Assembly: GCA_017541465.1 (NCBI GenBank)
Contig: JAFXYZ010000014.1
Location: forward strand, 1 to 42,886
Direction of reading: 5' to 3'
DNA length: 42,886 nt
From: a bacterium
Lineage (GTDB): Bacteria > Cyanobacteriota > Vampirovibrionia > Gastranaerophilales > Gastranaerophilaceae
Notes under the pieces: generated by a model
Told to the model about the DNA's origin: nothing
What the model saw: only the letters and a program-made list of their open reading frames with translations
The model's database searches: none
Program-made: the position numbers and the translations under genes
In this document: positions 1 to 42,886 of the stretch, piece by piece
Numbering within the stretch: position 1 is the stretch's first letter
Layout of the letters: the number at the start of each line of letters is the position of its first letter

Positions 1-476
1 GTACGGGCGCACCTGCTCCGAGCTTTTCACCTTCTTCTTCAAGAGGTTCGGGAACGGGCGCAGGCGGTGGTGCAGGCTCAAAGAACGGAAGATTTTCGGG
101 AACCGGTTCGGGCAGCGGTAATGTCGGAAATCCCGGTCCCGGTAATCCGAACGGAGCTCCAGGCATAGATGCGATTAAAGAACCTGACTTCGGTCCTTAT
201 ATGAGAGAACTCCAGAGAAGAATTAAAATGAATTGGGATCCGCCAAAAGGCAACGAAAGCAAACGAGTTGTTCTTTTGTTCAAGATAAGCAGAGACGGAA
301 GATTACTGAGCATAAAAGTTCATAAATCTTCAGGTTTGGAGGCTGCAGACACCGCCGCTATGAATGCGGTTAAACTGACGGCACCGTTCAAACCGCTCCC
401 TGCAGAGTTCAAAGGTCAAAGTGTTGATATTCAGTTTACCTTTGATTATAACGTCTTTGGCGGTTCACTACATTAG
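1..476 (+). CDS. TonB-family energy transducer, C-terminal part (5' truncated by window edge)
   Basis: The reading frame is open from the first bases of the window, so the true start lies outside it. The visible part begins with a Gly/Ser/Pro/Asn-rich linker of about 60 residues, followed by a compact C-terminal domain (from YMRELQRRIKMNWDPP to the end) typical of the TonB/TolA C-terminal family. In that family, the domain reaches across the periplasm and contacts outer-membrane receptors. Motifs seen are the helix with NWDPP, VVLLFKISRDGRLLSIKV and AMNAVKLTAPFKPLP. The gene is 30 bp upstream of exbB and in the same direction, so it should be the transducer of an ExbB/ExbD proton motor. A TolA-like role cannot be excluded because the N-terminal membrane anchor is not visible. 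Confidence 0.85.
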   Translation, partial: TGAPAPSFSPSSSRGSGTGAGGGAGSKNGRFSGTGSGSGNVGNPGPGNPNGAPGIDAIKEPDFGPYMRELQRRIKMNWDPPKGNESKRVVLLFKISRDGRLLSIKVHKSSGLEAADTAAMNAVKLTAPFKPLPAEFKGQSVDIQFTFDYNVFGGSLH

Positions 477-506
477 ATACAATTAGAAAAAAAGAGGAAA
501 TAAACT

Positions 507-1154
507 ATGGAATTACTTTTACATTCAATCAAACTTGACTGGCCGGTATTGTTGCCAATCCTGATTTGCTCGCTTTTGACGATTGCCGTTGCAATCAACA
601 GGTTTGTCTATTATAACCAGAACAAAAGAGATGTCTTTACTTTTATGCAGAGATTAAAGAAGGAGCTTGTAAAGGGCAGATTTGATGCGGCTGAAGATTT
701 AAGTGTTCAGCTCGGCGGTGTTATCGGTGCGGTTGCACAGGAAGCGGTCAGAATTTTCCAGGATCAGAAGGGCGGTTTTTCACGTTCTTTCGATATTTCG
801 GCAGCTCTGGCTACAAGAAAACTGGAAAAGCATTTGACTATTCTCGGTACAATAGGCGGTGTTTGCCCGTTCTTAGGTTTGTTCGGAACGGTTGTCAGAA
901 TCCTTTATACCTTCCAGGATTTGGCGGTTCAGGGTAACCAGTCGGCAGCGGTTGCAATGGGTATCGGTTCAGCGCTGATAGCTACAGCCTTCGGTCTTGG
1001 TGTTGCTATTGTTGCGGTTATCTTCTATAACTTCTTCCAGTCAACGGTTAAAAGATTTGAAGATGACTTCCAGTTAATCAAACTCTTATTCCTGAGTTTC
1101 GTTGACTCTGAAGATGAAGCACAGGCTCCGCAGGTATCTCAACCAATAGTATAG
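507..1154 (+). CDS. exbB: ExbB/TolQ/MotA-type proton channel protein
   Basis: A 215-residue inner-membrane protein with three hydrophobic segments at about residues 12-32, 110-135 and 149-175, the usual ExbB/TolQ topology and size. The second and third helices carry the Gly/Ala-rich family pattern (TIGGVCPFLGLFGTVVRIL, and GIGSALIATAFGLGVAIVAV). Known role of the family: ExbB oligomers surround an ExbD dimer and use the proton gradient to drive TonB or TolA. An AGAGGA-like ribosome binding site (AAAGAGGA) precedes the ATG. It sits between the TonB-like gene and two exbD genes with short gaps, so the four genes read as one operon. ExbB versus TolQ is not decided by sequence alone; the neighbouring TonB-like protein favours ExbB. 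Confidence 0.93.
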   Translation: MELLLHSIKLDWPVLLPILICSLLTIAVAINRFVYYNQNKRDVFTFMQRLKKELVKGRFDAAEDLSVQLGGVIGAVAQEAVRIFQDQKGGFSRSFDISAALATRKLEKHLTILGTIGGVCPFLGLFGTVVRILYTFQDLAVQGNQSAAVAMGIGSALIATAFGLGVAIVAVIFYNFFQSTVKRFEDDFQLIKLLFLSFVDSEDEAQAPQVSQPIV

Positions 1155-1167
1155 GAAAAAGTAAAAA

Positions 1168-1677
1168 ATGTCGTTTGGCAGTGATAAAGAACAAAAATTA
1201 TTTACGGAGATTAATATTACTCCGCTGACTGATATTTTTCTGGTGTTGTTAATCATTATGATGGTTATTGCGCCTACGTTTCAGTCAATGGGAACGGATA
1301 TTAATGTCCCCGAGATAAACAGCGGTATTGCGGTTGAGCAGAAGAATGCGACTGTTTCCGTAACAAAACAGGGGCAGTTCTACCTCAACGGTGCACCGAT
1401 TACAGAGGATAAATTAACCTTAGAGCTTCAGAAACTCAGACCTACTCTCGAAAAACCCGAGGTGGTTGTTAAGGCTGACGTTGATGTTAAGAGCTCCGAG
1501 ATTTTGAAGATTATGGCGGCTGCTCAGGTGGCAGAGTATTCAAAATTAATCGTTGCAGGTGAGCCGCTCTCTAAGAAGGAGCAGAGTGAACTTGCACAAC
1601 AGGACAATGCGCCTCAGCAAACTCAGGAGCAGCCCGCAAAAGTGAATGTCCCCGCTGAAGAAGAGTGGGAGGAGTAG
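1168..1677 (+). CDS. exbD: ExbD/TolR biopolymer transport protein, longer paralogue
   Basis: A 169-residue protein with one N-terminal membrane helix (about residues 16-36) containing ITPLTDIFLVLLIIMMVIAP. The Asp in PLTD (D22) matches the essential membrane Asp that carries protons in ExbD/TolR. A periplasmic domain follows, with the family pattern PEVVVKADVDVKSSEILKI. The last 35 residues form a Gln/Glu/Pro-rich tail that the next paralogue lacks. An AGGAAAAAG ribosome binding site precedes the ATG. The gene begins 13 bp after exbB and ends 3 bp before the second exbD, so co-translation is likely. Confidence 0.92.
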   Translation: MSFGSDKEQKLFTEINITPLTDIFLVLLIIMMVIAPTFQSMGTDINVPEINSGIAVEQKNATVSVTKQGQFYLNGAPITEDKLTLELQKLRPTLEKPEVVVKADVDVKSSEILKIMAAAQVAEYSKLIVAGEPLSKKEQSELAQQDNAPQQTQEQPAKVNVPAEEEWEE

Positions 1678-1680
1678 ATA

Positions 1681-2070
1681 ATGGCAAAACAAAGACAGAC
1701 TTTTAATGAAATTAATATTACTCCTCTGACGGATATTTTTCTTGTATTGCTCATCATTATGATGGTAATTGCACCGCTCCTTGACCAGCAGGGCTTAAAT
1801 CTTGCCGTTCCGAGCATGGTTGAAGAGACGGAAGAATTAAAGGAAACCAAGATAATTGATGTCGTTGTCGGAGAGGATAACAAATACTATATTGACGACA
1901 ATGAAGTTCCGCTTTCAGAATTGCAGAATACTTTGGTTAATTTATCAAAAGAACTTCCTGACGGGCTTTTAATCGAGGCTAAATCAGACTCAACCCACGG
2001 CGCTATCGTTAAATTAATGGATATAGCAAGAGAATCGGGTGTAAAAAGTATTTCTATAACGGAATTATAA
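1681..2070 (+). CDS. exbD: ExbD/TolR biopolymer transport protein, shorter paralogue
   Basis: A 129-residue ExbD/TolR protein. Its membrane helix is almost identical to that of the preceding gene (EINITPLTDIFLVLLIIMMV), with the essential Asp at D18. The periplasmic domain has diverged but keeps the pattern LLIEAKSDSTHGAIVKLMDIARESGVKSI. Length is typical for the family. It starts 3 bp after the upstream exbD stop and uses a GGAGGAG sequence inside the end of that gene as ribosome binding site. Two ExbD proteins with a shared helix and different periplasmic domains could form a heterodimer within one ExbB channel (inference). The transcript should end at the hairpin just downstream. Confidence 0.92.
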   Translation: MAKQRQTFNEINITPLTDIFLVLLIIMMVIAPLLDQQGLNLAVPSMVEETEELKETKIIDVVVGEDNKYYIDDNEVPLSELQNTLVNLSKELPDGLLIEAKSDSTHGAIVKLMDIARESGVKSISITEL

Positions 2071-2091
2071 TTTTCTTTTTATCTAAAAAAA

Positions 2092-2118
2092 CACCTCCTA
2101 TTTTTGGAGGTGATTTTT
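2092..2118. terminator. Bidirectional intrinsic terminator between exbD and the opposing small gene
   Basis: CACCTCC at 2092-2098 pairs with GGAGGTG at 2106-2112 around a 7-base loop. A T-rich run follows on the plus strand and an A7 run precedes it, which gives a T-run on the minus strand. It ends the exbD operon and overlaps the stop codon of the opposing gene. Confidence 0.8.
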
Positions 2119-2418
2119 GTAATAATCTGAAATTCTTTGGTCAATTTCTTTTTGTAATCCGTCTCTAACTTCGCATAATTTTTTAAGCTGCTGATCATAA
2201 ACATCGAGATTTGCATCAGGGTTCTTTTCCTTTTCTTCCTTCATTTTAAGGAGTATTTGATTAATTTGATCTTGCGTTTCATATTTTTTATACATCTTTT
2301 GCATGCCGGTCAGTTTTGGCTGTTCTTCGGGAGTTTTACCATCAGTTTTAGCTGTTTCTGTGGGCATAGACTTTTTTATTTCTCTGAATATTGGAGAATT
2401 AATATTAATACTATCCAT
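2098..2418 (-). CDS. Small hydrophilic protein of unknown function
   Basis: A 106-residue, highly charged protein without signal peptide or membrane segment. The middle and end (KMYKKYETQDQINQILLKM and LDVYDQQLKKLCEVRDGLQ) look helical with heptad-like spacing, so a short coiled coil is plausible. A strong AGAAAGGAA ribosome binding site precedes the ATG at the expected distance, and the downstream hairpin overlaps the stop codon; both support a real gene. I do not recognise a family. It stands alone, convergent with exbD and divergent from the first pilin-like gene. Confidence 0.65.
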   Translation of the reverse strand: MDSININSPIFREIKKSMPTETAKTDGKTPEEQPKLTGMQKMYKKYETQDQINQILLKMKEEKEKNPDANLDVYDQQLKKLCEVRDGLQKEIDQRISDYYKNHLQK

Positions 2419-2491
2419 AAAAAATTCCTTTCTCTTTTATATTTAAAAACTGAAAAATTAAAAAAATTGCCCCCAATTTTTTTGTTATTTT

Positions 2492-2520
2492 TTTACAAAA
2501 ATCGGGCAATGTGATATTAT
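2492..2520 (+). promoter_or_regulatory. Sigma-70-type promoter of the first pilin-like gene
   Basis: TTTACA (2492-2497), a 17-base spacer and TATTAT (2515-2520). The same arrangement occurs before the second pilin-like gene, and the two upstream regions are similar beyond the hexamers, which strengthens the call. GGGCAAT in the spacer can pair with ATTGCCC near 2466, so a hairpin or operator may overlap the promoter. Confidence 0.65.
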
Positions 2521-2555
2521 AAACTTATATTATTCAGAGAAGAGAGGTATATTTT

Positions 2556-3416
2556 ATGTTAAATTTCAAAAATAAAGTTGTTCCTACCCCCCCCCTACAA
2601 AATTATTTAAAATATATTTCGCTATGGAAAAACAATATAAAGGGTTTTCCTCCCCTTGATAGGGGAGGTCAGGAGGGGTGTCGATATAACGATGGTTGTA
2701 AAATCAACCCTCTCCCTAGCCCTCTCCCCAGGAGAGGGAACGTGTTGGGCTTCACTCTCGCAGAGGTATTGATTACTCTTGTTATCATCGGTGTTATTGC
2801 GGCACTGACTGTTCCGACTTTAATTCATAAACACAGAGCAGAAGAATTTGAATCAAGATTTAAAAAGGCTGTCAGTGTTATTAATGCTATTCCTAATTAT
2901 TTTAAGTTAGATAATGCAGAAGAGTTAACTTGTGAAAATTATAATGATAAAAATTTTGCTAATTTATTAAAAAAGCATTTACAAGTTATGAGAGTTGAAG
3001 ATGGTGCAGTTATATTTAATCAAGCGACACCTAAATATAGAAATTTTTCGAATACTGCTGATTTGACAACTTCAGGAGGTTGGTTCGATAATGGTAATAT
3101 CGTCTTAAACGATGGAATGACTTTTTTTATCGATAATGACAATGGTTTGTTTATTACGGTTGATATTAACGGTTATAAAAAGAAACCAAATAGATTTGGT
3201 TATGACTTATTCTGTTTTTCTTTGGCTCATAAAATTGGTAAATATGATGAAATTACCCAAAAAGGTAATGGAAAAGCCTATCCGATGGGACATCCTTATA
3301 CGGGATATACAAATCCTGTTTCTTGTTCAAAGTCAGGTGATTCAGAAAAAAATGGTCTGACTTGTGCCTATGAGGCCTCAAAAAATCCTAATTATTTTAA
3401 AGAATTGATGTATTAG
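2556..3416 (+). CDS. Type IV pilin-like prepilin with repeat-extended leader (copy 1)
   Basis: The protein carries a type III (prepilin) signal: a Gly-Phe junction followed by TLAEVLITLVIIGVIAALTVPTLI, with the usual Glu at position 5 of the mature form. Prepilin peptidase would cut after G65, giving a mature protein of 221 residues. The C-terminal part is paralogous to the gene at 5095 (shared DINGYKKKPNR and CAYEASKNPNYFKELM). The leader is odd: 65 residues instead of the usual 5-30, and mostly the translation of a palindromic repeat (2645-2741). A C9 tract lies at 2587-2595. An AGAGAGG ribosome binding site supports the ATG at 2556. However, an AGGAG formed by the repeat lies 7 bases before an in-frame GTG at 2742, which would give a very short leader (MLG). 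Probably a minor pilin or pseudopilin; the function is unknown. Confidence 0.85.
   Translation: MLNFKNKVVPTPPLQNYLKYISLWKNNIKGFPPLDRGGQEGCRYNDGCKINPLPSPLPRRGNVLGFTLAEVLITLVIIGVIAALTVPTLIHKHRAEEFESRFKKAVSVINAIPNYFKLDNAEELTCENYNDKNFANLLKKHLQVMRVEDGAVIFNQATPKYRNFSNTADLTTSGGWFDNGNIVLNDGMTFFIDNDNGLFITVDINGYKKKPNRFGYDLFCFSLAHKIGKYDEITQKGNGKAYPMGHPYTGYTNPVSCSKSGDSEKNGLTCAYEASKNPNYFKELMY
2645..2741 (+). repeat. Palindromic repeat inside prepilin leader, copy 1
   Basis: About 97 bases nearly identical to 5226-5322. It contains two GC-rich hairpins: CCTCCCC/GGGGAGG in the first part, and CCCTCTCC/GGAGAGGG in the second. It is far more GC-rich than the surrounding gene and is read in frame without a stop codon. 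Confidence 0.8.
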
Positions 3417-3439
3417 TCTGATAAAATATAAATTTTCAT

Positions 3440-3475
3440 CACCCCACCCTAACCCTCCCCGTCCAGGGAGGGAAC
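3440..3475 (+). repeat. Degenerate copy of the GC-rich palindromic repeat
   Basis: An intergenic C-rich stretch with CCCTCCC (3453-3459) pairing with GGGAGGG (3466-3472), followed by GGAAC as in the leader repeats. It resembles the second half of the repeats at 2645 and 5226 but is shorter. Confidence 0.5.
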
Positions 3476-3490
3476 ATAGTTCGTAGTTCG

Positions 3491-3513
3491 TAGGGTAGAC
3501 TTTAGTCTACCGA
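3491..3513. repeat. Short dispersed palindrome, copy 1
   Basis: A TAGACT/AGTCTA inverted repeat with flanking GG/CC. A second copy at 26881-26903 differs at only two positions over 23 bases. No T-run follows, so it is not a typical terminator. Confidence 0.55.
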
Positions 3514-3520
3514 TTAAAAA

Positions 3521-3548
3521 AGGCTTGTTCTATTGAACAAGCCTTTTT
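3521..3548. terminator. Bidirectional terminator between pilin-like gene 1 and the opposing gene
   Basis: AGGCTTGTTC (3521-3530) and GAACAAGCCT (3535-3544) form a perfect 10-bp stem with a TATT loop. It is followed by TTTTT and preceded by A6, so it can work in both directions. Confidence 0.85.
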
Positions 3549-3564
3549 CAATACAAAAAATAAA

Positions 3565-4161
3565 TTATTTCTTAGCCGGTTGGGGTTTAGGCTGAACACA
3601 AGGTTTTTTAGCGCCGTTGCATTTTTTCTTATCAATGGGGCATCCTTTTTTAGGTGTATCGCATTTGCAGTTTGGTTTACATTTGCAGTTTTCACCGCAT
3701 TTACAGTTCTTTTTATCTATTGACTGTTTGTGCATTTCTCTTAATTTATTAAGTCTTTCTTCAACCCTTTTTTGGTGTTCATTGTAAAGGTGTTCTTTTT
3801 GTTCATCTGTCAGGATATTCTGGATTTTTCTGAAATGTTCATCGATAACAAAGTATTTATCTTCCTGAGCATCCATAATTTTGATTTCATAATCTCTGGC
3901 TTTTTTGTCGAGTTTATGTATCTTCTTATAGGTTGAATCGCTGACCTTCTGAAGTTCTTTCTTTTGTTTTTCTGTAAGATTTAAAGATTGATCACCAAGC
4001 AAAACATCTGTAAAATCAGGGCGTCTTGCGGCAGGTCCCTGCATTGGAGGTCTTTGCATTTTAGGGCCGTCAGGTGCTCCCTGGGGTGCTGCATTTGATA
4101 AGCCTGTTGTACAAACTGCAGTCGCTATAAATAAAGCAGTTAAGATAAGAGTCTTTTTCAT
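3565..4161 (-). CDS. Periplasmic Spy/CpxP-like LTxxQ protein with cysteine-rich tail
   Basis: A 198-residue protein when started at the ATG at 4161. This start is followed by a clear signal peptide (MKKTLILTALFIATAVCTTG, cleavage near SNA-APQ) and preceded by AGGAG. An in-frame upstream extension to 4224 exists but lacks these signs. The mature protein has a Pro/Gly/Met-rich start, then a helical region with two LTxxQ-type motifs (LTEKQ at 62-66, LTDEQ at 117-121) as in Spy/CpxP/CnrX-like periplasmic proteins. The tail (153-188) has nine cysteines, several as CKC, among Lys residues, resembling small metal-binding peptides. Family knowledge suggests envelope-stress or metal sensing or chaperone activity; metal binding is inference. 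It stands alone, facing the pilin-like gene. Confidence 0.75.
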   Translation of the reverse strand: MKKTLILTALFIATAVCTTGLSNAAPQGAPDGPKMQRPPMQGPAARRPDFTDVLLGDQSLNLTEKQKKELQKVSDSTYKKIHKLDKKARDYEIKIMDAQEDKYFVIDEHFRKIQNILTDEQKEHLYNEHQKRVEERLNKLREMHKQSIDKKNCKCGENCKCKPNCKCDTPKKGCPIDKKKCNGAKKPCVQPKPQPAKK

Positions 4162-4602
4162 AATCTCGTGTTCTCCTTTCAGAACTATTAATTTTCTATC
4201 CATACATTGTATAGAACGTAACATAATATATAATAGTTCATTTTTTGAAAAATTAAAAGAAAAAGTTCCAAAAACGGAACTTTCTTATTTAAAAAACCAA
4301 ATCTCACTCCCAATATGTTTTTGTTTATCCTTTTGTTTATCTCATTAGGATAAAACAAAATAAATCTTTTTTAGTAAATAAATTTCTTTCAAAAATAAAA
4401 TTAATTAACAGTCAATTCTTCCCAATCACTTCCCTTGATATTAAGCCATCACTCCTCTCAAAATATTGTTAATCCGTTCCGTTGATTAAAATCATATAAT
4501 CATCATGGTTAGTAAACAAGCATAATTTTATTAATTATTTTTTACAATAGACCATGCCCATAGCGGCTATTGAAGAAACCTGTTTTTACAAACTTTAATG
4601 AA

Positions 4603-4641
4603 CGAAATTTAATGAAAATAGGTAAAATTTCGGGACTTTTT
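4603..4641 (+). terminator. Possible weak terminator or small-RNA 3' end
   Basis: CGAAATTT (4603-4610) pairs with AAATTTCG (4625-4632) over a 14-base loop, followed by GGGACTTTTTT. No coding gene on the plus strand ends here, so an unannotated small transcript would be needed to explain it. Confidence 0.3.
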
Positions 4642-4718
4642 TGCTTGACTTTTTTCTCCCTCATCGCAAACCCAATAAATATACGGGCATGGTAAACTCA
4701 ATAAAAACGCATAAAAAA

Positions 4719-4742
4719 AGAACCTCTGTTTTTAGAGGTTCT
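4719..4742 (-). terminator. Terminator of rpmB
   Basis: AGAACCTCT (4719-4727) and AGAGGTTCT (4734-4742) form a 9-bp stem. On the minus strand it is followed by a run of T (A7 at 4713-4719 on the plus strand). It lies 24 bp past the rpmB stop. Confidence 0.85.
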
Positions 4743-4765
4743 TCTTTTAATAATTTCAAGAAAAC

Positions 4766-4957
4766 TTATACAGCTCTTTTTACTTTGCCTGCTTTGATAC
4801 AGGAAGTACAAACTTTTACTCTTCTGACAGTGCCGTTATCATCAATTTTAACAGACTGAAGATTAGGGCTTTGTCTGTAGACATTATGTTTATGAGAGAA
4901 TGAAAGTTTTGAAGCTTTCAGTTTCTTTTTTCCGCAGATTTCGCATTCGACTGACAT
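4766..4957 (-). CDS. rpmB: 50S ribosomal protein L28
   Basis: A 63-residue basic protein with the L28 pattern: C5-x2-C8 at the start (CEICGKK), the central SFSHKHNVYRQSPNLQ and C50-x2-C53 near the end (VCTSCIKAGKVKRAV). The four cysteines form a zinc ribbon in the zinc-containing form of L28. An AAAGGAAATAAAA ribosome binding site precedes the ATG, and a strong terminator follows. It is transcribed alone, divergent from the second pilin-like gene. Confidence 0.97.
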   Translation of the reverse strand: MSVECEICGKKKLKASKLSFSHKHNVYRQSPNLQSVKIDDNGTVRRVKVCTSCIKAGKVKRAV

Positions 4958-5031
4958 TTTTATTTCCTTTCGATTCGCATTTTATTTCATATTAACCAAA
5001 AGAAAATCATTAATCAAGCAAAATGTTAATT

Positions 5032-5060
5032 TTTGCAAAAATAGGGAAATATGATATTAT
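5032..5060 (+). promoter_or_regulatory. Sigma-70-type promoter of the second pilin-like gene
   Basis: TTTGCA (5032-5037), a 17-base spacer and TATTAT (5055-5060), matching the promoter at 2492-2520 in spacing and in the bases around the -10 (TGATATTATAAACT). Confidence 0.65.
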
Positions 5061-5094
5061 AAACTCATATTGTTTAGAGATGAGAGGATAGTTT

Positions 5095-5982
5095 ATGTTT
5101 AATTTCAAAAATAAAGTTATTCCTACCCCCCCCTATTTCTTTTGGAAAAGAAGTAGGCAAGAAAACTTTTGTAGTTTTGCAAGTTCTATCGGGAATTTAC
5201 TAAATCATAGTTTTGGTAATATAGTTTTTCCTCCCCTTGATAGGGGAGGTCAGGAGGGGTGTCGGTATAATGATGGCTGTAAATTCAACCCTCTCCCTAG
5301 CCCTCTCCCCGAGAGAGGGAACGTGTTGGGCTTCACTCTTGCAGAAGTATTGATTACCCTTGTTATTATAGGTGTTATTGCGGCAATAACTGTGCCAACT
5401 TTAATTCAAAAACACAGAGCAGAAGAATTTGAAGCAAGATTTAAAAAGGCTGTCAGTGTTTTAAATACTGCTGTTAATTATATGAGAATGGATACTTCTC
5501 AGGAATTAACGGTTGAAAATTTCTCTGAGAATACTTTTAAAAATGTATTTAAAAAATATTTTAATGTTATTGAAGATTGTGGTAATAAAGGTTGTTATGA
5601 TAATGCAAAACCACCATATAAAAATTATTCAAATTCGACCAGTGCATGGGTTAATTTGTTTAATGAGGGAAATTTTGTACTAAGTGATGGTATGACAATA
5701 TTTATTGATAATGATGGAGCTGATTTACAGATTTCTGTAGATATTAATGGTTATAAAAAGAAACCTAATAGATATGGTTATGATTTATTTACCTTTGCAC
5801 TTGCATCTTCTTCCGCTAGTTATGCTAAAGGAAAAGGTAAATTATACCCGGCAGGTCATCCTTATACAAGATATTCTAATCAAGATTATTGTTCAAAAAC
5901 ATCTACCGATACTAGAAATGGTATTTCATGTGCTTATGAAGCTTCAAAAAATCCTAACTATTTTAAAGAATTAATGTGGTAA
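5095..5982 (+). CDS. Type IV pilin-like prepilin with repeat-extended leader (copy 2)
   Basis: A paralogue of the gene at 2556 with the same first residues (FNFKNKV), the same GFTLAEVLITLVIIGVIAA helix and the same C-terminal end (NPNYFKELMW). The predicted cut after G79 leaves 216 residues. The 79-residue leader contains the same palindromic repeat (5226-5322) plus about 90 extra bases not found in copy 1, and a C8 tract at 5126-5133. ATG 5095 has a GAGAGGA ribosome binding site; an in-frame GTG at 5323 again follows a purine-rich stretch made by the repeat (GAGAGAGGG). The middle of the mature part has diverged from copy 1 while both ends are conserved, as expected for surface-exposed pilin-like proteins. 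The precise role is unknown. Confidence 0.85.
   Translation: MFNFKNKVIPTPPYFFWKRSRQENFCSFASSIGNLLNHSFGNIVFPPLDRGGQEGCRYNDGCKFNPLPSPLPERGNVLGFTLAEVLITLVIIGVIAAITVPTLIQKHRAEEFEARFKKAVSVLNTAVNYMRMDTSQELTVENFSENTFKNVFKKYFNVIEDCGNKGCYDNAKPPYKNYSNSTSAWVNLFNEGNFVLSDGMTIFIDNDGADLQISVDINGYKKKPNRYGYDLFTFALASSSASYAKGKGKLYPAGHPYTRYSNQDYCSKTSTDTRNGISCAYEASKNPNYFKELMW
5226..5322 (+). repeat. Palindromic repeat inside prepilin leader, copy 2
   Basis: Nearly identical to 2645-2741, with the same two GC-rich hairpins and the same junction with the conserved GTGTTGGGCTTCACTCT of the pilin-like gene. Confidence 0.8.
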
Positions 5983-6007
5983 ACTTTTCATTAAGATAGT
6001 TAAAAAT

Positions 6008-6041
6008 ATTACATTGCTTTTATAGTAATGTAATTTTTTTT
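6008..6041 (+). terminator. Terminator of the second pilin-like gene
   Basis: ATTACATT (6008-6015) pairs with AATGTAAT (6027-6034), followed directly by T7. It lies 26 bp after the pilin stop and upstream of dgt. Confidence 0.75.
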
Positions 6042-6072
6042 GCGCTAAACTGTTGTAGAAAGGTGTTTTTGA

Positions 6073-7119
6073 ATGAGTGTTAAGGAATTGTTTATAAGGG
6101 AGATGCTCGAAGAGGATGAGCTCAAAAACCTCAGTCCTTTTGCTGCAAAAAGCCGCTTTACAAAAGGGCGCAAAGTCGAGGAAGTTCCCTGCGAAATCAG
6201 AACTCAATTTCAGAGAGACAGAGACAGAATTCTTCACTCAAAAGCCTTTCGCCGTCTTAAACATAAAACCCAGGTCTTTTTCTCACCCTTCGATGACCAT
6301 TTCAGAACCCGTATGACACACACTCTTGAGGTTTCTCAGATAGCAAGAACAATTGCAAAATCCCTGAAACTCAATGAGGATTTGACAGAGGCAATTGCTT
6401 TAGGACATGACCTCGGACACACTCCCTTCGGGCACAGCGGTGAAGGTACTTTAAACAAGCTCATGAAGGAAGGGTTTAAACACAATGAGCAGAGTGTCAG
6501 AGTGGTTGAGATAATTGAAAACCTTAATTTAACCCGTGAAACCGTTGACGGAATTTTGAACCATAACGGCGATGTTACTCCCTTAACTCTTGAAGGGCAG
6601 ATAGTCAAAATCTCGGACAGAATTGCCTACATCAACCACGACATTCAGGATGCCCTGAGGGCTGAGATAATAAAACTTTCCGATATTCCCTCCGATTGCC
6701 TTGAATATTTCTCTGTTTCAGGCAGAGAGAGAATTTCAAAGATGATATATGACATTGTCTTAAACAGTTTTGAGCAGGACAGAATTATTATGTCTGAGGA
6801 ATGCAAATTCTATCTTGATAAACTAAGAAGCTGGATGTTTGAAAATGTCTATTTTTCCCGCGGTGCAAAATCTGAAGAAGCAAAAGCACAGGGGGTTATC
6901 GAGAACCTCTTTTATTTCTACTATGAACAGTTAGCCTATAAATACAAGAGTGAGGACGTTTTAAAACTTCAGAGAACCGCCTGCGATTATGTCTCCGGCA
7001 TGACTGACAGATATGCGCTTATTAAATATGAGGAAAATTTCCTCCCGGCGCCGTTTACAAGAAAGAATGATGACGGCTTTTTGTATAAACTTGCTGAAAT
7101 GAACGGACTTGAGGGCTGA
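6073..7119 (+). CDS. dgt: dGTP triphosphohydrolase-like HD-domain protein
   Basis: A 348-residue HD-superfamily protein. The N-terminal RDRDRILHSKAFRRLKHKTQVF is the signature of the dGTPase (Dgt/SAMHD1-like) family. The metal ligands of the HD domain are visible: H83 (MTHTLEV), H112-D113 (LGHDLGHTPFGH) and a later Asp in ISDRIAYINHD. Family activity: hydrolysis of dNTPs to deoxynucleoside and triphosphate; the shorter bacterial type is often less specific for dGTP. An AAAGGTG ribosome binding site precedes the ATG. The stop overlaps the dnaG start by one base (TGATG), so the two are translationally coupled, as in other bacteria with dgt-dnaG-rpoD order. Confidence 0.93.
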   Translation: MSVKELFIREMLEEDELKNLSPFAAKSRFTKGRKVEEVPCEIRTQFQRDRDRILHSKAFRRLKHKTQVFFSPFDDHFRTRMTHTLEVSQIARTIAKSLKLNEDLTEAIALGHDLGHTPFGHSGEGTLNKLMKEGFKHNEQSVRVVEIIENLNLTRETVDGILNHNGDVTPLTLEGQIVKISDRIAYINHDIQDALRAEIIKLSDIPSDCLEYFSVSGRERISKMIYDIVLNSFEQDRIIMSEECKFYLDKLRSWMFENVYFSRGAKSEEAKAQGVIENLFYFYYEQLAYKYKSEDVLKLQRTACDYVSGMTDRYALIKYEENFLPAPFTRKNDDGFLYKLAEMNGLEG

Positions 7120-8993
7120 TGGAAAGAACTTATGCCGATGCACTTGACGAAATAAGAAACCGTGTGGACATCGTCGATATTGTCCAGACAAGAGTTTTGC
7201 TCAAAAGAAAGGGGCAGAACTGGTGGGGCTGTTGCCCGTTTCATAAGGAAAAAACACCCTCCTTTTCCGTTTCGCCTTCAAAAGGTATTTTTAAATGCTT
7301 TGGGTGTGGTGAATCGGGGGATGCCATTACTTTTCTGATGAAAATTAATAATCAGTCCTTCTCAGAGGTTATTCAGGACTTAGCGAAACAATATGGGATT
7401 GAACTTCCGAAAACTTACGGGCAGAAAAAGGATAACAGTGAAGAAAAACAAAAGGCAAGAGAGGCGCTAAAGGATGCCTGCGAATATTATCAGGAAAATT
7501 TATACTCATGTCCCGAAGCAAAGAAGGCGCTTGAATATTTGTATTCACGCGGAATAACCGATGAGATAATAAAAGAATACAAAATCGGGTATTCAATGAA
7601 GCAGTATTCTGCGCTTCAGGAAAACTTTAAAGATAAATACACCTTTGAACTTCTCGAAAAAGCAGGGCTCGTCTTGACGACAGAGAAAGGAAACAAAGTT
7701 GACCGCTTCCGCCACAGGATTATGATACCTATAATTGACGATAAAAACAATATTGTAGCCTTTGGCGCGAGAGCCATTGACGAAGGGCAGAACCCGAAAT
7801 ACCTTAATTCACCTGATACTATCCTCTATAACAAGAGCCGTATTCTCTACGGCATTAATGTTGCGAAGGATGCCATTATAAAAGAGGACTACACAATCAT
7901 TATGGAGGGTTATTTTGACGTTATCTCGGCTCAGGCGAACGGGCTTAAAAACTGCGTTGCAGCCTGCGGAACGGCGCTGACCGTTGACCATATCAAATTA
8001 ATTTCAAGATATTCTCAGTCAAGAAAATTATATCTCGCTTTTGATACCGACTCGGCAGGGGTTATGGCGACAGACAGAAGCTCTGCCGTCATAAAAGAAG
8101 CGTTTCAGGGCTTAGGGGATATAAAATCTTTTGACGCGTCATTTTCCTCTATGAATGAGGATAAATATGCCTGCGAAATAAGGGTAATCGTGCCCCCTCA
8201 GGGTAAAGATCCCGATGAATACATCAGAGAAAAGGGGGTTGAGAGTTATAAAAAATATCTTCAAAATGCCCAGCTCCTGCTTGATTTTCAGATAGACAGA
8301 GCCTTGAAGGAGGTACCAAAGACAGCCTCTGTAAGCGAAAAAATCAGCGCGGTGAGAAAAATACTCCCTTTAATCGAGGAAATTAAAAATAATATCGTTC
8401 AAAATGAATATATAAAGTCCGTTGCTACAAAACTTGGGATTGACGAAACAGCATTGGTGAGGGAATTTAACAACTTGAGCAGGGCGAGTGTACAGGAACG
8501 GCAACAGATTAGTCCAATTGTAACGAAAACTTCAAATATTTCCGAAAAAGCGCAAAAAAATTTGTTGTCCTTATATTTAACCACTGAGAGAACTTTGGAT
8601 TATCATGTTCTTTCAGAAAAACTCAAACAAGTTAAATTTACGGAAAAAAATCTTATAATTCTCAAAAACACAATTGACAAATTAGTATGTCAGGTAAATA
8701 ATGATAATGAAAAATTAACGGATGCCCTGTATGTACACTTTGCTGAGGATAGTGAATTAAAGGAAATAATAACGGATTTAATATATTTATCTGATTGCTT
8801 CAATAATCTTGCGCCAAATGATTTAGAAGCTGTCATAGACGAGAACATTAGCAGAATAAACGCGTATAATGAGACTTGTTTTGAGAAAGAACTGAAAACA
8901 AAATACTCACAGGCTAACAGTGAAGAAGAGTCGATTCAGTATCAAAAGCAACTCATCGAGCAGTTACAGAAGAAATTGAAAACCGGAGATTAA
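7119..8993 (+). CDS. dnaG: DNA primase DnaG
   Basis: A 624-residue primase. The N-terminal CHC2-type zinc finger is C39-x2-H42-x17-C60-x2-C63 (CPFHKEKTPSF ... KCFGCGESGD). The catalytic Toprim core has EGYFDV (E263-D267) and AFDTDSAG (D309, D311). The C-terminal region, which in the family binds the DnaB helicase, is helical and poorly conserved. Within the Toprim region there is an insertion (about residues 330-350, including FDASFSSMNEDKYACEIRV) before the conserved PPQGKDPDEYI. Function: makes RNA primers for replication. It overlaps dgt by one base and is followed by rpoD after at most six bases. Confidence 0.97.
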   Translation: MERTYADALDEIRNRVDIVDIVQTRVLLKRKGQNWWGCCPFHKEKTPSFSVSPSKGIFKCFGCGESGDAITFLMKINNQSFSEVIQDLAKQYGIELPKTYGQKKDNSEEKQKAREALKDACEYYQENLYSCPEAKKALEYLYSRGITDEIIKEYKIGYSMKQYSALQENFKDKYTFELLEKAGLVLTTEKGNKVDRFRHRIMIPIIDDKNNIVAFGARAIDEGQNPKYLNSPDTILYNKSRILYGINVAKDAIIKEDYTIIMEGYFDVISAQANGLKNCVAACGTALTVDHIKLISRYSQSRKLYLAFDTDSAGVMATDRSSAVIKEAFQGLGDIKSFDASFSSMNEDKYACEIRVIVPPQGKDPDEYIREKGVESYKKYLQNAQLLLDFQIDRALKEVPKTASVSEKISAVRKILPLIEEIKNNIVQNEYIKSVATKLGIDETALVREFNNLSRASVQERQQISPIVTKTSNISEKAQKNLLSLYLTTERTLDYHVLSEKLKQVKFTEKNLIILKNTIDKLVCQVNNDNEKLTDALYVHFAEDSELKEIITDLIYLSDCFNNLAPNDLEAVIDENISRINAYNETCFEKELKTKYSQANSEEESIQYQKQLIEQLQKKLKTGD

Positions 8994-8999
8994 TTGATA

Positions 9000-10115
9000 A
9001 TGAGCAGAAAAAAACTTTCAGATTTACAGGTGATTGATGTCATCTCTGAAGAAGATGAAGAAGATACTATGATTGAAGAACAGTCATCAAATACGGATAT
9101 TATTATGATGGCGGATTCCGACAACATCAGCCGTGACGGTCTTGATGTAATTATAAGCTCAGAAAGAGACAAAATCATTGATTCTATGGAGCATGAAGAT
9201 TTGTTTGCCGCTGATGATATGGTTGAAGAAGATGACGATGATGTTACAGCCGACATCGTGCTGCCGAAAGGAATTTCGGTCGATGATCCCGTCAGAATGT
9301 ATTTAAGAGAAATCGGCAGAATTAAACTTTTAACGGCCGATCAGGAAATTGATTTAGCCAGAAAAATTCTTGTAGGCGGTAAAGACGGCGTTATGGCAAA
9401 GAGAAAACTCGTTCAGGCTAACCTTCGTCTCGTTGTCAGTATCGCAAAAAAATATGTCGGACGCGGGATGCTCTTCCTCGACCTCATTCAGGAGGGTAAC
9501 CTTGGTTTAATCAGAGCAGCCGAGAAGTTTGACCACGAAAGAGGTTATAAATTCTCTACTTATGCTACCTGGTGGATTAGACAGGCTATCACAAGAGCTA
9601 TCGCAGACCAGGCAAGAACTATCAGAATCCCTGTTCATATGGTTGAGACTATTAACAAATTAAAGAAGGTAACAAGAAAACTCGCTCAGGAGCTTTCAAG
9701 AAAACCGACCGAGGAAGAACTTGCTGTTGAAATGAATATTTCAATTCCCAAACTCCGTGAAATCGTTAAGGTTGCACAGGAGCCTTTATCACTTGAAACT
9801 CCTATCGGAAAAGAAGAAGATTCAAGACTCGGTGATTTTATCGAGGATAAAGAAGCTGATGCGCCCGTTAAGACTGTTGCTCAGGAGCTTCTCAGAGAGG
9901 ACCTTGCGGAAGTTCTCGGAAGCCTTTCTTTGAGAGAGCGCGATGTACTCCGTCTGAGATTCGGTATGGATGACGGTCGTCAGAGAACTCTCGAGGAAGT
10001 CGGACAGTTGTTCGGTGTTACAAGAGAGAGAATCAGACAAATTGAAGCAAAGGCTCTCCGTAAACTAAGACACCCGAACAGAAGCAAGAAATTAAAAGAA
10101 TATGTAGAAGTTTAA
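9000..10115 (+). CDS. rpoD: Primary RNA polymerase sigma factor RpoD/SigA
   Basis: Region 1.2 ([18 protein letters not shown]), region 2 ([47 protein letters not shown]), region 3 and region 4 with the helix-turn-helix ([20 protein letters not shown]) are all present and close to consensus, so this is the housekeeping sigma factor. An acidic, low-complexity region of about 85 residues stands in place of a long region 1.1. I chose ATG 9000 (371 residues). A TTG at 8994 lies in the same frame and is nearer the GGAG at 8985-8988, so it remains possible. The gene follows dnaG directly and ends at a strong terminator. Confidence 0.96.
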
Positions 10116-10123
10116 TACATAAA

Positions 10124-10152
10124 AAAGGTTCGCTTAATGCGAACCTTTTTTT
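10124..10152. terminator. Bidirectional terminator between rpoD and DUF2997
   Basis: AAAGGTTCGC (10124-10133) and GCGAACCTTT (10139-10148) form a perfect 10-bp stem with a TTAAT loop. T-runs follow in both directions. It ends the dgt-dnaG-rpoD transcript and the long minus-strand HhH block. Confidence 0.9.
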
Positions 10153-10170
10153 AGTTTTAATAATCAAAAT

Positions 10171-10389
10171 TTATTCAAAATTAATTCTGTTTACGTTTTC
10201 TTCTTCGATAATAACGTCATTTTCTGCTTCATAGTATTCATCTGTGAGTTTTGTATCGGTGATTTTTATATCGACCAGTTTTTTCAGTATTTCAATATAA
10301 TCAAGGCATTTTTTGCCCTTTACCCCGATGGTTTCCATTTGTATTTCACCGTTTGGCAGTAATTTTATTTTTAGTTTGCGCTCTGACAT
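10171..10389 (-). CDS. DUF2997-like small protein
   Basis: A 72-residue protein whose first 40 residues follow the DUF2997 pattern: a beta hairpin with PNGEIQMETIGVKGKKCLDYIEIL, comparable to the xDGxxxxETxGFxGxxCL core of that family. An acidic tail (VIIEEENVNRINFE) follows. In cyanobacteria, DUF2997 genes commonly lie beside DUF1257/Ycf35 genes, and the neighbour here is a DUF1257-like gene, which supports the assignment. The biochemical function is unknown. An AAAGGAG ribosome binding site precedes the ATG, and the gene is 12 bp downstream of the DUF1257-like gene. It is the last gene of the block. Confidence 0.7.
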   Translation of the reverse strand: MSERKLKIKLLPNGEIQMETIGVKGKKCLDYIEILKKLVDIKITDTKLTDEYYEAENDVIIEEENVNRINFE

Positions 10390-10401
10390 AATTTTACTCC
10401 T

Positions 10402-10929
10402 TTAATCAAGATTAATTGTTAAAACGATGGTGTTATCTTCAAGAACTTCTTCTTCTTCGATTTCCATATTTTTTTCTTTTATTTTATCGACAAGTTGAAG
10501 ATAGGCTTGTTCCTGAACATTTAGTTTATATTCGGAGTCCAGGTTTTCAATTTCGGTTGCCGGTGTTTCGGAAGGATTGTGACGAATTTTGAGTTCAAAC
10601 GCTTCTTCTTTTTTTTCACGTTCAAAAGTGAGTTCAAAATTGTCAATGACGCATTTGATTTTTAAATCGGTTTCCGTTTGGATGTTGCCGCCGTGCTCAC
10701 TCAGAGTTTTTACGAGAGTGTTCTTGTCTGCAAAGACTGTTTTGAAGAGAGTTTCCTCCATAGGTATTGTTTCTTCTTCGTTTGTGCACCCTTCACTTAT
10801 ATATTTGTAGTCAAGATAGTCTTTCTTTGTGCTTTGAGATGTTGTTGCCGCAACTGTTGTTGTTGCTATAATTCCGCCTACAAGCCACCAGCCGAGTGCT
10901 ATCGGCATCGCTACTACTGTACAGGACAT
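10402..10929 (-). CDS. Ycf35/DUF1257-like protein with N-terminal membrane segment
   Basis: A 175-residue protein. Residues 5-30 (VAMPIALGWWLVGGIIATTT) form a hydrophobic segment that usual DUF1257/Ycf35 proteins lack. From about residue 65 the layout follows DUF1257: a TLVKTLSEHGG segment, a beta-rich middle, and an end with helix then strands (NVQEQAYLQLVDKIKEKN, then EEEEVLEDNTIVLTINLD) corresponding to the family's Y-x-x-x-x-E-x-x-x-x-G-[FY]-x-x-x-E-E-E-x-x-x-D-G-T-I ending. The match is at pattern level, so I call it DUF1257-like. It lies between the AAA+ and DUF2997 genes with short gaps and has a strong AAGGAG ribosome binding site. Its function is not established. Confidence 0.6.
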   Translation of the reverse strand: MSCTVVAMPIALGWWLVGGIIATTTVAATTSQSTKKDYLDYKYISEGCTNEEETIPMEETLFKTVFADKNTLVKTLSEHGGNIQTETDLKIKCVIDNFELTFEREKKEEAFELKIRHNPSETPATEIENLDSEYKLNVQEQAYLQLVDKIKEKNMEIEEEEVLEDNTIVLTINLD

Positions 10930-10949
10930 ATATTTTTCTCCTTTTCTTT

Positions 10950-12563
10950 TTAAAAATCCAAAGTTCTTCCGCCTCTGCTTGCTGAGACGTTATTGTTGTC
11001 TATTTCTTTTGTATATTGCGATAAATTAGACTGTTTTGCCGCAGATACCGCTCTTACGTTTGCCCATGCCCTTAAAGATAAAATCTGTTCTCTTTGGGTT
11101 GTTGAGAGAGGAACGGTCGTTTTTATGTTTTTTATTAAATCGTTATAGGTCAGAGGTCTGTTTTCAAAGAAGGCATCGCAGAGTGATGAGATAACTACCT
11201 GTTCGATTTCGGAACCGATGAACCCTTCCGTTGCCTGTGCCAGATTTGAGCATAATTCCTGCAAATCACCGATTTGGCTGGCAACTTCCCTGTCTTTCAG
11301 CCTTTTTTTGAGGTGGAGTTTAAAGATTTCTTTTCTCTCTTCCACCGTAGGAAGGTCAACAAAGAAAATTTCATCAAAACGCCCTTTTCTCAATAGTTCG
11401 GGAGGAAGAGTTCCTATATTGTTTGCCGTTGCGATAACAAAAACAGGTGAGGTTTTTTCCTGCATCCAGGTTAAAAATTGCCCGAAAATTCTTGAGGAAA
11501 CACCGCTGTCTGCGTTTGAACCCAGTCCGCTAAGTCCTTTTTCTATTTCATCTATCCATAAAATACAGGGGGCAACGGCTTCCGCCATATTTAATGCCCT
11601 TCGCATATTTTCTTCAGAGCTTCCGACAAGTCCGGAGAAAACTTTGCCAAAATCAAGTTTTAAGAGAGGCAGCTGCCAGATGGTACTCATGGCTTTTGCC
11701 GTCAAACTCTTACCGCAACCGGGAACTCCCGTTACAAGAACACCTTTGGGTGCGGGAATACAATACCTCTTTGCCTGTTCTGACCAGGAGTTGTTTCTTT
11801 TTAACAGCCAGCTTTTGAGGTTATCAAGACCTCCGATGTCATCTATGGAGTAGTCGGAGCGGACAAATTCCAAAATTCCCGTTTTCTTGATTACCTGAAT
11901 TTTTTCCTCCATAATAACGGGCAAATCAGACATGTTTATCTTGCCGTCATTTACCATTGCAAGTGCAAAGGCACTTTCTGCCTCCTTCAGAGTGAGTCCG
12001 AGAGCCGCCTTGCAGAGTTTATCTATTTCCTCCTCCGTCAGTTCGCTTTCCACCTTTGCATTCTGGCTCAGCATTCCTTTAAATTTGCTTTTTATTTCCT
12101 GGAGTGTCGGGAGGGGAAAATCAAAGAGGGTAATCTCTTTCTGGAGTGATTCGGGGATAATCAGCTCGGTAGATACAAAAATAACGGTTTTTCTGACTGC
12201 TCCGAGCTTTAAATCGGGAACAATATCCCTCAGTTTTCTTATGATATTGTAGTCGGGCTGTCTGTTTTTGAGCCCGAAGTTTACGTGGAAATCATAGAGA
12301 ATAAACACCGCGTCTTTATTATATTTCTGGATAAAATCAAGAGCCTTGTTCGGTGCGGTTGTGTCACTTACTGAGTGCTGGGTGGTGTCGTTATATAAAC
12401 CCGTTGTCTGCGCCCAGGTGAACACTTCTCTCGGGTATTTGACCAGTTCCGTGTTTGTCGCAATCGCTTTTATGTACTTTGTCACCCTGTCCTCTTCAAA
12501 GGTGGTGATGTAGATCATCGGGAATCTTGCTCTGATTAAATTGTCAAGTTTGTATTGGCTCAT
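10950..12563 (-). CDS. Ycf46-like AAA+ ATPase
   Basis: A 537-residue protein. Residues 1-235 form the Ycf46-type N-terminal region (DNLIRARFPMIYITTFEEDR; a degenerate ATPase-like domain). Residues 240-480 are a classical AAA+ module: Walker A GVPGCGKS (279-286), Walker B ILWIDEIEKG (334-343), sensor 1 VIATANN and an arginine-finger segment LLRKGRFDEIF. The C-terminus is a flexible Ser/Arg/Gly stretch ending GGRTLDF, which shares the R-x-[ILV]-D-[LIF] tail of the seven HhH proteins upstream. Ycf46 is known from plastids and cyanobacteria, with no settled biochemical role here. It follows the radical SAM gene by 16 bp with an AGGATAA ribosome binding site, in the same operon. Confidence 0.88.
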   Translation of the reverse strand: MSQYKLDNLIRARFPMIYITTFEEDRVTKYIKAIATNTELVKYPREVFTWAQTTGLYNDTTQHSVSDTTAPNKALDFIQKYNKDAVFILYDFHVNFGLKNRQPDYNIIRKLRDIVPDLKLGAVRKTVIFVSTELIIPESLQKEITLFDFPLPTLQEIKSKFKGMLSQNAKVESELTEEEIDKLCKAALGLTLKEAESAFALAMVNDGKINMSDLPVIMEEKIQVIKKTGILEFVRSDYSIDDIGGLDNLKSWLLKRNNSWSEQAKRYCIPAPKGVLVTGVPGCGKSLTAKAMSTIWQLPLLKLDFGKVFSGLVGSSEENMRRALNMAEAVAPCILWIDEIEKGLSGLGSNADSGVSSRIFGQFLTWMQEKTSPVFVIATANNIGTLPPELLRKGRFDEIFFVDLPTVEERKEIFKLHLKKRLKDREVASQIGDLQELCSNLAQATEGFIGSEIEQVVISSLCDAFFENRPLTYNDLIKNIKTTVPLSTTQREQILSLRAWANVRAVSAAKQSNLSQYTKEIDNNNVSASRGGRTLDF

Positions 12564-12579
12564 AATTTATCCTTTTTTT

Positions 12580-13185
12580 TTATCTTATCTTAATTTTGAC
12601 TTTTTCTAAATCGAGTGATTGAAGTATCTCGTCAAAGTTGCCCATTCCGTTCATAAAAACCAGCCCGTTTTTGGAAATATTTACTTCAACCTTGTTTTTG
12701 TATTTCGTAAAAATGCCCTCGTCATATCTGTTTGTTAAAAAATGGTATCTTTGGTTCTCAGAACCGCACCAGGGGCGGGAATAATCAACTTTATCAACCT
12801 CAAAAGCCCCGTCTATTAAGAGGTCGGTGTTCTCTAAAAGAGTTTTATTTTTTTTGTTTTTTCTTAAATTTTCGATTAAATCACCCGTAAAACATAAGAC
12901 GCTGAGACCTTCTTTCTTGACTTCTTTTGCAATATAACCCAAAACTTTCGCCTGCTCAAAGGGTTCTCCGCCCAAAAAGGTTACCCCTTCGATTTTTTCT
13001 TTGTGCTCCAGAATATCTTTTATTATATCATCGGCGCTATAGAGTGTGCCCTCGTCAAAAGACCAGGTATGAGGTGCCTGACAGCCTCTGCAGTGTCTCG
13101 AACAACCCTGTACCCAGATGCAGTATCTTGTTCCGGGGCCTTCTACTTTTGTATTTTTTAATATTTTATAAACTCTTAATTTCAT
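12580..13185 (-). CDS. NrdG-like single-domain radical SAM protein
   Basis: A 201-residue radical SAM protein from the ATG at 13185; an upstream in-frame TTG at 13221 is less likely. It has C28-x3-C32-x2-C35 (GCSRHCRGCQAPHTWSF) for the 4Fe-4S cluster and GGEP (72-75) for SAM binding. The late motif PWCGSENQRYHFL matches the WRGSSNQ region of NrdG (anaerobic ribonucleotide reductase activase). There is no NrdD gene in the window. Its place between the HhH array and the AAA+ gene suggests a dedicated partner, perhaps modifying a protein of this block (inference). The upstream sequence has TATAAT exactly 6 bases before the ATG, with a TTGATT-like -35 inside the end of the preceding HhH gene. Confidence 0.85.
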   Translation of the reverse strand: MKLRVYKILKNTKVEGPGTRYCIWVQGCSRHCRGCQAPHTWSFDEGTLYSADDIIKDILEHKEKIEGVTFLGGEPFEQAKVLGYIAKEVKKEGLSVLCFTGDLIENLRKNKKNKTLLENTDLLIDGAFEVDKVDYSRPWCGSENQRYHFLTNRYDEGIFTKYKNKVEVNISKNGLVFMNGMGNFDEILQSLDLEKVKIKIR

Positions 13186-13216
13186 TATCCTATTATACTT
13201 TTTTTTCTTCCTATAA
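13186..13216 (-). promoter_or_regulatory. Possible internal promoter before the radical SAM gene
   Basis: On the minus strand, TATAAT occupies 13192-13197 and ends 6 bases before the ATG. TTGATT lies 18 bases upstream of it, inside the last codons of the HhH gene (the Ile-Asp-Leu tail). The AGGA beside the ATG is too close to be a good ribosome binding site, so a leaderless internal transcript is possible. Confidence 0.4.
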
Positions 13217-13912
13217 ATCAATATTTCTTTCGGTGTAATGAAAACCTTTTTCTTCGTTTTTTATTTTGTTTGCAACAATTATGTCTTTCAGGTTTTCTCT
13301 CATTTTCGGAGATAGATTTAAATAATCAAATAGTTCGTTTATGTCATTAAACCCGCCGATTTCTTCTCTTCTTTTTATTATCTTTTTGGCATGTATTATG
13401 CTTATCCCCGATAGAAGTTCTAATTCTTTTTCGCTCGCAGAGTTTATGTCCATTAATTTCTGGTATGCTTTTGCCTTTGAGGGTTTTGGTTCTTCTTCTC
13501 TCAGGGCAACAATACCCGTTGTTTCTTTCGTTAAAATCTTGTTATTATTGATTATTTTTCTTAAATCTTCATAAGTGGTATCCTGATTAAAGACAGTGCA
13601 AACCTCAAAGAGAATATCTGATCTTTCAATTTCGGTATTTCTGATTGCTTTTAAAATCAGGCCTTTTTCACCTGTCGATAAATCTCTGAGTTCAATTTTG
13701 TTTTTAAATAAGAAAATACACCTTTTGTTTGAAACAGTAAGACAGCTTTCACCTTTGCTGTAATTGATATATTTCCCTGCGCCTGAGACAGCATCATACA
13801 GTTCTTTCTGTGAATTTACAAACTTACTTCTCTTCGCCTGCAGAGTCTGCCATTTCCGCTGTAAAAATGCTATTGCATATAGACCTATTATAAACCAGAT
13901 TATTATACCCAA
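13211..13912 (-). CDS. Membrane-anchored HhH (ComEA-type) protein, array member 1
   Basis: A 233-residue protein with an N-terminal membrane helix (residues 3-17), a middle domain (about 55-130: CLTVSNKRCIFLFKNKIELRD ... TTYEDLRKII) and a ComEA-like helix-hairpin-helix region (154-212: MDINSASEKELELLSGI ... AKKIIKRREEIGGF). The hairpin reads LSGIS rather than the usual LPGIG. It ends ERNIDL. The start codon appears to be TTG, with a weak AGAGAAG ribosome binding site and no near ATG. In ComEA the HhH region binds double-stranded DNA without sequence preference; binding here is inference. It is the array member nearest the radical SAM gene, 25 bp away. Confidence 0.82.
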   Translation of the reverse strand: MGIIIWFIIGLYAIAFLQRKWQTLQAKRSKFVNSQKELYDAVSGAGKYINYSKGESCLTVSNKRCIFLFKNKIELRDLSTGEKGLILKAIRNTEIERSDILFEVCTVFNQDTTYEDLRKIINNNKILTKETTGIVALREEEPKPSKAKAYQKLMDINSASEKELELLSGISIIHAKKIIKRREEIGGFNDINELFDYLNLSPKMRENLKDIIVANKIKNEEKGFHYTERNIDL

Positions 13913-13981
13913 TTTTCTTCTCTTTACTAACCTTCAAAACTGTCCTGAATTATTATTCGTCTGTTTTTCAGGGAACTTTAA

Positions 13982-14674
13982 TTATAAATCAATTTTTCTT
14001 TCTTCTGTTCTTTCTGTTTTATGTTTTTCGATTTTTTCCGCTTTTAAAATGGGATAGAGTTGTTTTTTGATGTTTTCGGTGAGTTTTGTATATCTGAAAA
14101 AATCCTCGAGGTCTTTAAAACCTCCTGTATCTTCCCTTCTTTTTATTATTTTTTTAGCGAGAATAACGTTAATTCCGCTGAGAGCACTTAATTCTTCAAG
14201 TGTTGCAGAGTTTACGTCTATCATTTTTTTTGCTTTTATTTCTGTTTCTGTTTTATAGGTAACCTTTTTTGGGGGTTCTTCAGTCGTTACACCGCATTCA
14301 TGTATAATGTACCACAGTTTTGCATAGTTCATCTTATCATTGAGGGCAGACAGAGTTTCGTAGAATATCCTGTCTCTTGCACTTTTTTTGATGAATACCG
14401 TTCTTGCATACCTGCGTGTATTCTTTTGGGATAAATCTTTTATCTCAATTTCTTTAGCAAAACATATAGAGCAATTTTTGTTTGAAACAGTTAAATACTT
14501 CTTTTTTCTTTTCTTTTTTGTACCAAGGTACTTTCCTGCCGTTGAAATTAAAGAGTACACTCTTTTTATAAATTTTGTTTTTTGCCTGAAATCAAGCGAG
14601 GCAATTTCGAGAAAGGCAAACAAAATTTTGCGGTCGGTAAAAAACATTAAAAGTAGTGCTTTAATGAAGTTCAA
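13982..14674 (-). CDS. HhH (ComEA-type) protein, array member 2
   Basis: A 230-residue paralogue of its neighbours. The N-terminal part is less clearly transmembrane (IKALLLMFF, then ILFAFLEIASL), so its membrane anchor is uncertain. The middle domain (60-130) has YLTVSNKNCSICFAKEIEIK, very close to member 1. HhH region 152-210 (MIDVNSATLEELSALSGI ... AKKIIKRREDTGGF) again has LSGI. It ends EERKIDL. The start is TTG at 14674 with AAAGG eight bases upstream; an in-frame ATG at 14647 is an alternative. The 69 bp before the next gene contain a degenerate copy of the intergenic element seen at 17515 and 18272. Confidence 0.8.
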   Translation of the reverse strand: MNFIKALLLMFFTDRKILFAFLEIASLDFRQKTKFIKRVYSLISTAGKYLGTKKKRKKKYLTVSNKNCSICFAKEIEIKDLSQKNTRRYARTVFIKKSARDRIFYETLSALNDKMNYAKLWYIIHECGVTTEEPPKKVTYKTETEIKAKKMIDVNSATLEELSALSGINVILAKKIIKRREDTGGFKDLEDFFRYTKLTENIKKQLYPILKAEKIEKHKTERTEERKIDL

Positions 14675-14685
14675 TTTTTCAGCCT

Positions 14686-15363
14686 TTATAAATCAACATT
14701 TCTTTCGTCAAATTTTTCAATCTCCGTTTTTTCAATTTTTTTAAAAATAAGAATTGAAGAAAGCTGTTTTTTTATGTCATCTGTAACTTTAGTATAATCA
14801 AAAAACTCCTCGGAGTTTTTAAACCCTCCGATTTCATCTCGTCTTTTTATTATCCTTTTGGCGTAGATGATGTTTATTCCGGGAAGTTCTCTCAGTTCTT
14901 TTTCAGAGCAGTTGTTTATATCCGTTAATTTTTTTATTTGTCTTTCATCATAAACTATTTGTTCTTTTATTCTTATTCTCAATTCGTTTTCAAATATATT
15001 TTTGATAGAATCGTAATTGCTGTAATAAATAAACGAATTGCAGAGTCTATCCCAAACCTCTCCCGTTCGTTTATCGCTTATATATGTGAAAGTTCGGTGT
15101 TTGAGTGCGGGATTTTTTTCAATAACGTAAATCATATCGGCACTTTGAGATAATAGGATTTTGCAATAACCATTTTCGAGTGACATTTTTTTTCTTAATG
15201 CTACTCTTTGTAATTTCTGTTGCTTTTCTTTTTCTATTTCTGTCTGCGAAATGTTTGATCTTAAATCAGTTATATATATGTAATTTCGATTTAAGTCAAT
15301 AATAATTAGACTAAACAAAAAAATAAATAATATTGACGCTATAAAAATAAATACAAAATCCAT
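14686..15363 (-). CDS. Membrane-anchored HhH (ComEA-type) protein, array member 3
   Basis: A 225-residue protein with an N-terminal membrane helix (residues 3-22: FVFIFIASILFIFLFSLII), a charged linker, and a middle domain (65-140) of the second subtype (YCKILLSQSADMIYVIEKN, SNYDSIKNIF), which members 4 and 5 share. HhH region 147-205: TDINNCSEKELRELPGI, then YAKRIIKRRDEIGGF. It ends DERNVDL. The start is ATG, only 1 bp after the stop of member 4, so translation is probably coupled. The HhH DNA sequence is almost the same as in member 4, pointing to recent duplication or gene conversion. Confidence 0.82.
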   Translation of the reverse strand: MDFVFIFIASILFIFLFSLIIIDLNRNYIYITDLRSNISQTEIEKEKQQKLQRVALRKKMSLENGYCKILLSQSADMIYVIEKNPALKHRTFTYISDKRTGEVWDRLCNSFIYYSNYDSIKNIFENELRIRIKEQIVYDERQIKKLTDINNCSEKELRELPGINIIYAKRIIKRRDEIGGFKNSEEFFDYTKVTDDIKKQLSSILIFKKIEKTEIEKFDERNVDL

Positions 15364-15364
15364 T

Positions 15365-16060
15365 TTAAATATCTATGATTCTTTCTTTTGTCTTTTGTGT
15401 TTTCTTTTCAACTTTGAACTTATTGCAGCAGATAAGTTTTGTCAGTTTTTTTCGGATTCTATCTGTTACTTTAATATAATCGAAAAATTCTTTGGAATCT
15501 TTAAATCCGCCGATTTCTTCTCGTCTTTTTATTATCCTTTTGGCGTAGATGATGTTTATTCCGGGAAGTTCGCTCAGTTCTTTTTCAGAGCAGTTGTTTA
15601 TGTCCGTATAATTTTTCGGTTTGAACTTGTTTTTGTCACTATAGATGACCCGTTCTCTGACTTTAGTTTTGAAATCTTGTGTAAAAATCATTTTTACGAA
15701 ATTATAATTACTTGAAGAATCAAATAAATAAGAAAGTGTATTCCAAATCATAGGTATTTTATCTTCTGCGAAGCAGGTAAAGGCATGATATTTTGGTTCT
15801 TCAGTTTTTTCAATAACGGTAATTATATCTCCCTCATTAGATAATCTTATATAACAAAAATCGTTATCAAAATATTGGTTTTGTTTAGCGGCTTTTCTTA
15901 CTGCTTCTTTTTGTTTTCTTATCCTTTGTACTCTTTCACTTTTGTATGCATTAAAGACAATATGATTGGCATTGTACTGTTTTGAGAGACTGTCAGATAA
16001 AACAATCAAAATAAGAAGTAAAATTATCGGTAAAAATGCTATAATATATATTGTGAACAA
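15365..16060 (-). CDS. Membrane-anchored HhH (ComEA-type) protein, array member 4
   Basis: A 231-residue protein: membrane helix 3-21 (TIYIIAFLPIILLLILIVL), a basic linker, middle domain of the second subtype (65-140: FCYIRLSNEGDIITVIEK, SSNYNFVKMIF), and HhH region 152-210 (TDINNCSEKELSELPGI, then YAKRIIKRREEIGGF). It ends KERIIDI. The start appears to be TTG (16060) behind an A/G-rich stretch without a clear ribosome binding site. It ends one base before member 3 begins. Confidence 0.8.
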   Translation of the reverse strand: MFTIYIIAFLPIILLLILIVLSDSLSKQYNANHIVFNAYKSERVQRIRKQKEAVRKAAKQNQYFDNDFCYIRLSNEGDIITVIEKTEEPKYHAFTCFAEDKIPMIWNTLSYLFDSSSNYNFVKMIFTQDFKTKVRERVIYSDKNKFKPKNYTDINNCSEKELSELPGINIIYAKRIIKRREEIGGFKDSKEFFDYIKVTDRIRKKLTKLICCNKFKVEKKTQKTKERIIDI

Positions 16061-16080
16061 AATTTTCTTTCTTTTTCTTT

Positions 16081-16719
16081 CTACAAATCGAGGTTTCTTT
16101 CGTCAAATTTTTCTGATTTTACTTGTTCCGTTTTTCCCAAAATTAGAAATGGAGTCAGTTCGTTTTTGATGATTTCTGTCAGTTGGAGAAATTCAAATAG
16201 TTCTTCTTTGTCCTTGAAACCACCGATTTCTTCCCTTCTTTTTATTATCTTTTTAGTAAGAATAATGTTTATCCCGGGGAGTGCCCTCAGCTCTTTTTCC
16301 GTACAGCTGTTTATATCGAGCAGTTTTTTAGAGGATATTATTTCTTCTTTTACCTGCACTTTATAATTGTTATTAATCTTATTTTTTATATAATCATAAT
16401 CTGTAACATCAATGAAAAAGTCATTTATAAAATTCCATACTTTAGGAGTATTTGTATCGCTGACATAACGGAATGTGCGGTATTCCCTGCTTATATTGAT
16501 TTCCGTGACTTTAATTGTATGGTTGTCTTTTGTCCTTTGGACAACACAATATTTATTCCTGATTAAAAATTCTTTCCTGTTTTTTTCTTTATTATCTCTC
16601 TTTCTTATAATTTCATTTTGAAACCAGTTTGCTTCCAGTCGTATATAAATGAAATATAATAAGAAAAAGATTATTATCGGAGAAACAACGGATAATATAT
16701 AAAAAGTAACACTATTCAT
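16081..16719 (-). CDS. Membrane-anchored HhH (ComEA-type) protein, array member 5
   Basis: A 212-residue protein: membrane helix about 5-27 (SVVSPIIIFFLLYFIYI), middle domain of the second subtype (55-125: YCVVQRTKDNHTIKVTEI, TDYDYIKNKI) and HhH region 135-192 (LDINSCTEKELRALPGI, then ILTKKIIKRREEIGGF). It ends DERNLDL. ATG start with an AAGGCAGG ribosome binding site. The gap to member 4 is 20 bp. Thr replaces the Ala that usually starts the second helix of the motif (LTKK instead of LAKK), as also in the copy at 17567. Confidence 0.82.
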   Translation of the reverse strand: MNSVTFYILSVVSPIIIFFLLYFIYIRLEANWFQNEIIRKRDNKEKNRKEFLIRNKYCVVQRTKDNHTIKVTEINISREYRTFRYVSDTNTPKVWNFINDFFIDVTDYDYIKNKINNNYKVQVKEEIISSKKLLDINSCTEKELRALPGINIILTKKIIKRREEIGGFKDKEELFEFLQLTEIIKNELTPFLILGKTEQVKSEKFDERNLDL

Positions 16720-16736
16720 CTGATTGCCTGCCTTCT

Positions 16737-17000
16737 CTATATATCCAGATTTCTTTCGTCGGATTTTTTGTTCTTCTTCTTTTCCATTTCTTTGAAGATG
16801 ATAACAGGAAAAAGTTGTTTTTGTATGTCATCTGTAACTTTAGTATAGTTAACAAACTCATTAAAGTTTTTAAATCCCCCGGTTTCTTCTCTTCTTTTTA
16901 TTATTTTTTTAGCAAGAATAATATTTATTCCGGGGAGTTCTTTTAATTCCTCTTCACTTGCCGAGTTTATATCAATTTTGGGCGAATTGCTTTTTTCCAT
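16737..17000 (-). CDS. HhH C-terminal half of a frameshifted array member (member 6b)
   Basis: An 87-residue ORF holding only the HhH region (IDINSASEEELKELPGI, then ILAKKIIKRREETGGF) and the common tail DERNLDI. It overlaps the 3' end of the ORF at 16967, which holds only the membrane and middle domains. Adding one base to the A6 run (16991-16996) would join both into a protein of about 253 residues with the same architecture as the other members. The ATG at 17000 has an AAGGAGG sequence, but only one or two bases away, so independent initiation is possible but not ideal. Either a broken gene, a slippage-controlled gene, or a sequencing error. Confidence 0.75.
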   Translation of the reverse strand: MEKSNSPKIDINSASEEELKELPGINIILAKKIIKRREETGGFKNFNEFVNYTKVTDDIQKQLFPVIIFKEMEKKKNKKSDERNLDI

Positions 17001-17500
17001 TCCTCCTTCTTATTAATAGTAGAACCCTCTACTGATATTTGATTATTGATAAAGTAGTTATAAATATTTCCATATGTTGTTTTTCGGTTAAAGGTTCGGA
17101 CAAGATAATTGATGAAATTAGCTCTTTGTTCCTTTGTCATATCTTTTGTTTTGATAGATGTGATATTAAGTGAATAGTCAAGAATTCTGACTTCTATTTC
17201 TTCTTCAACATATATACAGCAATTTTTGTTTTTAAGTACTTTGCAGTTTCTTTCAGAATCTATGGATACAAATTTTCTTAAACTGCCCGGCACGATTTTT
17301 AAATCCTTTGCAAATATTCCTATTATGGCTCGTTCGATACGTTGTGGTGTACCCTCTAAAAAATAGAATGAAATAATTACAAGCGGGATGAGAATCAATG
17401 CAACAACAATATTGTTTGTTAATGCTAATAAACAGAAAGTTACAAGAATTATTAATAACACAAATATTAATTGTATAATTGTTTCAATCAATATGCCCAT
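16967..17500 (-). CDS. Membrane and middle-domain half of a frameshifted array member (member 6a)
   Basis: A 177-residue ORF with two membrane helices (about 7-27 and 30-48, where other members have one or less) and a middle domain of the first subtype (85-150: NKNCCIYVEEEIEVRILDY, KTTYGNIYNYF). It then runs out of frame after EEWKK and stops at AIRPKLI, without HhH region or common tail. The HhH half follows in the -1 frame at 16737. The ribosome binding site is weak. Upstream (17515-17565) is the intergenic element also found before the gene at 17567. Confidence 0.72.
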   Translation of the reverse strand: MGILIETIIQLIFVLLIILVTFCLLALTNNIVVALILIPLVIISFYFLEGTPQRIERAIIGIFAKDLKIVPGSLRKFVSIDSERNCKVLKNKNCCIYVEEEIEVRILDYSLNITSIKTKDMTKEQRANFINYLVRTFNRKTTYGNIYNYFINNQISVEGSTINKKEEWKKAIRPKLI

Positions 17501-17514
17501 TTATAATAAAATCT

Positions 17515-17565
17515 TTCACTAATCTCTGTTTTTTTTGTCGGTTGATTTCTTTTGAACTTTAATTT
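17515..17565 (-). repeat. Duplicated intergenic element before an HhH gene, copy 1
   Basis: It shares TTCACTAA-CTCT, TGTCGGTTGA and AACTTTAATT in the same order and similar spacing with 18272-18320. A weaker version lies at 13924-13984. All three are immediately upstream of genes of the HhH array. Confidence 0.55.
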
Positions 17566-17566
17566 C

Positions 17567-18253
17567 CTAAAAATCAATTTCTCTTTCTTCTTTTTTCTGT
17601 ATCTTTTTGTTTCCTTTATACGGTTGAACGCAAATAGTTTTTAAAAGCCTGCTTTGAATTTTGGGTGATACCCTGATAAAATTCAAAAAATCACTGAGGC
17701 TTTCAAATCCTCCGATTTCTTCCCTTCTTTTTATTATTTTTTTTGTAAGAATAATATTTATTCCGGGAAGTGCTTTTAATTCTTCTTCATTAGCCGAGTT
17801 TATATCGGTTTTTGTTTCCTCCTTTTTTGTTTCTTGCGGGACATATAAGGTATCATCTCTTATAAGTGTTATATTCCTGCCCTTCAGAAAATCATGGATA
17901 TTTTCATAAGTCGTATTCTCGTTAAAAATCAAACAAAGAAAATTTTTAAGGTCTGTTTTTTGTTGTTGTGTTATTCCCTTCGTTTTGACGGCTCTTATTT
18001 CTGTTGTAAAATTATAGTTTTTGAGTTCAATTTCCCTGTCAAGTAATACACAGCAGTTCAGGTTCTCAAATTTAAGGCATTTTCTTTTGGGGTGATTTGA
18101 TATATACCTGTGAAGGTAGATGGGAACACTGATTATATTCCACCCTTGTCCCAGCAATGATAGTCGCCCTATCATGTTTGTGATCAGACCTAATGCCCCA
18201 ATAAATATGCAGACAAGTATAATACCTAATACATATTGAAAAACAAATTCCAT
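17567..18253 (-). CDS. Membrane-anchored HhH (ComEA-type) protein, array member 7 (first in operon)
   Basis: A 228-residue protein: membrane helix about 6-27 (QYVLGIILVCIFIGALGLI), middle domain of the first subtype (58-130: KFENLNCCVLLDREIELKNY, TTYENIHDFL), a short charged linker and HhH region 150-207 (DINSANEEELKALPGI, then ILTKKIIKRREEIGGF). It ends EEREIDF. The ATG has no clear Shine-Dalgarno sequence. It is the promoter-proximal gene of the block; all further genes down to 10171 run in the same direction with gaps of 1-69 bp or overlap. Confidence 0.82.
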   Translation of the reverse strand: MEFVFQYVLGIILVCIFIGALGLITNMIGRLSLLGQGWNIISVPIYLHRYISNHPKRKCLKFENLNCCVLLDREIELKNYNFTTEIRAVKTKGITQQQKTDLKNFLCLIFNENTTYENIHDFLKGRNITLIRDDTLYVPQETKKEETKTDINSANEEELKALPGINIILTKKIIKRREEIGGFESLSDFLNFIRVSPKIQSRLLKTICVQPYKGNKKIQKKEEREIDF

Positions 18254-18271
18254 TTAAAATTTAATCTTTTC

Positions 18272-18320
18272 TTCACTAACCTCTCTTTTATTGTCGGTTG
18301 AAATATCAATAACTTTAATT
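18272..18320 (-). promoter_or_regulatory. Intergenic element before the HhH operon, copy 2
   Basis: The same ordered blocks as at 17515-17565 (TTCACTAA-CTCT, TGTCGGTTGA, AACTTTAATT on the plus strand). It is the only place where a promoter for the whole minus-strand block can lie, because the terminator of the preceding gene ends just upstream. No convincing -35/-10 pair could be fixed. Confidence 0.4.
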
Positions 18321-18321
18321 A

Positions 18322-18353
18322 CAAAAAAAAACCGCCGATTTTTGTGTGGCAGT
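18322..18353 (-). terminator. Terminator of the gene at 18383
   Basis: On the minus strand ACTGCC and GGCGGT form a 6-bp stem (one G-T pair) with an 11-base loop, followed by T8. It separates the unknown gene at 18383 from the HhH operon. Confidence 0.65.
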
Positions 18354-18382
18354 CTTTTTATTATTAAAAACTCTTATATTAT

Positions 18383-18856
18383 TTAAACTCCGGGCGGCAG
18401 AAGCGGTCTTGGTGCTCCAGCACCCTGATAGATAATATCGGGCGCTTTATGTACCTTTTCTTTTAAATCGCTGTCGGCTGCTTTTTTAACCTTTTGCCAG
18501 AATTTTGAAACACCCTTCTTTGCTTTTGGAATATTGTCGTTTACCCATTTTTCGGTATTAGCCTTCATTGGCTTGAAAATTCTGCCTGCTCTGTCTTTTA
18601 CCGATTTTGCAGCTTCCGAGAAATTCGGCATCTTCTCTGAGAAAAATTTCTTAACAGGTGTCAGAGCTTTTCCTAACGGCTTTCTGAAGGCAATAGCCGC
18701 AGCAATTGCGGTCAAAGCAAGTGCGACTTTTCCCACATTCTTTTTATTTTGTTCCTGTTGCTGAACAATTCCGTTTACATATTTTCTCTGAAGTCCTGAA
18801 TAAGTTCCTTTTGAAGCATAACTTCTGCCAAAACTCTGTACCCCTGAAACGTTCAT
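18383..18856 (-). CDS. Basic protein of unknown function with one hydrophobic segment
   Basis: A 157-residue, Lys-rich protein. It begins MNVSGVQSFGRSYASKG, without a classical signal peptide. A hydrophobic segment follows at about residues 42-57 (VGKVALALTAIAAAIAF), then a long amphipathic, basic region (KFFSEKMPNFSEAAKSVKDR, KFWQKVKKA) and a Gly/Pro-rich end (GAGAPRPLLPPGV). A good AAGGAAT-type ribosome binding site and its own terminator support a real gene. I do not recognise a family; a small membrane-associated protein is the most that can be said. Confidence 0.6.
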   Translation of the reverse strand: MNVSGVQSFGRSYASKGTYSGLQRKYVNGIVQQQEQNKKNVGKVALALTAIAAAIAFRKPLGKALTPVKKFFSEKMPNFSEAAKSVKDRAGRIFKPMKANTEKWVNDNIPKAKKGVSKFWQKVKKAADSDLKEKVHKAPDIIYQGAGAPRPLLPPGV

Positions 18857-19060
18857 AAAAATATTCCTTTCTTCAATTTCTCCTTAATTTAATAAAAATT
18901 ATTTTTTCTCTCAAATTGACTTTATGGAAAAAACAAATTAAGAAATGTTAAAAAAACAATTTGAGATTTTTCTACTCTGAATATATGATTTTTGCCCAAA
19001 ATGTTTTATTTTTTTTATTTTTTATCCGATTATATATATAAGTGGGTTGCAGGATGAAAA

Positions 19061-20713
19061 ATGACAGAGAAAGATACTGAGAAATCATTGACTACACTGG
19101 TTAAGGCGCAGGAGACACTTGAACTTGCGCGAAAATCTCATGAGAAATTTTTGGTCAGGGGTTCTCAGACCGATCTTGAGCAGGCTATTGATTATTATGT
19201 TGACGTAATAAAAAATGCCCCGACACTCTCAGAACCTTATTACAGGCTTGCAACTCTCTTATGGCAGAATGGTCAGATTAATCTTGATACTGCTATTGAA
19301 CAATGTAAATCCGCAGTCAATTTGTCACCCGATAACCCAAACGCAAGAATATATTCGGGGTATTTCCTCGAACTTGCAAAACAGTATGATGATGCGGAAA
19401 CGGAGTTCAAGGAAGCTATAAAAATTAATCCTTTAAATTCTGCAAGACCGAGAATTTCGCTTGCCGCGATGTTCTTTGAAAAAATGCAAAATGAAGCGCC
19501 ATCTATAAAAGACATTTCTCAGGCGCTTTATTACTTGCTCTCAGGCAGTGCTGCCATGCTTTTTGATAAAAATACGGTCAAAATGCTCTGCACAAGCCTT
19601 AATAAATCTTTTTCAACCGCAGGCTTTAAGGTTATGGGCAATTTGCTCGAAAAGATGAATAATAAAGATTTGGCGGTTAAAACCTATTCAAAAGCCGCAG
19701 AAGAGGTCGGAAGTCCTGATTTCTTCTATCAAAAGATAGGGGATATAAATATCCAAAATGAAGATCCCCAGCTTGCTTATAACTCTTATAAAAAAGCGCT
19801 TGAGCAAAACCCGAATAATAAAGATTTGCTCTATAAAGTTGCAACTATTGCCCAGACCTATTTTGAGAATGAAACGGACTGTGCAATTGACTGCTACACA
19901 AAACTTTTAGAGCTTGAGGATAATAAAGAAAAAATTTATTATGAACTGGGGCATTTGTATTTAGTGAAAAAAGAAGTGATTAACGCAATAAGCGCCTTTA
20001 AACTTGCGCTTGAAATTAATCCTTCAAACCCCTTCTATCATAATGCGCTTGCTTATGCGCTTGTTGATGTTGAACAGTTTGAAGAGGCGGCTGAGCACTA
20101 TCAGTTTGCCATAAACATTAACCCGAACCCCGAATGGACATCTATTGTATGCCAGGCACTCGGGATGCTTAAATTTAAGGTGTTTGATGATGTTAATTCA
20201 GCGATGAACCTCTATCAGTCGGCAATTCTGCTCGATCCCCTCTCTGAAGAGGCCCACATCGGGCTTGGTGATATTTTTGAGGAGGAAGGCGATACAGATT
20301 CCGCGATTAAGGCATATTGCGATGCTATCACAATAAACCCGAAAAATCCAAAGTCGTATAATAAATGCGCGCTTGCTCTCTGGCAGAAGGACTATATTGA
20401 AGAAGCCATTATTGCTTATCATAAGGCTATCGGGTTAGATCCCGAATACAGCGCCGCCTATAATAACCTCGGTGTTATTTATCTTGACGGCATAAGAAAC
20501 TTAAAAGAAGCGAAAAAACTCTTCTCTGAAGCTATCAGAATCGATGGTGAGTACGCAATGGCATATTTTAACCTTGCAAGAGTAGAGCAGGAGCTCGGAA
20601 ACAATATCGAAGCTGCTATAAACTACCAGAAAGCACTTGACTTTAACCCGATTAAAAATGAAATTGACAGAGAGGATATAGTCGCAAGACTTCATTCACT
20701 TTTTGAAGTGTAG
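19061..20713 (+). CDS. Cytoplasmic tetratricopeptide-repeat (TPR) protein
   Basis: A 550-residue protein made of about a dozen 34-residue TPR-like helical pairs, visible from repeated patterns such as AIDYYVDVIKNAPTLSEPYYRLA, A-x-x-x-Y-x-x-A-L-E-x-N-P and AYNNLGVIY. There is no signal peptide, membrane helix or catalytic domain. TPR arrays are protein-protein contact scaffolds; the partner is unknown. The upstream region (18857-19060) is very AT-rich with TATATATATA about 25 bp before an AGGAT ribosome binding site. It converges on rubrerythrin, with the two stop codons directly adjacent. Confidence 0.85.
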   Translation: MTEKDTEKSLTTLVKAQETLELARKSHEKFLVRGSQTDLEQAIDYYVDVIKNAPTLSEPYYRLATLLWQNGQINLDTAIEQCKSAVNLSPDNPNARIYSGYFLELAKQYDDAETEFKEAIKINPLNSARPRISLAAMFFEKMQNEAPSIKDISQALYYLLSGSAAMLFDKNTVKMLCTSLNKSFSTAGFKVMGNLLEKMNNKDLAVKTYSKAAEEVGSPDFFYQKIGDINIQNEDPQLAYNSYKKALEQNPNNKDLLYKVATIAQTYFENETDCAIDCYTKLLELEDNKEKIYYELGHLYLVKKEVINAISAFKLALEINPSNPFYHNALAYALVDVEQFEEAAEHYQFAININPNPEWTSIVCQALGMLKFKVFDDVNSAMNLYQSAILLDPLSEEAHIGLGDIFEEEGDTDSAIKAYCDAITINPKNPKSYNKCALALWQKDYIEEAIIAYHKAIGLDPEYSAAYNNLGVIYLDGIRNLKEAKKLFSEAIRIDGEYAMAYFNLARVEQELGNNIEAAINYQKALDFNPIKNEIDREDIVARLHSLFEV

Positions 20714-21295
20714 TTATTCACAAAACACTTCAAAATATCCTATGTCGTGGTGGCAGACGGGACACTGCACTTCGGGGCTTTTGCCTTCGGTTATGTATCC
20801 GCACTTTGCGCATATCCATTTTGTTTGCTCTCTTTTGAGAAACACTCTGTTTTCTTCTATCTGCTCGGCTAAATTCTGAAAAATTTCCATGTGATGATGT
20901 TCTATTTTGCTTATTAAATCAAAGGTTTTCGCTATTTCTTTAAACCCCTCTTTTTCTGCGGTTTCAGAGAATAAGGGATATAAAAACTCGGCTTCTTCTC
21001 TTTCGCCTTCGCCCGCGCAGATAAGGTTTTCCTTTGTTGAACCGAGGCACGAGGGGAAATTGAGGTAAGGGTAATTGACAAGGTTTACGTCTTCACCGTC
21101 TAAAAATTTATAGAAGATTTTCGCGTGCTCCCTCTCATTTTCCGCTATCTTTAAAAATAAAGATGATATTTGTTCGTAGCCTCCTTTTTTTGCTTCAGCG
21201 GAAAAGATGGTGTAGCGGTTTCTTGCCATAGATTCCCCTTCAAAGGCTCTCATTAAATTGCTTCTTGTCTGCGTGTCTTTTAAATTCTCAGTCAT
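20714..21295 (-). CDS. rbr: Rubrerythrin
   Basis: A 193-residue protein. The N-terminal four-helix domain has the ExxxR/H diiron pattern (AFEGESMARNRYTIF, ENEREHAKIF, EREEAEFLYPLF, ISKIEHHHMEIF). The C-terminal rubredoxin-like domain has C-x2-C (ICAKCGY) and C-x2-C (CPVCHHD) for one iron. Known role: reduction of hydrogen peroxide in anaerobes, using electrons from NADH through rubredoxin-type carriers. A strong AAGGAGG ribosome binding site precedes the ATG. It suggests an anaerobic host that meets oxygen. Confidence 0.95.
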   Translation of the reverse strand: MTENLKDTQTRSNLMRAFEGESMARNRYTIFSAEAKKGGYEQISSLFLKIAENEREHAKIFYKFLDGEDVNLVNYPYLNFPSCLGSTKENLICAGEGEREEAEFLYPLFSETAEKEGFKEIAKTFDLISKIEHHHMEIFQNLAEQIEENRVFLKREQTKWICAKCGYITEGKSPEVQCPVCHHDIGYFEVFCE

Positions 21296-21367
21296 TTTAT
21301 CCTCCTTTTGTTTTGAGAATAAAATGAACAGTTTTCTTTTTAATTATCCTTTTGGGTATTTGTTTTG

Positions 21368-22462
21368 TTATATCTCAATAAACTCAGAGAAAATTTCGTT
21401 GCTGATGAGCATTCCGTTAATGGTTAAATAAACATTTGTTTTGTTTCTTTTGAGGTGGCCTGTCTGCTGATATTTTCTGATTATCTCCGAATACTTTTTG
21501 TCAAAATCAATATTGTATTTTTTGTTTATTTCGTCAATATTTATACCCTCGGTGCATCTTAACCCTAAGAAAATTTCTTCCTCCAGCTTTTCCTGCGCTG
21601 TTAATTTATAGGACATTGATTTTATGTTGTAATCTTCAAAATATTCCTGGAACGAAACGGAATTTGTGTACCTTTTATCCCCTTCATATCCGCTTGCACC
21701 TATGCCAAAGCCGTAGTAGTTTTTGTTTTTCCAGTAAGAGAGATTGTGCTTTGATTCAAACTGCGGCAGCGCAAAATTGCTTATTTCATAATGGTTATAA
21801 CCGTTTTCCTTCAGAATTTTTGTTATTTCTTCATACATATCCGCCTGAACATCTAAATCAGGAAGGTTTTGGGGCGGGTTATGAGACCACTTTGTTCTTC
21901 TTTCAATCTTTAAGCCGTAGAGAGAAATGTGCTGAGGGGCTAATTCAAGCGCTTTTCTGACATCTTCTCTGACTTTTTCGATAGTCTGGGCGGGAAGCCC
22001 GTACATCAAATCAACGCTGATATTTTTAAACCCCAGTTTTTTCGCGCAGTTAACAACATCAACGGCAGTTTTTGAGGTGTGCTGACGTCCTAAAATCTTT
22101 AAAACTTCATCGTCAAAAGTCTGAATACCTATGCTTATTCTGTTTATCGGGGTTTTTGTTTTTAAATTCTTTAAATACTCTTCATTTACACTCTCAGGGT
22201 TGATTTCCAAAGTTATTTCGGCATCCTCAGAATATTTAAGAGGGGATAAAATCGTGTTTATTTGCTCTATAGTCAAAAGAGAAGGTGTTCCTCCACCAAA
22301 ATAAATGGTTTTGAGGGTTTCGCCTTTATATCTTTCTTCGATTTCTTTTTTTAAGGTTTCAGTGTATTTTGGGATATATTTGGGCGCTGAAACGGACAAA
22401 AACGCACAGTAGTTGCATTTCTGAGAGCAAAAAGGTATATGAATATAAGCATTTTCTGTCAT
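21368..22462 (-). CDS. hemW: HemW-like radical SAM heme chaperone
   Basis: A 364-residue member of the HemN/HemW radical SAM family with C12-x3-C16-x2-C19 (IPFCSQKCNYCAFLS), GGGTPSLL (57-64), the INRISIGIQTFDDEVLKILGR motif and a C-terminal HemN-type domain (EEIFLGLRCTEGINIDEINK). The length and the shorter N-terminus fit HemW rather than the coproporphyrinogen dehydrogenase HemN. Family knowledge: HemW binds heme and transfers it to target proteins. No Shine-Dalgarno sequence is seen. TATAAT lies 8 bases before the ATG, so the mRNA may have almost no leader. It is divergent from xerD. Confidence 0.9.
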   Translation of the reverse strand: MTENAYIHIPFCSQKCNYCAFLSVSAPKYIPKYTETLKKEIEERYKGETLKTIYFGGGTPSLLTIEQINTILSPLKYSEDAEITLEINPESVNEEYLKNLKTKTPINRISIGIQTFDDEVLKILGRQHTSKTAVDVVNCAKKLGFKNISVDLMYGLPAQTIEKVREDVRKALELAPQHISLYGLKIERRTKWSHNPPQNLPDLDVQADMYEEITKILKENGYNHYEISNFALPQFESKHNLSYWKNKNYYGFGIGASGYEGDKRYTNSVSFQEYFEDYNIKSMSYKLTAQEKLEEEIFLGLRCTEGINIDEINKKYNIDFDKKYSEIIRKYQQTGHLKRNKTNVYLTINGMLISNEIFSEFIEI

Positions 22463-22504
22463 AATAATCTATTATAATCCAAAAAAATGTGATAATATAT
22501 CTTT
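22463..22504. promoter_or_regulatory. Divergent hemW/xerD promoter region with near-leaderless geometry
   Basis: In 42 bases there are two -10-like hexamers. One is TATAAT on the minus strand, ending 8 bases before the hemW ATG. The other is an extended TGTGATAAT on the plus strand (GATAAT 22491-22496), ending 8 bases before the xerD ATG. Neither gene shows a ribosome binding site. Confidence 0.5.
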
Positions 22505-23377
22505 ATGTTTGTTCACTATATTTCCCAATATCTTGAATATATAGAAGTCGAGAGGGGGCTTTCAAAAAATACCGTTGAAGCCTACCGGAATGATTTGATG
22601 TCGTTCGCGCAGTTTCTCTCATCTCAGGGGGCAGACGATTTTGAGAAGATTAAGAGAATACATTTTAACGCGTATATAAAAACTCTGAGGGATAAAAACT
22701 TCAGCGCAACGAGTATCACAAGGCAGATAGCCTCAATAAAAAACTGGTTTAACTGGCTTATTGCAAACGAAATAACCGACCAGAACCCTTCTTTGATACT
22801 TGAACAGCCAAAACTTCCGAAGAAACTTCCTAAAGTTTTAAACCTCTCAGAAATAGACACTCTTTTATCCGAGCCCCTCTCTCTTCTCGACAGGGCGGTG
22901 TTAGAACTCCTCTACGCAACGGGTTTGAGGGTATCAGAGCTCGTTAATATAACAATTTCTGATATTAATTTATCGGCTATGTTCTTAAAATGTACGGGAA
23001 AAGGCTCAAAACAGAGAATTATCCCCGTCGGGCATAAGGCAGTTGAAGCAATAAATAAATATTTAAAAGAGAGAGAATATATAATAAAAAAATATAAAAT
23101 CAGCTCTCAGAGGCTGTTTTTAAAGGAAAACGGGGAGTTTATCACACGTCAGGACGTTTATAAATTTATCCACCGTCTCGGAAAAGACATCAACAGAGAC
23201 ATCTCGCCCCACACTATCCGCCATACCTTCGCCACGCACCTGCTTGAAAACGGTGCTGATTTGAGGGTTGTTCAGGAACTTTTAGGACACAGTGATGTTG
23301 CGACAACTCAGTTATATACCCATGTCAGCAAAAAACACCTTAAAGATGTCTATTTCTCAATAAATAAAGAGAAATAA
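22505..23377 (+). CDS. xerD: XerC/XerD-type tyrosine recombinase
   Basis: A 290-residue recombinase. The N-terminal SAM-like core-binding domain (residues 1-85) contains LEYIEVERGLSKNTVEAYRND. The catalytic domain has all active residues: R142 (ATGLRVSEL), K166 (GKGSKQR), H236 and R239 (PHTIRHTFATHLL), H262 (LLGHSDVATTQ) and Y271 (LYTHVSKKHL). Length and motifs fit the chromosome dimer resolvase XerD/XerC, not a phage integrase; no attachment site or phage gene lies near it. XerC versus XerD cannot be told apart with certainty. The second Xer gene is not in the window. Confidence 0.9.
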   Translation: MFVHYISQYLEYIEVERGLSKNTVEAYRNDLMSFAQFLSSQGADDFEKIKRIHFNAYIKTLRDKNFSATSITRQIASIKNWFNWLIANEITDQNPSLILEQPKLPKKLPKVLNLSEIDTLLSEPLSLLDRAVLELLYATGLRVSELVNITISDINLSAMFLKCTGKGSKQRIIPVGHKAVEAINKYLKEREYIIKKYKISSQRLFLKENGEFITRQDVYKFIHRLGKDINRDISPHTIRHTFATHLLENGADLRVVQELLGHSDVATTQLYTHVSKKHLKDVYFSINKEK

Positions 23378-23474
23378 TACGATATATACTTTTCTTAACA
23401 TTTCTTTAATAAAAAAGTCAATTCTTGGTAATTAATTGTTTTTATAATAATACGAGAGTTATTAAGAGGCTTTT

Positions 23475-23741
23475 ATGTCATTCAATTTTAATTTCCAGTT
23501 AGCAAACGGAGCAGGCTCCGTAAACAATGTCAACAATAAAAAAGATAATGTTCCCTCAGCAGACCAATACGTTGAATCTTTGGGAATGGAAAAAGAAAGC
23601 GCCGAAGAATTGCTTGATGATATGTTCGCAAACGGTGTTCATAACGCAACAAAAGAATATGCTGAACTTTTTAATATTACCCTCGATGAAGCGGCAAAAA
23701 CATTAGGCTCTATCTATAACGGTATTGATTTTTCGGCTTAA
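23475..23741 (+). CDS. Small acidic protein of unknown function
   Basis: An 88-residue protein with an Asn-rich start (MSFNFNFQLANGAGSVNNVN) and an acidic helical C-terminal half (ESAEELLDDMFANGVHN, YAELFNITLDEAAKTLGSI) that may form a small helical domain. An AAGAGG ribosome binding site lies at a good distance. A TATAAT-like element sits near 23442-23447. The stop overlaps the opposing mini-RNase III stop within the palindrome TTAA. I do not recognise a family. Confidence 0.65.
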   Translation: MSFNFNFQLANGAGSVNNVNNKKDNVPSADQYVESLGMEKESAEELLDDMFANGVHNATKEYAELFNITLDEAAKTLGSIYNGIDFSA

Positions 23742-24127
23742 TTTTCAGGTAAAACTTCCTTAAAGTCAATTAATTCTTCACATTTGGCGATTATTCGTCT
23801 GTATTCTTCTTTGTTGTGAAGATACTCGTAACCTAAAAGCACCTCTAAACAGGTGGCTGAAGTGTGCAGTTTTCTGTCGATTTTTCTCGCCGAAGAGGTC
23901 GGAATATTCCTTGCTCTCTTAATTAAAGTTATTTCATCTTCAGTCAGAAATTCTGTTAATTTTTCAAGTATTTCCGTCTGAAATTTTGCGTTGACGAAGT
24001 GAACGGTATATTTATGGAGTTTTGTGAGGTTTTGGGTTAAAAAAACGGTCTTTTCCCTTATAAATAACTCCCATAGGGCATCGCCTAAGTGTGCATAATT
24101 TTTTATGTTTAGTTCCTGTGTTTCCAT
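23738..24127 (-). CDS. mrnC: Mini-ribonuclease III
   Basis: A 129-residue protein with the RNase III catalytic fold but no double-stranded RNA binding domain, as in MrnC. Seen are HLGDALWELFIRE (RNase III signature with the catalytic Asp), the FLTEDEITLIKRARN motif and the second catalytic segment ATCLEVLLGYEYLHNKEEY. Known role: maturation of 23S rRNA precursor. It lacks a Shine-Dalgarno sequence. TATAAT (minus strand, 24134-24139) lies exactly 6 bases before the ATG, the geometry of a leaderless mRNA. Confidence 0.88.
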   Translation of the reverse strand: METQELNIKNYAHLGDALWELFIREKTVFLTQNLTKLHKYTVHFVNAKFQTEILEKLTEFLTEDEITLIKRARNIPTSSARKIDRKLHTSATCLEVLLGYEYLHNKEEYRRIIAKCEELIDFKEVLPEN

Positions 24128-24155
24128 ATTATGATTATAGTGCTATATTTGAATT
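24128..24155. promoter_or_regulatory. Divergent leaderless promoters of mrnC and a glycosyltransferase
   Basis: Only 28 bases separate two divergent start codons. On the minus strand, TATAAT ends 6 bases before the mrnC ATG. On the plus strand, TGCTATATT (extended -10, TATATT 24144-24149) ends 6 bases before the glycosyltransferase ATG. In both cases the expected +1 is the A of the ATG. Confidence 0.55.
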
Positions 24156-25283
24156 ATGAAAATACTTTTTGTAACAGATTTGTATAAAATCGACAATAAC
24201 TCTGACTCTAGAGCCCTAAACGATTTCACTGAAACGTGGAAGGCTCAGGGGCACGAGGTTTTTGTTATAAGACCTAATTTTTTGTTTAATACACTTCTCA
24301 GAAACAAAAAGATTTCAAAAGAGGGGGAATATCTTGAAAACGGGGTTAAAGTTTTAAACCTTAATTTCCTCACTCCCTTTTGGTTTAATGTTTTTGATAA
24401 ACTTCCAAAAGATTTTAATTTAAAAAATTATGATGTTTTAATTTCTCATATGCCCTCGGGCGCTTTATTTTCACTTCGTTTAACCGAAAAAGAAACAATT
24501 CCTTATTGTATTTCAGTTCACTGTTCGGATATTGAAGTTCTCTCAAATCCTCTTTATTTTCTTTATTTTCAGCAAAAACTCCTCTGTGCCTGCAAAAAAG
24601 CTGATGTCATATCCCCGAGAAGTTTTCACCTGAAAACAAAAATCGGAAAATATATTAATGATAAAAAAATCTTCCCTGCGCTCTCAGGGGTAAAAGAAGA
24701 GGAAATTTTAAGCGAAGACGAATTAAGAGAAAAAATAAGGGCTTTTAAAAACGGAGAAAAACTCATTATTACAACTGTTTCAGGTTTAATCAAAAGAAAA
24801 AATACTGATGTTATTTTAAAAGCGCTCTCAAAAATCAAAGAGTTTGATTTTGAGTTCAGGATAATAGGTGAAGGTAAAGAAAAAAATAAACTTATTAATT
24901 TAACCAAAAAACTGAATTTAGAGGAAAAAGTTAAGTTTTTGGGTAAAATTCCGCACTCTGAGGTACTTGAAAAGTTAAGAGAGTCAAATATTTTTGTTCT
25001 TTTGAGCCAAAGAGAAACCTTAGGGCTCTCGTATCTTGAAGCTACAGCTAAAGGAAATATCGTCATTTGCACCAAAGATGACGGCATAGACGGTTTAATC
25101 GAAAACAACAAAAACGGTTTTTCTCTTGAACCTGCCCCCGATAAATTAGCCGAGAAGTTAATAGAAGTTTATAATTTTGATGAGGAAAAAATCGCAGATT
25201 TACTTATAAATACGAGAAAAACAGCGCTTGAGAATACATCATGGCAGGCTTGTGAGAGATATTTAAACAACATCTTTAATTGA
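24156..25283 (+). CDS. GT4-type glycosyltransferase
   Basis: A 375-residue GT-B glycosyltransferase. The N-terminal domain starts MKILFVTDLYKIDNNSDSRA, followed by a long acceptor-side region with ISVHCSDIEVLS. The C-terminal nucleotide-sugar domain has TVSGLIKRKNTDVILKAL, FRIIGEGKEKNKL, VKFLGKIPHSEVLEKL and the E-x7-E motif in RETLGLSYLEATAKG. The family makes retaining transfers in lipopolysaccharide, capsule or glycolipid synthesis; donor and acceptor cannot be told. No ribosome binding site is seen and the mRNA may be leaderless. It stands apart from any polysaccharide cluster in the window. Confidence 0.88.
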   Translation: MKILFVTDLYKIDNNSDSRALNDFTETWKAQGHEVFVIRPNFLFNTLLRNKKISKEGEYLENGVKVLNLNFLTPFWFNVFDKLPKDFNLKNYDVLISHMPSGALFSLRLTEKETIPYCISVHCSDIEVLSNPLYFLYFQQKLLCACKKADVISPRSFHLKTKIGKYINDKKIFPALSGVKEEEILSEDELREKIRAFKNGEKLIITTVSGLIKRKNTDVILKALSKIKEFDFEFRIIGEGKEKNKLINLTKKLNLEEKVKFLGKIPHSEVLEKLRESNIFVLLSQRETLGLSYLEATAKGNIVICTKDDGIDGLIENNKNGFSLEPAPDKLAEKLIEVYNFDEEKIADLLINTRKTALENTSWQACERYLNNIFN

Positions 25284-25301
25284 TTTTTCTCTTTCTTTTT
25301 C

Positions 25302-25316
25302 ATACCATAGTGGTAT
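25302..25316. promoter_or_regulatory. Perfect inverted repeat before the amino acid permease (possible operator)
   Basis: ATACCA and TGGTAT separated by TAG, located 8 bp before the chosen start codon and just after the glycosyltransferase stop. The arms are perfect but short; a regulator is not identified. Confidence 0.35.
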
Positions 25317-25324
25317 TGAGCCGA

Positions 25325-26863
25325 ATGTTTGAGAAGAGAAAGAAAAAGATGAAAGAAAATCCTGTTTTCAAAAATATGATGAAGTGCAAAACTCCCGATG
25401 AACTGATTGATGAAGGCTCTCACTCGGAATTAAAAAAGACTTTGAATGTTTTTGATTTGATAGTTATAGGTATCGGCGCAGTTGTCGGTACGGGTATCTT
25501 TTCAATAGTCGGTGTTGCCGCGGCAGGCGGAACGGACAGTGTCGGGGCAGGTCCTGCGCTCGTTATTTCAATGATTATTGCGGCTGTTGCGTGTGTCTTT
25601 TCGGCTCTTTGTTACAGCGAATTTGCATCTATGATTCCCGTTGCGGGCAGTGCTTATACCTACACTTATGCCACAATGGGCGAATTTATGGCGTGGATGG
25701 TCGGGTTTATCCTTATGCTCGAGTACGCAATAGGTAATATTACGGTTGCGTGCGCCTGGACAGGGTATCTTTTTCAGTTGTTAAAAGGTTTTCCGTTTCT
25801 TCCCGAATGGCTTATAAATCCTCCCATCTGGCTTGTAAACGATTTCAGAAGTGCAGCCGCTTTGTGCGACAAAGAAGGCTGGAATATGCACGATATGGTG
25901 CCTTATATATTCGATAAAATTCCCTTCTGCATTAATCTTCCAGCAATATTAATCGTGCTTTTGCTCACAATTCTTCTTGTCAGAGGGGCGAAAGATTCAG
26001 CGAAGTTTGCAAGCATTATGGTTGGTGTAAATATATTTATTATTACCTCCTTCATTATTGTAGGTGCGTTTTTTGTTAAGCCCGAAAACTGGACACCTTT
26101 TGCACCTAACGGGTTTGAAGGTGTGTTTATGGGAGCTTTTCTTATCTTCTTTGCCTATATCGGTTTTGATGCTATCTCAACTACGGCTGAAGAAACAAAG
26201 AACCCTCAGAAAAATCTTCCGATTGCAATTTTGGCAACACTTACAATCTGCACAATTCTCTATGTTCTTGTTGCACTTGTTCTGACAGGAATTGTTCCTA
26301 TTGACAAAATTGATATTTTAGCGCCTATTGCGGCGGCTATGAAGTTTGTTGGGCAGGATAAATTCGCAGGGCTCATTTCACTCGCTGCCGTTGCGGGTTT
26401 AACCTCTGTTCTTCTTGTTTATCAGCTCGGTACAACAAGAATTTTGTATGCGATGAGCAGGGACAATTTCCTTCCCTCATGCCTGCAAAACTTACATCCT
26501 AAGTTTAAAACACCCGTTGCGCTGACCTGGATCTCCGGAATAATCGTTATTTTGGGCAGTTTGTTTATGGATCTGAATATATCCGCTGAGCTCTGCAACT
26601 TCGGAACCTTTACTTCGTTTATTATTGTCTGCGCTGCAGTATTGATTTTGAGAAAAACTGAGCCTGACAGACCAAGACCGTTTAAAGTTCCATTCTGTCC
26701 GTGGTTCCCGATTTTGGGAATTGTTATTTGCGGAGGGCTGATGCTCTATTCGATGAAGTTCCTTACTGTTTCAAGAGTTCTCTTTCCGCTCTGGCTATTG
26801 TGCGGAGTGCTGATTTACGCGGGCTATTGCTATAAAAACAAAAGAGAAAAAGACGCTGTATAA
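25325..26863 (+). CDS. APC-superfamily amino acid permease (cationic amino acid transporter type)
   Basis: About 512 residues with 12 or more membrane segments. The first helix carries the APC substrate-binding motif IGIGAVVGTGIFSIVG. Later motifs are PVAGSAYTYTYATMGEF, FFAYIGFDAISTTAEETKNPQKNLP (the conserved loop of the family) and LGTTRILYAMSRDNFLP. The overall layout resembles bacterial CAT-like transporters (YfnA type) that exchange or import amino acids; the substrate is unknown. The ORF is open from a TTG at 25280 that overlaps the preceding stop. I chose ATG 25325, but ATG 25349, behind an A/G-rich stretch, is equally possible. A palindrome lies directly upstream. Confidence 0.88.
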   Translation: MFEKRKKKMKENPVFKNMMKCKTPDELIDEGSHSELKKTLNVFDLIVIGIGAVVGTGIFSIVGVAAAGGTDSVGAGPALVISMIIAAVACVFSALCYSEFASMIPVAGSAYTYTYATMGEFMAWMVGFILMLEYAIGNITVACAWTGYLFQLLKGFPFLPEWLINPPIWLVNDFRSAAALCDKEGWNMHDMVPYIFDKIPFCINLPAILIVLLLTILLVRGAKDSAKFASIMVGVNIFIITSFIIVGAFFVKPENWTPFAPNGFEGVFMGAFLIFFAYIGFDAISTTAEETKNPQKNLPIAILATLTICTILYVLVALVLTGIVPIDKIDILAPIAAAMKFVGQDKFAGLISLAAVAGLTSVLLVYQLGTTRILYAMSRDNFLPSCLQNLHPKFKTPVALTWISGIIVILGSLFMDLNISAELCNFGTFTSFIIVCAAVLILRKTEPDRPRPFKVPFCPWFPILGIVICGGLMLYSMKFLTVSRVLFPLWLLCGVLIYAGYCYKNKREKDAV

Positions 26864-26880
26864 TATGGCAGGGCATACAG

Positions 26881-26903
26881 TAGGATAGACTTCAGTCTAC
26901 CGA
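26881..26903. repeat. Short dispersed palindrome, copy 2
   Basis: Matches 3491-3513 except at two positions (TAGACT, TC, AGTCTA, flanked by GG/CC). It lies between the convergent permease and sigma factor genes. Confidence 0.55.
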
Positions 26904-26933
26904 ACATAAAATACTAAAAAATATCAAAAAAAC

Positions 26934-27563
26934 TTAAACGAGACCTTGTCTCATGAGTTCTTTTCTGATTTTATTCAGACCGGACTGAATAATTCTTGAA
27001 ATACGAGAAGGTGAGAGGTTAAATTCCTCCGAAATTTCTCTTAATTTCTTATCCTTAAAGAACTTGCACTCGATTAATTCTCTTTCGCGCGCTGGCAGTT
27101 TTTTAATTGCAGCCTTTATGTTTTCGCTTAGTTCATGGAAAACAATGGTTTCTTCCGGGTTTCTTTTTGTATCCCTGATTTGGGTAGGGTTTTCACTCTC
27201 AGCCATTTCATCGATAGACAAAATAGCCTTATAGACGGCTTCTCGAAGAACATTCTGGTTGCCCTCTTCACCCTCCGGGATAATTGCTAATTGCTTGTTT
27301 TTGAGAACATACCATTTGTATCTTCTTCTGACTTCATTTCGGATAGCCCATTTAATAGCGGTTGAAAGGTAGGATTTATTGTATTTATCGGGAGGAGCGG
27401 AAGAGCAGAGGTTATGGATAACCTGTGTTCCGATATTGACCAACTCCGAATACTCCATCAGATGTGATGATGAGAGTTTTTTATACTCAACCTTTGCCAA
27501 AGTTTCAATAAGCTCAAGATAGTCTCTTATATTAAATTTTGTGGTAGTCTTATTGTCGCTCAA
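26934..27563 (-). CDS. Small alternative sigma-70-family factor
   Basis: A 209-residue protein. The N-terminal half contains a sigma region 2-like segment (SYLSTAIKWAIRNEVRRRYKW). The C-terminal part is a clear region 4 with helix-turn-helix (LPARERELIECKFFKDKKL, ISEEFNLSPSRISRIIQSG, LNKIRKEL). This layout fits the FliA/SigB/SigF-like group more than the extracytoplasmic group; regulon and trigger are unknown. The only usable start codon in the open frame is TTG at 27563, since a stop lies shortly upstream; no good ribosome binding site is adjacent, so expression may be low or controlled. It faces a 460-bp intergenic region. Confidence 0.85.
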   Translation of the reverse strand: MSDNKTTTKFNIRDYLELIETLAKVEYKKLSSSHLMEYSELVNIGTQVIHNLCSSAPPDKYNKSYLSTAIKWAIRNEVRRRYKWYVLKNKQLAIIPEGEEGNQNVLREAVYKAILSIDEMAESENPTQIRDTKRNPEETIVFHELSENIKAAIKKLPARERELIECKFFKDKKLREISEEFNLSPSRISRIIQSGLNKIRKELMRQGLV

Positions 27564-28025
27564 CTTTGTATCCCAACTATCCTCTTAAACTACATATATA
27601 TTGTATATTAAAAATAAACATTTTACATGCTTTATGTATTGTGTATTAACTTTTGTATATCATATTTTCCCCAATTAATCAATTTTTTCAGGCGAATTAA
27701 CTTTATAAAAATACAGGCGGATAATATTGAGAAATTATTTTAGTGCGCCAAAAATGAGATTGATTTATTGAAAAGGGAAAACATGCCGTATATTTGACGA
27801 AGAGAATTTTAGCAGTTTAATAAGAGAATATAGCAACAAACATTACCTTTGTTAACGAATGTTAAGTTGATTTTTATAGCTGAAACTCAATAAAATCAAT
27901 GATTTACTCTAAGTGTAAAAAAACATTCAGTCTGAATCTAGCAATTTATTCTTATTACAGTCATTTCATGAGTGTCTGTTAGATTTATTTTTAACAAGGT
28001 AAATAGGAAAAAGGAGAAAAATTTA
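27564..28025. other. Long intergenic regulatory region between sigma factor and P/Q-rich protein
   Basis: Very AT-rich. On the plus strand TTGATT (27867-27872), an 18-base spacer and TAAAAT (27891-27896) form a plausible promoter for the gene at 28026, with a leader of about 120 bases. Inverted repeats are TTAAC/GTTAA at 27852-27865, directly upstream of the -35, and ATTCAG/CTGAAT at 27925-27937 in the leader. No gene or known RNA was recognised. Confidence 0.45.
27867..27896 (+). promoter_or_regulatory. Candidate promoter of the P/Q-rich HEAT-like gene
   Basis: TTGATT, an 18-base spacer and TAAAAT, preceded by the TTAAC-GAAT-GTTAA inverted repeat that could be an operator. Confidence 0.45.
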
Positions 28026-29033
28026 ATGTTAAATGCGCCGAACAACCAATATGGTCCTATGATACCTGCACAGCAGCCACAACAGCAACCGGCTGCAGCT
28101 ACTCAGCTTCCGCAGGAACAGGGACAACAACCGGCACAGGGCGGAATTTATAATTACCCTGTATCCAGTTGCTATACACCTCAGACATCAGATTTTAACG
28201 GTGTTAAACTGATTATTAACAATCCTCAGGGCTATGCGGCAGCAGGCGGAGCACCCGTTGCACAACCTGCCGTTTCAACTATCCCTGCAAACTACTATGT
28301 ACCCGGTCAGCCGATTAATTTTCCTCAGCAGCCCGGCTACATGCCCCAGCCAGCTCAGACTCCTGAGCCAATGGTAAAAACGGAACCAGCACAAAATAAA
28401 CCCGAGATACAAGAGCCTACAGAGGAATTACCGGGCGTAAAAGTTCAAAGCTTCACGGCAGGTTTAAACTCAAATGATATTAACGTTCAGGCACAGACCA
28501 TGAACGAGATATGTGACGCAGCAAAAAGCGATGACAAAATCGCAGCAGCCCTTCAGTCAAATGAAATCTATGATGCCCTGATTAACATTGTTAATAAAGA
28601 TGCATCAGGCTTACAGGGGCCGACCGATGAAATTCTTGCAAAACGTCAGGAATTACTGAATAAGGCAACAACTCCCGAGCAGCAGGCAGAAGCGTTTGCT
28701 CAGACAATGACCGAACAGGAAGCCTTCATTATGCACCAAAGAGAAGCCTTATTTACAATAGCAGTTCTTCAGAATGCAATTATCAAACTTGGTGAAAGCC
28801 AGAATAAAGAAGTTCAGCTCCACACAGTTCCTGCAATCGACACAATTGTTGAAACGGTTAAATCGAACCCCGAACCGATTATGAGAGCAGGTGCTATCCA
28901 GGCACTCTCACATATTGCAAGACCTAACTTCAAACCCGAGCTTGAGCAAATCTTCACTATCGCAGCTTCCGACTCGGATCCCGGTGTTCAGGAAATTGCA
29001 AACGCTGCAAACGAACAGTTAGCAAAAATCTAA
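28026..29033 (+). CDS. P/Q-rich protein with C-terminal helical (HEAT-like) region
   Basis: A 335-residue protein. Residues 1-140 are low complexity, rich in Pro, Gln and Ala (PAQQPQQQPAAATQLPQEQ), without a signal peptide. Residues 140-335 are helical and end in repeats such as PIMRAGAIQALSHIARP and PGVQEIANAANEQLAKI, which resemble HEAT repeats. The frame is open further upstream to a GTG at 27972. The ATG at 28026 has AAGGAG nine bases before it and is clearly the better start. A strong terminator follows. Family and function are not recognised; a scaffold or surface-associated role is speculative. Confidence 0.72.
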   Translation: MLNAPNNQYGPMIPAQQPQQQPAAATQLPQEQGQQPAQGGIYNYPVSSCYTPQTSDFNGVKLIINNPQGYAAAGGAPVAQPAVSTIPANYYVPGQPINFPQQPGYMPQPAQTPEPMVKTEPAQNKPEIQEPTEELPGVKVQSFTAGLNSNDINVQAQTMNEICDAAKSDDKIAAALQSNEIYDALINIVNKDASGLQGPTDEILAKRQELLNKATTPEQQAEAFAQTMTEQEAFIMHQREALFTIAVLQNAIIKLGESQNKEVQLHTVPAIDTIVETVKSNPEPIMRAGAIQALSHIARPNFKPELEQIFTIAASDSDPGVQEIANAANEQLAKI

Positions 29034-29080
29034 CAAGTAATATACTTAAATAATTAAATTTTCCTATTTAATATTCTTAA

Positions 29081-29110
29081 AGAGGGCTGTTTTAAAACGG
29101 TCCTCTTTTT
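29081..29110 (+). terminator. Terminator of the P/Q-rich gene
   Basis: AGAGGGCTGTTTT (29081-29093) and AAAACGGTCCTCT (29094-29106) can form a long stem with two G-T pairs, followed by TTTT. Confidence 0.85.
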
Positions 29111-29183
29111 ATATCCTCACTAAATTCTTTTAACTTTATTTACACATTTGCCCATGCTCTCTTTTGTATTGTTAAATAATCCT

Positions 29184-29522
29184 ATGGACAAGAAGAACAA
29201 TGATAAAGTTATAAATTTGTTTCAAAAGCACGATAAAAAACTTGGTGAAGCAGGTGAGCAGAAGTTTTTTAAAGGGTTTCACTATGTCAAACTTGATAAA
29301 GATTTGAACGGAAACCCTTTTCAGGAGGAGCTTTTGCTAGAGTATTCCCAAAAGTGTTCTTATATTGTACGAGTTATGAGAAAGGTAAACGGGGCAGTTT
29401 CTCTTTATAACTATAAAGTGCCGTCAAACCGTATTATTGAGTTTATTTCAAAGTTTTTAAACAAGGAATTTAACGGCGAGATTATTGAGGTTGAGAAGTA
29501 TATCCCCGAAGAATTGGCTTGA
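29184..29522 (+). CDS. Small protein of unknown function before the radical SAM gene
   Basis: A 112-residue protein from ATG 29184. It has an alpha/beta look: HDKKLGEAGEQKFFKGFHYV, LLLEYSQKCSYIVRVMRKV, IIEFISKFLNKEFNGEIIEV. There is no signal or membrane segment. The frame is open upstream to a TTG at 29148 and an ATG at 29154, but no start has a Shine-Dalgarno sequence. TTAAAT (29172-29177) lies exactly 6 bases before ATG 29184 and TTGCCC 18 bases further upstream, so a leaderless mRNA starting at 29184 is plausible. It ends one base before the next gene starts and is probably co-transcribed. Family not recognised. Confidence 0.55.
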   Translation: MDKKNNDKVINLFQKHDKKLGEAGEQKFFKGFHYVKLDKDLNGNPFQEELLLEYSQKCSYIVRVMRKVNGAVSLYNYKVPSNRIIEFISKFLNKEFNGEIIEVEKYIPEELA

Positions 29523-29523
29523 G

Positions 29524-32025
29524 ATGACCGGAGATTGTTCGAGTGAATTATTTCACGATTTGTTAAAGGTTACAAAGCCCTATCGCTATATCGGGCATGA
29601 GTTTTTGTGCGCAAATAAAGATTTTGAGACGGCAAAATGCCGTATTGCTCTTGCGTTTCCCGATAAATATGAAATTGCGGTCAGCAACATCGGGCAAAAA
29701 CTCCTTTATGAAACCGTCAATTCTTCCCCTGATTTTATGGCGGACAGAGTCTATGCCCCTGATTTTGACTATTTAAAACAAATTGAGGAAAACCACAGAG
29801 GTCTGAAAACTCTTGAAACGGGGAGGAATGTTACTGATTTTGATCTTGTCGGTTTTTCTCTTCAGTATGAAATGAGTTATCCTACGATATTAAAGATGCT
29901 TGAACTCTTTGATATTCCGTTGAAACGATTTGACAGAGGAGAAAATATTCCTCTTGTCTATGCGGGAGGTCCTTGTTGTTTTAACCCTGAGCCGGTTTCC
30001 GATTTCTTCGATTTCTTTGTTGTCGGCGATGGTGATGAGGTTTTGCTCGAAATACTTCAAAAGTATTCCGAACTAAAGGAAAACGGGGTTAAGAGAGATG
30101 ATATTTTAAAAGCCCTGAGTGAAATTGATGGTGTTTATGTTCCTCTTTTTCCAAAGAAAACAAGAAAAAGTGTTTCACCCTTCAAAACTCTTCCTCTAAA
30201 ACATAAAACTCCTATCCCTTATTCCTCCTCCGTTCAGGACAGGGTTGTTGCGGAAATAAGACGCGGGTGTTCAAGAATGTGCCGTTTTTGTCAGTCAGGG
30301 CATATCCATCTTCCCGTCAGAGAGAGAAAAGCAAAGGACATAATTGAGTTTACCAAAGAGGCGGTTGATTTGACGGGCTATAATGAATGCTCACTTCTTT
30401 CTCTTGCTTCAAACGATTACACAAACATTTTGCCCGTTATTGAAGAATTAACCTCCTGTTTCAGGGATAAAAGGGTGTCTATCTCTCTTCCCAGCCAGAG
30501 AATTGATGCTTTTAACCTTGATTTAGCCAAACTTGTTGAATCAAACAGAAATAAATCGGTTACTCTCGCTATTGAAGCGGGCTCTCAGAGATTAAGAGAT
30601 GTCATAAACAAAAACATAACGGAACAGCAGATTATTGATACCCTTATGATGTGCTACAGGGAAGGAATATCGACCTTTAAACTCTATTTTATGCTCGGGC
30701 TTCCTACCGAAACCTTCTCCGACCTTGATGAGATGGTGGAGCTTCTCTCTAAAATAAGGTACAGCGCGCATGGGGTAAAAAACGAATATTCACTCAAAGA
30801 CAACATTAAATTAAATCTCTCTGTCAGTATCTTTGTGCCGAAAGCCTTTACCCCGTTCCAGTGGTGCGGTCAGGAGAGTGAGGAAAAATTACGGGAAAAG
30901 GTTAAATATTTGCTTGAAAAGGCGAAACCTCTAAAAAACGTCAAAATCAATTACCACGACTTTGTTATATCGAAGTTTGAAGCATATTTTGCGCGCGGTG
31001 ACAGGCGATTAAACGATTTTATTTATGCACTCTATAAAAAAGGTGTTTACCTGGCAAGCTGGGGTGAAAATGTTGATAAAGAACTCTGGCACGCGACAGC
31101 AGAGGAACTGGGTATGCCGATTGATGAAGCCGTTCAGAGAGAGATACCGCTCTCGGAAGAACTTCCATGGCACAATATAGACTGCGGTGTTGATGATGAG
31201 TGGTTTAAAGAGCAATACAGACTTGCTATGAAAGACCAAAAATCGGATAGTTGCGAGATGCACTGCGTTAACTGTGGTGTCTGCAAAAAATACCCCGGGA
31301 TGAAATCAGCGGATGAACCCTATCAGGCGCAAAAATGTGAAATTAAACCGCTGAAACCTTCTGATGAGCGGCATTATTACAGATTAAAACTCACAAAAGA
31401 AGGTATTTTAAGATTTATATCACACCTTGACTGGCAAAATACTCTTCTGAAGGCTTTTAACAGAAGTAATTTAAGATTTTGTTATTCTCAGGGGTTTAAT
31501 CCGACACCCAAAATTTCACTCGGAATTGCGCTTCCTATCTTTATTGAGAGCAAATGCGAGCTTATTGATATTTGTTTAGAGGAAGATTTAGAGGAAGAAG
31601 AAGTTTTTTCAAAATTAAAAAATACTTTCCCCGAAGGGATAAATTTAATTTCTGTCAAAAAATGTTTAAAAAAGCCCGAACCTCTTGATTTAGAAGCCTA
31701 TTGGGCAAGGTACGAATACAAAATATTTTCTGAGGGGGTTTCAAAAAATGAACATTTGTTGTATATTAAAGATGTTATTACTTCCCAAGATGAAATTTTA
31801 ATGGAGAAGGTTAACAAAAAAGGTGTTAGTAAACTTATTAATATAAAAAAGTCAATCAGGACTGTTGAGGTAGAGGGCGAAAGTTTGTTCCTTGAGCTCA
31901 AGGTAGGGCAGCTTGGTGACATTCCTCAGGTTAAGGCTGACGAGGTAATTAAGGTCATCGATGGCGCTGTTGATTACAAAATCACAAGATTACAGTTCCT
32001 TGACGAACAACTTAATGAGTTATAA
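29524..32025 (+). CDS. B12-binding radical SAM protein fused to a DUF2344 domain
   Basis: An 833-residue protein. Residues about 15-190 form a B12-binding-like domain (YAPDFDYLKQIEENH, VGFSLQYEMSYPTIL, VYAGGPCCFNPEP). Residues 230-480 are a radical SAM domain with EIRRGCSRMCRFCQSGH (C-x3-C-x2-C), as in the TIGR03960 family. The C-terminal 220 residues match the DUF2344/TIGR03936 pattern (RLKLTKEGILRFISHLDWQN, RFCYSQGFNPTPKISLGIAL). A Cys cluster (CEMHCVNCGVCKKY) lies between them. In many bacteria these two domains are encoded next to RNase E/G and ribosomal protein genes, and here too RNase E/G follows after 21 bp. The substrate is unknown; an RNA- or ribosome-related modification is inference. 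Start chosen at ATG 29524. Confidence 0.88.
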   Translation: MTGDCSSELFHDLLKVTKPYRYIGHEFLCANKDFETAKCRIALAFPDKYEIAVSNIGQKLLYETVNSSPDFMADRVYAPDFDYLKQIEENHRGLKTLETGRNVTDFDLVGFSLQYEMSYPTILKMLELFDIPLKRFDRGENIPLVYAGGPCCFNPEPVSDFFDFFVVGDGDEVLLEILQKYSELKENGVKRDDILKALSEIDGVYVPLFPKKTRKSVSPFKTLPLKHKTPIPYSSSVQDRVVAEIRRGCSRMCRFCQSGHIHLPVRERKAKDIIEFTKEAVDLTGYNECSLLSLASNDYTNILPVIEELTSCFRDKRVSISLPSQRIDAFNLDLAKLVESNRNKSVTLAIEAGSQRLRDVINKNITEQQIIDTLMMCYREGISTFKLYFMLGLPTETFSDLDEMVELLSKIRYSAHGVKNEYSLKDNIKLNLSVSIFVPKAFTPFQWCGQESEEKLREKVKYLLEKAKPLKNVKINYHDFVISKFEAYFARGDRRLNDFIYALYKKGVYLASWGENVDKELWHATAEELGMPIDEAVQREIPLSEELPWHNIDCGVDDEWFKEQYRLAMKDQKSDSCEMHCVNCGVCKKYPGMKSADEPYQAQKCEIKPLKPSDERHYYRLKLTKEGILRFISHLDWQNTLLKAFNRSNLRFCYSQGFNPTPKISLGIALPIFIESKCELIDICLEEDLEEEEVFSKLKNTFPEGINLISVKKCLKKPEPLDLEAYWARYEYKIFSEGVSKNEHLLYIKDVITSQDEILMEKVNKKGVSKLINIKKSIRTVEVEGESLFLELKVGQLGDIPQVKADEVIKVIDGAVDYKITRLQFLDEQLNEL

Positions 32026-32046
32026 TAGAGAGTTTAGAGGAATTTT

Positions 32047-33786
32047 ATGTCAAAAGCAATTATAGTAGCGGAAAGAGACAACATCGCAGCGGTTATGGAG
32101 GATGGAAAAATCTCCGAATTTTTCGTTCACAGAGGAGAAATTCTTTTGAATGACGTTTATCTTGCGACTGTTGATAACGTGCTTCCGAGTATTGATGCCG
32201 CATTTATCAATGTCGGCTCTGATAAAATGGGATTTTTGCACGCGAACGATGCAATAGGAAAAGGAAGTTTGAAGGATAAACTTTCACCTAAACAAAAAAT
32301 TATCGTTCAGGTTATAAAAGAACCGACAGGGCATAAAGGTCCTAAAGTTACTACTGCTCTGAGCCTTCCGGGAAGATTTCTTGTGCTTATGCCGTCTGAA
32401 CCCGGAATTAACGTCAGCAGAAAAATCGTTTCAAACAAGGAACGTGCAAGACTTAAATCTATTATCAGTCTGATTAAGCCCGTAGGACTTGGCGTTATCG
32501 TCAGAACCGAGGCTGAAGGTCAGTCTGATGCCGATATTCAGGAGGATATGGAAATTCTTCTTGAAAAATGGAACAGTATTATAACCGCAGCAGAAACAAG
32601 ACAGGCCCCGAGTCTTTTATACAGAGACCAGGATCTTCTCTACCGTGTTATGAGAGAAGCCTGCGATGAAGAGGTTGAGGAAATCGTTCTTGATACTCCT
32701 TACGGCATGCACAGAGCCCAGCAGATTTTACAAAACTGGAATATGAACAAGAATATTGCGGTAAACGTCTATAAAGGAACAGAGCCCCTTTTGGTTGCCG
32801 CAGGTGTCGTTAAAGAAATTAAAAATGCACTTCATACAAAAGTTAATCTTCCTTCGGGCGGTTATCTTTTCATTCAGACAACTGAAGCGCTTACAGTCGT
32901 TGACGTAAACAGCGGTAAATTCATAAGCTCTGCAACCCAGGACGAAACAATTTTAAAAACAAATCTTGAAGCAGTTCACGAAATTGCCCGCCAGTTAAGG
33001 CTCAGAAACATCGGTGGTATGATTATCATCGACTTTATCGATATGATGAACCGTAACGATAAACTCGCTATTATGGAGGAAATGGAGCTTGCGCTTGAAA
33101 AAGATAAGGCTAAACCTCAGGTCGGACAACTCTCTGATTTAGGTCTTGTTGAGCTTACAAGACACAGACAGGGCCAAAGTCTTGCCGAAATCTTCAGCAA
33201 AAAATGTCCTCACTGCCAGGGAACAGGCTATATCGCTGATGACCTAACCTTCTCAGCGCCCGTTTCAGAGGGTGAGTTTAGGGCAAAGGCTTCTAAATTA
33301 AAGACTTCCGTTCAGCAGGTTAAAAAGCAAAATAACAAATTCAATAATAATAAACCTCTGTTTAATAACCAGGAAACACCTGAAGCTGAACAACAGTCTG
33401 AAGAAACAGAAAATAAACAGGCTGAAACAGAACAACAGCCTGAGAACAAAAGCAATAATCAGAATAATCAAAACAGAAAAAACAACAAATTTAACAGAAA
33501 CAATAAATTCAACAAAAACAGAAGGAATAATGAAGTCCCTCAGGAAAATGAGCCCGCAGAACCCAAACAGGAGGTTAAGGAAGAACCGGCTGAAGAGCCC
33601 GTAAAACCTACTGAAGAACCGAAATCGGTTGAAGAGCCTAAAATAGTTGAAGAGCCTAAAACAGTTGAAGCAGCGGTTGAAGGAAAAACAGAAACAAAGA
33701 AGAAAACAACCAAAGCCAAAACAACAGGGGCAAAACGCGGCAGAAAGCCTAAAAAAGCGGAAGAGGAACCAAAAGCAGATGAATAA
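32047..33786 (+). CDS. Ribonuclease E/G family endoribonuclease with low-complexity tail
   Basis: A 579-residue protein. The N-terminal half is a complete Rne/Rng catalytic core: S1-like domain (DVYLATVDNVLPSIDAAFIN), a 5'-sensor region, the DNase I-like catalytic part (TVVDVNSGKF and IIIDFIDMMN with the metal-binding Asp residues), and the zinc link CPHCQGTG. After about residue 415 the sequence turns into a hydrophilic tail rich in Asn, Gln, Glu and Lys (NNQNNQNRKNNKFNRNNKF, then PKSVEEPKIVEEPKTVE) and ends in a basic KRGRKPKK stretch. In RNase E, such tails bind RNA, membrane or degradosome partners. It lies between the radical SAM gene and a membrane protein gene whose start overlaps its end. 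Confidence 0.92.
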   Translation: MSKAIIVAERDNIAAVMEDGKISEFFVHRGEILLNDVYLATVDNVLPSIDAAFINVGSDKMGFLHANDAIGKGSLKDKLSPKQKIIVQVIKEPTGHKGPKVTTALSLPGRFLVLMPSEPGINVSRKIVSNKERARLKSIISLIKPVGLGVIVRTEAEGQSDADIQEDMEILLEKWNSIITAAETRQAPSLLYRDQDLLYRVMREACDEEVEEIVLDTPYGMHRAQQILQNWNMNKNIAVNVYKGTEPLLVAAGVVKEIKNALHTKVNLPSGGYLFIQTTEALTVVDVNSGKFISSATQDETILKTNLEAVHEIARQLRLRNIGGMIIIDFIDMMNRNDKLAIMEEMELALEKDKAKPQVGQLSDLGLVELTRHRQGQSLAEIFSKKCPHCQGTGYIADDLTFSAPVSEGEFRAKASKLKTSVQQVKKQNNKFNNNKPLFNNQETPEAEQQSEETENKQAETEQQPENKSNNQNNQNRKNNKFNRNNKFNKNRRNNEVPQENEPAEPKQEVKEEPAEEPVKPTEEPKSVEEPKIVEEPKTVEAAVEGKTETKKKTTKAKTTGAKRGRKPKKAEEEPKADE

Positions 33787-34198
33787 ATTTAGGAATAATA
33801 TTCTTTCATTTTTTGCATCCTGCCCTCTGTTCTTCGGTTTAAACAGGGCGCTTGGTGAGGTTGAAATCGATATGATTGACCTCGAGCATGAAAATATTCC
33901 CGAAATGGAGCCCGAGATGATGCCTGACCTTCCTCAGATTCAGGAGGTCGAAAATAACGTAGCCCAGAGCGCAACGGCATTCTTTAACGAACACACTCTT
34001 CTTGCGATAATTGCTATTTTGGTGATTGTTCTTCTCGTTGTCTTTGGAGTGATTTTATTTTTGGCAAAAGGCAAAAGAACACCTGTTTCAAGTGCTAACA
34101 AAACAACAGATACTGTCTTGAAAGATGACGCAAAAAACACAAAAGATATAGCTTCTGCGGTAAAATCTTTTCTGATAAGAACTGAGATTATCCGATAA
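33779..34198 (+). CDS. Small membrane protein of unknown function overlapping the RNase E/G end
   Basis: A 139-residue protein from ATG 33779, overlapping the last 8 bases of the RNase gene. AGAGGA lies 11 bases upstream; the open frame extends further upstream but only inside the RNase tail. A hydrophobic N-terminus (ILSFFASCPLFFGLNRALG) may be a signal peptide or anchor. An acidic linker (DLEHENIPEMEPEMMPDLPQ) leads to a strong membrane helix at about residues 77-105 (LLAIIAILVIVLLVVFGVIL), then a polar tail. The overlap suggests coupled translation with the RNase. No family recognised. It converges with engB, overlapping its end by 11 bases. Confidence 0.62.
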   Translation: MNKFRNNILSFFASCPLFFGLNRALGEVEIDMIDLEHENIPEMEPEMMPDLPQIQEVENNVAQSATAFFNEHTLLAIIAILVIVLLVVFGVILFLAKGKRTPVSSANKTTDTVLKDDAKNTKDIASAVKSFLIRTEIIR

Positions 34199-34784
34199 TT
34201 TCAGGTGTAAATTTTGATATTTCTTCTTCGAGCGCTTTTATGAAGGGTGCGTTTAGTTGTTTGTTTACGGCTGAAAACGGGTAGGCTTTAAAACCAAGAG
34301 ATAGCGAAAAATCGTTTATTGTTTTTTCTGTCTTTGACGTTGAGATTTTATCTGCTTTGGTGACCGCTACAATGCAGTTTTTGTTGTTTGCCTTTATCCA
34401 TTCGTTCATCTGTAAATCATTTTTCTGCAGAGGAAGTCTTGCATCGACAAGATGAATAAGGCAGATTAAATCCCGCCTTTGTAAAAGGTAGTTTTCAAGA
34501 TTTTTCTGCCATTCGTTTTGTATTTGCGCCGAAACTTTTGCGTAGCCGTAGCCCGGAAGGTCAGCGAAAATGAAACTGTCATTTATGTTAAAGTAGTTTA
34601 TTAATCTTGTTTTTCCGGGGACATTACTCGTTTTTGCCAGTTTAGAGTTGTTTGCGATTGCGTTAATCAGTGAAGATTTGCCGACATTTGACCTGCCGAT
34701 AAGCGCAAATTCGGGCAGATTAAAAACAGGGCTTGCCTTCAGCGAAGGGGCGCTAATTATGTATTTCGCTTTTGTTATTTTCAT
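34188..34784 (-). CDS. engB: Ribosome biogenesis GTPase EngB (YsxC/YihA)
   Basis: A 198-residue TRAFAC GTPase. G1 is GRSNVGKSSLINAI, G2/switch I contains SNVPGKTRLINYF, G3 is DLPGYGYAKV, G4 is TKAD and G5 lies near FSAVNK. Length and order match EngB, which acts in assembly of the large ribosomal subunit. The start is ATG 34784, with only a weak ribosome binding site; the gene's first 32 bases overlap the end of the small ORF upstream, so it may depend on translation of that ORF. Confidence 0.94.
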   Translation of the reverse strand: MKITKAKYIISAPSLKASPVFNLPEFALIGRSNVGKSSLINAIANNSKLAKTSNVPGKTRLINYFNINDSFIFADLPGYGYAKVSAQIQNEWQKNLENYLLQRRDLICLIHLVDARLPLQKNDLQMNEWIKANNKNCIVAVTKADKISTSKTEKTINDFSLSLGFKAYPFSAVNKQLNAPFIKALEEEISKFTPEIIG

Positions 34785-35001
34785 TTTTGATTTTCTGCCT
34801 GTGAAGTACGCACGAGAGAAGGTTATAAACCTTTTCGTTGTTATAAACCGTTATTTCGGTGACATTATCGTTAATATTGACATCAATGGGGATAGCCTGG
34901 GCAAAAATATTCGCTTCAACATGCACAACACGAATAGGGCGGTGTTGAATTATGCTCAGGGGCGCTGCCAAAAATATTTCAAATGTCTTAAAAATATTCA
35001 T
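34753..35001 (-). CDS. Small ORF overlapping engB, unknown function
   Basis: An 82-residue ORF directly upstream of engB, overlapping it by 32 bases in another frame. The protein is a plausible small beta-rich domain (RPIRVVHVEANIFAQAIPID, VTEITVYNNEKVYNLL) with a basic tail. There is no Shine-Dalgarno sequence, but TTGGAA-17-TATTAT stands exactly 6 bases before the ATG, so transcription would start at the ATG itself. That promoter could equally serve engB alone, so whether the ORF is translated is uncertain. Confidence 0.5.
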   Translation of the reverse strand: MNIFKTFEIFLAAPLSIIQHRPIRVVHVEANIFAQAIPIDVNINDNVTEITVYNNEKVYNLLSCVLHRQKIKNENNKSEIHN

Positions 35002-35036
35002 ATATTAATAATAACAAATCAAAATACTTTTTCCAA
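35002..35036 (-). promoter_or_regulatory. Leaderless-type promoter before the small ORF and engB
   Basis: On the minus strand: TTGGAA (35031-35036), 17-base spacer, TATTAT (35008-35013), then 6 bases and ATG at 35001. The predicted +1 is the A of the ATG. Confidence 0.55.
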
Positions 35037-35063
35037 CAAAAGAATGAATTTGTATTTTAATTA

Positions 35064-36836
35064 TTACAATTTCTGAACTCTTGCTTTTGCGTAGTTCACA
35101 TATTCCGCATTTTCGTTTGTGATATTGTGTTCGCTGCTCAGATAAAGGTTATAATATTTCTTTGCCTCCTGGGTTTCTCCAAGGTTATCGTAAGCAATAG
35201 CAAGCAGGTAATTAACGAAAATAAACTGAGGGTTAAGGTTCTTTGCCCTCATAAATTCGTTTATGGCTGCGCCGTAGTTGTTCATATTCCCGTAAGTGAG
35301 CCCCTTATAATAGTAGGCGGTATAGTTTTCAGGCTCTATTTTGATTATTTTATTCAGAATAGATAGTGTTTCTTCATAATTCTGGGTATCAAAAGCACTG
35401 AAGGCTTCATCAAACAAATCATCAATCTTCTGTCCCTTTAATTTCTTTGACAACTGAATGATTTTTTTGTTATTGGGCTCAAGTCTGAGTGCATTGTTGA
35501 TATACTTTCTTGCGGTTTCTATATCGTTATTATCCGAGAAATATTTTGCAAAACTATAGTAAACCTCTGCATTTTCGGGGTACATTGTCATCGCTCTGTT
35601 CAGATAACTCAAAGCCTTTGTGTTATCACCCATGCCTGCATAACTGTTTGCAAGTCCCAAAAGTGTTTCAACCGAATCAGGGTTCTTTGATTTTTCGTAT
35701 ATCTTTATCGCGTCATCATACTTTCCGCTGAGCGCCAAATCTCTTGCACCCTTTAATCTTTCACCCGAAAATCCTGCTGCAACAAGGTTATATCTTGAAA
35801 TATCCTCTTCTGAATCCAAAAGTCTTTTTGATTTTTCAAGATAGTTTTTCGCCATCTGGTAGTCGCCGTTTTCGGCATAGCCTTCTGCTGCGGTTAAATA
35901 AAGATCAACGTTTTCAGGGTTATAATTCTCTGAATTTTGTATCATTTTCCCTGCAACATCGTATTCTCTTATTTTAATCATTTTTGAAATAAGAATATCA
36001 TACCCCTTTTCAACCGAAATACCTCTGTTCTTCGGAAGAAGAGTGTTGATAATTACTTCATCCGATGCGTTTTGCTGGTCTAAAATTCTGAAAAGAAGTG
36101 CAGTAACTTCAGTTGTGTATTTGTTCATCATCAATAGCTGTCTGCAGTCTTTTTCAACTTCTTTTATATTGCCTTGTTTAACCAGTATTTTTGCTCTGTA
36201 ATAGAGCGCTTCATAGTCTGACGGGAATTTCTGCACCTGTTCATTTAAAAGCTCAAAGGCTTTTGTTGTATCACCGTTGATGTAATACATTTTCCCGAGC
36301 AGAGAGGTGTATTTGGCAGGGCTGAGGTCTTTTGCTTTTGCTATATAACTGATAGCGCCGTCTCTGTCCCCTTTAATCAGTATTATAGAGCCCATAAGTG
36401 CATATATATCAGCATTTGCCGTTGAACTATTTATTTCCTCCTCAAGTGATGACTGAACAGAATTGAGGTAACTTATATTTTCATAACTCAGAGCCGCTCT
36501 GCTGCCGTTAGACGAGATATAATATTCGGTTAGTATATTTACGGCTTGTCTGTATCTTCCTGCGGATAAACTCTCTCTGAACGCGTCTGCGGCATAGTCT
36601 ATATTGCCCTTATCTTCAAGAAACTGTTTATAAATATCAACCGAATTGTATGCACCCTGAATATTTGATTTTGTGTTAAAGGTGTTTCTCATTATAGAAC
36701 TTCCCGATGAAATTCCCGACTGCATAGGTCGGACCATTGAGCTTCCCGATACCATAGGAGTTGAAACAATTGCACTGCCGTAAGCGAATGAGCCTATTGA
36801 TAATAACGATACAACTACTAAAATACTCTTTTTCAT
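35064..36836 (-). CDS. Secreted or periplasmic TPR-repeat protein
   Basis: A 590-residue protein with an N-terminal signal peptide (MKKSILVVVSLLSIGSFAYG, cleavage near YGS-A), a Ser/Met/Gly-rich stretch of about 40 residues and then many TPR units (AVNILTEYYISS, ALYYRAKILVKQG, TLLGLANSYAGMGDNTKAL, AYYYKGLTYGNMNNYGAAI). AAGGGAT serves as ribosome binding site. TPR proteins in the envelope often assist surface structures or secretion. Because it lies next to two TpsA genes and is read in the same direction, a link with surface assembly is possible but unproven; a terminator separates them. Confidence 0.85.
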   Translation of the reverse strand: MKKSILVVVSLLSIGSFAYGSAIVSTPMVSGSSMVRPMQSGISSGSSIMRNTFNTKSNIQGAYNSVDIYKQFLEDKGNIDYAADAFRESLSAGRYRQAVNILTEYYISSNGSRAALSYENISYLNSVQSSLEEEINSSTANADIYALMGSIILIKGDRDGAISYIAKAKDLSPAKYTSLLGKMYYINGDTTKAFELLNEQVQKFPSDYEALYYRAKILVKQGNIKEVEKDCRQLLMMNKYTTEVTALLFRILDQQNASDEVIINTLLPKNRGISVEKGYDILISKMIKIREYDVAGKMIQNSENYNPENVDLYLTAAEGYAENGDYQMAKNYLEKSKRLLDSEEDISRYNLVAAGFSGERLKGARDLALSGKYDDAIKIYEKSKNPDSVETLLGLANSYAGMGDNTKALSYLNRAMTMYPENAEVYYSFAKYFSDNNDIETARKYINNALRLEPNNKKIIQLSKKLKGQKIDDLFDEAFSAFDTQNYEETLSILNKIIKIEPENYTAYYYKGLTYGNMNNYGAAINEFMRAKNLNPQFIFVNYLLAIAYDNLGETQEAKKYYNLYLSSEHNITNENAEYVNYAKARVQKL

Positions 36837-36888
36837 GCCTATCCCTTAATAAAACTAACCAATGATTATATTGTAGCATAACATAAAA

Positions 36889-36917
36889 AAAAGGGATAAG
36901 TTTTTCTTATCCCTTTT
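36889..36917 (-). terminator. Terminator of the first TpsA gene
   Basis: GGGATAAG (36893-36900) and CTTATCCC (36906-36913) extended by A/T pairs, with T8 following on the minus strand. Confidence 0.85.
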
Positions 36918-36939
36918 GTCTGTTTATATTTTGAATTTA

Positions 36940-39249
36940 TTAGTCTTCGTCATCTTCTACGATTTCGATTTGGCTAGCAGCTGCGAATACGTCTGTGATA
37001 ATTGTTCTGTTATCTGCGATAGGAGCTACTTTGCTGACCTGATCTGCCTGTTGTGGAAGTTTGAGTGTTCTGTAGGCTTCAAGTCCGTCTACGTCAGGGA
37101 CATTAACCGGTTCGGGAGTAGGAGCAGGTGTGAATTCAATGTTGTTGACTAACAAAATCTTTTCTGCACCGTTACCGTATTGGATTAAGTGTCTCTGGTT
37201 GTAGTTCTTGCCATCGATTACGATAGGATCGTAGGAATGAGTGTTATCGTAACTGTCATGAGTTGTGTTGGAAATAAATTTACCGTTTTTAACTTCGATG
37301 TATGAACGGGGAGTTGTTGCTTTGTCAGGATAATCAAATGTTGTGTAATCCTTACCTGCAATAACTTTGTCTGCGTTGATTGTCATATTACCTGTATCTG
37401 CAACAAGGCTTGATACTGATAATGTACCGGGAGTTGTAACCGTAACATTGTCGCAACCGTTAACAATGATACCTTTTTCTGGATCATCGGCACCTGAGAT
37501 TGTAACATCAACATCTCTGCCTGCATTGATAGTTGTTTTGATTCTGTTTAAGTTTACGGTACCTGAAGTTTTTGCATCTCTGTAACCGTTGATGTAAATG
37601 TTATCCGCTGCGATGAATTTGGTTGTGTCTTTAACAACTACGTCGCTGCCGGTTGAAGTAAGATAAACATCTTTACCTGCGTTGAAGGAGGTTTTATCAA
37701 CCGTTAAAGTATCTGCTTTTGTTAATTTAATGTCTTTAGCAGCTTTCAGATTTAAGTAGTTACCGGGTCTGAAGGGTGCTGTTGTTGTAAAGTCAATGCT
37801 GTCGCCTGTTGAAGTGATGTTAACATCGTTTGAAGCAGTCAAAGTAGAATCTTTGAAGTTGATGTCCTTCATTGTATTTTTGCCTGTAACGTTGATGTTC
37901 TTAGCATTGAGTATTGAAGAAAGTACCTGAGCATCGCCGTTTGTTGATGTTACGTTAATTGTATCACCTGCGCCAACTTTAGAGCCTGCAACCCAAGCCA
38001 GGTCACCGCCTGTGATATTTGCATTGTTTGTTGCCGTAATTGTTGAGTTATAAACCTGTGCATTCTTGCCGCCGATTACGGAAACTTCTTTACCTTTTAA
38101 AGTTGCATTCTTCTGAAGTGAAGCAATACCCTTTTCAGCAGTAAGTGCTGCGATGTTTTTAGCGGTTACGTTTGAACCTTCGATAACGGCATTTCCGTTA
38201 ACCGAACCGACAAGTGCATTGTTTACACTGTCAAAAGTTGAATCTTTAACGGAGGCTTTGTTACCTGCGTAAATTGAAATGTTTCCGCCGTTGCCTGTTA
38301 CTTCAGATGAATAATTTTGAGTTTTGATGTTTGAATTATCAACTACAACCTTGTTGCTTGCGGTTAAGTAAACATTACCGTCATTACCGCTTACAGCCTG
38401 TGTAGCTTTGATAACAGCGCCATTTAAGTTGATTTCACTGTCTGCGTTAGTTGACATATTTCTTGCATCAACGTTGCCTGAAGTTAATTCACCGCCGATG
38501 AAAAGCATCATCTTGTCGGTTGAGTTTTTAACGTTTGCAACTTGTTTGATAGCACCGTTATTGTAGTAATTGAAGTTTACACCGTCAGCCGTAACAAGTT
38601 TGATCTTACCATAAGAATCAGTTCCGACGTTTGGTGCAACGTTTGTTGTTAATTTTGAGCCGTTGTAAATTTCAATGTTGGGAGCAACAACTGCAAGGTT
38701 TTTGTCACCATAGAGTTTTGCGCCGTCATTGATAACGACTTTGCCTGAATTAGCGCCTTTTGTAAGTTCCAGAACTTTTGTGTCTTTGTTATAAACACCA
38801 TCAAATGATGAAACGGTAAAGGAGTTTAAGTTAACATCTGCGCCGTTGCCGAAGAATACTCCGTTAGGATTTAACAAAATAACTTTGCCTGTTCCTGAGT
38901 AATCGCAGCCGGGGCAGTTTGTTGACTGTGTAATTTTACCGTAAATCTGTGACATACCGCCTGATGCTGCAACAAGGTTAAGTGCTGTCTGGTTCTGGTG
39001 ACCGAATGCGTAATTAACCTGTGCATTTGAACCTACATTGTAGGAACCCCAATTATATGTTGAAAGTCCGCCCTGGGGAGCGTCAACATAAACATCCATT
39101 CTGTTGCCGCTTACACTGGTCGAACCATTTGTTGCTGAAGTTAAGACGGGTAGAGTGTTTGCATCCAAGCCGTAGGATACCGGTGTCATAAGTAGTGTAG
39201 TGCTTAACAATACACTTGCTGAAACTATTGTATTAAACAATTTTTTCAT
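36940..39249 (-). CDS. TpsA-type exoprotein (filamentous hemagglutinin N-terminal domain), copy 1
   Basis: A 769-residue secreted protein. Signal peptide MKKLFNTIVSASVLLSTTLL to about residue 27, then the TPS secretion domain: GGLSTYNWGSYNVGSNAQVN, ALNLVAASGGMSQIYGKI and the hallmark NPNG (127-130, LLNPNGVFFGNGADVNLNSF). A C-x2-C (C112, C115) interrupts the domain just before NPNG. The remainder is a repetitive beta-helix with units such as NAGKDVYLTSTGSDVVVKDT. There is no enzymatic domain. The C-terminus is short and acidic (IEIVEDDED). Family role: adhesin-like surface or released protein exported by a TpsB partner. GAGGAA serves as ribosome binding site. It is a close paralogue of the gene at 39463. 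Confidence 0.9.
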   Translation of the reverse strand: MKKLFNTIVSASVLLSTTLLMTPVSYGLDANTLPVLTSATNGSTSVSGNRMDVYVDAPQGGLSTYNWGSYNVGSNAQVNYAFGHQNQTALNLVAASGGMSQIYGKITQSTNCPGCDYSGTGKVILLNPNGVFFGNGADVNLNSFTVSSFDGVYNKDTKVLELTKGANSGKVVINDGAKLYGDKNLAVVAPNIEIYNGSKLTTNVAPNVGTDSYGKIKLVTADGVNFNYYNNGAIKQVANVKNSTDKMMLFIGGELTSGNVDARNMSTNADSEINLNGAVIKATQAVSGNDGNVYLTASNKVVVDNSNIKTQNYSSEVTGNGGNISIYAGNKASVKDSTFDSVNNALVGSVNGNAVIEGSNVTAKNIAALTAEKGIASLQKNATLKGKEVSVIGGKNAQVYNSTITATNNANITGGDLAWVAGSKVGAGDTINVTSTNGDAQVLSSILNAKNINVTGKNTMKDINFKDSTLTASNDVNITSTGDSIDFTTTAPFRPGNYLNLKAAKDIKLTKADTLTVDKTSFNAGKDVYLTSTGSDVVVKDTTKFIAADNIYINGYRDAKTSGTVNLNRIKTTINAGRDVDVTISGADDPEKGIIVNGCDNVTVTTPGTLSVSSLVADTGNMTINADKVIAGKDYTTFDYPDKATTPRSYIEVKNGKFISNTTHDSYDNTHSYDPIVIDGKNYNQRHLIQYGNGAEKILLVNNIEFTPAPTPEPVNVPDVDGLEAYRTLKLPQQADQVSKVAPIADNRTIITDVFAAASQIEIVEDDED

Positions 39250-39270
39250 TTTTTCTATTCCTCTTTTTTC

Positions 39271-39282
39271 TTTTACATGACT
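39271..39282 (-). promoter_or_regulatory. Motif shared upstream of both TpsA genes, copy 1
   Basis: TTTTACATGACT on the plus strand (AGTCATGTAAAA in gene orientation), also present at 42020-42031 before the other TpsA gene. It could be a regulator site or part of a promoter. Confidence 0.35.
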
Positions 39283-39412
39283 TACTATGTTTATTTTAAC
39301 TACTGAGAAAAAATAATTTGCTATTTATATTAATAAATGTTTACAGTTTTTATTAATAACCCTAACATAAATATAATACTATACTAAAGTTATTTATTTT
39401 GCAATTTGTTAC

Positions 39413-39449
39413 AAAATTAAAAGACAGCGGATTTGTTATCCGCTGTCTT
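39413..39449 (-). terminator. Terminator of the second TpsA gene
   Basis: AAGACAGCGGAT (39421-39432) and ATCCGCTGTCTT (39438-39449) form a perfect 12-bp stem; on the minus strand it is followed by TTTTAATTTTG. Confidence 0.88.
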
Positions 39450-39462
39450 AATTTTGAATTTA

Positions 39463-41976
39463 TTAAGGATTTGAATTAGCGTTATTGTTGTTTGAGTTTG
39501 TTGCATAAACGCTGTTCAAAATGCTTGATAATTGAAGAATCGGTGCTTCTTCGCCTGATACAGTGTCACCTGTTGCAGGGTTTTCGCAGGGTTCTGTTGT
39601 ACCGGGGTTAGTTCCGGGGTTTGAAGGATCGGTTCCGGGATTTGAAGGATCCGTACCTGGGTTAGAAGGATCGGTTCCAGGGTTGGAAGGATCAGTACCG
39701 GGGTTTGAAGGATCAGTACCGGGGTTTGAAGGATCAACTGCAGGTTCCTGAGGAACATCTACGGGAGTTGAAGGTGTTACACAATCAGCTTCATCACCGG
39801 GGTTAACTGCATCACTTTCTCCACCTGGGTTGATTGAAGGTAAAGACGGAGTATCAGGAGCTTCTACAGGTCTCTTATTGATAAGTAAAATCTTCTCTGT
39901 TCCGTTACCATATTCGATTAAGTGGTTCTGGTTATACTGACCGTCATCTGTTCTGTTGTAAGAATAAGTTACATCAAAGCTGTCGTTTGTTGTATTTGAT
40001 GTGAAGTTTCTTCCTGCTTCAATGTATGAACGAGGAGTTGTTGCTTTGTCAGGGTAATCAACAGTTGTATAATCTTTACCTGCAACAACTTTGTCGGAAT
40101 TGATTGTTAAGTCTCTTCCTGCAATAATTGTTGATACTGACAATGTACCCGGAGTTGTAATTTTAACATCGTTACCGCCTTTAACAACGATACCTTTGTC
40201 TTTGTTATCAACACCTTTTAATGTTACATCAACATCTCTTCCTGCAACAACAGTTGTTTTGATTGATTTAACATCAACGGTACCGGTTGTTTTAACATCA
40301 TCTTTACCTGTGATGTAGATGTTCTTTGCATTTACGAAGTTTGTTGTGCTGTCAACGGTTGTTGAACCTTCGGAAGATGTTAAGAATACGTTTTCACCTG
40401 CATCGATGTTAACCTTCTTAACTGTTAAGCTGGGTTTTGAGTTAACTTCAACGTTCTTAGCACCCTTGAGGTTAAGCTGGTTGCCGTAAATGAACGGTGA
40501 GAGTGATTCTAACAATACACTGTTCTGTGTTGAAGTTAAGTTGATATTGTTATCAGCAGTGAAGGTTGAATTTTTGATACATTCGGGGCAAATGCTTCCA
40601 GCACTTGTTACGTTAATATCTTTAGCCTTCAGTGTTGAATCGTTGATTTTGATGCTTCCGTCTTTTGAAATAATGTCTAAAGTCTTACCTGCTGTAACTG
40701 TTGAATTACCAACCCAAGCAATTTTGTCGCCGGAAACCTTAGCATTTTCGGTAGCTGTAACGGTTGATTTATATACCTGGCCGTTTTCTTTGCCTGAAAT
40801 ATAAACGTTCTTACCTGTAACAACCGAATTATTCTGAACGGAGGCTTTGCCTTTTGCTGTTACATAAACATCTTTTGTTGCATTAACCGTGTTGTGGTCA
40901 ATAACGGCATCAGAGTTAACTGATTCAAATGTTGTATTGCCTGCTGATTTATATGTTGAATCAAGAGAAGAAACTTTGTTGCCTGCATACAATTTGATGT
41001 TTGCACCAGTGCCTGTAACTGCGCTGCTGTAATTTGAAGTCTGAAGGTCAGCTGAGTCAGCAACAATTTTGTTAGCGGCTGTTAAGTAGATGTTACCGTC
41101 ATTACCGCTTACTGCCTGAGTTGCTCTTAATACTGCCTTGTTTAAGTTGATTTCACTTGCGGCATTTGTTGACATATTACGAAGGTCGATGTTACCTGAT
41201 GTGATGTTACCGCCTACGAAAAGTGTCATTTTGTCTGTTGAATTAACAACATCAGTTACCTGTCTGATAGCGCCGTTGTTGTAGTAGTTATAATTTACAC
41301 CGTCAGCTGTAACGATTTTTACTTTGCCGTATGAATCGTTTCCTACGTTAGGACCGATACTTGTAGTAAGTTTTGAACCGTTGTAAACTTCAACATTCGG
41401 AGCTGCGAAAGCGATGTTTTTGTCGCCGTAAATCTGAGCGCCGTTGTCAACAATGATTCTTGCATCTGCTTTTGTTCCTTTTGTTAAGGAAAGTTTTTTG
41501 TTCGCTACATCATAAACACCGTTCATTGTTGAAGCAGTGAAGGAGTTTAAGTTTACGTTTGCGCCGTTACCGAATAAAACACCGTTGGGGTTTAAAAGGA
41601 TAACTTTGCTTGATGCGGTGTAATCACAGTTTGCGCAGCTTGCTGCTGTTGAATTTGTGATTTTACCGTAAATCTGAGACATACCGCCTGTTGCTGAAAC
41701 AACGTTCAAAGCTGTCTGGTTAGCGTGATTAAATTCGTAGTTAACCTGTGCATTTGAACCTACGTTGAAGGTATTCCAGTTGAATGTTGATAGACCGCCT
41801 TGAGGAGCAGTTACATGTACATCCATTTTTGAACCGCTGATGGATGTTGATCCGTTTGTGGCAGAATTCAAACTGGGAAGTGTACCTGCATCAAGACCGA
41901 AACTTTGGTTTGTTGTTATTAATGCCGCACTCAACAAAATGCCGGCAGAAATAAACGTTTTCAGTGATTTTTTCAT
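39463..41976 (-). CDS. TpsA-type exoprotein with DPSNPGT repeat tail, copy 2
   Basis: An 837-residue protein from ATG 41976, chosen because GGAGAAG lies nine bases upstream and the signal peptide MKKSLKTFISAGILLSAAL starts there; an ATG 18 bases earlier is poorer. The TPS domain has STFNWNTFNVGSNAQVNYEF and NPNG (129-132); a C-x2-C (C114, C117) precedes NPNG, as in copy 1. A beta-helix with similar repeats to copy 1 follows. The C-terminal 100 residues differ: Pro/Asp/Ser-rich, with six perfect DPSNPGT units between two Cys residues (ADCVTP and EPCENP), then an Asn-rich end. The extended tail may act as a stalk or anchor. It is divergent from the TpsB gene, its likely transporter. Confidence 0.9.
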   Translation of the reverse strand: MKKSLKTFISAGILLSAALITTNQSFGLDAGTLPSLNSATNGSTSISGSKMDVHVTAPQGGLSTFNWNTFNVGSNAQVNYEFNHANQTALNVVSATGGMSQIYGKITNSTAASCANCDYTASSKVILLNPNGVLFGNGANVNLNSFTASTMNGVYDVANKKLSLTKGTKADARIIVDNGAQIYGDKNIAFAAPNVEVYNGSKLTTSIGPNVGNDSYGKVKIVTADGVNYNYYNNGAIRQVTDVVNSTDKMTLFVGGNITSGNIDLRNMSTNAASEINLNKAVLRATQAVSGNDGNIYLTAANKIVADSADLQTSNYSSAVTGTGANIKLYAGNKVSSLDSTYKSAGNTTFESVNSDAVIDHNTVNATKDVYVTAKGKASVQNNSVVTGKNVYISGKENGQVYKSTVTATENAKVSGDKIAWVGNSTVTAGKTLDIISKDGSIKINDSTLKAKDINVTSAGSICPECIKNSTFTADNNINLTSTQNSVLLESLSPFIYGNQLNLKGAKNVEVNSKPSLTVKKVNIDAGENVFLTSSEGSTTVDSTTNFVNAKNIYITGKDDVKTTGTVDVKSIKTTVVAGRDVDVTLKGVDNKDKGIVVKGGNDVKITTPGTLSVSTIIAGRDLTINSDKVVAGKDYTTVDYPDKATTPRSYIEAGRNFTSNTTNDSFDVTYSYNRTDDGQYNQNHLIEYGNGTEKILLINKRPVEAPDTPSLPSINPGGESDAVNPGDEADCVTPSTPVDVPQEPAVDPSNPGTDPSNPGTDPSNPGTDPSNPGTDPSNPGTDPSNPGTNPGTTEPCENPATGDTVSGEEAPILQLSSILNSVYATNSNNNNANSNP
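39610..39735 (-). repeat. Six tandem 21-bp repeats encoding DPSNPGT
   Basis: Units at 39610-39630, 39631-39651, 39652-39672, 39673-39693, 39694-39714 and 39715-39735. The last two are identical in DNA; the others differ at third codon positions but encode the same seven residues. Confidence 0.95.
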
Positions 41977-42019
41977 GTGTTTTTTCTTCTCCATTTCCTA
42001 AAGTCTTAATATCTATATA

Positions 42020-42031
42020 TTTTACATGACT
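42020..42031 (-). promoter_or_regulatory. Motif shared upstream of both TpsA genes, copy 2
   Basis: TTTTACATGACT, as at 39271-39282, here 44 bases before the start codon (22 in copy 1). Confidence 0.35.
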
Positions 42032-42294
42032 ACATGCTCATACATATCTATTTGACAATTAAAATAACTCAACATAAATATTTTTGTTAGTATTTTTACA
42101 AAACTTTATACTAAAGTTTGAAAAGAGTTCATTTTTATATATTTATAATATTATTATAGAATATGTTGATATGAAAAGGATTTAAACCGGCATGGCAAAA
42201 CATGTTTAAGTTTTGTTAAGAAAATAATTATTTTTTAGCAAAATAAATTTATTTCTATTTTTCATACGAACGAATTATAGTATCATATAGTTAA

Positions 42295-42325
42295 TTGGAC
42301 TATAATAGTTATTAATTTGTATAAT
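42295..42325 (+). promoter_or_regulatory. Candidate tpsB promoter
   Basis: TTGGAC, a 19-base spacer and TATAAT, ending 22 bases before the ATG with AGAGAG as ribosome binding site between them. The spacer is longer than ideal. Confidence 0.4.
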
Positions 42326-42347
42326 TATCGAAAAAGAGAGAAAAGCG

Positions 42348-42886
42348 ATGAATAGTAATACTTTTAAATTATTTTTGATTGCTGCAGGTATGTCCTCGCT
42401 ACTTGCAACTCCTGCCTTCGGTGAAATCATGTCAGGAGCAGGAAGTTATGACCCGGGACAAATCGACAATTCAAACTTTACTATGCTTAAAGAATACCAG
42501 GCACAGGTAAAGTATGAAGCGACAAAAGATCCCGCTGTTATTGAAGAGGACGTTAAGCAGAAGATGGATTTGCTCAACACCGAACAGGTTAAGTTTACTC
42601 TGAGAGATGTTGAGATTGAGGGAAATACGGTATTCCCGACCTACGTTCTTATGCGTTTGGTTGACTTTAAAATCGGTCAGAGAGTTACCATCAACGACTT
42701 GATTATGTCAGCAAACGACATTACGGACTATTACCAGGGAAAAGGTTATTTGTCCACCGTAGCATACCTCCCGCCGCAAAAGGTTGAGAAAGGTAAAGTT
42801 AAGATTGTCGTTTTGGAAGGTAAATACGGCAACGTTCAGATTAACCCCGGAAGATGGGAAAGATCGTCCTTCTTAAACAGACAGTA
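42348..42886 (+). CDS. TpsB-type outer-membrane transporter (ShlB/FhaC family), 3' truncated by window edge
   Basis: The reading frame is open from ATG 42348 to the window end (179 residues seen). Signal peptide: KLFLIAAGMSSLLATPAFG. After a helical linker, residues about 83-165 form a ShlB-type POTRA domain (FTLRDVEIEGNTVFPTYVLM, DYYQGKGYLSTVAYLPPQ, VKIVVLEGKYGNVQI). The beta-barrel that would follow is outside the window. In the family, POTRA domains bind the TPS domain of the exoprotein and the barrel exports it. It is divergent from the two tpsA genes; most systems instead have both partners in one operon. Confidence 0.88.
   Translation, partial: MNSNTFKLFLIAAGMSSLLATPAFGEIMSGAGSYDPGQIDNSNFTMLKEYQAQVKYEATKDPAVIEEDVKQKMDLLNTEQVKFTLRDVEIEGNTVFPTYVLMRLVDFKIGQRVTINDLIMSANDITDYYQGKGYLSTVAYLPPQKVEKGKVKIVVLEGKYGNVQINPGRWERSSFLNRQ

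Follow-up and report, generated by a model that had tools for sequence, protein, structure and literature searches.

An AAA ATPase and its helix-hairpin-helix neighbors share a C-terminal tail in a gene cluster of Gastranaerophilaceae

What joins an array of paralogous helix-hairpin-helix (HhH) genes to a radical SAM enzyme (rSAM), an AAA ATPase and two small proteins is the question raised by a locus on contig JAFXYZ010000014.1 of a Gastranaerophilaceae genome (GCA_017541465.1). The window is the whole 42,886-nt stretch of this contig that was analyzed, and the locus occupies positions 10171-18253. As the initial annotation had described, and the ORF list bears out, twelve ORFs are read in one direction, here the minus strand, with gaps of 1-69 bp or short overlaps. 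They comprise seven HhH genes (one split), an NrdG-like rSAM, the ATPase, a diverged DUF1257 (Ycf35-like) protein and a DUF2997 protein:

17567..18253, minus strand: H7, transmembrane (TM) segment, diverged middle domain, HhH and tail EREIDF
16967..17500, minus strand: H6n, 5' part of the split HhH gene, two hydrophobic segments and middle domain, no tail of its own
16737..17000, minus strand: H6c, HhH and tail ERNLDI; overlaps H6n at an A6 run and lies in the -1 frame with respect to it
16081..16719, minus strand: H5, TM segment, middle domain, HhH and tail ERNLDL
15365..16060, minus strand: H4, TM segment, middle domain, HhH and tail ERIIDI
14686..15363, minus strand: H3, TM segment, middle domain, HhH and tail ERNVDL
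13982..14674, minus strand: H2, HhH and tail ERKIDL; TM segment not called by the hydropathy cut
13211..13912, minus strand: H1, TM segment, middle domain, HhH and tail ERNIDL
12580..13221, minus strand: NrdG-like rSAM, CxxxCxxC cluster motif (GCSRHCRGC), no tail
10950..12563, minus strand: ATPase, long N-terminal region, one AAA domain, flexible C-terminus ending RGGRTLDF
10402..10929, minus strand: diverged DUF1257 (Ycf35-like) protein, hydrophobic N-terminus
10171..10389, minus strand: DUF2997 protein with a GxxC cysteine

The genes had been proposed to form one unit, with co-occurrence in other genomes as the check. Among 123 loci with a relative of the ATPase, 52 hold rSAM, DUF1257, DUF2997 and HhH genes all within 6 kb, in shuffled order; the conserved set is thus found together elsewhere, and a chance arrangement is not supported. 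This module occurs in Gastranaerophilales, Bacillota, Actinomycetota, Tenacibaculum and Sebaldella and on plasmids. It is patchily distributed, being present in 12 of 36 family genomes and, at E<1e-90, in 10 of 398 Bacillota. The co-occurrence and the tail statistics given below together put the locus far beyond chance.

The ATPase and its partners end in a common six-residue tail, [G/E]-R-x-[ILV]-[DE]-[F/L/I/Y/V/W]. The tail was absent from the initial annotation's account of the locus. In the window the terminal sequence is ER-x-[ILV]-D-[LIF] for all seven HhH genes and GGRTLDF for the ATPase. Across the loci the tail is carried by 62 of 64 HhH proteins and 51 of 70 ATPases, against 4 of 992 other ORFs, and those four are module genes too; within these loci the background frequency is about 0.1%. 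The arginine is present in 75/75 distinct HhH tails. The 51 ATPase tails read [RHS]GGRx[ILVF][DE] with the GG invariant, and Gastranaerophilales clients have E in place of G. The client form is confined in the window genome to the seven HhH genes, and the DNA pattern ER.[ILV]D[LFI]stop finds the same seven plus one match lacking the arginine. Applied to 40 family genomes, the pattern located a tailed HhH gene beside an rSAM gene in genome G009, on a different contig from an ATPase locus that had seemed to be without both. Since the pattern alone found this missing pair, it is an easy finder of clients. Two further matches (G019 C123, G021 C2), with no tailed ORF of at least 60 codons, were taken as chance.

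The tail is also found on proteins without HhH, namely two-TM proteins, TPR proteins and a membrane-anchored Mrr nuclease, and client N-termini are modular: two-TM, TPR, GYF_2 or Mrr nuclease parts are joined to HhH and/or the tail. Borne on a variable linker, the tail appears from these sequences to mark mostly membrane-anchored clients. The constant end earlier read from the window is a general feature of the HhH proteins, joined to a variable N-terminal part in two-TM, TPR and GYF_2 versions, but the constant part is the tail and not the HhH domain.

The putative client set of the window is expanded to seven paralogues with diverged middle domains. Paralogue identity is 20% in the N-terminal and middle part, 59% in the HhH and 66% in the last six residues, and by a simple scan of hydropathy 6/7 genes (exception H2) encode an N-terminal TM segment, in agreement with the membrane helix and diverged middle originally described. 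Four window HhH proteins that retain the HHH_3 domain were scanned, and in all four it exceeds the Pfam cut-off; so it does in 7/7 HhH genes in the genome search, where the single other match falls below the cut-off. DNA binding by these domains is unproved, as the hairpin reads GIN or GIS, not GIG.

The initial annotation offered DNA uptake as one role, that is, a competence apparatus of ComEA-like receptors and an ATPase. The HhH type and the membrane anchors fit such an apparatus, but the window proteins miss the ComEA cut-offs (best scores 39.6 of 152.35 bits for TIGR01259 and 29.2 of 53.1 bits for TIGR00426; H1 scores 38.7 and 29.2, respectively). Positive charges seen on inspection after the TM segment suggest, weakly and by the positive-inside rule, that the HhH side is cytosolic. 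With nuclease and TPR clients and a patchy distribution also against it, uptake is very improbable.

The ATPase has Walker A (GVPGCGKS) and Walker B (ILWIDE) motifs, and its AAA domain passes the Pfam cut-off. The N-terminal region has no match in Pfam and no meaningful match in a PDB sequence search; it may be read as a degenerate AAA domain. Tailed ATPases fall in one clade of 68 rows, and a phylogenetic sign test of the tail against each partner had too few independent changes for significance. Three reduced versions bear on what reads the tail. Sanguibacter and Flavimobilis have the ATPase and a tailed membrane protein, and genome G032 has the ATPase with a tailed TPR protein and a tailed Mrr protein; all three lack DUF2997 genome-wide, with no DUF1257 or HhH seen nearby. 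Two of the three ATPases have lost their own tail, and the clients keep theirs. With just the ATPase and tailed clients retained in these versions, the tail is most likely read by the ATPase. The joint loss of all partners leaves the candidate readers unseparated.

Alternatively, a common scaffold holding ATPase and clients together may read the tails; DUF1257 (with DUF2997) and the HhH domain are the candidates. The two small proteins had been recognized as Ycf35-like and DUF2997. DUF2997 (PF11211) passes the Pfam gathering cut-off (42.4 vs 24.1 bits), and its GxxC cysteine is present in 83/83 relatives. The window Ycf35-like protein has no PF06868 match at E<0.1, and its relative at locus L041 reaches 18.4 against a cut-off of 22.2; by hhalign it is a diverged DUF1257 homologue (probability 97.9, E 5e-13, 108 columns), the comparison set including true DUF1257 members that pass the PF06868 cut-off. 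DUF1257 and DUF2997 are present at nearly all tailed loci, and weak tail-like ATPase ends (KERKLEF, KRHLDI) persist at loci with DUF1257/DUF2997 but without rSAM or HhH. At a modest Z (9.2 over 80 residues), which the tool itself counts as near noise, the DUF1257 model, with a predicted beta-alpha-beta4-alpha-beta2 core, resembles the AP2 beta2-appendage platform, whose structure was solved with a peptide; KA1 and TBP-like folds are further likenesses. Foldseek gave nothing below E 1e-3 for this model, and a PDB sequence search with DUF1257 gave no meaningful match. The HhH domain as universal reader is weakened by tailed clients without any HhH near, and in the AlphaFold model the tail is disordered beside its own HhH domain and does not dock on it. 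As the reduced versions also keep tailed clients, a scaffold is judged a rather unlikely reader, if a serious contender.

The tail might instead be the substrate of the rSAM in a RiPP-like manner, for example with a glycyl radical on the ATPase GG or another backbone or side-chain change. The enzyme passes the Pfam cut-off (Fer4_12) and narrowly misses the NrdG equivalog cut-off (TIGR02491, 115.6 vs 126.1 bits). It is not taken as the NrdD activase, since the NrdD of the window genome (C15:5751-7478) has its own adjacent NrdG-like rSAM (C15:7562). Known enzymes of the NrdG/PflA type target a site close to the C-terminus of a protein, and an rSAM is found in most tailed loci, consistent with modification of the tail, as is the invariant GG. 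Set against this, loci L069 and L076 keep the rSAM with ATPase tails lacking GG (ARKLYF, GRILHF), and several viral loci and L121 have an rSAM and no tail at all, which weakens a glycyl radical on the GG in particular. The E in place of G in Gastranaerophilales clients and the reduced versions, with tailed clients but without DUF2997 or a close rSAM, point the same way, and the tail as rSAM substrate is improbable, although somewhat less so than DNA uptake.

The preferred reading, to which we give a probability of roughly one half, is that the locus represents one instance of a widespread system whose AAA ATPase services tail-marked clients. AAA machines commonly grip terminal peptides. The ATPase ring would capture client tails and then remodel or release the clients, and the ATPase's own tail may be a pseudo-client or docking element. 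The rSAM, DUF1257 and DUF2997 would make up an accessory unit whose target is the ATPase or the clients; the reduced versions do without this unit. We infer the reading of the tail, the rSAM substrate and the biological role of the system.

As to that role, HhH clients could retain nucleic acid at the membrane, to be cut by the nuclease client, in conflict with foreign DNA. Conflict had been among the options raised initially and has gained indirect support from the tailed membrane Mrr nucleases, integrases adjoining several copies, and AbiTii and a resolvase beside the G032 copy. Copies on plasmids and the patchy presence are in its favor too. The 138 neighbors searched with PADLOC and Pfam are mostly housekeeping genes, with about six strong matches to PADLOC defence models and five integrases; with so few defence matches and no control set, a defence-island signal is not established. 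Defence, taken alone, is credible at somewhat less than even odds. The neighbors would suit a housekeeping module for nucleoid-membrane contact or protein quality control. In some Gastranaerophilales relatives the module lies beside the same downstream genes, so inheritance there looks vertical rather than mobile, and in Pseudanabaena a related DUF1257-DUF2997-ATPase set adjoins Hsp70 and GrpE. The patchy distribution, plasmid copies, integrases, nuclease clients and fast-diverging client N-termini speak against such a module, which is considered rather unlikely and less so than an rSAM substrate role for the tail.

The openly accessible literature on DUF1257, DUF2997, Ycf46, Ycf35 and the gene combination yielded no description of the system, in line with the initial view that its composition matches none described. 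What is new is a short C-terminal tag common to an ATPase and diverse clients in several phyla and on plasmids; it is a simple, testable handle, and an AAA machine may be coupled to effectors here in a new way. The module also gives a functional context to DUF1257 and DUF2997, two families of unknown role that cyanobacteria, and partly plastids, also have. More tentatively than the defence role, the module may be a prokaryotic conflict system of a categorically new kind. A single AAA machine would recognize a C-terminal peptide tag dedicated to membrane-tethered DNA-binding and nuclease effectors, whose modular set can expand, with the rSAM/DUF1257/DUF2997 unit as accessory and plastid Ycf35 and Ycf46 as descendants or cousins of the system's core.

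Among known systems, the vWA-MoxR ternary conflict systems of Kaur et al. (2020, PMC7159879) likewise combine an NTPase chaperone with variable effectors, including Mrr-like nucleases; one of their subsets adds a radical SAM enzyme, for which a peptide effector is the presumed substrate. Pfam scans of module proteins and tailed clients gave no vWA, MoxR or FtsH domain, and helix-hairpin-helix, Vps4 and a C-terminal tail are unmentioned in that paper. The cyanobacterial DUF2997-ycf35-fed7 cluster (PMC4284462) places DUF2997 and DUF1257 side by side, but has a ferredoxin where the module has the rSAM. Cyanobacterial plasmids carry AAA ATPases similar to the module ATPase over the full length, at only about 36-44% identity, and L112, the single such locus inspected, has no HhH and no C-terminal tail. 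IetAS shares a CDC48-like AAA domain (PDLC02196, 4e-23), but the similarity is confined to the AAA part, and the antiphage equivalog model NF042959 (IetA/IteA) is missed at 70.4 of 510 bits (NCBIfam). ComEA and NrdG share the HHH_3 and radical SAM domains, respectively, with window proteins that miss their equivalog or subfamily cut-offs. The likeness to ESCRT-III/Vps4 concerns the mode of working, an ESCRT-III fold of the module clients not being established. The module ATPase differs in carrying the client motif itself, and the rSAM and DUF proteins have no counterpart there; in both, paralogous membrane-associated clients with short C-terminal motifs are paired with a single AAA ATPase.

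The array proposed in the initial annotation, in which consecutive genes overlap slightly or are separated by 1-69 bp, was borne out by the ORF listing. Its main features are:

18253 down to 10171, minus strand: twelve ORFs read one way, namely seven HhH genes (one, H6, split into H6n and H6c) and genes for an NrdG-like radical SAM protein (rSAM), an AAA ATPase, a DUF1257-like (Ycf35-like) protein and DUF2997
13000-18000: HhH array, G+C about 0.29-0.32, clearly lower than in the flanks and in the rSAM-ATPase part (0.39-0.41)
16967-17000, minus strand: shift of H6 to the -1 frame at TGGAAAAAAGC, directly after AAGGAGG

The H6 split could represent a frameshift mutation, an error in an A6 homopolymer, reinitiation or a programmed frameshift. 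The HHH_3, Fer4_12/Radical_SAM, AAA and DUF2997 assignments are backed by Pfam and NCBIfam, and the DUF1257 identity was reached only via profile comparison. All HHH_3 matches above cut-off in the 2.1-Mb genome lie within this array. Among the paralogues the HhH region is conserved and the middle diverged, as had been described, with identities of 59% and 20% (the latter for the N-terminal/middle part), respectively; the linker shows 26% and the last six residues 66%.

These last residues form a tail overlooked by the initial annotation. In the window the C-terminus reads E-R-x-[ILV]-D-[LIF] for every HhH gene and R-G-G-R-T-L-D-F for the ATPase. All ORF ends were inspected at 80 loci around ATPase relatives. 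The tail was found on 62/64 HhH proteins, 51/70 ATPases, none of the rSAM, DUF1257 and DUF2997 proteins, and 4/992 remaining ORFs. Protein classes were compared by Fisher tests, the P-values of which describe contrast and not independent events, because the sequences are related. The four remaining tailed ORFs also belong to the module: one is a paralogue with two transmembrane (TM) helices (L048) and three are two-TM Mrr-nuclease proteins, the L057 copy being assigned by sequence likeness. Across the 75 distinct HhH tails, Arg occupies position -5 (75/75), V/I/L position -3 (74/75) and D/E position -2 (75/75), with L, F, Y, I, V or W at -1 (75/75). GGR is present in 51/51 distinct ATPase tails, which were picked with a GR pattern, so that GR is given by construction and the second Gly and the remainder are not. 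As a DNA pattern (E-R-x-[ILVM]-D-[LFI]-stop) the tail has eight matches in the window's genome, the seven HhH genes and one encoding Ser in place of Arg. The same search across 40 genomes of the family led to contig 6 of G009, where an rSAM gene follows a tailed HhH gene; the ATPase-DUF1257-DUF2997 locus of this genome, on contig 8, had appeared without HhH and rSAM.

The proposed association of these genes holds elsewhere: all four partners (rSAM, DUF1257, DUF2997, HhH) lie within 6 kb of the ATPase at 52 of 123 loci. A strictly terminal GGR-type ATPase tail (strong tail) occurs in 50 of these 52; the other two, L084 and L071, have residues added after the GGR motif (C-termini RGGRQIDFGD and GGRVLAFPLSGGSR, respectively). 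Hosts, named by record labels that include some possibly mislabelled MAGs, include Gastranaerophilales, Bacillus relatives, Paenibacillus, Clostridium, Sebaldella, Arthrobacter, Nocardioides, Asanoa, Tenacibaculum, an Armatimonadetes MAG and a betaproteobacterium. Gene order varies from group to group, and copies are plasmid-borne in Paenarthrobacter and Rhodococcus. An ATPase orthologue (at least 52% identity) is present in 12/36 genomes of the window's family, and a relative at E<1e-90 in 10/398 Bacillota genomes. Most of 14 additional family and order loci again show the ATPase with at least some partners. Two genomes (G007, G029) each carry two ATPase loci of the tailed clade, in G007 from different sub-lineages.

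The N-termini of the clients, the tail-bearing partner proteins, consist of a single TM helix and a diverged middle in the window and of two TM helices in Bacillota and Actinomycetota. TPR-repeat clients occur in Clostridium and a second Gastranaerophilales lineage, and a GYF_2-domain client in Paenibacillus. Nuclease clients join Mrr_cat to two TM helices and by inspection retain the GDGGVDI...QCKH motif. The G032 copy is flanked by a tyrosine integrase on one side and AbiTii/resolvase genes on the other; integrase genes from that Pfam family also occur on the flanks of L052 and L055.

In the tree, the tailed ATPases all fall within a single, well supported clade (68 rows). Presence of tail and HhH is concordant in 114/123 loci (54 both, 60 neither), which does not name the tail reader, since the clade has all partners in common. 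Loci with rSAM, DUF1257 and DUF2997 but without HhH have no strong tail, so the ATPase does not require it to work with these three; at two of them (L069, L076) a two-TM protein lacking HhH ends in SRKLDL or GNKLDL. Three reduced versions, which keep only the ATPase and tailed clients, speak for the ATPase as the probable reader. In Sanguibacter (L080) and Flavimobilis (L087) the ATPase is followed by a two-TM protein with the C-terminus GRRLDL, and in G032 the ATPase is accompanied by two tailed clients, a TPR protein and an Mrr nuclease. DUF2997 was not found genome-wide in any of the three, and rSAM matches in the L080 and L087 genomes are remote (at most 35% identity). The ATPase's own tail is lost in L087 and G032, where the client tails are kept. 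When HhH and its tail are modelled together by AlphaFold, the tail is disordered; for DUF1257, the model is similar to appendage, KA1 and TBP-like domains at modest Z only.

Related ATPases on viral contigs are accompanied by rSAM, DUF2997 and sometimes DUF1257, with no tails and no HhH. On a Treponema succinifaciens plasmid (L111, 7345-9500), a VgrG/baseplate contractile-injection cluster includes rSAM and a related ATPase (C-terminus VRKLEM); DUF1257, DUF2997 and HhH were not found there. These cases suggest that the accessory unit (rSAM, DUF1257, DUF2997) became associated with the ATPase family first, and that tailed clients were probably added later, in one ATPase clade. The DUF2997 cysteine is invariant (83/83). 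NrdD in the window's genome has a separate activase of its own, which implies a different target for the window's rSAM; the NrdD match (G000:C15:5751-7478) contains an internal TAA. On a Pseudanabaena plasmid (L112, 1568-9725), in a related gene set, GrpE and Hsp70 adjoin DUF1257, an ATP-binding protein, DUF2997 and the AAA ATPase. In mycobacteriophage Shida (L115, 4857-8084) the C-terminus of the ATPase is VRVLDL, and SGRAIDF and GYALDF occur near that of gene product 95, encoded nearby; these may represent the tail motif in a phage. Proteins of 56-64 aa ending in CG are encoded upstream of the ATPase in two Omnitrophota loci (L083, 9777-9956; L088, 9792-9962) and in another MAG (L085, 1412-1606), where DUF1257/DUF2997 are present and rSAM and HhH absent.

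From the tail, gene set and clients established by sequence, we infer tail recognition, modification and a biological role. The AAA machine would grip client tails and remodel or release the mostly membrane-located clients, and the HhH and nuclease clients would act on DNA. The favoured guess at this role is defence, at a probability of roughly 0.4, because of the nuclease clients, the signs of mobility and the patchy distribution; a neighbourhood survey for defence genes, run without a control set, gave a weak signal. In the freely accessible papers searched, neither the gene set nor the tail was found described. The module passed no membership test for a known system. The nearest idea is that of the NTPase-chaperone conflict systems (PMC7159879), one of which contains an rSAM protein; their defining domains differ from those of the module.
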